In this document: positions 1-47,511 of the stretch, piece after piece
How positions within the stretch are numbered: position 1 is the first letter of the stretch
Layout: every line of letters begins with the position of its first letter
Origin: an uncultured Saprospiraceae bacterium
GTDB lineage: Bacteria > Bacteroidota > Bacteroidia > Chitinophagales > Saprospiraceae
Reading direction: 5' to 3'
Assembly (NCBI GenBank): GCA_937951615.1
Contig: CALFBH010000061.1
Coordinates: 1 to 47,511, forward strand
DNA length: 47,511 nucleotides
The notes under the pieces: model-generated
The model's database searches: none
What the model saw: only the letters and a program-made list of their open reading frames with translations
Told to the model about the DNA's origin: nothing
Translations under genes and position numbers: made by a program

Positions 1-267
1 CGGGGGTGAAGGGGATGGATTTTGGACAATTTTGCTCAGTTGTCCACCCCCTCCGCCCCCTCCAAAGGGGGACAATTCAGCATTTTAGCCATTATTGCTA
101 CAAACATGTTAATCATCAATATTGCTTATTTTTTCAAATTGAGAATTGCTGCTTTTTTTATTTAATAAAAAATAAACACCTAATAATCAATACTTTTAAA
201 CCCAATACCCCAATATCCCAATACCTCAATACCCCAATACCCCAATACCCCAATACCCCAATTGCAC
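1..267. repeat. Intergenic repeat DNA with an 8-bp tandem array
   Basis: No convincing gene is visible; the open frame here is low-complexity translation. Positions 201-262 are nearly eight copies of an 8-bp unit CCCAATAC with a few substitutions, ending six bases before the stop of the HxlR gene. Upstream modules recur elsewhere in the window: 61-74 (TCCAAAGGGGGACA) is found again at 18860-18873, 75-96 is found inverted at 18830-18851 with one mismatch, and the A/T block 151-170 recurs at 18718-18737. This marks it as a member of a dispersed intergenic repeat family. Confidence 0.7.
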
Positions 268-690
268 CTATATAGTTTGCTGGACAAATTCCCTATATTT
301 CTTTTGAACATCTTCAATAACTGACATTTTGTTCGTATTGCCACTTTCATATTTATTCATGTCAAGATTATAGGCCCTTACATATTTGTCACTCCAAAGC
401 ACGATTTCCAAAATGAGTGGCGCCAAATCAATTCCTTTTTCAGTCAGCAAATAAACATTTTCCTTTTTATTTTTGGGTCGTTTTCTTTTGCTAATCACAT
501 CAAGAGATTCCAATAATTTTAATCTTCCCGATAGTAGATTAGTGGCTATTCCTTCCTCCGACCCGACCATCTCTTTAAATGTTTTCTTTTTATGCAGCAG
601 CATATCTCTGATAATGAGCAATGACCATTTGTCGCCTATTAAATCTAAGGCAGAAGCTATAAGACAGGAAGAACGAAACTTTTTTACCAT
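268..690 (-). CDS. HxlR-family winged-helix transcriptional regulator
   Basis: A 140-residue DNA-binding regulator. The HxlR signature is clear: a Cys at residue 9 before the first helix, then the LDLIGDKWSLLIIRDML recognition region (about 16-32) and the winged-helix body with NLLSGRLKLLESLDVI (about 52-67). Many HxlR proteins sense thiol-reactive or redox signals through a Cys at this position; that this one does is inferred. It is transcribed away from the membrane protein at 800 with a 109-bp intergenic region that carries palindromic AAAGTA-type motifs, so it probably controls itself and that neighbour. Length is normal for the family. Confidence 0.9.
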   Translation of the reverse strand: MVKKFRSSCLIASALDLIGDKWSLLIIRDMLLHKKKTFKEMVGSEEGIATNLLSGRLKLLESLDVISKRKRPKNKKENVYLLTEKGIDLAPLILEIVLWSDKYVRAYNLDMNKYESGNTNKMSVIEDVQKKYREFVQQTI

Positions 691-706
691 AACTTACCGA
701 ATATTG

Positions 707-753
707 CTTTAAATTTTAAAGTAATTTGTACTTTTGCTTTATATTGTAAAGTA
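707..753. promoter_or_regulatory. Candidate HxlR operator in the divergent promoter region
   Basis: Two palindromic elements sit between the divergent HxlR and membrane-protein genes: CTTTAAATTTTAAAG at 707-721, and TACTTT at 729-734 facing AAAGTA at 748-753. The repeated TTTAAAGTA/TGTAAAGTA half-sites are what a dimeric winged-helix repressor could bind. No binding data exist here; the assignment rests on position and symmetry. Confidence 0.4.
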
Positions 754-799
754 AAAGTAAAGAAATAAAATTAAATCAGGAATAATAAAAGAATAAATT

Positions 800-1504
800 A
801 TGCTAGCAGGACACTATACTACCGCCTTAGTGGCGTACCAAAAATTCCCAAAAGGAACTTTATTATACTTCATACTTGCTTCGCAATTGCAGGATTTACT
901 GTGGTTTACGTTTCATTACCTGGGGCTGGAGCCGACTGGTCCAAGTGATGTACTTAGCACAACTTTGAGTAATATGACGGTTGATATGCTGTATAGCCAT
1001 GATTTACTCCCGCAAATATTTTGGCTGGCCATCATTTTCTTAATAGGAAAGGTCTTATTTAAAAGCAATAAAATTGGTTTGGTGGGTGCTGCTTTGGTGC
1101 TTGGGCATTTTGTTTTAGACTTCTTTTCAGGTCATCCGCACCACATTTTTGGAGCAGAAACAGCAGATGTAGCACTTGGGCTTTATGCTTCAAATGTTTA
1201 TCTCGCCATAGGAATTGAGGCGGTCTTTATTATTGTTGCGCTTTGGTATTTTTTCAGCCAGGAAGCTAAGAACGGAGTGGAGCGTACCTCCAAAAATAAA
1301 GCCTCCATCATAGGCTTATTTGTATTTGGTATTGTCTTTATGTTAGTCATTGCGACCACTTCTTTTAGAGCGTGGTTTAATATCCCCGATTTTGACTTAG
1401 GTTTTAATTCAAATGTACCTACCCTGGTCTTCACCTACATAGGGATGATTGTATACCTGAATTATTTTGTACCAAAATTCACAGTCGATATTCAGCAAGA
1501 GTAG
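800..1504 (+). CDS. Polytopic membrane protein of unknown function
   Basis: A 234-residue protein with about six hydrophobic segments (roughly residues 20-40, 72-90, 95-112, 127-152, 168-190, 207-225). Polar residues cluster next to the membrane: D112, followed by GHPHHIF at about 115-121. His/Asp pairs of this sort resemble the YdjM-type membrane-bound metal-dependent hydrolases, but the match is too weak to assign an enzyme function. It is divergent from the HxlR regulator and is its most likely target. The ATG is preceded by an A/T-rich leader without a Shine-Dalgarno sequence, as usual in Bacteroidota. Confidence 0.7.
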   Translation: MLAGHYTTALVAYQKFPKGTLLYFILASQLQDLLWFTFHYLGLEPTGPSDVLSTTLSNMTVDMLYSHDLLPQIFWLAIIFLIGKVLFKSNKIGLVGAALVLGHFVLDFFSGHPHHIFGAETADVALGLYASNVYLAIGIEAVFIIVALWYFFSQEAKNGVERTSKNKASIIGLFVFGIVFMLVIATTSFRAWFNIPDFDLGFNSNVPTLVFTYIGMIVYLNYFVPKFTVDIQQE

Positions 1505-1888
1505 AGAAGGAAGTTATTTTGGACTTTGGACAAAAAGGAATTAGGGTATTGGGATATTAGGATAAAAGGGGCATCCGCCTAACTTTGCCCAAAATATAAA
1601 CGCTGATTTTTTTAGGGCATACTCGTCTGACGAATGTTGTTTTGAAATGCAGCGACTTATAGTATAAAAGATTCGCGCTGAATAAAGGGATTCGTCCGAC
1701 GAGTATTCACCTAGGCAAAGTTAGACGGGTAGCCGATGAAAGTTGTAAATATTTGATTGTCAGGTTTTTGAATTTCATAAAAACAAGAAAAACATGTATT
1801 TTAATTGCTTCTATTAAATGTTAAAAATCAAACCAATACCCAATACCCAATACCCTAATTCCCCAATTCCCCAATGTCCAAAGTCCAG
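1505..1888. repeat. Nested inverted-repeat element between two genes
   Basis: This 384-bp gap has no gene. Its outer edges carry inverted copies of one motif: TTTGGACAAAAAGGAATTAG and following bases (about 1519-1562), and AATACCCTAATTCCCCAATT with the closing TCCAAAGTCCAG (about 1835-1890). Inside is a second nested palindrome, 1570-1589 against 1714-1734 (sharing CTAACTTTGCC), and within that ACTCGTCTGACGAAT (1621-1635) against ATTCGTCCGACGAGT (1690-1704). The architecture is that of a small non-autonomous palindromic (MITE-like) element; no transposase partner is identified. Confidence 0.6.
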
Positions 1889-2785
1889 CTAAAACTGTCG
1901 TTTTTTAATCATGCCCCCTCTCAAATGTCTGACACTATTCATGACAATAAATGCAGCTGGGTCTATTTTTAAAACTTCATTTTGAAATTTACTGATTTCC
2001 AATCGGGTAATCACAGAATAGACAATATTAGTCGTGTCTGGGTGTTCTCCATCCTTTCCATAACCGCCTTTTCCTTGATAAATGGTGACCCCTTTTCCTA
2101 GTTCTTTGATAATCATCAGTCGAATTTCTTCATGATGAGAAGAAATGATGGTTACGCCGATATATTCTTCTACACCTTCAATAATGAAATCCATTGTTTT
2201 AGATGCTGAAAGGTAAGTAAGGATAGAATAGAGTGCTACTTCGAGAGAAAGGAAATAAGCAGCCGTTGAAAAAATAAAAATATTGAAAATAAGGACGAAG
2301 TCACCAATACTGAGTCCGGTTTTTCTACTGAGGTAAATAGCCAGTACTTCAGTACCATCCAGCACGCCACCGCCTCGTACAGAGAAGCCAATGCCTGCCC
2401 CAAGAAAAAAACCACCAAATACGGCTACGAGTAACTTGTCGGAAGTAATGATCGGATATTCAACGAGGATAAGGGTGATCGCCAGCCCAATAATGGCAAA
2501 TATACTTTTTGTGACGAAAGTCTTATTAATTTGAAAATATCCAAGTATAATGAAGGGAATATTGATGACAACAATCAAGATGGATAATGAATAGTCGGTC
2601 AGTTCTTTGATGAGTAGCGAAATACCCGTTACGCCACCATCTATAAATCCGTTGGGCAATAAAAAACCTTTCAAGCCAAAACCTGCTGAAAGAATACCGA
2701 TGGAAATGAAAGCAATGTCTTTGAGTAATTGCCAGGTTGTCATCTTCAGTGTTAAAAATTGCTTATCGAGATCACTATCGTTCAT
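1889..2785 (-). CDS. YitT family membrane protein (DUF161/DUF2179)
   Basis: A 298-residue integral membrane protein of the YitT family. The N-terminal two thirds holds five to six membrane segments with the Gly-rich YitT pattern (LLPNGFIDGGVTGIS at about 42-56, GGGVLDGTEVLAIYLSRKTG at about 138-157). The C-terminal cytosolic part is a DUF2179 domain with the GVTIYQGKGGYGK signature (about 233-245). The transported or sensed substrate of this family is not established. It begins 8 bp after the groEL-like gene stops, so the two are almost surely co-transcribed. An alternative start is the Met at residue 15. Confidence 0.9.
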   Translation of the reverse strand: MNDSDLDKQFLTLKMTTWQLLKDIAFISIGILSAGFGLKGFLLPNGFIDGGVTGISLLIKELTDYSLSILIVVINIPFIILGYFQINKTFVTKSIFAIIGLAITLILVEYPIITSDKLLVAVFGGFFLGAGIGFSVRGGGVLDGTEVLAIYLSRKTGLSIGDFVLIFNIFIFSTAAYFLSLEVALYSILTYLSASKTMDFIIEGVEEYIGVTIISSHHEEIRLMIIKELGKGVTIYQGKGGYGKDGEHPDTTNIVYSVITRLEISKFQNEVLKIDPAAFIVMNSVRHLRGGMIKKRQF

Positions 2786-2793
2786 GCATTTAT

Positions 2794-4383
<1,590 letters not shown>

Positions 4384-4390
4384 TTATGGG

Positions 4391-4510
4391 CTATGTCTCA
4401 TCACTTATGGTGTTTTTTCCATTCCGCTTAGCTAGTTTAGCCGCTTTTTTCTCTTTCTTGGTTTTTGCCGGAGCTTTCTTATCAGCTCTGCCTCCTTTGT
4501 CTTTTGACAT
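4391..4510 (-). CDS. Small lysine-rich protein upstream of groEL paralogue
   Basis: A 39-residue, strongly basic ORF beginning MSKDKGGRADKKAPAKTK and continuing with alternating Lys and Ala. The start at 4510 is preferred over a longer reading from 4573 because the extension is hydrophobic and compositionally unlike the rest. It ends 13 bp before the groEL-like gene on the same strand and probably shares its transcript. Such low-complexity basic peptides bind nucleic acid or ribosomes in other systems, but nothing here proves a role. Confidence 0.5.
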   Translation of the reverse strand: MSKDKGGRADKKAPAKTKKEKKAAKLAKRNGKNTISDET

Positions 4511-4585
4511 GATATTTAATTTTAAAAGTGAATAATATGAGTAGAAAGTAAGACAGGATTTGTCTTGTGTCAAGTGAATGAATAG

Positions 4586-4644
4586 TTAGGGAACAAGAAA
4601 AAGTAGGCTATCCCAATAATGGCGTAGTTTTTTTTGTTCCCTTA
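4586..4644. repeat. Palindromic element, short copy (GGGAACAAG family)
   Basis: An imperfect palindrome with arms TTAGGGAACAAGAAAAA and TTTTTTTGTTCCCTTA around an AGGCTATCCC...GGCGTAG core. The same modules occur at 5588-5747. It lies in the leader region upstream of the groEL unit and downstream of the AraC gene, and may act as a terminator for the latter. Confidence 0.6.
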
Positions 4645-4713
4645 GATTCAAGACAAAGTTGGTCTTATTTAACACATAAAGCATTACATATTTGTAGTAA
4701 ATACTTACATATA

Positions 4714-5274
4714 TCACATGTTTTCAAGGTTTTTGTTCCGTTTTTGCTTCATTTTTTTGTAAAAAGAAGGAGAGAGACCCGTTATTTTTTTAAATTGGTT
4801 GGATAAATGGGCAGGGCTGCTATAATGCAGTTTATAAGAAATTTCCGACAGGCTAAGTTCGTCGTATAAGATCAATTCTTTTACCTTTTCTATTTTGTGA
4901 AGAATAATGTACTGCTGTATGGTGATGCCTTTGACTTCTGAAAAAATATTGGACAGATAAGTATAATCATAATCTAATTTTTGGCTGATGTAGTCAGAAT
5001 AATTCACTTTGGGTAATTCATCCGAATAATGAATCATTTCTGTGATGACTGTTTTAATTTTTTCAATTAGAATACTCTTTTTATCCTCTAATAATTCTAA
5101 GCCCGACTTCATAAGATTTTTGCCCAACTGTTCTCGTTGTTCGGGCCTAATATCTTCTAAAATTTCAACCATCCCTAAATCCACGATGACATAATGAAGC
5201 CCTAATTTTTTTAATTCTTCTTTGACCATCATTTTGCATCGCAAACTGACCATATATTTGATGAATAATTTCAT
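4714..5274 (-). CDS. AraC-family transcriptional regulator (short Bacteroidota type)
   Basis: A 186-residue regulator with an N-terminal domain starting MKLFIKYMVSLRCKMMVKEE, a pattern that recurs in short Bacteroidota AraC proteins, followed by a C-terminal AraC double helix-turn-helix (about residues 85-180). The C-terminal signature IEKVKELILYDELSLSEI and LHYSSPAHLSNQFKKITGLSP is intact. The two Cys or His residues often near the N-terminus of this group (here Cys13, His27) could sense a signal, but that is speculation. It is followed by the groEL unit on the same strand with a 200-bp gap that carries a palindromic repeat, so it is probably a separate transcript. Confidence 0.9.
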   Translation of the reverse strand: MKLFIKYMVSLRCKMMVKEELKKLGLHYVIVDLGMVEILEDIRPEQREQLGKNLMKSGLELLEDKKSILIEKIKTVITEMIHYSDELPKVNYSDYISQKLDYDYTYLSNIFSEVKGITIQQYIILHKIEKVKELILYDELSLSEISYKLHYSSPAHLSNQFKKITGLSPSFYKKMKQKRNKNLENM

Positions 5275-5344
5275 ATTGATGCTTGGTTTTTCTTGTTTCC
5301 TTAAGAACGTGTTTAAATTTTCCTGATTAGGTTACTTACCCTTT

Positions 5345-5584
5345 TTGCCATATTCGCTAAAATGCTTAAAACCAGCACCTTATATTTATTCGAGGGCAGA
5401 TAGAGTAAAGTTAGGGAAACATATTCGGAAAGTACGGCGTGAAAGGAAGTTATCTCAGCAGGAGGTCGCTAAAGCTATTGGAGTGACTGATGCTGCTATA
5501 TCTCATTGGGAATATGGGAGGCATGTACCTCAGCATTGGCTGGTGGGGGCTATTGTTGAGTTTTTGGGGTATAGTCCGTTTTGA
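5345..5584 (+). CDS. Small XRE-type helix-turn-helix protein
   Basis: About 79 residues with one Cro/C1-type helix-turn-helix: LGKHIRKVRRERKLSQQEVA (about 23-42), then IGVTDAAISHWEYGRHVP, and a C-terminal EFLGYSPF ending. No ATG is available in frame; the reading uses TTG at 5345, so the true start is uncertain and the gene may be a 3' fragment of something longer. Proteins with this ending are usually tiny DNA-binding proteins of unknown target. Its last 35 bases are repeated at 10850-10885 with mostly silent changes, pointing to a second, mostly deleted copy there. Confidence 0.55.
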   Translation: MPYSLKCLKPAPYIYSRADRVKLGKHIRKVRRERKLSQQEVAKAIGVTDAAISHWEYGRHVPQHWLVGAIVEFLGYSPF

Positions 5585-5587
5585 TAA

Positions 5588-5747
5588 GGGAACAAGAAAA
5601 AAATAGGCTACCCAAAATAGCGTAGTTATTTTTTCGTTAGACGAACCGGCAAAATGGGAGTTATGCCTTAGCATAGTGACTATTTGGGCGGTGAAGTATA
5701 ACGGGAAAAGAACAAGTTAGATGGGTAGGTTATTTTTTCTTGTTCCC
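5588..5747. repeat. Inverted-repeat element, long copy (GGGAACAAG family)
   Basis: A 160-bp segment bounded by inverted repeats: GGGAACAAGAAAAAAATAGG and CTACCC (5588-5613) versus GGGTAGGTTATTTTTTCTTG and TTCCC (5723-5747). The left half matches the element at 4586-4644 closely. It fills the gap between the XRE gene and the 3' end of the T9SS gene at 5752, where its hairpin could terminate transcription from either side. Confidence 0.65.
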
Positions 5748-5751
5748 TAAA

Positions 5752-7332
5752 TTATCTCGCCACCACAAATTTCCGACTTGCTCCCACTGATCCATCAACA
5801 AACAACTGACAAAAATACTGACCGGGCGGCAGGTCTTTAGTAGGAATGGTCAGATATTGCTCTTGATTTTCTAATACCTGCGCATAGATTACTCTACCTG
5901 CTAAGTCAGTAATATTTACTGCTATGAATGTAGGAGATTTGTTTGTACTATATTCTATATTGATGTAGTCTTGTGCAGGGTTTGGGAAAAGTTTTAACGC
6001 TGTATGATTTGCAGATGTAGTGGTCGTTGACACCGGATCGTTTAGGTGGCAGTCGGGTTCTAAGCAGCCGTACTCGTCCAACTTGATAACAAAGCCTGTT
6101 TGTGTGAATTGAGGAAAGACACTGCCCGGATATATATTGGCTTGCCCGGCACAGATAAATCCGTCATCGGTAGTAGGGGTAAGTCCCTTTATGTAGAGAT
6201 AAGATTCAGGGTCACTGGGATTTTGCAAAAAGTCCGGCTTCAAGTTTCTTGCCCAGATTACATCCGCGTCTTGAGTAATTTTTATCATTTTGTCTAAGCC
6301 AACAAGAACAATATTGCCGTCAGCTATTTTTTTCATTTGTGTGAGACGATATCTTATTTCTCCAATGCCCCACATCTCTATGTCCGGCTGTATATTTTTC
6401 TCCCAGAGTTTTTGCCCCTGTTCATTGATTTTTGCAAACCATATTGTGACATCAGGATTAGTGTAATAAGCAATATTGGTACTCCCTACACGCATATTAT
6501 TATCTGCCCAGGCACACAGATAATTACCGTCATCAGTAGGCGTAACTAATATATAGTCCGAAGTATAAGGAAACCCTGTACCGCCGGGATAAATACGCCA
6601 CTCCTGATTGCCAAAACTATCAACTTTTATAATAGTGGCTACATTATGGTCTCCTGGTCCGCCTCCTGGCACAACCCTTCTTTTTTCTTCGTTGGTGAAG
6701 AGGTAGCCATTGTCATGAGCAGGAATGATATGACGAGGTTCCATATCACAGTAACCACTACAGGAGAACTGTTTTTCCCATTCCAAATTGCCTGATAAAT
6801 CCGTTTGTAAAATCATTGACCGAATTGAGCCAGAATAATTGCAGGCTGCCGAATTTATAATTTGCCCATTGTTCAGAAATATAGAAATCCTGAATTGAGC
6901 AGGGCTGTTATTGCAAGGTGTATATATCCAACTGTTAGAGTAAGTCGTGAAATTTTCACTAAACTGTAATCTTGCTGCGATGGAAGTCAGTGCCGCTGGC
7001 GCATAAGTAATTGTTCCAGCAATTACACTATTTCCAAAGTCATCAGTACTTACTGCCTGTTCGGAAGTAAATTCGGTAGTGTTTGTAGAATCTAATTTAA
7101 AAATCCAATCTTCAAGTACTGCTCCCTGTTTGTTAATTTTTTCAAATTGCAAATAATTTTGATAACTCCCTGTATAGCCAAGTCCTATGGATAAAAAAGA
7201 AGAGTCACGTTCAATCACTTTTTGTGTTTGCCAACCTTCTGAAAAATTAAAAAAACGAACTTGACCATAGCAAGAATTTAAGCTTATTACAACCGCAAAT
7301 AGCATGCACCATTTTTTTATAATATTTTTCAT
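5752..7332 (-). CDS. Secreted protein with T9SS C-terminal sorting domain
   Basis: A 526-residue exported protein. From the Met at 7332 the sequence begins MKNIIKKWCMLFAVVISLNS, a signal peptide ending near YGQ; a longer reading from 7359 would bury this signal, so it is rejected. The middle consists of WD/beta-propeller-like repeats that recur every 50-60 residues with patterns such as DDGNYL, DNGYLF and DDGFICAG. The last 85 residues are a typical type IX secretion (Por) sorting domain: LKLFPNPAQDYINIEY, then LAGRVIYA and PPGQYFCQLFVDG. It should cross the outer membrane by T9SS and be surface-attached or released. No catalytic motif was recognised. Confidence 0.9.
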   Translation of the reverse strand: MKNIIKKWCMLFAVVISLNSCYGQVRFFNFSEGWQTQKVIERDSSFLSIGLGYTGSYQNYLQFEKINKQGAVLEDWIFKLDSTNTTEFTSEQAVSTDDFGNSVIAGTITYAPAALTSIAARLQFSENFTTYSNSWIYTPCNNSPAQFRISIFLNNGQIINSAACNYSGSIRSMILQTDLSGNLEWEKQFSCSGYCDMEPRHIIPAHDNGYLFTNEEKRRVVPGGGPGDHNVATIIKVDSFGNQEWRIYPGGTGFPYTSDYILVTPTDDGNYLCAWADNNMRVGSTNIAYYTNPDVTIWFAKINEQGQKLWEKNIQPDIEMWGIGEIRYRLTQMKKIADGNIVLVGLDKMIKITQDADVIWARNLKPDFLQNPSDPESYLYIKGLTPTTDDGFICAGQANIYPGSVFPQFTQTGFVIKLDEYGCLEPDCHLNDPVSTTTTSANHTALKLFPNPAQDYINIEYSTNKSPTFIAVNITDLAGRVIYAQVLENQEQYLTIPTKDLPPGQYFCQLFVDGSVGASRKFVVAR

Positions 7333-7388
7333 AACAATAAGATTGTCCCGACCACGCATATATGAATGGTCGGGATTATAGGCTATAA

Positions 7389-10300
7389 TTACTTTGCCAG
7401 AACAAACTTGTCTGTTTTAAGTACAACATCATTGACCTGTATGTTGCAAAAATATTGTCCTGTAGGTAATTGCTCTGTCGGAACTATAATCTGGTCCTGT
7501 GTATAACTCAAAGGTCTTTTATATACCTCATCTCCAAGAGTGTTAATGATTACAAGATACAAATTTTCAATATCTTTAGCAATGGCATATTCAACTGTAA
7601 AATATTCTCGGGCCGGATTAGGATAAACGAGTAAAACATTTTCACTAATCTCCAATGTTTCAGGTTCATTTTCCTGTATTCTGCGTTCTTCTACAGCAGG
7701 TTCAGGGAAGTAAACCGGTTCTTCATAAAAACGTCCGTTTAAAGCCAAAAGTGTCCTTGCTTTACCGGCAGTAATATTATGCTTTTCAGCGTATTCCTCC
7801 AGTATCAACATGTCTGTTGCATCAAGTGCTGCCAGATTTTTACCTGTCTGCTTCCAGCTTTGTAAAAGACTCCGGAGTCCGATATAATCAGTATGGTCAT
7901 CTGCTTCTTTTTGGCTTAAATCCCGTTGTGCAATAGCATCCAGCATATCATCGGCAAGTGCAGTTTCTCCACGTGCATCACGTATGGCAGCAACACGATA
8001 GTCAAAGCCAATCTCATTTGTACCGGAAAGAAAATCTATCATCTCCTCACTACGATCTATAGTATCTGCGGCTAAGAGGCGAACTGCCTGATGTATAGCC
8101 CGGTCGCGTTCCCTTTTTTGCCTGTCTGCTTCCAGTTCCATCTGTTCTTTAGAAGAGGTAATCGTCATACCCATATTGATTTGCTGACGCATATACTCCG
8201 GTAACTGTACTGTACGTTCATCCAGATTTTGTTGTATTTTCTCAGATTTTGCTGCCTGCGGACTGGAGGCTAACATATCCCGTATCATACCTGTTGTAAA
8301 TCCGGTTTCCTTCTTGCTGATCTGTTTGAGTACCGTATCGGATACAAAGGACTGTTTTTGTAAAACGTCCTGATAGACGGAATAAGCACTTTGAAATGTT
8401 GCATTTTCTACGTCTTCTTTTAGCTCTTCTGTTTCACCACCATCTACTAGCGTTTCTAAATCTGTTTTTATTTGCTGATATAATTCTCCCTTAACGTCTT
8501 TAATACTTTCGAGTTCGCCTAAAGTCAAACCACTAATACCATTTTCTGCTAAGTTGTCTGGACAGGTAGAAGTCTCTAGTGGTACTGTTGTTGGCTGTAT
8601 CTCTAAATTACCCCAAAATCCAACACAGGGCATTTGTGGTTCTGGGCATCCCGGTATCACTCTTGATGTAGTAGCATCATCATGATGAATATAAGTCAAT
8701 TGGTCTATATTTGCTTGGTTCTGATTATAGATATTGGAAACATAATTTGGGTTAAGATTAATATCAGGCAGACTAAATAAGTTGCCGGGCAAGTCCTGTA
8801 TTGGCTTGATACCTATTTCTGTACCTGTTGGTGTGCTTGAATTTATATCATCGAAAACAAAAATATCTATTCTGTCATTAGAGAAATCATTACATCGGAT
8901 TTCTAAACCTTGTACTGCTGGATTAGTTTCATCACCACTCTGCCTATTATATCCAATCGCTTCCGTAGCAACAGAAAAACCATTGAAGTTATTTCGATAG
9001 ATTACTGTTGGGTTTGGGTGTGCGTTTCTGACAACTACGCCTGCATGTTCATCCCCTGCAAATGGAGAACCAAAAGGAAACTCCGATTCCAAGTTATTAT
9101 TCTCTACGCTATACGCTTCACTAGCATCCAGGTATATTCCATAAGAAGGAACAGGAGGTGCTGGCTCGGGTAAATTCTGCTTTACAGTAAACGTATTCGC
9201 GTGTATTTCTGAATCATAGGATGCATTCAGATAAATTCCATGCCAACATTCAAAGTTAGAGTTTTTAACAGCTACATTAAATACCTGCTCATCAGAACCA
9301 TAGGATCGAATACCATAATCCAACTCTATAAAACTTGACGGTGTTCCGACAGTGCATGACGGTGCAGGTAGTGTAGTCGGAGGTTCACAATACCAGTCGA
9401 TACTGTAATCTGCTAAGATACTTTTTATACCTATTTTCCCAGAAGGACGTTCATTATTTGCAAAGTCAGAGCCTATAATTTCACGTGCATCCTCAAAAAC
9501 ACAGCCTCTAAAAGCTACACCGCTGACATCCCACATGCTGACAAAAGGCTTGAGTCCTGCATCACTGGTCTGGTTATAGTTGAATCTGTATTCATCGTCA
9601 ATGGTGAAAGTGCAAAGGTTGAATTCTCCGGCATTATCCATTTCGATGCCATTGAATACATTCTCATATTTCAAATATTCAATCGCCCGCTTATTATTTC
9701 TGAAAGTAGTATTGTGCGCTTTTATAATACCCCCGGTTGTTCCTCCTGCAATATTGCCATTTGCATCATATTGTAGCCAACCGCTTTCAGTTTGTCTGGT
9801 GGTAACAGCATCATGCGCATGTTCTATTGTCGCATTAGTCAGGTAAATACGCCCCTGATCATAAGCAGAAATGGAGGATTGCGAGATTAAAGGATTACCT
9901 CCCAGATATATACCCTTCCAGGTTTGATCGCAAGGGGCTGTGATGGTTCCGTCTATGACTTCAAGGACACCGCCTGGTTCTACTATGATGGCTTTACCTT
10001 CTGCCATTTGAAGTGTTGTACTTATTGTCAGCGTTACTCCTGAATTGATAGTGATATCATTATAAGCATACATAGCCGGTTGGGTTATCCATACATCGTC
10101 CGTATCTATAATAGAGGGAACAGCTTCAATCAGGCAAGCTTGTAATACAGGTTCAGTAGAAATTATCTGATACATACGTTCAACTTGTCCCTCTGTAAAG
10201 TTGGCTGCACACTGGTGAACAATACCCAAACCGTGGTTCATGATAACTTCTACGGGAGGCTCGTACACGTTTCCATTAGCGTCAACGATCAAACCAGTAT

Positions 10301-10781
10301 TGGTTTCCTGGCTGCAAGTTTGATTGGAAGTACCATAAGACATAGTCAGGTCTCCACATGGATTAGGAAGCGTACCTGAAGGTGTCCAGTTTCTACAATC
10401 TGCATTTGTATCTCCAACATAGTCGCCACAAGTTGTATCATTTGTGTTTACTAATTCGCAGCATGAGCCAGGGTCAATATCGTAAAAACTAAATGTAGTA
10501 CAATTAAATCCAGGCGTAGGAGTTGTACCATGATGGGTATGCAAAAGCCCAAGACAATGTCCCATTTCATGAGCAATGGTTGAGGAAAGACGTGCAGGAG
10601 TGTCGTCGTAAGTGTGTGTACCTGTAATACAGAATGCACTACTCGGAACATCCATTGCATATCCTCCCATAGCATTTCCTTCATCAGGTCCGAAGAAAAT
10701 GTCTATACCATCATCATTCTGAATAGTTGGGTCTAACCACAATTCACAAGGCATCCAAAAGATATGAAGGTCGTAATACAC
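7389..10781 (-). CDS. M43-like zinc metalloprotease with beta-helix and T9SS domain, 5'-truncated
   Basis: At least 1130 residues. The N-terminal part is a pappalysin-like metzincin with the zinc motif HEMGHCLGLLH at 71-81 and a Met-turn candidate DLTMSYGT (about 142-149). A long segment (about 230-690) follows with many short N/D/G-rich turns typical of a right-handed parallel beta-helix, then a Glu/Lys-rich helical stretch (about 750-1000) and a T9SS sorting domain (VYPNPAREYFTVEY to the end). The start is a GTG, but the frame stays open upstream to 10853 and continues recognisable protease sequence (PLNTETWQFADVYA), then hits TAA exactly where an XRE gene remnant begins. The signal peptide and part of the propeptide/catalytic domain are therefore missing, and the gene is probably non-functional or not secreted. 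Confidence 0.85.
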   Translation of the reverse strand: MYYDLHIFWMPCELWLDPTIQNDDGIDIFFGPDEGNAMGGYAMDVPSSAFCITGTHTYDDTPARLSSTIAHEMGHCLGLLHTHHGTTPTPGFNCTTFSFYDIDPGSCCELVNTNDTTCGDYVGDTNADCRNWTPSGTLPNPCGDLTMSYGTSNQTCSQETNTGLIVDANGNVYEPPVEVIMNHGLGIVHQCAANFTEGQVERMYQIISTEPVLQACLIEAVPSIIDTDDVWITQPAMYAYNDITINSGVTLTISTTLQMAEGKAIIVEPGGVLEVIDGTITAPCDQTWKGIYLGGNPLISQSSISAYDQGRIYLTNATIEHAHDAVTTRQTESGWLQYDANGNIAGGTTGGIIKAHNTTFRNNKRAIEYLKYENVFNGIEMDNAGEFNLCTFTIDDEYRFNYNQTSDAGLKPFVSMWDVSGVAFRGCVFEDAREIIGSDFANNERPSGKIGIKSILADYSIDWYCEPPTTLPAPSCTVGTPSSFIELDYGIRSYGSDEQVFNVAVKNSNFECWHGIYLNASYDSEIHANTFTVKQNLPEPAPPVPSYGIYLDASEAYSVENNNLESEFPFGSPFAGDEHAGVVVRNAHPNPTVIYRNNFNGFSVATEAIGYNRQSGDETNPAVQGLEIRCNDFSNDRIDIFVFDDINSSTPTGTEIGIKPIQDLPGNLFSLPDINLNPNYVSNIYNQNQANIDQLTYIHHDDATTSRVIPGCPEPQMPCVGFWGNLEIQPTTVPLETSTCPDNLAENGISGLTLGELESIKDVKGELYQQIKTDLETLVDGGETEELKEDVENATFQSAYSVYQDVLQKQSFVSDTVLKQISKKETGFTTGMIRDMLASSPQAAKSEKIQQNLDERTVQLPEYMRQQINMGMTITSSKEQMELEADRQKRERDRAIHQAVRLLAADTIDRSEEMIDFLSGTNEIGFDYRVAAIRDARGETALADDMLDAIAQRDLSQKEADDHTDYIGLRSLLQSWKQTGKNLAALDATDMLILEEYAEKHNITAGKARTLLALNGRFYEEPVYFPEPAVEERRIQENEPETLEISENVLLVYPNPAREYFTVEYAIAKDIENLYLVIINTLGDEVYKRPLSYTQDQIIVPTEQLPTGQYFCNIQVNDVVLKTDKFVLAK

Positions 10782-10849
10782 ATCATCGGTTACAAGAAAT
10801 GTGGGTGCGACAGCATATACGTCTGCAAACTGCCACGTTTCTGTGTTTA

Positions 10850-10885
10850 GGGGTTATTGTTGAATTTTTGGGATATAGTCCGTTA
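10850..10885 (+). pseudogene. 3' remnant of an XRE regulator gene
   Basis: Thirty-five bases match the end of the XRE gene at 5546-5580 with three differences. Read in the same frame they give GVIVEFLGYSPL against GAIVEFLGYSPF; two of the three changes are silent, so this was once coding sequence. Nothing upstream resembles the rest of the XRE gene. The remnant directly abuts the broken 5' end of the metalloprotease gene. Confidence 0.65.
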
Positions 10886-10904
10886 TCCAAGTGAATGGGA
10901 TTTA

Positions 10905-12353
10905 CTATTTGTTTTTTATAATTTTTTTTGTGCCGATAATAACTCCATTTGCTTTTTTAAGTACACAAAAATAAACAGCAGGTATTAGATGTCCAGTATT
11001 AATAGAAATGGAACTGTTATCAATTTTTTGATGTAAAACCATCTTTCCAAGCATATCATACAATTCTAATTGTAAATTATTTTTGATTGCAAATTCGTCC
11101 GAAATATCAATGTTTATCCAATTAGAAAAAGGATTTGGATAGATTAAAAAATCGGCATGACTTACAGGCAGAGTAGTTGAAGTCACAAATTCTCCATTTT
11201 CATTCACTTTTAAAATATAGAGTTCGATTATGCCCGGATTATCGTTATAATCATGTCTGAATCCATACATTAGACATCCACCGTCTTGGGTAGCAAACAG
11301 TCCTGTCATGTTATAATTTGCATCATTACCATAATAACGCTCCCAGTTTTTATTCAACAGGCTGTCATACTGCACTAAAACAAAGGCAGAAGGAAGCGTG
11401 TCAAAAATGGGAGGCTGTAGATAAGATGTGCCACCACAATATATTTTGTCTTTACTAACGTAGTCTATACTTTTATAATAAGCAGGATAATCAATAGTGT
11501 CTCCTTTTCTACCAAAGGTATCCATTTCTATTTCTTCAAATTGATAATTAGAAACACCAATACCAATTTGCCGATTATTGCTATTCATAAATTCAAAATA
11601 CTTCCCGGAAATCAGAAAAGTACTGTCAGTTAGAGGCGCAATATCACCTTGTTGAAGCATTGCAAAAGGAGCTGGTGAAATAACTTGAAGAAGATTCAAT
11701 TCAGTATCAACTACCTTTAAATATTCACCATTGAGAACGTAGTAATCTGAATCTTCCTTCGGAAGAATTATGTCATTAAGCAGACTAGAAAAAGAAAAAT
11801 CGTTTTTCAAAAAAAGTAAATCTCCTAATGTGGATAGTTTGGCAACAAATGGAATTACTGGGAGTCCTAAATTGGAATCGCGCATAGAACCTGCACAAAA
11901 AACAGTATCCTGATAGGCAGTACATTGTAAAAGTGTCAATGGATTACTACCAATATAAATCAGCGTGTCTTCGATTAGTATGAGGTTTTGGTCTATTTTA
12001 GACAACCAGAAAAAACTACTGTCTGCATCCATATTATATGTTGCTCCAATGCCCAAATATCCATAAGGTGTACCCAGCAAGTTATAAAGAAGCAATGATT
12101 GGTCAGGCTTGCTAATAATAGAAGATGTGACAATATCTCCCTGCTGATTGAGTTCCCATAATTCAACCATTTGCTTGTCAAGTCCATTTTTTACCGATGC
12201 AGAGATAATGTAATTACCGGTCTCATTTTCTATGCCGCTTACGCCAGTTTGTCTATCATTATTGCCCGAAGAAAACTCAAATCCTATGTTTTGGGTAAAA
12301 ACAAATGTTAGAGACAAAACTGATAGCAGTATGGTTGAAATAGTCTTTTTCAT
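10905..12353 (-). CDS. Secreted protein with T9SS C-terminal sorting domain
   Basis: A 482-residue exported protein. The start at 12353 gives MKKTISTILLSVLSLTFVFT followed by QN, a clean signal peptide; the longer reading from 12428 is rejected. The body contains repeated short beta motifs (for example YLGIGATYN, YVLNGEYLKV, GGCLMYGF) similar in style to the protein at 5752-7332, suggesting a related propeller-like fold. The C-terminus is a T9SS sorting domain (LIYPNPFSNWINIDI, LYDMLGKMVLHQ, PAVYFCVLKK). It lies 56 bp after the frameshifted lipoprotein gene. Function beyond secretion is unknown. Confidence 0.88.
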   Translation of the reverse strand: MKKTISTILLSVLSLTFVFTQNIGFEFSSGNNDRQTGVSGIENETGNYIISASVKNGLDKQMVELWELNQQGDIVTSSIISKPDQSLLLYNLLGTPYGYLGIGATYNMDADSSFFWLSKIDQNLILIEDTLIYIGSNPLTLLQCTAYQDTVFCAGSMRDSNLGLPVIPFVAKLSTLGDLLFLKNDFSFSSLLNDIILPKEDSDYYVLNGEYLKVVDTELNLLQVISPAPFAMLQQGDIAPLTDSTFLISGKYFEFMNSNNRQIGIGVSNYQFEEIEMDTFGRKGDTIDYPAYYKSIDYVSKDKIYCGGTSYLQPPIFDTLPSAFVLVQYDSLLNKNWERYYGNDANYNMTGLFATQDGGCLMYGFRHDYNDNPGIIELYILKVNENGEFVTSTTLPVSHADFLIYPNPFSNWINIDISDEFAIKNNLQLELYDMLGKMVLHQKIDNSSISINTGHLIPAVYFCVLKKANGVIIGTKKIIKNK

Positions 12354-12409
12354 GGCGGACAATTTATTATACTCAGGCAATGCAAAATAACACTGCCTGA
12401 GTCTTATAA

Positions 12410-12943
12410 TTAACAACATTGTGGACAATCACTTTGAGGAACATTTGGGGGGCATGGCGGACAGGGACATTGAATACTTCTACCATAATACAGGTATCCT
12501 CGGTGTACGTAATCATATCCATAACCAAATCCACCATAAATCCAATCATCAAATAAATCAATAAATGAAAAATCCTTTCCTGTCGGTGCTGCTTGTAATG
12601 CGATATCATAAATATTGCAATAATACCAATTCATATCTGCAGGGTTGATACATTCTGTTTGTTGCAAAGTATAACTTGTTGCGGTATAAACTAAATAATC
12701 TTTTATACCATCATAAGCAACATCATTAGGATTACTTAAATCGAAAGGCATATATTCAAGAGCCCCTAAATAAACACTTTCAATATCCACAAAATATAAA
12801 TGGTTGGCTGGAAGTGGACGTCTATAGTTAAGTTCCTGCGTCAATATATCCGCAGCGTCAAGACCAGCCCCTCCTACAAGTCCACAACATTTTCCAGCAC
12901 CATATCCCCAATACCAAAAGTCCGTTGGCCAAAAACATCGCAA
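12410..12943 (-). CDS. 3' part of a frameshifted Cys-rich lipoprotein gene
   Basis: This frame (177 residues as read) continues the protein encoded at 12874-13503 and overlaps it by 70 bases in another frame. After PTDFWYWGYGAGKCCG it runs through GGAGLDAADILTQELN, an aromatic stretch and a terminal Cys/Pro-rich segment (CPCPPCPPNVPQSDCPQCC). The first residues of the ORF are not a plausible protein start. Joining the two frames in the TTTTT run near 12931-12936 with one extra T gives a smooth sequence (CDVFWPTDFWYWGYG). So this is the C-terminal half of one gene, disrupted by a one-base deletion or a sequencing error. Function unknown. Confidence 0.6.
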   Translation of the reverse strand: MRCFWPTDFWYWGYGAGKCCGLVGGAGLDAADILTQELNYRRPLPANHLYFVDIESVYLGALEYMPFDLSNPNDVAYDGIKDYLVYTATSYTLQQTECINPADMNWYYCNIYDIALQAAPTGKDFSFIDLFDDWIYGGFGYGYDYVHRGYLYYGRSIQCPCPPCPPNVPQSDCPQCC

Positions 12944-13503
12944 TTTGTAGAAGGTGGATTGCCCGACGGAGCGGTAGCGATAAAACTAATCAATTGAAAA
13001 GTTGCTTCTGTTGATGTTGTACTCTCCAAAGCGATATCCATTACAATAGGATGTTTGTAATCAGAAGAAATCGAATTATAATGCGCTGCCATATCCCCCT
13101 GTGCTGTTTCATATGCTGCCAATAAGTCTTCATTGTTAATTACTCCGTTTTGTAATGGGACGGTAAACTGACTTTCAGATTTATCGTAAGTAGAAAATGG
13201 TGTATCAGCCTTACAGTAGGTGGCATTCAAGGTGGCTTCAATATTCCATTTTGCTTCGTCAGTTGTTAAATCTGCCTCTCGAAAATTTATTTCTTTGTCC
13301 TTTATAGCTTGCAGTCGCTCCCTGAATCGCTGAATTTTTGCTTTAATCTCTTCACCTGAACTGGTTGCCTCAGATTGAAACAAAGGTGTTTTGTTTTCGG
13401 ATGTAGTAATTACCTCTTCATTGACTACTGAAACTAGTGACTCATCTTTGGAACAACTAAAAAAGAGTACTGTAAGCGAGATAAATAATAAACATTTTTT
13501 CAT
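12874..13503 (-). CDS. 5' part of a frameshifted lipoprotein gene
   Basis: Begins MKKCLLFISLTVLFFSCSKD: a lipoprotein signal with the lipobox FFSC, Cys17 being the expected acylated residue, so the product is anchored in the outer or inner membrane. The following region (about 20-180) is Thr/Ser/Glu-rich then helical (KAKIQRFRERLQAIKDKE at about 54-71). The frame ends in FGIGDMVLENVVDL, which is out of register; the true continuation is in the next frame at 12410-12943. Expected full product is about 365 residues. I do not recognise the family. Confidence 0.65.
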   Translation of the reverse strand: MKKCLLFISLTVLFFSCSKDESLVSVVNEEVITTSENKTPLFQSEATSSGEEIKAKIQRFRERLQAIKDKEINFREADLTTDEAKWNIEATLNATYCKADTPFSTYDKSESQFTVPLQNGVINNEDLLAAYETAQGDMAAHYNSISSDYKHPIVMDIALESTTSTEATFQLISFIATAPSGNPPSTNCDVFGQRTFGIGDMVLENVVDL

Positions 13504-14212
13504 GGTCTTAGTTTTTATTAATTTTGTTTTGTAATAAAGTGTCTGTAGTCCTACTAAGCCGGACTATGGAGCTCTGCCGTGTGGCTTTCATCTCGAAGGC
13601 GGCACGGCTTTCTTTTATTAGGTTCATACCTGTTTGACAGAAAGTGCCAGAGAATAAAAAGGCGATTCCCTATTTTTTCATAGACAATAGATTTTAGGTA
13701 CACAAATATTAATACTGTGGCATGCACAGTAGGCATTTACCATGCTTTGTGTTTATTTCGTTATGTTGTATAGAGTGGAATCTAACCGATATGAATCATG
13801 TCCCGGGCTTACTTAGTTTTTCCGAAGTCGCGAGTTTTAGATATAAATTCGGTTATTAGTAGTATCGTGGATGTAAATATAATACCCCCCCCCGCAAAAA
13901 CCAAAACTTTTCTTATATTTTTTTGAAAAATTTTGCTTGACAGGCTTTTTAGAGAAGTGCAGGAGAAAATTTGCCATTTGTAGCCAATTGAGGGAATTTT
14001 AAACACGTTCTAAGATAGCCAATATTATCTGAAATAGAGATTATATTGCTAGCTCGTGTGTATAACTCATAAAGAGCTGTTAAATATTAATAGCCTTGTG
14101 ATAATTTTAGCAATTGGTGTATTTTTGGTGAATAATAAGCCCAAAGTCAGGCTTTCAGCGTTGAGACTTCTTTGGAGGTAGAAAAAAATATAGATTACAG
14201 ATAATTTAAAAA
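13504..14212. other. Gene-free 709-bp gap with degraded sequence
   Basis: No believable gene was found; the short frames here have no homology-like patterns or initiation context. There is a hairpin GCCGTG...CACGGC at about 13576-13608. At 13993-14008 the sequence TTTTAAACACGTTCT is the inverted counterpart of AGAACGTGTTTAAA near 5303-5317, which might be an end of a lost insertion sequence. A run of nine C residues at about 13886-13894 is notable as a homopolymer. Confidence 0.4.
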
Positions 14213-15421
14213 ATGAAAAACTTTCTATTAATAATTTTGGGATTGCTAAGTCTTTCAAATGAATGTCTTAGCCAAAATGTTATGAATTCTGACACGACAA
14301 TTATTTATCATGTAAATGAAAATGTTAAAAATAGTAGCGAGGTGTATTTCATTGAAATTCAAAAAAACTGGGAAAACTATTTAAACTCAAATTATTATGT
14401 CCGGAGTGATAATGAACATTGGAATCATGATGTATACCTCTATCCAGATTTTGCTTATGTTTCTTTATTGATGCATTTAAGGAGAATGATGCATTATGGT
14501 GGAAAAATTCAATGTTCAACAATTGCAATAGTCCCGGTCAAAAATGATTTTTATCTTTTAAAGACCGTATTTACCGAATCCAATACTGAACACGATGAGC
14601 TAGTTGATATCAAATTTATTATATCGGTTTATGCCAAAAAGAAGGACGATAAATATGAATTTTATAGCAGTACAGCGTATCATAGAGAGATTTGTCAAAA
14701 TCAGAAAATTGGTGGCATCAATTATATTATTCATCCTGAACACAATTTTGTAAAAGAAGATGCAATTAAAATGAACAACTTTAATACTGAAATTGCTACT
14801 TTATTTGAATTGGAGCCACTAGAATTTGACTATATTGTTTCAAATAATACAAGAGACCTGAGTGATATGACTGGACTGAATTTGTTTTCATATAGTTATC
14901 AGCCTATTGCATCAGGAGGAATGGCAGACAACTATAATAATGTCATATACGCAGGCAATAATTCGGGATACTATCCACATGAAGTCGTGCATTTATATAC
15001 GAATGCCAAATATCCCAAACAATTTCACCGATGGATTGACGAAGGAATCGCAGCACTTTTAGGAGGAAGTACAGGGTATAAAATTGAATGGCATTGGGAA
15101 AAACTTAGAAGATTTCTAATTGAAAATCCTGATTATAAGATGAATAACTTATCTGAACTTGAAACATTAATTCCTAATGGAGAATTTATGACAGATTTTC
15201 GATATGCAATAGGCGCGCTTATTTGTCAGAGAATAATAGATAAAGAAGGTATGCAGGGAATATTTGAAGCCTTACAATCTGGTCGAACAGAAGACAACTA
15301 CTTTGATATGTTGGAACAAAAATTAGGGGTCAAAAGGGAAGACTTTGGAGAATATGTGAAATCCGAAACATTAAAGCTTGTTCCTATTCAAGACGAAGAA
15401 TTAAAAGTGTTTGAATATTAA
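14213..15421 (+). CDS. Secreted gluzincin-like metallopeptidase-fold protein
   Basis: A 402-residue exported protein with signal peptide MKNFLLIILGLLSLSNECLS. The C-terminal half has a zinc peptidase motif HEVVH at 256-260 followed 16 residues later by WIDEGIAALLGG, in which Glu277 fits the third zinc ligand of gluzincins (peptidase MA clan). The N-terminal half (about 25-220) is a beta-rich domain of unknown family. It probably acts in the periplasm or outside the cell; its substrate is unknown. There is no T9SS tail. It stands alone, 60 bp before the methyltransferase gene. Confidence 0.75.
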   Translation: MKNFLLIILGLLSLSNECLSQNVMNSDTTIIYHVNENVKNSSEVYFIEIQKNWENYLNSNYYVRSDNEHWNHDVYLYPDFAYVSLLMHLRRMMHYGGKIQCSTIAIVPVKNDFYLLKTVFTESNTEHDELVDIKFIISVYAKKKDDKYEFYSSTAYHREICQNQKIGGINYIIHPEHNFVKEDAIKMNNFNTEIATLFELEPLEFDYIVSNNTRDLSDMTGLNLFSYSYQPIASGGMADNYNNVIYAGNNSGYYPHEVVHLYTNAKYPKQFHRWIDEGIAALLGGSTGYKIEWHWEKLRRFLIENPDYKMNNLSELETLIPNGEFMTDFRYAIGALICQRIIDKEGMQGIFEALQSGRTEDNYFDMLEQKLGVKREDFGEYVKSETLKLVPIQDEELKVFEY

Positions 15422-15481
15422 AATCATGATGAAAAAAATATAAGAAAATAACGTCCACGGATAATAAGTTACGATAAAAAA

Positions 15482-16117
15482 ATGAAAGCCTTTATAAAAA
15501 ATATTTTAAGACCTTATTATAAACGGTTCAAAGCCTACACCGAAAGGAGAACATTTAAAAAAAGGCTTTCAGCCCAAAGAGGGGAGGAGATCAAAATTGT
15601 AATCGGCAGTTCCGGGATATACGAAGACGGCTGGATACCAAGCGAAGCCCATTTCTTAAACCTGCTGGATGAAAAAAGCTGGAGAAACTATTTCGCTGAA
15701 AACGAAATTGATTACCTCCTTGCCGAACATGTTTGGGAACACATCACCTTGGAAGATGGAAAAAAAGCGGCAAGCCTTTGTTATAAGTTTTTAAAAAAAG
15801 GAGGGCGTTTGCGACTGGCAGTACCAGATGGTTTTCATAAAAGCCAGGATTATATTGAATACGTAAAACCCGGCGGACATGGCGCAGGTGCAGATGATCA
15901 CAAAATATTGTACAATTATAAAACCTTCAGTGCTGTTTTTGAAGAAAGTGGTTTTAAGGTAGAATTGCTCGAATATTTTGATGAAAAGAAGCGGTTCATT
16001 GCAAACAAATGGAACAAAGAAAAAGGCTATATCCACAGATCCATTCAATATGACAAAAGGAATAGCGATGGACAGCCCAACTATACCAGTATCATCATAG
16101 ATGCGATTAAAGTTTAA
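15482..16117 (+). CDS. SAM-dependent methyltransferase-like protein
   Basis: A 211-residue protein resembling small predicted class I methyltransferases (COG4627 type). Visible parts are IKIVIGSSGIYEDGWIPSE (about 37-55, a shortened glycine-rich motif I), YLLAEHVWEHITLEDGKKA (about 79-97, the motif around the acidic post-II strand), and LKKGGRLRLAVPDG (about 105-118, post-motif). The first 35 residues are basic. The acceptor is unknown; relatives often sit in cell-surface glycan loci, but no glycosyltransferase is nearby. It stops 4 bp before the most likely start of the pheC-like gene, so the two are coupled. Confidence 0.75.
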   Translation: MKAFIKNILRPYYKRFKAYTERRTFKKRLSAQRGEEIKIVIGSSGIYEDGWIPSEAHFLNLLDEKSWRNYFAENEIDYLLAEHVWEHITLEDGKKAASLCYKFLKKGGRLRLAVPDGFHKSQDYIEYVKPGGHGAGADDHKILYNYKTFSAVFEESGFKVELLEYFDEKKRFIANKWNKEKGYIHRSIQYDKRNSDGQPNYTSIIIDAIKV

Positions 16118-16121
16118 AAAC

Positions 16122-16973
16122 ATGCTACAAATCACAAGACAGACAATATTCAGCATTTTATGCGCTGTACTGATAATCGGCTGTACACCCGCCTTGGTCG
16201 TTCAGGATAGAACAGCTGATACAGTTTCCCCCAATCAGGTATCCTTGCTCGATAAAGTACAGAAAAAAGGCACCATCAGAGTAGGAACTACAGGAGATTT
16301 TCTACCATTTACCTATCAATTAAATACAGAAAGCAACAGCTATCAAGGAGTAGATATCGAACTGGCAAAAGATTTGGCAAAATCACTTGATGTAGAAGTC
16401 CAATTTGTCAAAACAACCTGGTCGACACTCCTGTCAGATCTAGCAGCGAATAAATTTGATATTGGTATGAGCGGGATTACAATAAAACTGGTTCGGCAAC
16501 GGCAGGCTTTGTTCAGCATTCCCTTATTGTCGAGTGGAAAAGCGGCGATTACCAGAGATGAACATGTAGCAAAATACAAGACCTTAGCCGATATTAATCA
16601 GGCAGGAGTGCGAGTGATTGTAAATCCAGGCGGCACCAATGAAGCCTTTGCAAGAGCCAACTTCCCAAAGGCAACGATTGTCGAAAATGAGGATAACCTG
16701 ACTATTTTTCAAAAAATCGTAGACGGCGAAGCAGACCTCATGGTGACTGATGCGATTGAGACTTTAGTGCAAGAACAAATCCACCCAGAGCTAGAAGCGG
16801 TCAATCCTGATGCGCCCTTTAATTTTTTTGAAATGGGCTATCTTTTACCAAGAGACCATACGTTCAAAGCCTATGTCGACCAGTGGCTTAATCTCCGACA
16901 AAAAGACGGCACTTGGCAAAGAATACTTGATGCCGAACTTGAGGATATTAAACAAAGAGCAAAGGAGAAGTAG
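16122..16973 (+). CDS. pheC: Cyclohexadienyl dehydratase-like lipoprotein (SBP_bac_3 fold)
   Basis: A 283-residue protein of the periplasmic solute-binding fold (SBP_bac_3). It resembles the periplasmic cyclohexadienyl (prephenate/arogenate) dehydratase PheC of Pseudomonas much more than amino-acid binding proteins: GTTGDFLPFTYQ, FDIGMSGITIKLVRQRQA, VNPGGTNEAFARANFPKA, DGEADLMVTDAIE and LLPRDHTFKAYVDQWL all line up with what I recall of that enzyme. PheC converts prephenate to phenylpyruvate or arogenate to phenylalanine outside the cytoplasm. The signal ends in the lipobox LIIGC (Cys21), so it is membrane-anchored. A start at 16101 overlapping the upstream gene is possible but would weaken the signal peptide. 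No transporter genes accompany it, which supports an enzyme over a binding protein. Confidence 0.8.
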   Translation: MLQITRQTIFSILCAVLIIGCTPALVVQDRTADTVSPNQVSLLDKVQKKGTIRVGTTGDFLPFTYQLNTESNSYQGVDIELAKDLAKSLDVEVQFVKTTWSTLLSDLAANKFDIGMSGITIKLVRQRQALFSIPLLSSGKAAITRDEHVAKYKTLADINQAGVRVIVNPGGTNEAFARANFPKATIVENEDNLTIFQKIVDGEADLMVTDAIETLVQEQIHPELEAVNPDAPFNFFEMGYLLPRDHTFKAYVDQWLNLRQKDGTWQRILDAELEDIKQRAKEK

Positions 16974-16991
16974 TTTTGAATAAATGAATTT

Positions 16992-18356
16992 CTAATCACA
17001 AAGTGGGTGCTTAGGATCCAAGCCGACAAGCTGTCGAACTTGCCCTTTGATAATTTGAAAAAGACTTGGCACAAAAGTATTTAGCCAGGGCTTTTGGGTA
17101 ATATTTGTAATTAATTTTTTGGCTTCGTTGGTATGCAGAAATGCATCTGTAATACCTCTGGGATCTCGAAAATTCTCGACAACAGCATCTGCAATTTTCT
17201 GATTGACTTTGACTGAATCACCATTGCTGCCATACTGTGAAACCAATAAGAGTTTACCCGCAGTAGTGAGGGGTTCTAAAAACGCATTATTGAATTTGAC
17301 GGTCGCCTTTCCGTGTTCTTCCCAAAACTCCTCAAAAGTTTTTTCCATCCAGTTTTCATCATAATTGCCCTCATGCGCTATGATAGAAGCTACAGTATGC
17401 TGCACTTGCTTACTACAAAGATTTGCACCCTGACCACCAATCGGGTCCATAGATATTAGCGCATCTCCCAAAGGCATAACAACATGTCCCGATGGCAGCT
17501 TGCCGAATGATCTTTTAACGGTAGGTAGCACACTTCCTGTCAGCCACGACATTTCATCAGCGATTTTCATGTTTTTGCACCAATCATAATCATAAGGATA
17601 CACTTCCTTGATGACCTCTTTAGCTCTTTCTACCAATTCTTCACCAGTACTACAGTCATCAAATCTATCCAGCTTGCCTCCTTCTTTAATCTCAAAAACA
17701 AGTGACCAGCAAGCACCATGATCCCGATGATAATAAGGCACCCAAAAGGCTTCACCATGTTGTGCCGTAAGATTAAATTTGACGGGCAAATAAGGAACAC
17801 CGTCGAATCCTAATTCAGCCCCAACAACGTTTAGCATGACTAATTTTCGCTGCGGTTTTTGATATACACTCCTTTTTGTATCTCGCGGAAAAAGTTCCGA
17901 TAATTGCCCCTTTCCGGTGGCCACAAGCGTGAGGTCGTTTTCTTTACTGATCGAATCTAATCGGTCAATATCCACTTTCTCAATATGGATCTCGCCCCCT
18001 TCCTCTTCAAAATCATTCATCCAACGATGACTCTGCAATCGCAAATCAACAGCTTGAAAGTAAGTACTGGATAATTTTCCGGCAAGTGTAATAAGTGTAT
18101 TATTATCTTTCGGAGAAAAAATCAAATGCACACCTCTACCTTTCGGCGCAAGATCTTCCCAGTGATTTAGTCCGAGCTCTCGCTCATAATTCAATGCCAT
18201 TTCAAACCGTGCCGCAGTACCGGTAGGGCGTGAATTATTCAACCAGTCCTCTGCACTTCTATCTGTATGCAAAGATACTTTGTAGCCTTTTTGCAAAAGT
18301 GCATGAGCAGATAATAGCCCAGTATAACCAGAGCCTATAATAGCTATTTTTTTCAT
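16992..18356 (-). CDS. StyA-like FAD-dependent monooxygenase
   Basis: A 454-residue flavoprotein. The N-terminus has the dinucleotide motif GSGYTG at 8-13 after a beta strand, and a later FAD motif GDALISMDPIGGQGANLCSK (about 296-315) typical of group E aromatic monooxygenases such as the oxygenase component of styrene/indole monooxygenase. These enzymes use reduced FAD delivered by a separate reductase to epoxidise styrene or indole; no such reductase (StyB type) is seen next to it. The substrate here is unknown. It is convergent with the pheC-like gene, 18 bp apart. Confidence 0.75.
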   Translation of the reverse strand: MKKIAIIGSGYTGLLSAHALLQKGYKVSLHTDRSAEDWLNNSRPTGTAARFEMALNYERELGLNHWEDLAPKGRGVHLIFSPKDNNTLITLAGKLSSTYFQAVDLRLQSHRWMNDFEEEGGEIHIEKVDIDRLDSISKENDLTLVATGKGQLSELFPRDTKRSVYQKPQRKLVMLNVVGAELGFDGVPYLPVKFNLTAQHGEAFWVPYYHRDHGACWSLVFEIKEGGKLDRFDDCSTGEELVERAKEVIKEVYPYDYDWCKNMKIADEMSWLTGSVLPTVKRSFGKLPSGHVVMPLGDALISMDPIGGQGANLCSKQVQHTVASIIAHEGNYDENWMEKTFEEFWEEHGKATVKFNNAFLEPLTTAGKLLLVSQYGSNGDSVKVNQKIADAVVENFRDPRGITDAFLHTNEAKKLITNITQKPWLNTFVPSLFQIIKGQVRQLVGLDPKHPLCD

Positions 18357-19257
18357 TTTAAATTGGTTTGATGTATTCCTTTTAGCTAAAAATTACATTT
18401 GATTCAACAAAACATAATATTAACTACACTGCAATAGTGATATTTATTTAAAATATTTTATTGAAAAATATGTGTTTTGTGAAATATTATTTCGTGTTAA
18501 ATGGTATTTGTTATAGACGCCTTTAAGTCGAATGGAGTACAGGTTTTGGTACTCCTTTTAATCTGAAATGTCATGTAGAATACATTTCTGAAATGGGGAT
18601 AAATTTAATCATGGTAGGTGTAGAATTACGATAAAACCGACTTAGGACAATGAGGTATTAGGAAATTAGGGTATTCGACAAAATTTTGATTATTAATTTT
18701 TAACAAAAAAAATACGTGCTTTTTTTATTTAATAAAAAGATAAAGACATGGTAATCAGTACTTTGTATTTTTAAACCTAATTTCCTCAGCAATTTTTCAT
18801 TTAAACCGAAAGTCCCTAATCGTCATAGAAATAATGGCTAAAATGTTGAATTATCCTGCTCCAAAGGGGGACAAAAAGCCAAATGAGAAATTGCTGTAAT
18901 TTCCCAATACCCTAATTCCCTTTTTGTCCAAAGTCTAGTTATCAGCGAGAGGGCTTGTTCAGTTTTTTGTTGTCAAGTGGACAATACCAAAAATGAAAAT
19001 GTAGTAGATACAAGATACATGCTGAACTGGAGAAGATTAAACGGAAAGCAGAGATGAAATAATTGCGAAAAGCATCCTTATTCGATATTCTATATTCCAC
19101 TTTTTTCTGATAAATTGCGAGGCTAATATGTCTTAAAACTTAGTGCCGAAGGCACTAGCACAGATAAGAGAAGTTGAAAGTACAAAAGAGGAGCGTGAAG
19201 TAAGATCATTTTACTTCACGCTTCCCAATAAACGCCATTTTAAATCTAACACTTCCT
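18357..19257. repeat. Gene-free gap with dispersed repeat element
   Basis: A 900-bp stretch without a convincing gene. Between about 18645 and 18945 lies a copy of the AATACCC repeat family: inverted ends AATTAGGGTATT (about 18663-18674) and AATACCCTAATTCCCTTTTT then GTCCAAAGTCTAG (about 18905-18940), with internal modules shared with 1-267 (A/T block at 18718-18737, TCCAAAGGGGGACA at 18860-18873, and an inverted module at 18830-18851). A short hairpin TAGTGCC-GAA-GGCACTA lies at 19141-19157. The first 280 bp are A/T-rich and probably hold the promoter of the flavin monooxygenase gene. Confidence 0.6.
19192..19222 (-). terminator. Hairpin terminator of the HAD gene (copy 1 of family)
   Basis: Perfect 12-bp arms AGCGTGAAGTAA and TTACTTCACGCT with a 7-base loop, followed on the minus strand by a short pyrimidine run. 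It lies just past the 3' end of the HAD gene. Related hairpins are at 19944-19975 and 20989-21022. Confidence 0.75.
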
Positions 19258-19923
19258 TCAAAATTCCTTCATTACATCCCTCACACTATCAAAAATATAA
19301 TCAGGCATCAAATTACCCAAGTCCTGTCTGCCTTGTGTGCCAGTCAATACCATAGCAGTTAGCACACCAGCATTTTTACCTTCTTGAACATCCACCACAG
19401 TATCACCGATTTTCAGGATTTTAGAAGGGACAGTCAGGTTCAATTTTTCCATAGCATCCAAAATCATAGCAGGATGAGGGCGTCCTTCTGGCAATTCATC
19501 TGAACTACCGATATAATCAAAGTCATCCCATATCCAGCCGACTTCTTGTAGAATGCTTCGCATAAAATCTATCGGCAAACCGCTTCCTAATCCGATTTTT
19601 ATATTCTTTTCTTTGGCATAATTAAATACTTCAGCCGCTTCTTCTATTGCTGAAAAAGCATGAACAGACTGATGCAACAAATCCATAAAATCAACATAAA
19701 TTTTATCCGTCAATTTTTCACTTAATCCTGCATTTTGCAATATGTTCTGAATAGCTTCCCGCTTTCGCTTTCCTCTTTGTTGGTTAAGTTGCTCATAATT
19801 TATCTCATGTCCATTATTATAAAACGATTGCTGAAAAGCATCAATAATAAGAGAAGTCCCGCTGCTAGAGTCTTTAATAGTCGTGCCAATGAGATCAAAT
19901 AAAATGAAGTCTATGTTTATCAT
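19258..19923 (-). CDS. Phosphonatase-like HAD-superfamily hydrolase
   Basis: A 221-residue haloacid dehalogenase-fold hydrolase. Motif I is FDLIGTT with nucleophile Asp10; the second acidic residue is replaced by Ile, as in the phosphonatase-like branch, where this position is Ala rather than Asp. A helical cap follows (about 15-85), then GLGSGLP (motif II region, about 101-107), GRPHPAMILDAMEKLNL (motif III region) and KIGDTVVDVQEGKNAG (motif IV). The protein likely hydrolyses a small phosphorylated or phosphonate compound in the cytoplasm. The Lys of true phosphonoacetaldehyde hydrolases is not evident. The start at 19923 avoids an extension that would run into the upstream terminator. Confidence 0.82.
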   Translation of the reverse strand: MINIDFILFDLIGTTIKDSSSGTSLIIDAFQQSFYNNGHEINYEQLNQQRGKRKREAIQNILQNAGLSEKLTDKIYVDFMDLLHQSVHAFSAIEEAAEVFNYAKEKNIKIGLGSGLPIDFMRSILQEVGWIWDDFDYIGSSDELPEGRPHPAMILDAMEKLNLTVPSKILKIGDTVVDVQEGKNAGVLTAMVLTGTQGRQDLGNLMPDYIFDSVRDVMKEF

Positions 19924-19943
19924 TTGAATTTGTATGAAAGTAA

Positions 19944-19975
19944 AAGCGTGAAGCAATCAAAATTACTTCACGCTT
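19944..19975 (-). terminator. Hairpin terminator of the DUF4288 gene (copy 2 of family)
   Basis: Arms AAGCGTGAAG (19944-19953) and CTTCACGCTT (19966-19975), extended by three more pairs after one mismatch. Read on the minus strand the stem is followed by TTTTACTTT, a rho-independent layout, placed between the DUF4288 stop and the HAD start. Confidence 0.8.
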
Positions 19976-19993
19976 CTGAATAACCTGATTTCT

Positions 19994-20326
19994 TTAGGCA
20001 TCCACCGACGCACTTTCCTCAACACACTCATATGAACTAATATCGCTAAAATGTCGAGAGTAAATTTCTACAACATCATCTTCAAAGCTATCGCGGAGTA
20101 TATCATTGACATCTACTACTTTTCTCAGCTTCCATTCTATATCCATTCCATATTTATTTTTAAATGTAGTATGGTTTTCTTTACCGTAAGACTCAGCTTT
20201 TTTCTTAGCTTCTTCTAATGAATTTGCCGAAATTAGTATCGTTGTTTCATCATATAATGGTGTATAATCTTTATGCTCTGATGAGCTTTCTAAAAGCACT
20301 ATCGCTACATAGTTATGTTTTTTCAT
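19994..20326 (-). CDS. DUF4288 domain protein
   Basis: A 110-residue cytosolic protein matching the DUF4288 pattern: a first strand with YVAIVLLES, then PLYDETTILISANSLEEAKKKAESYGKE (about 23-50), an NKYGMDIEWKLRKVVDVNDI strand-helix block (about 57-76) and EIYSRHF near the end. The family is small and of unknown biochemical function; members are found next to both toxin-immunity and ordinary genes. It has its own terminators on both sides, so it is likely a single-gene transcript. Confidence 0.75.
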   Translation of the reverse strand: MKKHNYVAIVLLESSSEHKDYTPLYDETTILISANSLEEAKKKAESYGKENHTTFKNKYGMDIEWKLRKVVDVNDILRDSFEDDVVEIYSRHFSDISSYECVEESASVDA

Positions 20327-20356
20327 TTTAATATTTTTTACAGTTAAATAAAAAAA

Positions 20357-20408
20357 TAAACTGCGGAAATTTTAGCAATTATGTGATAATTGCACCTTCC
20401 GCAGTTTA
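20357..20408 (-). terminator. Rho-independent terminator after the small secreted protein gene
   Basis: Perfect 12-bp arms TAAACTGCGGAA (20357-20368) and TTCCGCAGTTTA (20397-20408) enclosing a second small hairpin (GCAATT...AATTGC, 20375-20393). On the minus strand the stem is followed by a T-rich tract. It separates the gene at 20456 from the DUF4288 gene. Confidence 0.85.
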
Positions 20409-20455
20409 TATAATTACTTCAATATAAAAAGTAACATGAAATCAATAAATATCAG

Positions 20456-20761
20456 TTACTTTTTGAATCTGTTGTCGTTTAATAACTTCCATGCTTTCTT
20501 ATGCTTAGCTGAACTTCCTTTTTTTACGGTATTAATTTTTGAGTCTAAAAACTCCGAAGGAAATTCTGAGTGAATACTTCCTTTACAACATCTTGAAATG
20601 AAAGATTGACAAGTCTCACTCAAATTATACTTAGCAGTACAACTCGCAAAATCAGCGTTTTCAACAACTTCATTTGTGGTAGTATTTGTTTCAACAGTGG
20701 TATATGCTGTAGTTATTACCCCCAACATCAAAACAAAACAAATTAAAAATAAGTTCTTCAT
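20456..20761 (-). CDS. Small secreted Cys-containing protein, unknown
   Basis: A 101-residue protein with signal peptide MKNLFLICFVLMLGVITTA. The mature part has four cysteines (CTAKYNLSETCQSFISRCCKG, with the first Cys about residue 41), enough for two disulfides, and a Lys-rich C-terminus ending NDNRFKK. The spacing does not match a family I recognise. It is flanked by a terminator downstream and a long A/T-rich leader upstream, so it is independently expressed. Confidence 0.65.
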   Translation of the reverse strand: MKNLFLICFVLMLGVITTAYTTVETNTTTNEVVENADFASCTAKYNLSETCQSFISRCCKGSIHSEFPSEFLDSKINTVKKGSSAKHKKAWKLLNDNRFKK

Positions 20762-21097
20762 TGTTATTAAGTTTTTAATTTTTAAAAGATAATTTTTACG
20801 TATTGTATATGTACAAATGTATAAAAATTGATTTAATTGCGCAATTTTTATTATTATTTTAATAAAATATTAACAATTGGTAGATGTTGTAATGGTTTTT
20901 TAAAGTGGTTTAATTTATTGTTTTTCAATGACAAAAAACATCCCGATACGCAACCCAGTACTTCAATACCTTTACGGTAAAATATAAAAAGCGTGAAGCA
21001 ATCAAATAATCACTTCACGCTTCTCAATACACGCCATCTTCAAGTCTGATTAACGATGAATCATTTTGAATTTGTATTTGACGTTTGAATTTGAATT
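20762..21097. other. A/T-rich leader and terminator region
   Basis: A 336-bp gap with no gene. The half nearest the small secreted protein gene is very A/T-rich and should hold its promoter. The half near the TonB receptor gene holds the hairpin terminator at 20989-21022 and low-complexity coding-like text (repeated TTTGAATTTG) just after the receptor stop. Confidence 0.6.
20989..21022 (-). terminator. Hairpin terminator of the TonB receptor gene (copy 3 of family)
   Basis: Arms AAGCGTGAAG (20989-20998) and CTTCACGCTT (21013-21022). On the minus strand it is followed by TTTTTATATTTT. The flank TTCTCAATACACGCCAT is shared with copy 1 (TTCCCAATAAACGCCAT), so the terminators spread as a unit or by duplication. 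Confidence 0.8.
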
Positions 21098-23725
21098 TTA
21101 TAACTTATAAACAGCTCTAAAGTAAACCATACCACCATGATAACCAATCGGTGTACGGCGTGGATAAGGCATACCCTGTGATGCTCTTGTTTCAATTTCG
21201 TCAGGATAAGTATTGAGCAAATTATTTGCACCTAAGATCAAACGCAGCTTATCTGTTGCCGGATAAACAAACTCCAAGTCAAGCAAAACTGCTGGGCTGA
21301 CCACTTCTTGCGTGCCTCTTTCGTCTATCGTACCACCGTAATAATTGGCGCGGACAGAGCTACTAATTGGACCAAAATCATGCGTAACAGAAGCATTCAT
21401 TCTAACCTTTGGTAGATTATTCTCCAGATTAAAAATAGTGCCTTCTGATACAGGATCTTCTCCATTGACTTGATCTTGTCCCAATACTTCAGTCTGATTA
21501 TAATTGAAAGCAAGACTGATATCGGTATCCTTACCTCTCCACGATGTGACGGCATCCAGACCGCTTGTTCTGGTATTCAAAGAATTGGTATAAAAAGCCA
21601 ACTCAGAAAAAAGCGGATTATCAATTGGTAAACTTCTTGACTTAACGATACGATCATCTACAGTTATACTATAAACATCAACCGTAAGCGTGAGGTCATC
21701 CGTGAGGCGAGAAGCCAAACCTATACTGATATTCTCTGAGGTCTCAGGCACAAGTTCTTTGCCCCCAAGACTCACCGCAAGCGGATTGGTCGGACTCACA
21801 GTCCCTTCCTGAACCTGCTCTCCTGTGACCCCATCAAAAGAAGTCGTAATCGTCACAACATTTGCCTGTCCAGGCGTAGGTGCGTGGAAACCTGTAGAAT
21901 ACCCACCTCTTAAAGTCAACCAATCAGCTACTGTATAACGAGCAGCAACTTTAAAGTTGTCGGCAGAGCCAAAGTCTTTAAACTCCTCGTGTCTAAATGC
22001 AGCCTGCACCAAAAGTGCTTCCGTAATGTCGTATTCTATATCCACATAAGATCCCCAGCTACTGCCTTCAAATGTACCTGCGTTGTCCTTGCTTGTACCT
22101 GCAAGTCCGTTTGCACCAATAGCAGGTGCATTATAATATACGTCCAGCGTGTCGCTACTCGCTTCAGGGTTCACCAGATTACCCACTCCTGCCCAAGGGC
22201 CAGCGGCATAAGACTGGTAGTCTCCTTCATACATAGTATAGGCTTCATTTCTTTTTTGAAAACCTACCGCAACATTGACTTTTTCCATAAACTCTTTGGA
22301 TAAATCGACATTTATATTGCGTTCAAATTGCTGTAGATCGCCTGGACGGAAATCTTGCTGTGAAAGCGGTCCCCAGGAAGGATTAAGTGTTCCGTTTAGT
22401 TTATAATTGATTCTATTATGTCCAAATGAAGCACTTACATCGTAATTGACACCAGCACCCAAGTCGCCTTTAATTCCTGTAACAGAACTAAAATCTGTTT
22501 GAAATCCTTCTAAGCGTGGGGTGAAACCCAATGGGAAAACATCGCCCCAACTAAAATTACCCTCTGCTGGATTTTGCGGATTATTTGGAACGGGTGTCAA
22601 GACACCAGTACGATTCGGAGAACGGAAAAAGAAGCTATAATTACCATAAGTATCCGAAAAATTACCAAAGGAATAGAAATCAACATTAGGTGCGATTTCA
22701 ATACCTGCATTCCATATAGAACGGAAGCCGCTACTTTCTGGTCGTCCCCAATTCATCACAGGATCAGGCGCACCTTCTAGGTCGATAGCGGCAGCATGTT
22801 GTGTTCCTCTTTTCAATTCTTCATTAAAAGAATACTCTCCACTAATATTGAAGAATCCTTTTTTAGTCAATGGCATACCGAAGTTCATGGCAACCTTATA
22901 ATCAGTCTCAGCACCATAATTTTTACCATACCACTGTCCGATTTGCACTTGCGCCTCTGCGCCATGATTAGCATCTTTCAAAAGAAAATTAAATACACCT
23001 GCAATGGCATCAGAACCATATTGTGCAGCTGCACCGTCGCGGAGTACTTCCAGATTTTTAATAGCTATACTTGGGATATGTCCAATATCAACAGCATGAG
23101 CTCCTGCATTCATAGCTGCCCCAAAGTGAGCAATCAAGGAAGAACGGTGTCGTCTTTTTGAGTTAACCAGCACCAAAGTCTGATCAGGTGGCAAACCTCT
23201 CAGGGAAGTCGGGCGCACAAAAGCTGCACCATCACCCGTCAATGGCGTAGCGGTATAAGAAGGCACGACATTTTTTAAGTTCTCCGTCAAGTCTCCATTG
23301 CCCTGCTTCTCCAGTACTGCCCCGACAAAATTGTCAATCGGCGCGGCAGAAGAGATGGCAGTCCGTGGTCTTGCCCGCGTACCCGTCACCACGACATCGC
23401 CCAAAAGGACACCTGCTGCCATAGCGAAATTTACTGTGCTTGCCCCGTCGGCACTCACCGTAACCGTTTGTTGCATTTCCTCATAGCCGGCATAACTGGC
23501 CTCTAAGGTATATTCGCCTGGAAGTATATCCATGCTGTAATTTCCATCGAGGTCAGTCACAGTCCCGCGAGCCTCTCCCAGTACTTCGACAGTCGCACCG
23601 ATAAGTGGGCCGTCTTTATCCGAGATATTTCCCGTTATTTTTCCAGATTGCGCGCTCAGAGAGTAGGCACATATCAGAAATAGAAGAGAAGAGAATAATC
23701 TTAATCGTAAAATTGATTTTTTCAT
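21098..23725 (-). CDS. TonB-dependent outer-membrane receptor
   Basis: An 875-residue outer-membrane transporter. Signal peptide to about residue 25 (SLSAQ), a CarboxypepD-regulatory-like domain (about 28-110: GKITGNISDKDGPLIGATVE and GTVTDLDGNYSMDILPGEY), a plug domain (about 112-250, with VVTGTRARPRT, LVLVNSKRRHRSS, EVLRDGAAAQYGSDAIAGVFNF) and a beta-barrel ending in MVYFRAVYKL, a normal barrel-closing strand. No SusD partner lies next to it, so a siderophore, cobalamin or other small ligand is as likely as a glycan. It has its own terminator and is transcribed alone. Confidence 0.93.
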   Translation of the reverse strand: MKKSILRLRLFSSLLFLICAYSLSAQSGKITGNISDKDGPLIGATVEVLGEARGTVTDLDGNYSMDILPGEYTLEASYAGYEEMQQTVTVSADGASTVNFAMAAGVLLGDVVVTGTRARPRTAISSAAPIDNFVGAVLEKQGNGDLTENLKNVVPSYTATPLTGDGAAFVRPTSLRGLPPDQTLVLVNSKRRHRSSLIAHFGAAMNAGAHAVDIGHIPSIAIKNLEVLRDGAAAQYGSDAIAGVFNFLLKDANHGAEAQVQIGQWYGKNYGAETDYKVAMNFGMPLTKKGFFNISGEYSFNEELKRGTQHAAAIDLEGAPDPVMNWGRPESSGFRSIWNAGIEIAPNVDFYSFGNFSDTYGNYSFFFRSPNRTGVLTPVPNNPQNPAEGNFSWGDVFPLGFTPRLEGFQTDFSSVTGIKGDLGAGVNYDVSASFGHNRINYKLNGTLNPSWGPLSQQDFRPGDLQQFERNINVDLSKEFMEKVNVAVGFQKRNEAYTMYEGDYQSYAAGPWAGVGNLVNPEASSDTLDVYYNAPAIGANGLAGTSKDNAGTFEGSSWGSYVDIEYDITEALLVQAAFRHEEFKDFGSADNFKVAARYTVADWLTLRGGYSTGFHAPTPGQANVVTITTSFDGVTGEQVQEGTVSPTNPLAVSLGGKELVPETSENISIGLASRLTDDLTLTVDVYSITVDDRIVKSRSLPIDNPLFSELAFYTNSLNTRTSGLDAVTSWRGKDTDISLAFNYNQTEVLGQDQVNGEDPVSEGTIFNLENNLPKVRMNASVTHDFGPISSSVRANYYGGTIDERGTQEVVSPAVLLDLEFVYPATDKLRLILGANNLLNTYPDEIETRASQGMPYPRRTPIGYHGGMVYFRAVYKL

Positions 23726-23980
23726 AATGTGATTTAAAATTTATAGTTAATAGGTAGTTGGAAAATAGGCTTAAAGATAGATAAATGATTGAAATTCTTA
23801 CGGCATCAAGATTTTTTTATTTATCATAATAATAAAATATGATAGTGTGAATACCCATATTTTGAATCATTTTATTTTGAGATGTATTAAAAATGTCGAA
23901 TTTTGTTTTTGGATTAAAAATCAAAAAAGTAGCTTTGTTAATCGGAGTTTTCCTGATTGATTTTTAATCAAACTTTACAA

Positions 23981-24706
23981 ATGAAACAAAAAATACTTGG
24001 AATCATCGGAGGAATGGGACCACTTGGCGGGATAGATGTCAATAAAAAAATTTACCAAAATACGATGGCTGAAACGGACAAAGAGAACTTGGATATAGTA
24101 CATCTGTCCTTAAGTCAGGACATCCCGGACAGGACAAGTTTTTTATTGGGAAAATCTGCGGATAATCCCGGACTTACAGTCGCAGAAAAGATCAGCCATT
24201 ATCCTTTGGATGTAGTGGGAGTGGCTTGCAATACCTTTCATTCACCCAAGATTTTTGATGTATTTGAAGCCAAATTGAATACACGAACCCGCCCGCCCCA
24301 AATTGTGCATTTGCCAAATGAAGTCGGAAAAGAAGTAGAAAAGAAATTTCCGAATGCCACCATAAATGTACTCTGTACACTGGCCACCTACCAAACGAAG
24401 ATTTATCAAAATGTCTTTAATAAGTCCAATATCACCTTGAAATTTCCTGATGAAAATGGTCGGCAGGCAGTACAGGAAGCAATTTATGAGATTAAAAAAA
24501 CGGGACGTCTTAGGGAAGAGGACAAGCAGCGCATCGCAGCGGCTGTCGCGCGTATGTCGGGCGGAGATGCCATTTTATTAGCTTGTACCGAATTGCCCTG
24601 GGTAGTCGAGCAACTTGATTTTCCAGTTCCTGTGATTGATCCAAATCGTATACTAGCCAGGGCATTGATACACGCTGTCGCGCCGGAACAATTGAGGAGT
24701 GATTGA
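23981..24706 (+). CDS. Aspartate/glutamate racemase family protein
   Basis: A 241-residue PLP-independent racemase family member. GIIGGMGPLGG opens the first half (8-17), the first catalytic-type Cys is in VACNTFH (Cys83) and the second in LLACTELP (Cys202), the usual pair of the two-base mechanism. The substrate residues are not clear, so aspartate, glutamate or a hydantoin/amino acid variant are all possible. ATG at 23981 is chosen over an upstream TTG because the motif begins directly after it. It is transcribed alone and divergent from the TonB receptor. Confidence 0.85.
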   Translation: MKQKILGIIGGMGPLGGIDVNKKIYQNTMAETDKENLDIVHLSLSQDIPDRTSFLLGKSADNPGLTVAEKISHYPLDVVGVACNTFHSPKIFDVFEAKLNTRTRPPQIVHLPNEVGKEVEKKFPNATINVLCTLATYQTKIYQNVFNKSNITLKFPDENGRQAVQEAIYEIKKTGRLREEDKQRIAAAVARMSGGDAILLACTELPWVVEQLDFPVPVIDPNRILARALIHAVAPEQLRSD

Positions 24707-24747
24707 GTAATTATGTTGATATGGCAATAGGACAGGTTTAAAAAAAA

Positions 24748-24813
24748 TTAGCCACGAATACATGAATTATGGACGAATAATAATCCGTGAAAGATTCGTG
24801 CATTTGTGGCTAA
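24748..24813. repeat. Imperfect palindrome, TAGCCACGAAT type
   Basis: Arms TTAGCCACGAATACATGAAT (24748-24767) and ATTCGTGCATTTGTGGCTAA (24794-24813) pair with three mismatches. The motif is a common intergenic repeat in several bacterial phyla. Here it follows the racemase gene and could terminate it. Confidence 0.65.
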
Positions 24814-24836
24814 AATGTACACATCAAAATAAAAAA

Positions 24837-24862
24837 GAGGTGATCCGTTACCGAATCACCTC
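24837..24862 (-). terminator. Rho-independent terminator of katG
   Basis: Arms GAGGTGAT (24837-24844) and ATCACCTC (24855-24862), followed on the minus strand by a T6 run. It lies 28 bp past the katG stop. Confidence 0.85.
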
Positions 24863-24889
24863 TCAAAAAATCTATTTTAAACCTTGCAA

Positions 24890-27208
<2,319 letters not shown>

Positions 27209-27342
27209 CTAAATTTACAATTTGACTTCGACTTGAGTTTAAATGTTTATTGATTTAAATTATGACATTATTGGTAATATTTATAAATTCAATAAAAGAA
27301 AAAGCATTTCATGTCTTCGGGACGTCAAAAAGAAGCATCAAT

Positions 27343-28566
27343 ATGTATAGAGAAGTTGAAGAATCACAGACCTTACTGATTAATACACAGTCTAAAATTT
27401 TAGCTGGTCAAAACAAAAAGGTCATCAAATTGGGCTTTGGTCAATCTCCTTTTTTGCCGCCTAAAGCTGTTTTAGAAACCCTTAAAAAAGCAGTCCATCA
27501 TAAGGAATATTCATCCGTTCAAGGAGATCTAGAACTTCGGGAATTGATGGCAAAATTTCACAAAAGACATAATGGGCTAGAGGTTGAACCAGATAATATA
27601 TTGGTCGCACCAGGTTCAAAAATATTGATTTATAATGTTTTATTAGCTTTTGAAAAAGCAGATGTATTTATTCCTGCTCCAGCCTGGGTATCGTATGGGC
27701 CGCAGGCAAAGCTTGCCGGGCATCATATTATCAAAGTCCCGACTTCTTTTGAGGAGCGATGGAGAGTCAGTGCGAAAACGCTGAATAAGGCAGCCGAATC
27801 CAAGCAACACAAGGCGTCTATATTAATTTTTAACTATCCAGGTAATCCTGATGGACTGACTTATGAGGAGCAGGAACTTATTGAGCTTGCCAAAGCGACA
27901 AAATCATTAGACATGCTGGTGATTGCCGATGAGATTTATGGCTTGCTCGATCATAATTTTTCCCACCTTTCATTTGCCAATTACTATCCAGAAAGAACCA
28001 TAACGACGACAGGGCTGTCAAAATGGTGTGGTGCAGGCGGCTGGCGATTTGGTGCAGCATTTTTGTATAAAAATATTGAACCAGCATTGAAAAAAGCACT
28101 CATTGGAATTGGATCGGAAACTTATTCCTGTGCGCCAACACCCGTTCAGATGGCAGCGAAAACAGCTTATAAAGATTACGAAGAGACGAAAGCTTATCTT
28201 GATTATCAAATTCGTATTTTAAAGCAAATTGGAAATTTCTGTGCGGATCGTTTAGGTGCATCAGGCATTAGGGTACATTCACCACAAGGTGGATTTTATC
28301 TTTTTCCCGATTTCTCTCAGCATAAAGAAAGATTGAATAATCGTGGTATTAAGACCTCCGCTCAGCTTTGTCAGTTATTGCTAAAAGAAACGGGCGTAGC
28401 ACTCTTACCAGCTTCAGCCTTTGGTTTTGAAGATGAATATCTGGCAGCAAGACTGGCTTATGTAGATTTTCAGGAACCAGGTGAAGAACAGGACTTCGAC
28501 TTGAATACCGATTGTCCTAATATTATTGAAGGTATAGAGAAGATTTGTAAATATATTGGAAGATAA
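27343..28566 (+). CDS. Class I/II PLP-dependent aminotransferase
   Basis: A 407-residue fold type I aminotransferase. PLP-binding residues are visible: NYPGNPDG (Asn168), ADEIYG (Asp196), SKWCGAGGWRFG (Lys227 Schiff base, Arg235 phosphate). The amino-donor specificity cannot be told from sequence; the best overall resemblance is to aspartate/aromatic-type enzymes. An upstream in-frame ATG at 27262 would add 27 poorly conserved residues. The stop codon overlaps the start of the next gene (TAATG), so the two are translationally coupled. Confidence 0.85.
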   Translation: MYREVEESQTLLINTQSKILAGQNKKVIKLGFGQSPFLPPKAVLETLKKAVHHKEYSSVQGDLELRELMAKFHKRHNGLEVEPDNILVAPGSKILIYNVLLAFEKADVFIPAPAWVSYGPQAKLAGHHIIKVPTSFEERWRVSAKTLNKAAESKQHKASILIFNYPGNPDGLTYEEQELIELAKATKSLDMLVIADEIYGLLDHNFSHLSFANYYPERTITTTGLSKWCGAGGWRFGAAFLYKNIEPALKKALIGIGSETYSCAPTPVQMAAKTAYKDYEETKAYLDYQIRILKQIGNFCADRLGASGIRVHSPQGGFYLFPDFSQHKERLNNRGIKTSAQLCQLLLKETGVALLPASAFGFEDEYLAARLAYVDFQEPGEEQDFDLNTDCPNIIEGIEKICKYIGR

Positions 28567-29327
28567 TGAATGAATTTGTTTTAAATAAAAGGCTTCAAGC
28601 CAAGCCTATAAAAACCAGAAAAATGGAAGATATATTAGATTACGAAGCCTTCGGAAAAGATGCAGGTGAACTCAAAACCTACAAAAGTTTTGGGAGTAGG
28701 GAAGAAGCAGCCGCATACATCGACTTGCTGAAGGAGCATAACATTCCCTATTCAGCAGAATCGCCGGAGCAGTTATTAGATTCGGTGATTATTGGCGAAG
28801 GTGTATTGCCTAAGGTGATACTCAAAATCTATTCAGGTGACTTTATGCGGGTCAATTCAATCATAGCACAGCAAATTGAGCAATCGGCAGATGATTTGCA
28901 AGCGCATCATTTGAATCAATTGGACAATGAAGAACTGCGGGAAATCTTAGAGAAACCAGATGAATCGTCGGTTGAAGCGGTCATTATTGCCAAATTGATC
29001 TTGAAAAATCGCGGCATTCATATAGATGAAGCGGAAATTAAAAGCCTGCGAGACGAAAGATTGAGAACGCTTAGAAGTGGCAAAACCGCAAGCCAGGGTG
29101 TTTTAGCGATATGTTTCTTGAGCATTGTTTTTGGTGCATTTTTAGGACTGATGTTTCCTGTTGGCGGTATTGGAATGGGCTTTTATTATGCCTTTGATAA
29201 AAGTACTGATCTAGACGGCAATAAATACTATACCTTCGATGCCGCCACCAGAAAAAATGGGCAACTCATCTTATGGATTGGACTTCCTTTGATGCTTATT
29301 TTTATTATGTGGTTTGCGAGTAAATAG
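28566..29327 (+). CDS. Membrane protein of unknown function, DUF2007-like N-terminus
   Basis: A 253-residue protein coupled to the aminotransferase gene. The first half is soluble: a start-proximal segment reading YKSFGSREEAAAYIDLLKEHNIPYSAE resembles the DUF2007 putative signal-transducing domain. The second half has a hydrophobic segment at about 180-203 and another at about 230-250, with a short exposed loop between them. An internal Met at 28623 is an alternative start. Role unknown; co-expression with the aminotransferase suggests a shared condition, not a shared pathway. Confidence 0.6.
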   Translation: MNEFVLNKRLQAKPIKTRKMEDILDYEAFGKDAGELKTYKSFGSREEAAAYIDLLKEHNIPYSAESPEQLLDSVIIGEGVLPKVILKIYSGDFMRVNSIIAQQIEQSADDLQAHHLNQLDNEELREILEKPDESSVEAVIIAKLILKNRGIHIDEAEIKSLRDERLRTLRSGKTASQGVLAICFLSIVFGAFLGLMFPVGGIGMGFYYAFDKSTDLDGNKYYTFDAATRKNGQLILWIGLPLMLIFIMWFASK

Positions 29328-29343
29328 TATTGACCAAAGAAAA

Positions 29344-29472
29344 CGGAATTGACCATTAATTGGTTCAGGGGCTAAAAAATGAATTTTCCATCCGCCTATT
29401 TCGCAAAAGCGGTGGGTTTAAACCCACCGCTTTTGCGAAATAGGCGTGCAAATCAATTAATGGTCAATTCCG
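29344..29472. repeat. Large nested palindrome between two genes
   Basis: Outer 19-bp perfect arms (CGGAATTGACCATTAATTG, 29344-29362, against 29454-29472) enclose an inner perfect 54-bp palindrome (27-bp arms 29393-29419 and 29420-29446, centre TTT/AAA, with CGCAAAAGCGGTGGG inside). The unpaired parts are 30 bases on the left and 7 on the right. This is far more than a terminator needs and is most like a small palindromic mobile element. Confidence 0.85.
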
Positions 29473-29590
29473 AAAGAAAAAAAAGATAGTTTTGACAAAA
29501 AATCAACAATAATACAGATTTTATGTTAGAACCCTTAGACACAGATTATCTACTTCGCTTGAAAGAAGTTGGTGTTTAAACGTAAAACCT

Positions 29591-30247
29591 ATGACACGCT
29601 TCCTCCCATTATTTCCACTCGGCTTGATTGCTTTCCCAGGCGAAGCCCTCAACCTGCATATCTTTGAACCTCGCTATCGGCAGCTCATTCACGAATGTGA
29701 TACGGAAAAAAAGACCTTTGGATTATCTCCTTCGATCAATAAACGATTGTCTGGCTATGGAACAGAAATTGAATTACTAAAGATTGCCAAAACTTATGAA
29801 GATGGACGGATGGACATCAAAACAAAAGGCATTGGTATTTTTAAAATAGAAAAATTCTATCGCACAGCCCCTGATAAACTCTATGCCGCCGCTGATATAA
29901 CAGATATAGCATTCACAACAGTACCCGATACCCTGACCAATATAAGCATTCTAGAACGCATTAAGGAATTATACAGTGTACTTGGCATAGAAAAGAAACT
30001 CCCCGAAGACCCAGCTACATTTTCCACTTATCAATTAGCACACCACGTAGGCTTTTCTGTCGAACAAGAGTTAGAGTTTCTACAAACCCCAGAAGAACGT
30101 GAACGGCAACTCATGATGCTAGACCACCTGGAAAAACTCATCCCCATCGTCCAGCAAACAGAACAACTCCGCGAGCGTGTACAAATGAACGGACACTTCA
30201 AAAACATCATCCCGCCAGACTTCAAAGAAGGAGACTTTTCGCTCTAA
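29591..30247 (+). CDS. LON substrate-binding-domain protein
   Basis: A 218-residue protein consisting of the N-terminal (substrate-binding) domain of Lon proteases without the ATPase or protease domains. FLPLFPLGLIAFPGEALNLHIFEPRYRQLI at 4-33 is the domain opening; a helical C-terminal part follows (about 110-205). Stand-alone LON-N proteins are common and of unknown detailed role, perhaps protein quality control or adaptor function. Convergent with the GWxTD gene downstream, and preceded by the large palindrome. Confidence 0.88.
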   Translation: MTRFLPLFPLGLIAFPGEALNLHIFEPRYRQLIHECDTEKKTFGLSPSINKRLSGYGTEIELLKIAKTYEDGRMDIKTKGIGIFKIEKFYRTAPDKLYAAADITDIAFTTVPDTLTNISILERIKELYSVLGIEKKLPEDPATFSTYQLAHHVGFSVEQELEFLQTPEERERQLMMLDHLEKLIPIVQQTEQLRERVQMNGHFKNIIPPDFKEGDFSL

Positions 30248-30365
30248 AAAGTAAAATTTCCAAAAAACAAATTCCAAATTCCAAATTCCAAAAGCAAAAA
30301 TAATAATAGGGTTCAAAAAAACGCCTCGATGCGCAGCAACTCAACAGGCAGGATGCCTGTTCAAC

Positions 30366-31796
30366 TTACCATTCACTAAAAATACTCCCAGCCTGTTGAC
30401 CAAAAGTAGAAGGCGCACCCGTTCCAAGCGTATTCCAGTACAATTTCCGCTTCCACTGCGGATCACTAAACTCTCCACGAGCAGTAGAATGTAGCAACTC
30501 AAAATCACCATTTGCTAAACTCGGATTATAAAATACAAATTTCACATTCGCCTGATTGTCCAGCGTCCGATTATAAAACCAAACCTCATAAGGCGGCGCA
30601 TTCGGCTCACTTGGTTGCGACACCACATCACTCGGCGAACCATACTGCAAATATATCCGTCCGCGATCCGTCTTATAACCTGCGCCCATAGCCGTCGTGA
30701 ACTTATCATTTGTAAACTCCACCAGCTTCATATAATAATCGTAAGGCTCTTCTGGGTCTATCTCATTCCGTTTCATCCAATAATAACACAGCAATTGGCG
30801 CATCTTGGCATCGTCCTTACTTTTCACCACCTTATTCAGCGTATAATGCTCATCTTTTACCAATAAATGACTGAGTGAGCGCACGGAGATATTGAGCATT
30901 TTCTTATCCAGCGATTCCACGAAAGTGCCCGTATAATCAATATTCTCATAGTCAGACAACTGCCAGTCGGGGAAAGGATAGCTGCGACGCACAGTCAGTG
31001 CCTTGCTCTTAAGCGGTTCATTCTGTGCATTGCGCACCTCTATCACCAACTCATATTTGCCTTCTGGCAAATCGCTGATATTAAATTCTCCCATCAAAAT
31101 ATTGACTGGGGCAGGAATTTGTTTTTTGAACCCCAGAAAACCAGTAAGCGCATCTTTTTCGCCTGCTTTACGCAAATAATAACGCGTTAAATACCTGCCA
31201 GACAACTCCGCATCTGTATTGTAAATTTCAGTAAAAAAAATCAGCCGTTTTGCAAAACTTGGATATACCTTGAAGGTAAATGGCTTGAGCAAATAACCAT
31301 GTTTTACATAGGGACTCTCTTCTTCAGAAGCGGTATAGTCTCCTAATAATTGCACATCAGAAATGTGAATGTCTTGCTCATTATAATCCATAGATACCGA
31401 AGATTTTAGCACCGTAGTATTGCTGTCATCACTTTGGTCGGTCATCGTTACTTCCAGTGTATAATCACCATTATCCAGGTTCAGCCGCACCAGATCCACC
31501 AGCACAATACCATAAGGCGAAGCTGTACGAATCACCGGACTCGTCACTGTATGCTCCAACTGATGCACGACTTCCTCTCCCTGCGTAAATTTCAAATTGA
31601 CCTCTACCACTGCCTGGTGATTGCCATCGTCCAGTTTGGGAAAAGCAATAGACTTGCCTTTGATGTGAAAATAGACCTCTATGTAATTGCCTTGCTCAAT
31701 GCCCTTGAAGGTGCAGTAAGTTACATTGGCATCAATCGCCCAGAGCGAGATACTGAGTAGGGTGAGCAAGCTGGAGATAAATAGTTTTTGTATCAT
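30366..31796 (-). CDS. GWxTD domain-containing secreted protein
   Basis: A 476-residue exported protein with signal peptide MIQKLFISSLLTLLSISLWA. The C-terminal quarter is a GWxTD domain: GAGYKTDRGRIYLQYGSPSDV is its core, followed by the PPYEVWFYN block. The N-terminal part (about 20-330) is beta-rich. The family is found in Bacteroidota and relatives, with no established function. The start at 31796 gives a clean signal peptide; the longer reading from 31853 adds 19 hydrophilic residues before it and is rejected. It is transcribed toward the LON-domain gene, with an 8-bp-stem hairpin between them (AACAGGCA...TGCCTGTT, 30343-30361). Confidence 0.88.
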   Translation of the reverse strand: MIQKLFISSLLTLLSISLWAIDANVTYCTFKGIEQGNYIEVYFHIKGKSIAFPKLDDGNHQAVVEVNLKFTQGEEVVHQLEHTVTSPVIRTASPYGIVLVDLVRLNLDNGDYTLEVTMTDQSDDSNTTVLKSSVSMDYNEQDIHISDVQLLGDYTASEEESPYVKHGYLLKPFTFKVYPSFAKRLIFFTEIYNTDAELSGRYLTRYYLRKAGEKDALTGFLGFKKQIPAPVNILMGEFNISDLPEGKYELVIEVRNAQNEPLKSKALTVRRSYPFPDWQLSDYENIDYTGTFVESLDKKMLNISVRSLSHLLVKDEHYTLNKVVKSKDDAKMRQLLCYYWMKRNEIDPEEPYDYYMKLVEFTNDKFTTAMGAGYKTDRGRIYLQYGSPSDVVSQPSEPNAPPYEVWFYNRTLDNQANVKFVFYNPSLANGDFELLHSTARGEFSDPQWKRKLYWNTLGTGAPSTFGQQAGSIFSEW

Positions 31797-31943
31797 TTTT
31801 GTTGTATTGGTATGGAATTCATATAAACTATAAAGGGGTGAATTTTCATTCATCCCCTTTTATACGTTTCTGCTTATGTTTGTCAATGCTCAAAATGGAA
31901 AGAGCCTTTTCTAAGATACACTTTATTGTTAATTCTATTTCGA

Positions 31944-32891
31944 TTATAATTTTTCTACTTGTTTCACTGTTAAGCCTGTTGACTTGGCAATTATTTCTAT
32001 TTCAATTCCCAACTCTTTGAGGCTTTTTGCCGTCTTTAATGCATTCTTTTGTTCTCCTCGTTTTTCCGCTTCTGCAGTAATTTCCTTGGTGATTTCTGCA
32101 GTAATTTCCTTAGTGACTTCTGCAGTGATTTCTTCAATGACCTCTTTGGTCACTTCTTCAGTCATTTGTTGTTTCTCGTCTTCTCTCATTTGGATGATAG
32201 ATGCATTTCTTGCCATCATCATTTCATAATGCATCCTTTGGTCTGGAGTCATTTGACTCTTATCCAATTTTTCCATGGCTTGCTCTATCCAATCTTCTGT
32301 CAGAAATTTTGGCAATTGGTCTGCCCCTTTTATGGTTTCTAAATTCTTCATAAGATAAATGAGTTTGTCCAAATCTGATTTAATTTCCTGTGGTCCCTTT
32401 ACAAATTTACTGATTTCTACAATAATATGCGTGATTTGAGTATCCATTTCCTCCCCATTTTGGTTCTGCAAAGTCCCAAAATGGTAATATTCTTCTGATT
32501 TATGGAAAATTGACTCTGCCAAAAAGCCTATGCAATAAATAGGGGTTAGATTATAAAATCTGTATTTCCCCTTTTCGACCATCGTATTAAACTTTTGAAA
32601 AGCATAAAATTTGGCACGCTGCATGAAATACTTATAATGACCTAACTGCATTTCTACGATAAAGGTTCTTTGGTTTTCATCTACGCAAATCAAATCATAG
32701 ACTCCACCTCTAGATTCCTCCGTTAAGCCTATAAAATCATTGCGAACAAACTCAACTTTGTTGATACTTACATCCGACTGTATAAGTGCTTGAAGTGCTT
32801 TTCTCAAAAAAAGTGTATCTGATTCGTCAGCGAACGCTGCTTTAAAACCGTAATCTGAAATTAAGGAAATAAACCTTGACTCTTCATTCAT
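31944..32891 (-). CDS. Rpn-type PD-(D/E)XK nuclease/transposase family protein
   Basis: A 315-residue protein of the PDDEXK_2 (Rpn/YhgA-like) family, DNA nucleases linked to recombination. The active site core is DLICVDENQRTFIVEMQLG: Asp66 followed by Glu80-x-Gln82, a PD-(D/E)xK variant. The C-terminal third is highly charged and contains an octad repeat (TAEVTKEI / TAEITKEI) in about residues 243-278, encoded by 24-bp tandem units at about 32064-32165, predicted as a coiled coil. Rpn proteins cut DNA and promote RecA-independent recombination in E. coli; activity here is inferred. Confidence 0.85.
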   Translation of the reverse strand: MNEESRFISLISDYGFKAAFADESDTLFLRKALQALIQSDVSINKVEFVRNDFIGLTEESRGGVYDLICVDENQRTFIVEMQLGHYKYFMQRAKFYAFQKFNTMVEKGKYRFYNLTPIYCIGFLAESIFHKSEEYYHFGTLQNQNGEEMDTQITHIIVEISKFVKGPQEIKSDLDKLIYLMKNLETIKGADQLPKFLTEDWIEQAMEKLDKSQMTPDQRMHYEMMMARNASIIQMREDEKQQMTEEVTKEVIEEITAEVTKEITAEITKEITAEAEKRGEQKNALKTAKSLKELGIEIEIIAKSTGLTVKQVEKL

Positions 32892-32922
32892 TTTGTAAAT
32901 TTAATCTTTTTAAGGTGAATCC

Positions 32923-33369
32923 TCATTCCTTAGCTATATTGGTCGAAACCTTATCCGTAATATACCAGCGTTCACCTTCTTTCAGCAGATTGAAATAATC
33001 TGTAAACAAACGCTTTTCAGTTTCAAGTTCAATTTTTGCTTCTGCTGCTGTTCGGGTAATATTAATACTGATAATTCTGCCTTCCGCATTTTCGAGCCGA
33101 GGGCGTGGTTTGAAACCAGACAGATATTGAGTTCTATTTCGCCTATCAATTTTGCCATCTCTCACAAATTTTAAATGGCAGGATGCGTGCATGGCACTAC
33201 CGACCAATGTGGTATCGCCAGTAAGCCAGCCATCAAAATAGTTTTGAATGACTTTTTCTATGGCGACATGATCAGCCGTTTTGGTTATTGGTACTTCAGT
33301 GTCGATCTGTTTTTCTGCACATTGAGTCAGGCAGAACAAACAGATAAAAGCAAAAAAGAAATTTTTCAT
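32923..33369 (-). CDS. NTF2-like lipoprotein (lumazine-binding type)
   Basis: A 148-residue protein with lipobox CLTQC (Cys17), hence membrane-anchored. The body has the compact NTF2/SnoaL-like cone fold pattern (VIQNYFDGWLTGDTTLVGSAMHASCHLKFV at about 40-69, RIISINITRTAAEAKIELE and YFNLLKEGERWYITDKVS), the arrangement of the putative lumazine-binding family. Ligand unknown. It lies 31 bp upstream of the Rpn gene on the same strand, so the two may be co-transcribed. Confidence 0.75.
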   Translation of the reverse strand: MKNFFFAFICLFCLTQCAEKQIDTEVPITKTADHVAIEKVIQNYFDGWLTGDTTLVGSAMHASCHLKFVRDGKIDRRNRTQYLSGFKPRPRLENAEGRIISINITRTAAEAKIELETEKRLFTDYFNLLKEGERWYITDKVSTNIAKE

Positions 33370-33623
33370 AGATATCGAATTTAAGGTTGATATAGCCTCA
33401 ACAAATATACTGAAAAATGCTTGGAAATGCCATCAAGCCTCCCTGTTAAAGAAAACCTAAATTTAATCTTTCTAAAAGTACGTAAAATTATTATTTAATA
33501 TTTTAAAAATCAGCACATTAAATGTCGTATAAATTCATTTTAAAAATCATTCTTTTACTATTATTGGCTAGTTAATCCAATAATTTTCTGACATCTTGCA
33601 TAAGAAATAAATATAAAACAACG

Positions 33624-34820
33624 ATGAACATACATCTGCTACCATTATTCCTCCCCGCCATGTTTCTCCTGATATGGCTCGAATGGCAACACGACAAAGC
33701 GCATGGAGAACAACAGTATAAATTCCAAAGTTCCATCATGAACATCTGCTGTGGACTCATTGAGCGTGTGATGGATGTGTACATATTCATCGGCTTATTT
33801 CTATGGTTCAATTACTTACAGAGTCATGTCGGACTATTAGATATAAGTCCGACTAGTCCGATAGCCTGGCTCGGAGTGATACTTGGTGTCGATTTTTTGA
33901 TTTACTGGTTTCATCGGGGCGGGCATACCATCAACCTCCTTTGGGGTGCACATGTCACACATCATCAGTGCGAAGAATATAACCTGACTGTTGCCTTTCG
34001 AAACAGTATTTTTCCGCATATCTTCAGAGGTGTTGTATTGAGCTTATTGGCTATAATTGGCTTTAGTGGGGAGATGATTATTCTTGCCCTGACTGTCAAT
34101 GGAATTTGGCAATTTGCTATTCACACGACAAAGATTGATAAAATGGGCCTGCTGGAAAAATTTATGGCAACACCTTCTACGCACCGAGTACATCATGGCT
34201 CAAATGATTTGTATCTGGATAAAAATTTTGGTGGAATACTTATTGTCTGGGATAAGTTATTTGGTACCTATCAGGAAGAAATCGAAAAGCCAGTTTATGG
34301 ATTAAAAAATCCTATTATGACCAATAATCCCCTGCATGCCTACACACATGTATGGCAGGATATGCTGAAAGCAAGCTGGCGCGTAAAGAAGTTTAAAGAC
34401 TTATTCAAAATATGGCTCGGCACACCAACTGAATTTTACAGCACTTATAAAATTGCTACAAACAAACCGCAAAAACCAACTATTCAGATGAGCCAATCGC
34501 TGATTTATTACATCATTGGGCAAATTATTATATTGAGTGGACTGCTATTTTTTACCCTGATGTTTGAAGAATTTATCCCTCCTGTATTCAGACTGCAAAC
34601 AACGATATTACTGGTTTTATCTTCGATTAGTGTTTGTCTTCTGATGGGACCATCGAAATTTATATTCAGGCTTGAATTTTTTAGATTAATCCTAATTGCA
34701 ATAGCTGCTTTGTTTTACCAACCGCTTATTGGCATTGCCTCTATTATCATTTTATGCATTCTTCCTGTCTCTACGATATGGTTGTTTTTTGTTTGGAAAA
34801 AAACGTGCAGGTTGCTTTAG
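33624..34820 (+). CDS. Sterol desaturase/fatty acid hydroxylase family membrane protein
   Basis: A 398-residue membrane diiron hydroxylase of the fatty acid hydroxylase superfamily. The eight-His signature is in place: H97-RGG-H101, H110-VT-HH114 and H187-RV-HH191, with a further His at 167. Transmembrane segments flank these (about 5-20, 52-66, 82-98, 135-165) and more follow in a C-terminal extension (about 290-395). The substrate is a lipid, but whether a sterol, fatty acid or ether lipid cannot be told. Diiron enzymes of this class need oxygen. Followed by a REP-like palindrome. Confidence 0.88.
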   Translation: MNIHLLPLFLPAMFLLIWLEWQHDKAHGEQQYKFQSSIMNICCGLIERVMDVYIFIGLFLWFNYLQSHVGLLDISPTSPIAWLGVILGVDFLIYWFHRGGHTINLLWGAHVTHHQCEEYNLTVAFRNSIFPHIFRGVVLSLLAIIGFSGEMIILALTVNGIWQFAIHTTKIDKMGLLEKFMATPSTHRVHHGSNDLYLDKNFGGILIVWDKLFGTYQEEIEKPVYGLKNPIMTNNPLHAYTHVWQDMLKASWRVKKFKDLFKIWLGTPTEFYSTYKIATNKPQKPTIQMSQSLIYYIIGQIIILSGLLFFTLMFEEFIPPVFRLQTTILLVLSSISVCLLMGPSKFIFRLEFFRLILIAIAALFYQPLIGIASIIILCILPVSTIWLFFVWKKTCRLL

Positions 34821-34833
34821 CTGCCCATAAATT

Positions 34834-34891
34834 GTACCGACGACTTTAGCTGTCGTAGAGAAAAACACTTGACGGCTAAAGTCGTCAGTAC
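34834..34891. repeat. REP-like palindrome, copy A
   Basis: GTACCGACGACTTTAGC...GACGGCTAAAGTCGTC then AGTAC: a GTAC-flanked inverted repeat of about 58 bp. Copies B-D flank the RAYT gene at 41862-42755. This one is isolated, between the hydroxylase gene and the Gfo/Idh gene (convergent), and may have been moved there by the RAYT. Confidence 0.85.
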
Positions 34892-34927
34892 AGTGTTTCC
34901 AGTCAGCCTGTAAAGCATGCACTAACC

Positions 34928-35914
34928 TTATTCAAAAGGATAGCGCAGCCCAATTTGCCGCCGCACCTGATCTAAAATATCGATTAAATCCAGGCTGTTT
35001 TGGTGCGACCAGTGTGGACTTTCTATCTTGCCTTCGGAAATACAGCGCATACATTCCTCGATTTCATAAGTATAACCTTTTCCTTTTTTGGGAAGGTCAA
35101 TCTGTTGGGGAGGAGAGGAGGCTTCATTGCCATAAATACTCAGCCCTTCGGATTCATGCCATACCGGGTTGATGTGAATACGTCCGGCAGTACCATATAT
35201 TTTTGCGACCATATCCGACCGAGAAGCAAAGCCACTCATGAGCTGTGCAATACCATTTTTATATTTGAAAATAATAGCAGTCTGAATGTCAGCACCAGTG
35301 CGATGGAAGCGGGAAGTCGCTAAGATGTCAGCTGGTTTGCCAAAAACACTGTAAGCCAGAAAAACAGGATAAATGCCCATGTCGAGCAAAGAACCACCAG
35401 CCAGTTCCATGTTCAGCATTCGGTCATGTTCTTGTTCATGATTCATATTGAATGAAAAATCTGCCTGCAAATAATTGACTTCACCAATGGTATCTGTACT
35501 GATTAATCGCAAACATTCTTTGATGGCGGGATTGAATTTTGACCAAAGAGCTTCCATCATAAAAACGCCTTCTTTCCGGGAAGTTTCGAGTATGCTTTGC
35601 ACCTGCTTGGAATTGACTGCTAATGGTTTTTCGCACAAAACATGCTTGCCAGCCCGCATGGCTTCAATACTGAGTTCGGCATGAGAGTCATGAGGTGTAG
35701 CAATGTAAACAATGTCCACAGCAGGATCATTAAAAAGCTCAGTATAGCTGCCATAGCTCTTAGGAATCTTATAGTAAGAAGAGAAGGTTTTGGCTTTATC
35801 CAAACTGCGTGACGCCGCAGCGACAGGCTGACTATTGTCCACCAATTGCAAATCTTGCACAAAAGAATGTGCAATTTTGCCTAATCCGACAATGCCCCAG
35901 TTAAGTGTTTTCAT
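34928..35914 (-). CDS. Gfo/Idh/MocA family oxidoreductase
   Basis: A 328-residue NAD(P)-dependent dehydrogenase of the Gfo/Idh/MocA family. Rossmann motif GLGKIA at 10-15, the catalytic EKP at 95-97 (CEKPLA), and the C-terminal substrate domain with MEALWSKFNPAIKECLRLI. The family oxidises sugars, inositols or related compounds; the substrate here is not evident. ATG at 35914 begins directly with the Rossmann strand, and the upstream hydrophobic extension to 35986 looks like chance coding. It is divergent from the Crp/Fnr gene. Confidence 0.9.
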   Translation of the reverse strand: MKTLNWGIVGLGKIAHSFVQDLQLVDNSQPVAAASRSLDKAKTFSSYYKIPKSYGSYTELFNDPAVDIVYIATPHDSHAELSIEAMRAGKHVLCEKPLAVNSKQVQSILETSRKEGVFMMEALWSKFNPAIKECLRLISTDTIGEVNYLQADFSFNMNHEQEHDRMLNMELAGGSLLDMGIYPVFLAYSVFGKPADILATSRFHRTGADIQTAIIFKYKNGIAQLMSGFASRSDMVAKIYGTAGRIHINPVWHESEGLSIYGNEASSPPQQIDLPKKGKGYTYEIEECMRCISEGKIESPHWSHQNSLDLIDILDQVRRQIGLRYPFE

Positions 35915-36020
35915 TTGCTGTAATTGATACGATAAAGAATAACACAATGTAGTAAGGAATAAAAGACTAAATTTGTTTACCAACATTCATCTTTATACAT
36001 TGCATTTGTAAATAAAAAAC

Positions 36021-36671
36021 ATGGACACAATAAACGAAGAAATACTTAAACTACTACAAAGTCATTTTGCAGTATTAAACGAAAAAGCTCTACAGGAAGA
36101 AATAGCAAAAGTAGGGTACATGATGCACTTTAAAGCAGGAGAAGTCATTATGGATTTTGGTTCTTATGTGAAGTTGGTTCCATTACTCATCAAAGGCAGT
36201 ATCAAAGTGGTGCGGGAAAGCGAAGATAGAGACGGTGAAATATTCTTATACTTCCTAAAAACAGGAGAAACCTGCTCCATGTCTTTTTCCTGCTGTATGA
36301 TGGATAAGCAAAGCGACATAAGAACCACCGCTGAAGATGATACCACGCTAATCGGTGTTCCTGTAAAATATATCGACCAGTGGATGATGAAATACCCCAG
36401 TTGGAAAAACTTTGTGATGCGTTCCTATGATTCAAGAATGCATGAATTGATACACACCATCGACAGCATCGCTTTTCAAAAACTCGATGAGCGTTTGTTG
36501 GGCTATCTCCGACAAAAAGCCGCCGCTACCCAGTCGAAAATCATCCTGACCACACATCAGCATATTGCAGATGACCTGAATGCTTCAAGAGAAGCCATAT
36601 CCCGCTTGCTGAAAAACCTGGAAAAGACAAAAAATATCAAATTGGGTAGAAATAAAATTGAGCTACTGTGA
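36021..36671 (+). CDS. Crp/Fnr-family regulator of the sulfur unit
   Basis: A 216-residue regulator with an N-terminal cyclic-nucleotide-binding-type beta barrel and a C-terminal helix-turn-helix (HQHIADDLNASREAISRLLKNLEK, about 176-199). The barrel carries three clustered cysteines, TGETCSMSFSCCM (Cys85, Cys91, Cys92), not the N-terminal Fe-S set of Fnr. Clustered Cys in such a domain are good candidates for sensing persulfide, redox or metal, which is my inference. It is the first gene of the sulfur unit, 54 bp before SulP, and a palindrome matching an expected Crp-like site overlaps its own stop codon. Confidence 0.88.
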   Translation: MDTINEEILKLLQSHFAVLNEKALQEEIAKVGYMMHFKAGEVIMDFGSYVKLVPLLIKGSIKVVRESEDRDGEIFLYFLKTGETCSMSFSCCMMDKQSDIRTTAEDDTTLIGVPVKYIDQWMMKYPSWKNFVMRSYDSRMHELIHTIDSIAFQKLDERLLGYLRQKAAATQSKIILTTHQHIADDLNASREAISRLLKNLEKTKNIKLGRNKIELL

Positions 36672-36681
36672 TGAGTATCAC
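36668..36681. promoter_or_regulatory. Candidate Crp/Fnr operator before the SulP gene
   Basis: GTGAT-GAGT-ATCAC, perfect 5-bp arms with a 4-bp spacer, overlapping the stop of the Crp/Fnr gene, 44 bp before the SulP start. The same arms and spacing recur at 38542-38555. It resembles the TGTGA-N6-TCACA class of Crp boxes. Confidence 0.55.
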
Positions 36682-36725
36682 CAAAATTGTTTTTTGAATA
36701 TTCGATTTTTGTGAAAAATAAGAAC

Positions 36726-38441
36726 ATGAATTTAAAAAGCTTGATACCTATACTGGAATGGCTACCACATTATACGACCGAACATTTTAAAGGCGACCTC
36801 GCTGCAGGACTTACGGTTGGCGTCATGCTGATTCCGCAGGGAATGGCTTATGCAATGCTGGCGGGACTGCCTCCTGTATATGGGCTTTATGCTTCTATTT
36901 TGCCACTTATCCTGTATGCAATATTTGGAACATCCCGTCAATTGGCAGTTGGGCCAGTAGCGATGGTTTCGCTGCTTATTGCTGCTGGTGTGGGCATGTT
37001 GGCAGAAGGCGGCACCGAGGCTTACATACAATTGGCCATTTTGCTGGCTTTTATGGTTGGCATGATACAATTATTGATGGGAATTTTTAGACTGGGCTTT
37101 CTGGTGAATTTTCTTTCCCATCCTGTGGTGAGTGGTTTTACTGCTGCTGCTGCATTGATTATCGGATTCAGCCAGCTCAAACATTTGCTGGGTGTGGATA
37201 TTCCTCGCTCTGGTCATATCCATGAAATTATTTTATACGCTTACGCTAATATTGCTGACACCAATCTTTATACACTAGCTATCGGATTGGGAGCTATTGC
37301 AATGATATTGGCGATTAAAAAAATGAAACTCCGTATTCCTGGGCCGCTTGCAGTTGTCATTTTTGGTATTCTTTCGGTCTGGTACTTTGATTTATACAAC
37401 GAAGGCGTTAAAATAGTTGGAGCAATTCCCAATGGGCTTCCCGCTTTATCTTTGCCAGCTTTTAGTCTAGACAGTATTCAGTCCTTGCTCCCCATCGCAC
37501 TGACCATTTCGTTCATCAGTTTTATGGAAAGCATTGCAGTAGCAAAAGCCATTCAAAGCAAACATAAAGACTATGAGATCGTCCCTAATCAGGAATTGAT
37601 AGGCTTGGGCATAGCCAATATTGGCGGTTCTTTTTTACAAGCTTTTCCAACGACAGGCGGTTTTTCAAGAACGGCTGTCAATGACCAAACCGGAGCAAAA
37701 ACGGGCATGGCTGCTATCATCAGTGCCAGCTTAATTGTGCTGACCCTGTTATTACTGACGCCCTTGTTTTATTATTTGCCCAAAGCCATCTTAGCATCCA
37801 TTATTATGGTCGCTGTTTTTGGCTTGCTTGATTATAAAGAAGCCTTTCAGCTATGGAAATGTTATCGCCCTGATTTCTGGATGATGGCAGCTACATTTAT
37901 CGGCACACTTACGCTGGGTATTGAAGAAGGCGTTTTGATTGGCGTAGTGCTTTCACTGGCTATGGTGATTTATCAAATCAGTCGGCCGCATCTAGCCGAG
38001 TTGGGTAAAATTCCCGGAAAACCATATTACAGAAACATCGCTCGATTTGAACAATTGGAAGTCAGAGAAGAAATATTGATTATTCGCCTGGATGCCCGTT
38101 TGCATTATGCAAATGTGAATTACTTTCGAGAGCAGGTAGAAAAAATGATAGCACAAAGAACTAAACCTTTGAAGCTATTGATTCTGGATGCAGATGCTAT
38201 TAATGGAATAGACAGCACTGGTGTGCATACTTTGGAAGACTTATTTGTGGACTGTCGATCAAGAGATATTGCCTGTGCCATTGCCGGACTTAAAGGGCCG
38301 CTTCGCGATATTCTGCATCGTTACGGTAGTTTTAATAAACTTGGGAAAGATGCTTTCCATTTGAAAATACAACATGCTATAGATGTATATGACAATCAGG
38401 TGATTGGTCGTTACAGGGAATATGTATTACAAACGAATTGA
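36726..38441 (+). CDS. SulP-family inorganic anion transporter with STAS domain
   Basis: A 571-residue membrane transporter of the SulP/SLC26 family. It opens with the GDLAAGLTVGVMLIPQGMAYAMLAGLPPVYGLY block (about 24-57), has about 10-12 hydrophobic segments, and ends with a STAS domain (about 440-560: LLILDADAINGIDSTGVHTLEDL). Family members move sulfate, bicarbonate or chloride; the surrounding sulfur genes point to sulfate or sulfite. The start at 36726 gives a normal N-terminus; a TTG at 36687 is rejected. It follows the Crp/Fnr gene closely and is probably controlled by the palindrome at 36668. Confidence 0.92.
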   Translation: MNLKSLIPILEWLPHYTTEHFKGDLAAGLTVGVMLIPQGMAYAMLAGLPPVYGLYASILPLILYAIFGTSRQLAVGPVAMVSLLIAAGVGMLAEGGTEAYIQLAILLAFMVGMIQLLMGIFRLGFLVNFLSHPVVSGFTAAAALIIGFSQLKHLLGVDIPRSGHIHEIILYAYANIADTNLYTLAIGLGAIAMILAIKKMKLRIPGPLAVVIFGILSVWYFDLYNEGVKIVGAIPNGLPALSLPAFSLDSIQSLLPIALTISFISFMESIAVAKAIQSKHKDYEIVPNQELIGLGIANIGGSFLQAFPTTGGFSRTAVNDQTGAKTGMAAIISASLIVLTLLLLTPLFYYLPKAILASIIMVAVFGLLDYKEAFQLWKCYRPDFWMMAATFIGTLTLGIEEGVLIGVVLSLAMVIYQISRPHLAELGKIPGKPYYRNIARFEQLEVREEILIIRLDARLHYANVNYFREQVEKMIAQRTKPLKLLILDADAINGIDSTGVHTLEDLFVDCRSRDIACAIAGLKGPLRDILHRYGSFNKLGKDAFHLKIQHAIDVYDNQVIGRYREYVLQTN

Positions 38442-38541
38442 ACTTGTTTTCCTTTAAAACATTTGTCCAGATGAAGATTCCTATATATCTTAGGAACTAT
38501 AAAATTTAAGTGTTGAAAAAGGATGAAAAATATTTTCTTAT

Positions 38542-38555
38542 GTGATTAAAATCAC
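38542..38555. promoter_or_regulatory. Candidate Crp/Fnr operator before the MBL/rhodanese gene
   Basis: GTGAT-TAAA-ATCAC (within TGTGATTAAAATCACTGT), 71 bp before the MBL start. Arms and spacer length are identical to the site at 36668-36681. In front of the gene an A/T-rich stretch with TTTG motifs could serve as promoter. Confidence 0.55.
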
Positions 38556-38626
38556 TGTATGAGAATAGGAAAACTTGTTTCTTTGTGTTATAAGTTTTTT
38601 GTTAAACTGATTTAAAAAAATTTTCA

Positions 38627-40045
38627 ATGAAAATAGAACAAATTTATACTGGCTGCCTCGCACAAGGGGCTTATTATATTGAAAGCAATGGAGAAGCTGC
38701 GATTATTGATCCGCTTCGCGAAACTGCTCCCTACATTGCGAAAGCAAAAGAAAATGGCGTAAAAATCAAATATATATTTGAAACACATTTTCATGCAGAC
38801 TTTGTTTCCGGGCATTTGGACTTGGCGAAGAAAACAGGTGCAAGTATCATATATGGACCCGATGCAGAAACGGCTTACGAAAAACACCTTTCAAAGGATG
38901 GAGAAGAATTTAAATTAGGGAATATCACCTTCCGCGTTTTACACACGCCTGGTCATACGCCTGAAAGCACGACCTATTTGCTCTTGGATGAAAATGGAAA
39001 AGAACATGCCATTTTTACAGGAGATACCTTGTTTATTGGGGATGTCGGCAGACCTGATTTGGCACAAAAGAAAGGCAACCTGACCAAAGAAGACCTGGCA
39101 GGTTGGCTGTACGATAGTTTACGGAATAAAATTATGCCTTTGCCAGATGAAGTAATGGTGTATCCGGCACATGGAGCAGGTTCGGCTTGTGGCAAAAATA
39201 TGAGTAGTGAAACCTGGGATACGCTAGGTCATCAGAAAGAAACGAATTATGCACTGCGTGCCAATATGACCAAAGATGAATTTATCAAAGAAGTCACAGA
39301 TGGCTTAGTTCCGCCACCACAATACTTTTTCAAAAATGCCAAACTCAATAAAACAGGTTATGAAAGTATTGATGTAGTAATGGAACGGGGCGCGAGAGCA
39401 CTTTCACCAAGAGAATTTGAAGTAGCTGCCAATGAAACCGACGCGTTGATTCTGGACGTAAGAGACAAGGCAACTTTCGTAAAAGGCTTCATTCCCAATT
39501 CTATTTTCATTGGACTCGATGGAAGCTTTGCGCCCTGGGTAGGCGCACTGGTGCCCGACCTGATGCAGCCGATACTGCTAGTTGCTCCAGAAGGCAGAGA
39601 GGAGGAAACCGTCAAACGCCTCGCACGAGTTGGTTATGATAATGCCATTGGTTACCTAAAAGGTGGTTTTGACGCCTGGACAGCAGCAGGGCAGGAGGTC
39701 GATGAAATTGAGACGATTAATGGCGGACAATTTGAAAAAATATATACTGAAGACCAAGAAATTCATATCCTCGATGTCAGAAAACCAAGCGAATGGAGCG
39801 GAGAACATATTGATGGGGGACAAAATTTTGCACTGGATTACATCAATGAAAAGATGAGTGAAATCAGCAAAGACAAAATGTATTATATGCATTGTCGCAG
39901 TGGTTACCGCTCTACAGTCGCAGCTTCTATTTTGAAATCAAGAGGTTTTGAACAACTGGTGAATGTACAGGATACTTTTGCCAATATTTCGGAGTCATCT
40001 ATTCCTATTACTGATTTTGTATGTCCTTCTACTTTGGAGGGGTGA
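38627..40045 (+). CDS. Metallo-beta-lactamase/rhodanese protein, persulfide dioxygenase type
   Basis: A 472-residue three-domain protein. Residues 1-245 are an MBL-fold metal site: THFHAD (H54, H56, D58), TPGHTPES (H110), TGDTLFIGD (D133) and YPAHGAGS (H182), the pattern of ETHE1-type persulfide dioxygenases and their relatives. Two rhodanese domains follow. The first (about 265-355) lacks the active Cys (its loop reads LLVAPEGREEE) and is probably structural. The second (about 375-460) has an intact loop HCRSGYRS with Cys423. The likely reaction is persulfide oxidation to sulfite, with rhodanese transferring sulfane sulfur; the iron-dependent oxygenase activity is inferred from fold and context. 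Confidence 0.88.
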   Translation: MKIEQIYTGCLAQGAYYIESNGEAAIIDPLRETAPYIAKAKENGVKIKYIFETHFHADFVSGHLDLAKKTGASIIYGPDAETAYEKHLSKDGEEFKLGNITFRVLHTPGHTPESTTYLLLDENGKEHAIFTGDTLFIGDVGRPDLAQKKGNLTKEDLAGWLYDSLRNKIMPLPDEVMVYPAHGAGSACGKNMSSETWDTLGHQKETNYALRANMTKDEFIKEVTDGLVPPPQYFFKNAKLNKTGYESIDVVMERGARALSPREFEVAANETDALILDVRDKATFVKGFIPNSIFIGLDGSFAPWVGALVPDLMQPILLVAPEGREEETVKRLARVGYDNAIGYLKGGFDAWTAAGQEVDEIETINGGQFEKIYTEDQEIHILDVRKPSEWSGEHIDGGQNFALDYINEKMSEISKDKMYYMHCRSGYRSTVAASILKSRGFEQLVNVQDTFANISESSIPITDFVCPSTLEG

Positions 40046-40100
40046 AATGTGTTGAAGTGGAAAATGTGTTGAGGTGTTGATGTGCGCGTGTGTTGATGTG

Positions 40101-40158
40101 GTTTGTTTTGCGGATGTAGCGATAATTCATGAATTATCGCTACATCCGCAAAACAAAC
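40101..40158. repeat. 58-bp perfect palindrome upstream of the Fe-S gene
   Basis: Arms of 28 bp (GTTTGTTTTGCGGATGTAGC continuing to GATAATTC) meet at an AT centre, so all 58 bases are perfectly self-complementary. It sits 55 bp after the MBL stop. In RNA it would form an extremely stable hairpin between mbl and the Fe-S gene. It lacks a U-run on the downstream side, so it is not a standard rho-independent terminator. Confidence 0.95.
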
Positions 40159-40160
40159 AC

Positions 40161-40224
40161 GACAACACGACAACACGACAACACGACAACACGACAACAC
40201 GACAACACGACAACACGACAACAC
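40161..40224. repeat. 8 x 8-bp tandem repeat (GACAACAC) before the Fe-S start codon
   Basis: Eight identical copies of GACAACAC, ending 6 bp before the ATG at 40231. Read in frame it would code for TTTRQHDN-type repeats, so gene finders may extend the Fe-S gene into it. On the other side of the palindrome, 40050-40100 contains degenerate inverse copies (GTGTTGATGTG). Copy-number change could alter spacing to the start codon. Confidence 0.95.
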
Positions 40225-40230
40225 GACCAA

Positions 40231-41853
40231 ATGAAATACGGCTTTATCATAGACAACAGAAAGTGCATCGGCTGCCACGCCTGCACAACTGCCTGCAAAT
40301 CTGAACATCAGGTGCCTGTAGGCGTAAACAGAACCTGGGTCAAGCAGGTAGAAAAAGGCGTCTTTCCTGATACACGTCGCTTGTTTTCAGTGATGCGTTG
40401 CAATCATTGTACGGATGCGCCATGCGTGGAAATCTGTCCGACAGAATCCTTATTTATCCGTAAGGATGGCATTGTGGATTTTGACAAGGATCGTTGTATT
40501 GGTTGCAAATCTTGTATGCAAGCCTGCCCTTATGATGCGCTGTACATCGACCCGGAAACACACACCGCAGCAAAATGCAATTATTGTGTACACCGGACTG
40601 AAATTGGTTTAGAGCCTGCCTGTGTCAATGTTTGTCCCGAACACGCCATCATCTCCGGCGACATGGAAAATCCCAATACAGAAATTGCCCAGTTGCTATC
40701 ACGACAGCAGGTGAAGGTGCGGAAACCTGAAAAAGGAACGAAGCCCAACCTCTTCTATATTGATGCAGATGATCTATCCCTAAATCCAACAAGTACGGAG
40801 AAATCGGATAATTACTTCTGGAACAGTCAGGGACTTGGCGTGGGGCATTTTGCCAAAGAAGCTGAAAAAATGGCTTTCTCCAATGGCGATATTATGGAGG
40901 CACTCATGGAGGTCAATGGACAATCCACCACCGCAGAGCAGGTAAATAAAAATGGTAAAGCTAAATCGGTAGATGTATTATTAGGTAAAGGACACCGCAC
41001 TTACGATACGCCCGACAAAGGTATTTTATGGGGCAAAGAAGTCTCTGCTTATGTCTGGACAAAAGCCATTTCTGCTGGCGTATTTTTGGTGACTTTTATG
41101 GCTTATGTTTTTGATATCGGATTGAATGAAGTCATTATTTGGTCAGGTTTGGGACTTGGGTTATTATTTCTGGCGATAACGGGTTTATTGCTGATAAAAG
41201 ACTTAGACAGACCAGACCGTTTTTTGAGCGTACTCTTACGTCCGCAATGGGATTCCTGGCTAGTGAGAGGTGGCTATGCAATCACGATTTATGGCGGCTT
41301 GCTGACCTTGTTGGCTTTGTCGGTCTGGTTCGGCTGGTCGGGGCTGGGTACTGTGCTGATGTGGCTGACAGCTCTTGTGGCGGTTGTGGTGGCTGTTTAT
41401 ACGGCATTTTTATTTGCGCAAGCTAAAGGGCGTGATTTCTGGCAAAGTCCGACCTTATCCATCCACATGCTGGTGCATAGTTTTATGGCTGGTGCGGCTG
41501 TTTTTGGTATCATCGCTTTATTTACGCAAAGTAATGAAAATTGGCTATTCTTATTGAAAAATATATTGCTCATCGGCATAGGTATCAACCTCGCTACCAT
41601 GCTGATAGAACTCGCCACCACGCATTCCACAGATGATGCAAAACGCACAGTGGATATGATTATAAAAGGCAGGTACAAAAATAAATTCTGGTTGGGCGTT
41701 ATCCTTTTCGGAAATATATTACCAGGAGCTTTATTGTTGTTTGGTGGAGCGAATGCCATGATGCTGGGCATAGCCGGAATCATTGTTTTAATTGGAATTT
41801 ATTTGGTCGAAGATATTTGGGTGGAAGCCCCGCAGCGGATACCCTTGAGTTAA
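40231..41853 (+). CDS. Fused [4Fe-4S] electron-transfer and NrfD-like membrane anchor subunit
   Basis: A 540-residue fusion. Residues 1-150 hold four cysteine clusters (C12/15/18/22, C57/60/65/69, C89/92/95/99, C116/119/131/135), a four-[4Fe-4S] subunit of the DmsB/PsrB/SoeB type. Residues about 270-535 have eight or nine membrane segments of the NrfD/PsrC quinol-handling type, including LLIKDLDRPDRF and RPQWDSWLVRGGYAI. The linker (about 155-270) is variable. In most organisms these are two separate genes. The start at 40231 avoids the tandem repeat; translation from 40129 would add repeat-encoded residues. Expected role: move electrons between the molybdoenzyme and the quinone pool. SoeB/SoeC-like in function by context. 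Confidence 0.88.
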   Translation: MKYGFIIDNRKCIGCHACTTACKSEHQVPVGVNRTWVKQVEKGVFPDTRRLFSVMRCNHCTDAPCVEICPTESLFIRKDGIVDFDKDRCIGCKSCMQACPYDALYIDPETHTAAKCNYCVHRTEIGLEPACVNVCPEHAIISGDMENPNTEIAQLLSRQQVKVRKPEKGTKPNLFYIDADDLSLNPTSTEKSDNYFWNSQGLGVGHFAKEAEKMAFSNGDIMEALMEVNGQSTTAEQVNKNGKAKSVDVLLGKGHRTYDTPDKGILWGKEVSAYVWTKAISAGVFLVTFMAYVFDIGLNEVIIWSGLGLGLLFLAITGLLLIKDLDRPDRFLSVLLRPQWDSWLVRGGYAITIYGGLLTLLALSVWFGWSGLGTVLMWLTALVAVVVAVYTAFLFAQAKGRDFWQSPTLSIHMLVHSFMAGAAVFGIIALFTQSNENWLFLLKNILLIGIGINLATMLIELATTHSTDDAKRTVDMIIKGRYKNKFWLGVILFGNILPGALLLFGGANAMMLGIAGIIVLIGIYLVEDIWVEAPQRIPLS

Positions 41854-41861
41854 ACACCACC

Positions 41862-41917
41862 GTACCGACGACTTCAGCCGTCGTAGGAAAACACTTGACG
41901 GCTAAAGTCGTCAGTAC
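41862..41917. repeat. REP-like palindrome, copy B
   Basis: GTACCGACGACTTCAGCCGTC...GACGGCTAAAGTCGTC, then AGTAC. It begins 9 bp after the stop of the Fe-S/anchor gene and precedes the RAYT gene. A further small hairpin TCGACGGTT-TT-AACCGTCGA follows at 41928-41947. Confidence 0.9.
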
Positions 41918-41969
41918 TGTTATGGTATCGACGGTTTTAACCGTCGAAGAAGAAGAATACTCATCACTT

Positions 41970-42629
41970 ATGAAAGTCAAAACATTCCATCGAAATATTC
42001 TACCCCACATTCGCCCTATTGGTGCAACATTCTTTATTACTACAAGACTTGATGATGCTCTACCGCGACACATTATTCGAGAGCTTAAAGAAGCATTTGA
42101 AAAAGAAAAAACAGATATTATACAAAGTCATCCCAATGATTATGAAGAGCGTTTGTATGATGCAAGCAAGCGTCATTTTGGAAAATACGACCACCAACTG
42201 GACGAAAAGCCTTACGGCGAATGTTACCTGAAGAATCCTGATGTCGCGCATATTATTATGGAAAAACTAAAGGAGATGGATGAACATTATTTTGAGTTGC
42301 AAGCCTATTGCATTATGCCTAATCACTTGCATCTGCTGATAAATACCTCTATTCAATTGTTAGGAACTGATATTGATGAATCGAATCTGGATGACCGATA
42401 TATCCAACTTGACAAAACGATGAAACACTTTAAAGGCGCGACGAGTTATTTGTCTAATCAGGCACTTGGACGGAAGGGGAAATTTTGGCAACGTGATAGT
42501 TATGATCACTATGTTCGAAATGATAAAGAATGGGACAATATCGTTAATTATATTTTGAATAATCCTGTCAAAGCTAAGTTGGCACAAACATCTTTAGATT
42601 GGAAATATTCATATTACAGATATGCCTGA
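41970..42629 (+). CDS. REP-associated tyrosine transposase (RAYT, Y1_Tnp)
   Basis: A 219-residue IS200/IS605-like Y1 transposase of the REP-associated branch. The HUH metal motif is HLHLL (His119, His121) in QAYCIMPNHLHLLI, and the likely catalytic Tyr is Tyr178 in RDSYDHYVRND, followed by the typical IVNYILNNPVKAKL. Such enzymes recognise and move nearby REP palindromes. This one is bracketed by three copies (B before; C and D after). A longer reading from 41817 runs through REP sequence and is rejected; ATG at 41970 starts directly on MKVKTFHRNI. Unlike an IS, REP/RAYT loci are usually stable, single-copy parts of the genome. Confidence 0.92.
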   Translation: MKVKTFHRNILPHIRPIGATFFITTRLDDALPRHIIRELKEAFEKEKTDIIQSHPNDYEERLYDASKRHFGKYDHQLDEKPYGECYLKNPDVAHIIMEKLKEMDEHYFELQAYCIMPNHLHLLINTSIQLLGTDIDESNLDDRYIQLDKTMKHFKGATSYLSNQALGRKGKFWQRDSYDHYVRNDKEWDNIVNYILNNPVKAKLAQTSLDWKYSYYRYA

Positions 42630-42639
42630 CGGCATCCCC

Positions 42640-42693
42640 GTACCGACGACTTCAGCCGTCGTAGGGAAACTTGACGGCTAAAGTCGTCAGTAC
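42640..42693. repeat. REP-like palindrome, copy C
   Basis: GTACCGACGACTTCAGCCGTC...GACGGCTAAAGTCGTC then AGTAC, 10 bp after the RAYT stop and in tandem with copy D. Confidence 0.9.
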
Positions 42694-42700
42694 AGCACCC

Positions 42701-42755
42701 GTAACGACGACTTTAGCTGTCGCGGAAATCACATGACGGCTAAAGTCGTCAGTAC
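42701..42755. repeat. REP-like palindrome, copy D
   Basis: A more diverged copy (GTAACGACGACTTTAGCTGT...GACGGCTAAAGTCGTC, then AGTAC). It ends 10 bp before the ATG of the molybdoenzyme gene, so it forms part of that gene's leader and could affect its translation. Confidence 0.9.
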
Positions 42756-42765
42756 TGTTTAGATT

Positions 42766-45648
42766 ATGAAACACAAACCATCACTAATAGAACGCATCGC
42801 CGAATCCATCGGACTAATCCCCAATTTACACAAAGAAGAAGCAACGCCACTGGAAAGTCTGACCGACAAACCAGGCGATCTGACAAGATTTCCGCCGCCT
42901 GAACAGTGGGACGATTGGGTAGAATATGAAGCAACAGCCTGGCCGAAAAAGGAGAAACGACATTATGCCATTGTCCCGACGACTTGTTTCAATTGCGAAA
43001 GTGCTTGTGGGCTGACGGCTTATGTTGATAAAGAAAAAGGAGAAATCCGAAAATTTGAAGGCAATCCCTATCATCCAGGCAGCAGGGGACGCAACTGTGC
43101 AAAAGGGCCAGCAACCATCAATCAAATTACTGATCCTGACCGTATTTTGTATCCGCTGAAAAGAGTGGGCAAAAGGGGGGAAGGCAAATGGGAGCGTGTT
43201 AGTTGGGATGAGATTTTAGATACCATTGCTGCGCGGATGCGCAAAGCCATTCAGGAAAACCGCCACAACGAAATTGCTTATCATGTAGGACGACCAGGAC
43301 ATGAAGGTTATGCCAATCGAGTCATTCAGTCTTGGGGGGTAGATGGGCATAATAGCCACACGAATATCTGTTCTTCTGGGGCAAGGTTTGGCTATAATAT
43401 CTGGTACGGTCACGACCGACCATCGCCCGACCATGCCAATGCTCGATTTATTCTGCTGATTTCTGCACACCTAGAAAGCGGGCATTATTTTAATCCACAT
43501 GCGCAGCGCATTATAGAAGCCAAAATGAAAGGCGCGAAACTGGCTTGCATGGATCCACGTCTGTCCAATACAGCCTCTATGTCTGACTACTGGATGCCGA
43601 CTTATCCTGGCTCTGAAGCTGCGGTTTTGCTGGCAATGGCTAAGATCATTTTGGAGGAAGGTTTGTATAATCGTGCTTACATGGAAAAGTGGGTTAATTG
43701 GCAAACCTATTTGGAAAAAAGACATGCCGACATACCCGTTACATTTGAGAATTTCATTGAAAAAATAAAAGAAGAATATAAAGACTACACGCCTGAATTT
43801 GCAGAAAAAGAAAGTGGTGTAAAAGCAAAGATCGTCAGAGAAGTAGCGGTACAAATAGGGGAGGCCGGTGAGCGATTTTCGACCCACAACTGGCGCAGCG
43901 CAGCGGCTGGGAATCTGGGTGGCTGGTGCGTGTCGCGTGCTTTGCATTTTCTGAATGTACTGACCGGAAGTGTCGGGACAGTCGGTGGAACTTCGCCAAA
44001 TAGCTGGAATAAATTTAAGCCTAAATTTTTCGATACGCCACCTGCACAGAAATTTTGGAATGACCTTCATTTTCCAAATGAATATCCATTGTCCATGTTT
44101 GAAATGAGTTTCCTGCTGCCCCATTTACTCAAAGAGGGCAGGGGCAAAATGGATGTCTATTTTTCGAGAGTATTCAATCCTGTCTGGACTTATCCTGATG
44201 GTTTTACTTGGATGGAAGCCTTTGTGGATGAAGACTTATTCGGCTTACATGCTGCCATGACACCAACTTGGAACGAGACCGCATTTTTCGCAGATTATGT
44301 CTTGCCAATGGGACATGCTGCCGAGCGGCACGACCTGAACAGCTACGCGACACATTCGGGCATGTGGATTGCATTTCGTCAGCCCGTTTTGCGCGAAGCA
44401 GCGCGACGTGCAGGCAAAGAAGTGAAGTTTACTTACGAATCTAATCCAGGTGAAGTGTGGGAAGAAGACGAGTTTTGGATAGAACTGAGTTGGCGCATCG
44501 ACCCTGATGGCAGTCTGGGTATTCGCAAGCATTTTGAATCTCCTTATCGGAAAGGCGAGAAAGTTAGCATTGATGAATATTATCAACATATTTTTGAAAA
44601 TACCAAAGGATTGCCCGAAGCGGCAAAAAAAGAAGGACTGACCGAACTGGATTATATGCGGAAATATGGCGCTTTTGAAGTGGAAAAACATTCTTACATG
44701 AAGAATGAATTTACCCTTTCGGAAGAACAACTCAAAGACGCAAAAATTGATGAGAAAACGGGTGTCATTTCTAAGGACGATAAAGATTTGGGCGTGATGA
44801 TTGACGGTACGCCTTATGTGGGTTTTCCGACGCCCTCCCGCAAGAATGAATTTTATTCTCAGACGATGGTGGACTGGAAATGGGGAGAATATGCCATTCC
44901 GACTTATATCAAAAGCCATATTCACGAAGAAAAATTGGACAAGGAAAAAGGAGAGTATGTCTTGTTGCCCACTTTCCGACTGCCGACGCTCATTCACTCC
45001 CGTTCGGGCAATGCCAAATGGCTAGCTGAAATCTCAAACCGCAACCCCATCTGGATGCATCCCAAAGATGCCAAACGCTGGGGATTCCAGACGGGCGATA
45101 TTGTAAAACTGAATACCGACATTGGTTATTTTGTAGATAAAGTCTGGGTGACAGAAGGGATGAAACCCGGTGTTGTCGCCTGCTCGCACCACCTCGGTCG
45201 CTGGCGCAGACAACAAGATAAAGGCAATCGCTGGGCAACCAATACCGTAAAAATAGAAAACCCGAAAAAAGGCGAATGGAAAATGAATACCATGCAAGGC
45301 GTCCGTCCATTCAAATCGGAAGACCCAGATAGCTCAAGGGTATTCTGGCTCGATGGCGGCGTACATCAGAACATCACCCACGCTGTACATCCCGACCCGA
45401 TCAGCGGTATGCATTGCTGGCACCAGCGCGTCCGCATAGAACGCCCCGGCCCAGATGATAAGTACGGCGATATTTTTGTGGACACGAATAAGTCGCACGA
45501 AATGTACAAGGAATGGCTCGCCATGACCCGCCCTGCGCCTGGACCCGACGGGCTGCGCCGACCTTTATGGTTTAAGCGTCCGCTGAAGCCAGTGAAAGAG
45601 GCTTATTATTTGGATAATATGGATGAGTTTGGGAAGGTTAGGGATTGA
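42766..45648 (+). CDS. Molybdopterin oxidoreductase catalytic subunit, SoeA-like
   Basis: A 960-residue catalytic subunit of the complex iron-sulfur molybdoenzyme superfamily. N-terminal [4Fe-4S] site: C74, C77, C81 and C111 (TTCFNCESAC and NCAKGPA). The likely molybdenum ligand is Cys202 in SHTNICSSGARFGY. The C-terminal molybdopterin-dinucleotide domain has RNPIWMHPKDAKRWGFQTGD and HHLGRWRR. The N-terminus (MKHKPSLIERIAESIG) has no twin-arginine signal, so the enzyme faces the cytoplasm, unlike PsrA/PhsA polysulfide or thiosulfate reductases. That, the neighbouring persulfide dioxygenase and SulP, and the partner Fe-S/NrfD fusion favour a cytoplasmic sulfite dehydrogenase (SoeABC-like). Substrate not proven. 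Confidence 0.85.
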   Translation: MKHKPSLIERIAESIGLIPNLHKEEATPLESLTDKPGDLTRFPPPEQWDDWVEYEATAWPKKEKRHYAIVPTTCFNCESACGLTAYVDKEKGEIRKFEGNPYHPGSRGRNCAKGPATINQITDPDRILYPLKRVGKRGEGKWERVSWDEILDTIAARMRKAIQENRHNEIAYHVGRPGHEGYANRVIQSWGVDGHNSHTNICSSGARFGYNIWYGHDRPSPDHANARFILLISAHLESGHYFNPHAQRIIEAKMKGAKLACMDPRLSNTASMSDYWMPTYPGSEAAVLLAMAKIILEEGLYNRAYMEKWVNWQTYLEKRHADIPVTFENFIEKIKEEYKDYTPEFAEKESGVKAKIVREVAVQIGEAGERFSTHNWRSAAAGNLGGWCVSRALHFLNVLTGSVGTVGGTSPNSWNKFKPKFFDTPPAQKFWNDLHFPNEYPLSMFEMSFLLPHLLKEGRGKMDVYFSRVFNPVWTYPDGFTWMEAFVDEDLFGLHAAMTPTWNETAFFADYVLPMGHAAERHDLNSYATHSGMWIAFRQPVLREAARRAGKEVKFTYESNPGEVWEEDEFWIELSWRIDPDGSLGIRKHFESPYRKGEKVSIDEYYQHIFENTKGLPEAAKKEGLTELDYMRKYGAFEVEKHSYMKNEFTLSEEQLKDAKIDEKTGVISKDDKDLGVMIDGTPYVGFPTPSRKNEFYSQTMVDWKWGEYAIPTYIKSHIHEEKLDKEKGEYVLLPTFRLPTLIHSRSGNAKWLAEISNRNPIWMHPKDAKRWGFQTGDIVKLNTDIGYFVDKVWVTEGMKPGVVACSHHLGRWRRQQDKGNRWATNTVKIENPKKGEWKMNTMQGVRPFKSEDPDSSRVFWLDGGVHQNITHAVHPDPISGMHCWHQRVRIERPGPDDKYGDIFVDTNKSHEMYKEWLAMTRPAPGPDGLRRPLWFKRPLKPVKEAYYLDNMDEFGKVRD

Positions 45649-45654
45649 GGGAAT

Positions 45655-45705
45655 ATCGAATATTGAACAGGGGAATATTGAATGTCGAAGTGGGAGGGGG
45701 CTTGA
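45655..45705. repeat. GAATATCGAATATTGAA-type intergenic repeat
   Basis: A stretch of GAATAT(C/T)GAA(T/A)-like units after the molybdoenzyme gene, a pattern I recall from intergenic regions of Bacteroidota genomes. The remainder of this 240-bp gap, up to the TIR gene, is A/T-rich; no gene was found. Confidence 0.6.
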
Positions 45706-45888
45706 TTTTTTCTTTGGATAAGTTGGGTGTTTGGTGTATTTTTGATTTTTTAAGGGCTTTAAAGGTTGGGTTATATTCATAAATTCTTTAGGAGAATTCA
45801 AGAAATATATATGCCGTATGGTGTTGTTAAACAGATTATATACAATGATACGAATGGATTTAAAAGAAAAACTGGGAAATAACTATTT

Positions 45889-46761
45889 ATGTACAACCTA
45901 ATAGTAACGGGGGACTCTGAATCATGGGATGGGGAGCCATTTATTTTGGATAAAAAGCGGTATCTAGAATATACCGAAATTGATTTTCAGAATAAGTTTT
46001 CAGATTTATCTGAATCGAATATCCAACGGATAATTAGGATGCCCTGTATTTTTGCATATGAACTGTATTGTGAAAAAGATTCACATTTTGGATTAATTCG
46101 GGAAATACAATTGAGGAAAGATCAAATCAAAATATACTATGAAATATTTCCGATTGATATATTCTTGACTATGAATCTTATGGTAGAAAAGAAATTTGAT
46201 TTGGGTATAGGTAAACTTGAATTACATCGAACTCATTGGGCAATTAAAAATGTAGATTTACCACGAGAACTTTATCGTGTAGGAATTGTCCTTCCCGATT
46301 GGGCTATTCGGTCAAAATTATCTGTTGACATTACAGAACATGAATTTCAAGTGGCGTTTTCGTTTCCTGGAGAAGTTAGAGATGTCGTTAAACTAATAAC
46401 AGAAGAACTTGAACAGTCAATAGGGCCAAATTCATATTTTTATGACAATAATTATAGAGCCCAATTAGCAAGGCCGTCCCTCGATTTACTTCTACAAAAC
46501 ATCTATAGAAATAGATCAAAGTTAATTGTAGTTTTCTTGTGTTCGAAATATCAAGAGAAAGAATGGTGTGGAATTGAATTCAAGGCAATAAGAGAAATTA
46601 TTCAAGAGAAACAGCATGACAGAATTATGTATGTAAGAATGGATGATGGAAAAGTTGAAGGAGTTTTTAAGGTTGACGGATATATTGACGGTCAAACTCA
46701 TACGCCAAGGGAAATAGCAGAGTTTATTAAAGAGAGAATTGACCTTTTGATGTTGAATTAG
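45889..46761 (+). CDS. TIR-domain protein, probable stand-alone defence NADase
   Basis: A 290-residue two-part protein. Residues about 152-285 form a TIR domain: FQVAFSFPGEVRDVVKLI (first strand-helix), the YDNNYRAQLARPSLDLLLQNIYRN block and SKLIVVFLCSKYQEKEWCGIEFKAI, in which Glu230 takes the position of the catalytic glutamate of NAD-cleaving TIRs. The N-terminal 145 residues are a domain I do not recognise, possibly a sensor of infection. No thoeris, CBASS or pyrin-like partner lies near, so it is either a single-gene defence system or an effector whose partner is elsewhere. Codon and A/T composition are like other accessory genes here. It is followed at 7-11 bp by an attC-like hairpin. 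Confidence 0.8.
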   Translation: MYNLIVTGDSESWDGEPFILDKKRYLEYTEIDFQNKFSDLSESNIQRIIRMPCIFAYELYCEKDSHFGLIREIQLRKDQIKIYYEIFPIDIFLTMNLMVEKKFDLGIGKLELHRTHWAIKNVDLPRELYRVGIVLPDWAIRSKLSVDITEHEFQVAFSFPGEVRDVVKLITEELEQSIGPNSYFYDNNYRAQLARPSLDLLLQNIYRNRSKLIVVFLCSKYQEKEWCGIEFKAIREIIQEKQHDRIMYVRMDDGKVEGVFKVDGYIDGQTHTPREIAEFIKERIDLLMLN

Positions 46762-46771
46762 ACAAAGCATG

Positions 46772-46829
46772 TAACGATGGATGACACAACATACTCCCTT
46801 TGGTCGCACGTTGTGTATCCTAAACGTTA
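46772..46829. other. attC-like hairpin after the TIR gene
   Basis: Paired segments TAACG/CGTTA (46772-46776, 46825-46829), GGAT/ATCC (46779-46782, 46817-46820) and ACACAAC/GTTGTGT (46784-46790, 46810-46816), with a bulged G at 46783, a small internal loop between the first two stems and a 19-base loop. An outer AAC/GTT pair, an unpaired spacer, a second stem with an extrahelical G and a terminal loop are the layout of integron attC sites. The position right after a single gene also fits a cassette. No integrase is visible and no matching upstream attC was found. Confidence 0.4.
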
Positions 46830-46891
46830 TCAGGAAAAAATCCCAAAGTCGTAAAAACAGCTATTTTCGGAAAAAACTAAATAGCCATAAA

Positions 46892-46981
46892 ATGAGCGAA
46901 CAAAAAGAAAGATATATCAATCCATTAACAGATTTTGAATCCAAAAAACTATTTGGGAGAGAACCAAATAAAATGCTGTAA
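46892..46981 (+). pseudogene. N-terminal remnant of a PDDEXK nuclease/transposase gene
   Basis: A 29-codon ORF, MSEQKERYINPLTDFESKKL then FGREPNKML and stop. The opening matches the typical first residues of PDDEXK_2 family transposase/Rpn-like proteins (RYINP-TDFGFKKLFG-E-NK). Nothing further of the gene follows, so it is a 5' remnant. It belongs to a different subgroup from the full-length gene at 31944. Confidence 0.6.
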
Positions 46982-46986
46982 GCAAT

Positions 46987-47247
46987 CTAAGCATAAACTA
47001 CCGTTTTAATGCTTTGTGCTCTATTTGCCGAAAAAGAAAGTGCGGCCAGTATGTGTGCTCGTCTAATTTCAGGAAAATCCTCCTCAATTTCTTCCATAGA
47101 CATTCCTGTAGCCAACCAACCCAGTATATCTGCTACCGTAATGCGCGTACCAGTGATACAAGGCTTGCCAGAGCGTATGCCCGGATGAATAGTGATGTAT
47201 TTTGATATAGGATTTGTGGTGTCGTTTTTTTCTGTTTTATCTGACAT
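46987..47247 (-). CDS. DUF433 domain protein, orphan antitoxin-like
   Basis: An 86-residue protein matching DUF433: YITIHPGIRSGKPCITGTRITVADILGWLATGMSMEEIEEDFPEI is the diagnostic block (about 17-61), ending in a winged-helix-like HILAALSFSANRAQS. Many DUF433 genes act as VapB/antitoxin-like partners of a DUF5615 PIN-like toxin that follows directly. No toxin gene lies downstream here (the next sequence is the nuclease remnant), so this is an orphan. The exact role is therefore uncertain. Confidence 0.85.
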   Translation of the reverse strand: MSDKTEKNDTTNPISKYITIHPGIRSGKPCITGTRITVADILGWLATGMSMEEIEEDFPEIRRAHILAALSFSANRAQSIKTVVYA

Positions 47248-47511
47248 ATCCTGATTTTTTTCAAAGATAGCAAAAAATCAAGCAAGAAGCAATTGAACAC
47301 CTGATATTGTAGGGCAAACGCATCAAATTAAAAAGCAACCAGAGTCGTCTGACGATTCAATTTATTCAGGAGTTCATCGTCCTGGAAATCATCATACGTG
47401 TGGATAAGCAACCATCGTCAGCCGACTTTTCTTCTTCATTTTCCAAATTTAAATTTAATGCGGTGTTCAAAGTATGGAATAGTCGGCAGACGAAGGATTT
47501 GATTAAAATTA
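47248..47511. other. Gene-free right edge with GTCGTCTGACGATT-type motifs
   Basis: No gene is visible before the window ends. Three copies of a palindrome-like motif occur: GTCGTCTGACGATT (about 47345-47358), ATCGTCAGCCGACTT (about 47415-47429) and AGTCGGCAGACGAAG (about 47482-47496). They resemble ACTCGTCTGACGAAT in the element at 1570-1734, so this may be part of another palindromic element that continues past the edge. Confidence 0.45.

Follow-up and report, generated by a model that had tools for sequence, protein, structure and literature searches.

The cluster at 36021-45648 of the window, by which we mean the whole 47,511-nt stretch of Saprospiraceae DNA that was analysed, raises the question whether its genes constitute a regulated route from persulfide to sulfate. 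The original prediction named five same-strand genes, all of which are real, but a sixth ORF on that strand, encoding a REP-associated tyrosine transposase (RAYT), had been overlooked. The Crp/Fnr protein scores above the Pfam cut-off for HTH_Crp_2 and has Cys85, Cys91 and Cys92 as its sole cysteines; the SulP protein carries the STAS domain, the MBL protein has both rhodanese domains, the fusion protein contains 16 cysteines within its first 200 residues in keeping with four [4Fe-4S] clusters joined to an NrfD domain, and the molybdoenzyme lacks a Tat motif, all as described before. The cluster probably serves regulated cytoplasmic sulfane-sulfur oxidation, a detoxification route leading from persulfide through sulfite to sulfate.

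Table 1. Features of the cluster, in positions of the window
Position	Strand	Feature	Remark
36021..36671	+	Crp/Fnr-type regulator	C-x5-CC (Cys85, 91, 92) in effector domain; recognition helix SREAISR
36667..36681	.	Palindrome TGTGATGAGTATCAC, predicted operator	about 45 bp upstream of SulP ATG 36726; overlaps Crp/Fnr stop codon
36687..38441	+	SulP-family anion transporter with STAS domain	likely start ATG 36726
38541..38555	.	Palindrome TGTGATTAAAATCAC, predicted operator	about 70 bp upstream of MBL-rhodanese gene
38627..40045	+	Putative CstB-like persulfide dioxygenase	MBL, Cys-less rhodanese, rhodanese with Cys423
40156..40227	+	Perfect octamer tandem repeat (AACACGAC)x9	immediately 5' of fusion gene
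40231..41853	+	Four-[4Fe-4S] ferredoxin domain joined to NrfD-type membrane domain	
about 41970..42629	+	REP-associated tyrosine transposase (RAYT)	mobile-type gene in cluster, outside pathway
42637..42755	.	REP-like palindromic repeats	unit 62 bp, 1.9 copies
42766..45648	+	Mo-bisPGD-type catalytic subunit	no Tat motif; N-terminal CxxCxxxCG cluster motif; HTNICSSG

The RAYT gene, which scores 77.8 with its NCBIfam model, just under the cut-off of 80, is located between the fusion and molybdoenzyme genes and has REP-like repeats on both sides, as a similar sequence occurs in inverted orientation at its 5' side. The likely start of the fusion gene is ATG 40231 rather than 40129, because homologues start with MKYGF or MNYGF (L164, L203) and the sequence further upstream is the perfect (AACACGAC)x9 repeat. 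As the repeat lies 5' of the likely start codon, phase variation through a reading-frame switch was rejected.

The MBL-rhodanese protein matches PDB 3r2u and 3tp9 over nearly its full length (E values of 7e-65 and 2e-73, respectively), the former of which we take to be CstB. Its first rhodanese domain contains no cysteine, and the resulting order of MBL, Cys-less rhodanese and Cys-containing rhodanese domains is that of CstB-type proteins. The window gene differs from these in being under predicted Crp/Fnr control instead of that of CstR, the CsoR-type regulator of the CstB system. The product of CstB reported in PMC9774590 is thiosulfate, and since the window protein is CstB-like, thiosulfate is a possible product here as well. 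The sulfur-oxidising role originally proposed for the cluster is retained; sulfite as the product of this protein is uncertain.

The fusion and molybdoenzyme genes form a two-gene unit that is spread over about ten phyla and the haloarchaea. None of the 99 distinct Mo subunits that are left when 6 repeats are removed from 105 loci, and none of the 93 distinct fusion proteins, has a strict Tat motif; the loose RR-x-hydrophobic pattern matched 10 of the 99 Mo subunits, seven of them with RRY[FML]L. With the strict motif as the measure, Mo subunits of the window clade share with SoeABC a cytoplasmic catalytic subunit devoid of a Tat signal, and the predicted cytoplasmic side and NrfD-type membrane partner are borne out, the fusion protein belonging to the NrfD family. 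The cysteine of the HTNICSSG motif is presumably the Mo ligand. The likeness to proteobacterial SoeABC extends to a Mo subunit of about 960 aa, a four-cluster Fe-S partner and a quinone-linked membrane anchor. In contrast to the window fusion, SoeB and SoeC are encoded by separate genes 3' of SoeA, the two SoeC proteins tested belong to the DmsC Pfam family rather than the NrfD family, and SoeA falls into a separate clade with 28-31% identity to the window Mo subunit, mostly in the N-terminal third.

SoeA orthology, which had been expected at first, was rejected. Gammaproteobacterial genomes with a match at E <= 1e-70 numbered 6 of 370 (one of them the centre genome, G450), and 124 of 370 genomes drawn from the same class had dsrA at E <= 1e-60. 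All six matching loci (L166, L167, L168, L169, L170 and L171) carry a Tat-like motif, and five of them (L166-L170) encode proteins at least 40% identical to the Azoarcus protein and were examined for the motif together with its group. Characterised SoeA proteins (Allochromatium, Aquifex) were absent among the 80 loci of the contig search, which was led by the Azoarcus protein so as to cover Proteobacteria, and the gammaproteobacterial SoeA rows were identified by context, as a type of about 970-1020 aa present in 12 of 14 genomes chosen from the 124 dsrA-positive ones. In L206 and L207, Fe-S and DmsC-type genes come after the SoeA-type gene, which has aprBA as a neighbour in L207 and a gene for ATP sulfurylase in L205.

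Two quick trees, the first including Sulfurovum as two separate pieces of a gene split between frames and the second calculated without six rows (L212, L029, L193, L174, L198 and the Sulfurovum N-part), both placed the window Mo subunit and gammaproteobacterial SoeA in separate clades. Holding the two together was rejected with a p-AU of 0.028, a modest value, obtained with long branches present and for a group that was defined once the first tree had been inspected. The nearest clade is an uncharacterised, Tat-bearing one, closer to the window Mo subunit than gammaproteobacterial SoeA; among its 29 distinct rows, 21 have the strict and 28 the loose motif, and TorD-type chaperone genes were present at both loci tested. 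The window protein is also separate from the PhsA-like, ArrA-like and DmsA rows, so that the grouping with periplasmic reductases that would have spoken against the original prediction is not seen among the taxa included, which comprised neither TtrA nor biochemically known PsrA. The names of the PhsA-like and ArrA-like rows and of one DmsA-like row follow the NCBIfam model that scored best, though below the cut-off, and PhsA_L214 was named for its nearness to L213; the E. coli DmsA and YnfE rows are annotated proteins. By sequence comparison, then, the complex is SoeA-like in layout but not SoeA, and the original reference to SoeABC is not supported as worded, both for the separate clade of the Mo subunit and for the NrfD rather than DmsC family of the anchor.

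These results bring in another substrate, since a complex that is neither a SoeA orthologue nor anchored by a DmsC-type protein could act, possibly reductively, on thiosulfate, polysulfide or persulfide instead of sulfite. The best NCBIfam scores of the molybdoenzyme, far below the cut-offs, are those of PhsA and DmsA/YnfE, the Tat signals and TorD-type chaperones of the sister clade resemble those of respiratory reductases, and the CstB-like neighbour could provide thiosulfate. We nevertheless consider this unlikely, as the complex is cytoplasmic, lies apart from the PhsA-like, ArrA-like and DmsA rows and is associated with TauE and DsrE/TusA, in one genome also with DsrC and DsrA.

The latter associations come from green sulfur bacteria, whose two-gene complex shares with the window an orthologous Mo subunit (66-69% identity) encoded after a fused Fe-S/NrfD gene. 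The two genes are adjacent at all 28 loci examined in families f35, f37 and f40 (L053-L080), and the FMO protein was found in 7/7 genomes tested from f37 and f35 and in 0/2 from f40. At each of four loci titled Chlorobi (L137, L141, L157, L159; L203 comes from the same genome as L141), the pair adjoins TauE and DsrE homologues, the latter with 30-34% identity, and three of the four also have TusA. In Chlorobium sp. N1, DsrC and DsrA are encoded about 5 kb from the pair; neither was found within the 14.6 kb of the three other loci. The window unit, by contrast, is surrounded by the MBL-rhodanese, SulP and Crp/Fnr genes. Published work gives sulfite as the product of rDsr (PMC6397845), describes PSRLC3 as two genes (PMC5473276) and terms it an alternative sulfite-oxidising system of green sulfur bacteria (PMC6338057). 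Gene number and distribution suggest that the green-sulfur two-gene complex is probably PSRLC3. In the explanation we favour, the window complex would work like SoeABC but shares its clade with the green-sulfur complex and not with SoeA.

Similar neighbours recur in other phyla. DsrE, TusA and MBL-rhodanese genes flank the pair on Rhodococcus jostii pRHL3 and in one Micrococcales genome (L124, L130), DsrE and TusA lie beside it at a Thermomicrobium locus, and MBL-rhodanese genes at two Ktedonobacter-group loci and one Anaerolineae locus. For the window and 19 relatives (20 loci), the fusion gene was found at 18, SulP at 14, MBL-rhodanese at 12 and Crp at 7 loci. A conserved gene order holds only in the sense of a loosely recurring neighbourhood, the identical order being confined to the window and 1 of the 19 other loci (L038). 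That all five genes lie within 8.5 kb at just 5/20 loci, that the string is broken by the octamer repeat and by the RAYT gene with its REPs, and that the fusion and Mo genes have no operator would fit separately controlled neighbours, with the fusion-Mo pair independent of the Crp/SulP/MBL part. The recurrence of MBL-rhodanese (12/20 loci) and of SulP within 8.5 kb (14/20, three of them distant relatives with 34-38% identity) makes such independence quite unlikely. Among 60 genomes of the order, including that of the window, MBL-rhodanese is near-universal (57/60) and the Mo gene is present in 21/60, so their pairing is not obligatory.

In the same 60 genomes the Mo gene co-occurs with an SQR gene (14/7/8/31, Fisher p = 0.0007 with relatedness not corrected), and in some relatives a mitochondrial-type SQR gene lies beside the unit. 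No match to this SQR was found at E <= 1e-40 in the window genome, nor in five congeners, two of which are 69% complete. SQR was consequently dropped as part of the module, and the 'complete set' of the original prediction was an overstatement; sulfide entry appears to be missing or different.

A regulator of the cluster's own, as predicted, is consistent with the conserved cysteines and the two predicted operators inside it. The protein has the Crp-type HTH and effector fold (Pfam, predicted structure), although the cNMP_binding Pfam model scores below its cut-off, and its predicted operator, the palindrome GTGAT-N4-ATCAC, is likewise shared with the Crp/Fnr family (CRP, NtcA and FNR). The recognition helix appears to resemble that of FNR. 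The C-x5-CC motif in the effector domain sets the window protein apart; its three cysteines are invariant in all 30 aligned proteins, fetched out of 55 homologue matches, and the predicted structure is of lower confidence in this segment (block means of 73 and 69). Of the three exact TGTGATNNNNATCAC matches in the 6.96-Mb genome, two lie here, just upstream of the SulP and MBL genes. Because the pattern read backwards also gave three matches, only their location is unusual, not their number. The palindrome precedes the MBL gene at 3/3 loci with a Crp protein at least 70% identical (window, L034, L038) and is absent there at most remaining loci. The 300 bp upstream of the window's fusion, Mo and Crp genes yielded no operator, so the Crp/Fnr protein is at most a candidate for controlling the Mo complex.

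The signal itself could be a different one. Cysteines spaced as closely as these three can coordinate a metal or become linked in a disulfide, and the fold is Crp/NtcA-like, so that oxygen, NO, a metal or general thiol oxidation might be sensed through a disulfide or a bound iron-sulfur cluster, with indirect control of sulfur genes. We hold this to be somewhat unlikely, since genomes lacking the Mo gene (e.g. G010, G013, G043, G051), too, have homologues next to an MBL-rhodanese or SQR gene; overall, 26 of the 55, counting the window, are at most 10 kb from an MBL-rhodanese, SQR or Mo gene. The Crp/Fnr protein looks like the local regulator of the cluster.

In the route we prefer, the Crp/Fnr protein would sense persulfide or polysulfide through its three invariant cysteines and act at the two predicted operators that precede SulP and the MBL-rhodanese gene. 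The CstB-like protein, by family resemblance, would convert low-molecular-weight persulfide and O2 to sulfite, or to thiosulfate via its rhodanese domain. The cytoplasm-facing Mo/Fe-S/NrfD complex may then oxidise sulfite to sulfate and pass two electrons to quinone, as its topology and the Chlorobi context suggest, and SulP could move sulfate or a related anion in either direction. More tentatively, and as a joint proposal that is possible rather than probable, a C-x5-CC Crp/Fnr family may sense sulfane sulfur and control persulfide oxidation across Saprospirales, and the molybdoenzyme may represent a second, separately evolved family of cytoplasmic sulfite:quinone oxidoreductases that extends across about ten bacterial phyla and into the haloarchaea and has so far gone unrecognised under the names of SoeA or polysulfide reductase.

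Persulfide dioxygenases are credited to heterotrophic Bacteroidota in the available parts of PMC12345210 and PMC7887784, which name no sulfite sink for these organisms. Literature searches confined to Saprospir* with sulfite and persulfide dioxygenase, and to a Crp/Fnr-family sensor with sulfane sulfur and persulfide dioxygenase, found no reports. The cluster appears to be a variation on a type of pathway already known. It offers a testable, energy-conserving end for persulfide oxidation in Bacteroidota and a putative thiol-based regulator together with its predicted operators. Its molybdoenzyme looks like a widespread type that differs from the sulfite oxidiser of the textbooks. Annotation by homology, for instance as soeA or psrA, may overlook or misname this clade. 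The family is phylogenetically separate, and its substrate is testable in a cultivated Chlorobium or Saprospirales strain.

The cluster region of the window reads as six ORFs on one strand. All five gene types of the original prediction were recovered with Pfam and NCBIfam; its gene count fell short by one, having left out a REP-associated tyrosine transposase (RAYT) and palindromic repeats. The fusion gene likely starts at its listed ATG, immediately 3' of nine perfect copies of AACACGAC, since homologues begin at the same residue, and its Fe-S part contains 16 cysteines in four groups. A second octamer array, 7.8 copies of CCCAATAC, lies elsewhere in the window, and such arrays are possibly a habit of the genome. 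The RAYT and REP-like repeats separate the fusion from the molybdoenzyme (Mo) gene; congener G005 (L035) has a RAYT with 81-82% identity at the corresponding position, and G001 (L034) and G003 (L036) have none in that interval.

Features of the cluster region and other elements of the window
Feature	Position	Basis
Octamer array, CCCAATAC	201-262	
Crp/Fnr regulator	36021-36671	Pfam/NCBIfam
SulP transporter with STAS domain	36687-38441	Pfam/NCBIfam
MBL protein with two rhodanese domains	38627-40045	Pfam/NCBIfam
Octamer array, AACACGAC	40156-40227	
Four-cluster Fe-S domain fused to NrfD	40231-41853	Pfam/NCBIfam
REP-associated tyrosine transposase	41970-42629	NCBIfam, score just below cut-off
Molybdopterin oxidoreductase	42766-45648	Pfam/NCBIfam
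TIR-domain ORF, directly after the cluster	45889-46761	Pfam TIR_2

Genes up to 8.5 kb away from the Mo gene were tallied in 20 loci, comprising the window and 19 fetched relatives and omitting a further orthologue on a 3.7 kb contig (G031). The fusion was present in 18 loci, the two misses (L037 and L051) lying near contig ends, followed by SulP (14), MBL-rhodanese (12), Crp (7), YeeE (4), ArsR (4), sulfide:quinone oxidoreductase (SQR; 3) and transposase (2). Strict conservation of the five-gene order was not borne out: all five genes occur together in 5/20 loci, and the order is identical only in the window and L038. SulP recurs as a distant relative (34-38% identity) in three loci, which argues for a functional tie. 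Fusion and Mo genes adjoin TauE and DsrE in all four Chlorobi-titled loci, with TusA in three of them; the Chlorobium sp. N1 locus also carries rhodanese, DsrC and DsrA, and on Rhodococcus pRHL3 the pair is surrounded by DsrE, TusA and MBL hydrolases.

Orthologues of the Mo subunit with 71-92% identity occur in 20 of the 59 related genomes searched for Mo, MBL, SQR and regulator, and some match at E≤0.001 in 38/60 with the window genome included. In a phylum-wide draw, 64 of 394 genomes matched at E≤1e-50, a total that includes two matches at 30-31% as well as the window genome itself; by manual count, 44 of the 64 belong to one family, f37. The FMO antenna protein was found in every f37 (5/5) and f35 (2/2) genome tested (7/16 overall), identifying these families as green sulfur bacteria. 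Plasmid records gave matches in Thermomicrobium (62%), haloarchaea (53-57%) and Rhodococcus jostii (57%), and a more distant one in Sulfurovum (39%); the Sulfurovum mangrovi homologue (L084:7001-10148) is split across two reading frames, with no gene annotated. Among the best 80 of 571 loci, 55 (L111-L165, a few contigs coinciding with those of the compared genomes) carry a window-type Mo subunit at identities of at least 56%, and the fusion gene was located in 48 of these; the titles of the 55 name Bacteroidota, Chlorobi, Calditrichia, Acidobacteriota, Planctomycetota, Gemmatimonadota, Chloroflexota, Actinomycetota, Nitrospinota and two Deltaproteobacteria.

The predicted lack of a Tat signal on the molybdoenzyme held, for the strict motif, in every sequence scanned. 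Among 105 Mo-subunit loci (99 distinct sequences), the strict motif occurred in none of the 99, and a loose RR-x-hydrophobic match in 10, seven of them reading RRY[FML]L. The strict motif was likewise missing from 93 distinct fusions, 29 of which reach the sequence edge with N-termini partly read; the three loose matches there are RRCIG, the beginning of the first cluster motif. Before removal of repeats, the strict motif was absent in 105/105 Mo subunits and 66/66 fusions, with 30 fusions skipped. A putative Mo-ligand cysteine was located in 94/105 Mo subunits, the other 11 falling outside the search motif. The fusion of NrfD to an N-terminal Fe-S domain lacking a signal points to a cytoplasmic orientation of the window complex's catalytic part, as has been proposed for the proteobacterial sulfite dehydrogenase SoeABC (PMC8076601).

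The SoeA label itself did not survive phylogenetic analysis. A quick tree of 55 rows placed the window clade (24 rows, SH-aLRT 100) as sister to an Azoarcus-led clade. It kept the window clade separate from eight SoeA rows of Gammaproteobacteria, identified by our own criteria of type and gene context, as well as from PhsA-like, ArrA-like and DmsA rows; the labels PhsA-like, ArrA-like and DmsA-like follow the best NCBIfam model below its cut-off. The separation was unchanged in a second tree after removal of six rows, and a constrained union of the window clade with SoeA was modestly rejected (p-AU 0.028, from a quick tree in which some branches are long, for a group defined once the first tree had been seen). 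SoeA genes are followed by separate Fe-S and DmsC-family, not NrfD-family, genes in both loci tested (L206 and L207), whereas the window anchor is NrfD, so that the two cytoplasmic-type complexes differ in anchor as well as Mo subunit. The SoeA-type gene adjoins aprBA or an ATP-sulfurylase gene (two loci) and is present in 12 of 14 genomes picked from 124 dsrA-positive ones; soeABC is reported as conserved in dsr-positive sulfur oxidizers (PMC6397845), and its genes are said to occur in all purple and green sulfur bacteria (PMC8232776). Since the sole other Mo-subunit match in Chlorobium sp. N1 carries a Tat motif, the window type is the only Tat-less candidate seen there. The Azoarcus-type group (L085-L109, L166-L170; 30 loci scanned) has the strict motif in 21 and the loose one in 28 of 29 distinct sequences. 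Its molybdoenzymes score below the NCBIfam PhsA cut-off, a chaperone-type gene accompanies them in both loci tested (L085 and L168), and record titles comprise Beta-, Gamma- and Deltaproteobacteria, Bradyrhizobium and Nitrospirae.

The MBL protein matches PDB 3tp9 and 3r2u over almost its full length, with no cysteine in the first rhodanese domain and Cys423 within the second. CstB is reported to convert persulfide to thiosulfate (PMC9774590), so sulfite as the product is not assured. MBL-rhodanese is a general gene of the order, found in 57/60 genomes (E≤1e-60). A lake microbiome study reports that pdo-rhodanese genes are widespread among Bacteroidetes and names soeAB for Betaproteobacteria (PMC7887784), and another source lists Gemmatimonadota and Bacteroidota as the main carriers of type III PDOs, SoeABC being undetected in the sediments it studied (PMC12345210). 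SQR, which in relatives matches the mitochondrial protein, was detected in 22/60 genomes, including G038 and G049 on the strength of 26-28% matches, and in 14/21 Mo-positive vs 8/39 other genomes (Fisher p 0.0007, kinship uncorrected). At E≤1e-40, none was found in the window genome or in its five congeners, of which two have genomes that are 69% complete. Given this absence, the set can hardly be called complete, and the window organism probably handles internally produced persulfide or has another sulfide oxidizer.

Regulator homologues occur in 43/60 genomes (E≤1e-12). Counting the window, 26 of 55 matches lie within 10 kb of MBL-rhodanese (22), SQR (8) or the Mo gene (8). Cys85, 91 and 92 are invariant in all 30 aligned regulators, those fetched among the 55, at identities down to 38%; a tandem paralogue in L043, outside the 30, lacks the CC. 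A structure model of moderate confidence places the three cysteines around a short helix (87-93) in the effector domain, with 3dv8, NtcA and CRP as closest folds. The operator-like palindrome GTGAT-N4-ATCAC precedes the MBL gene in all three loci whose Crp reaches 70% identity (window, L034 and L038), and also in L158; it precedes SulP in the window and L038, is missing 5' of the MBL gene in most other loci, and in G010, without a window-type Mo gene, stands just behind Crp, toward the MBL gene. TGTGATNNNNATCAC has three copies genome-wide, two in the cluster, and the reversed control pattern likewise three, so the evidence is the location of the sites, not their number; allowing two mismatches reveals no enrichment of the pattern in the window (11, against 15.8 on average after shuffling). 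Two ORFs flank the third site; the nearer one, downstream on the + strand, is long, with a TIR-like start and then a formylglycine-enzyme-like stretch (named by eye; L253). Crp/Fnr is a convincing candidate for local regulator of the cluster.

The functional idea of the original prediction thus mostly stands, shorn of its SoeA label, gene count, completeness and strict conservation. As predicted from sequence, the cluster would oxidize sulfur, probably in a detoxification role.
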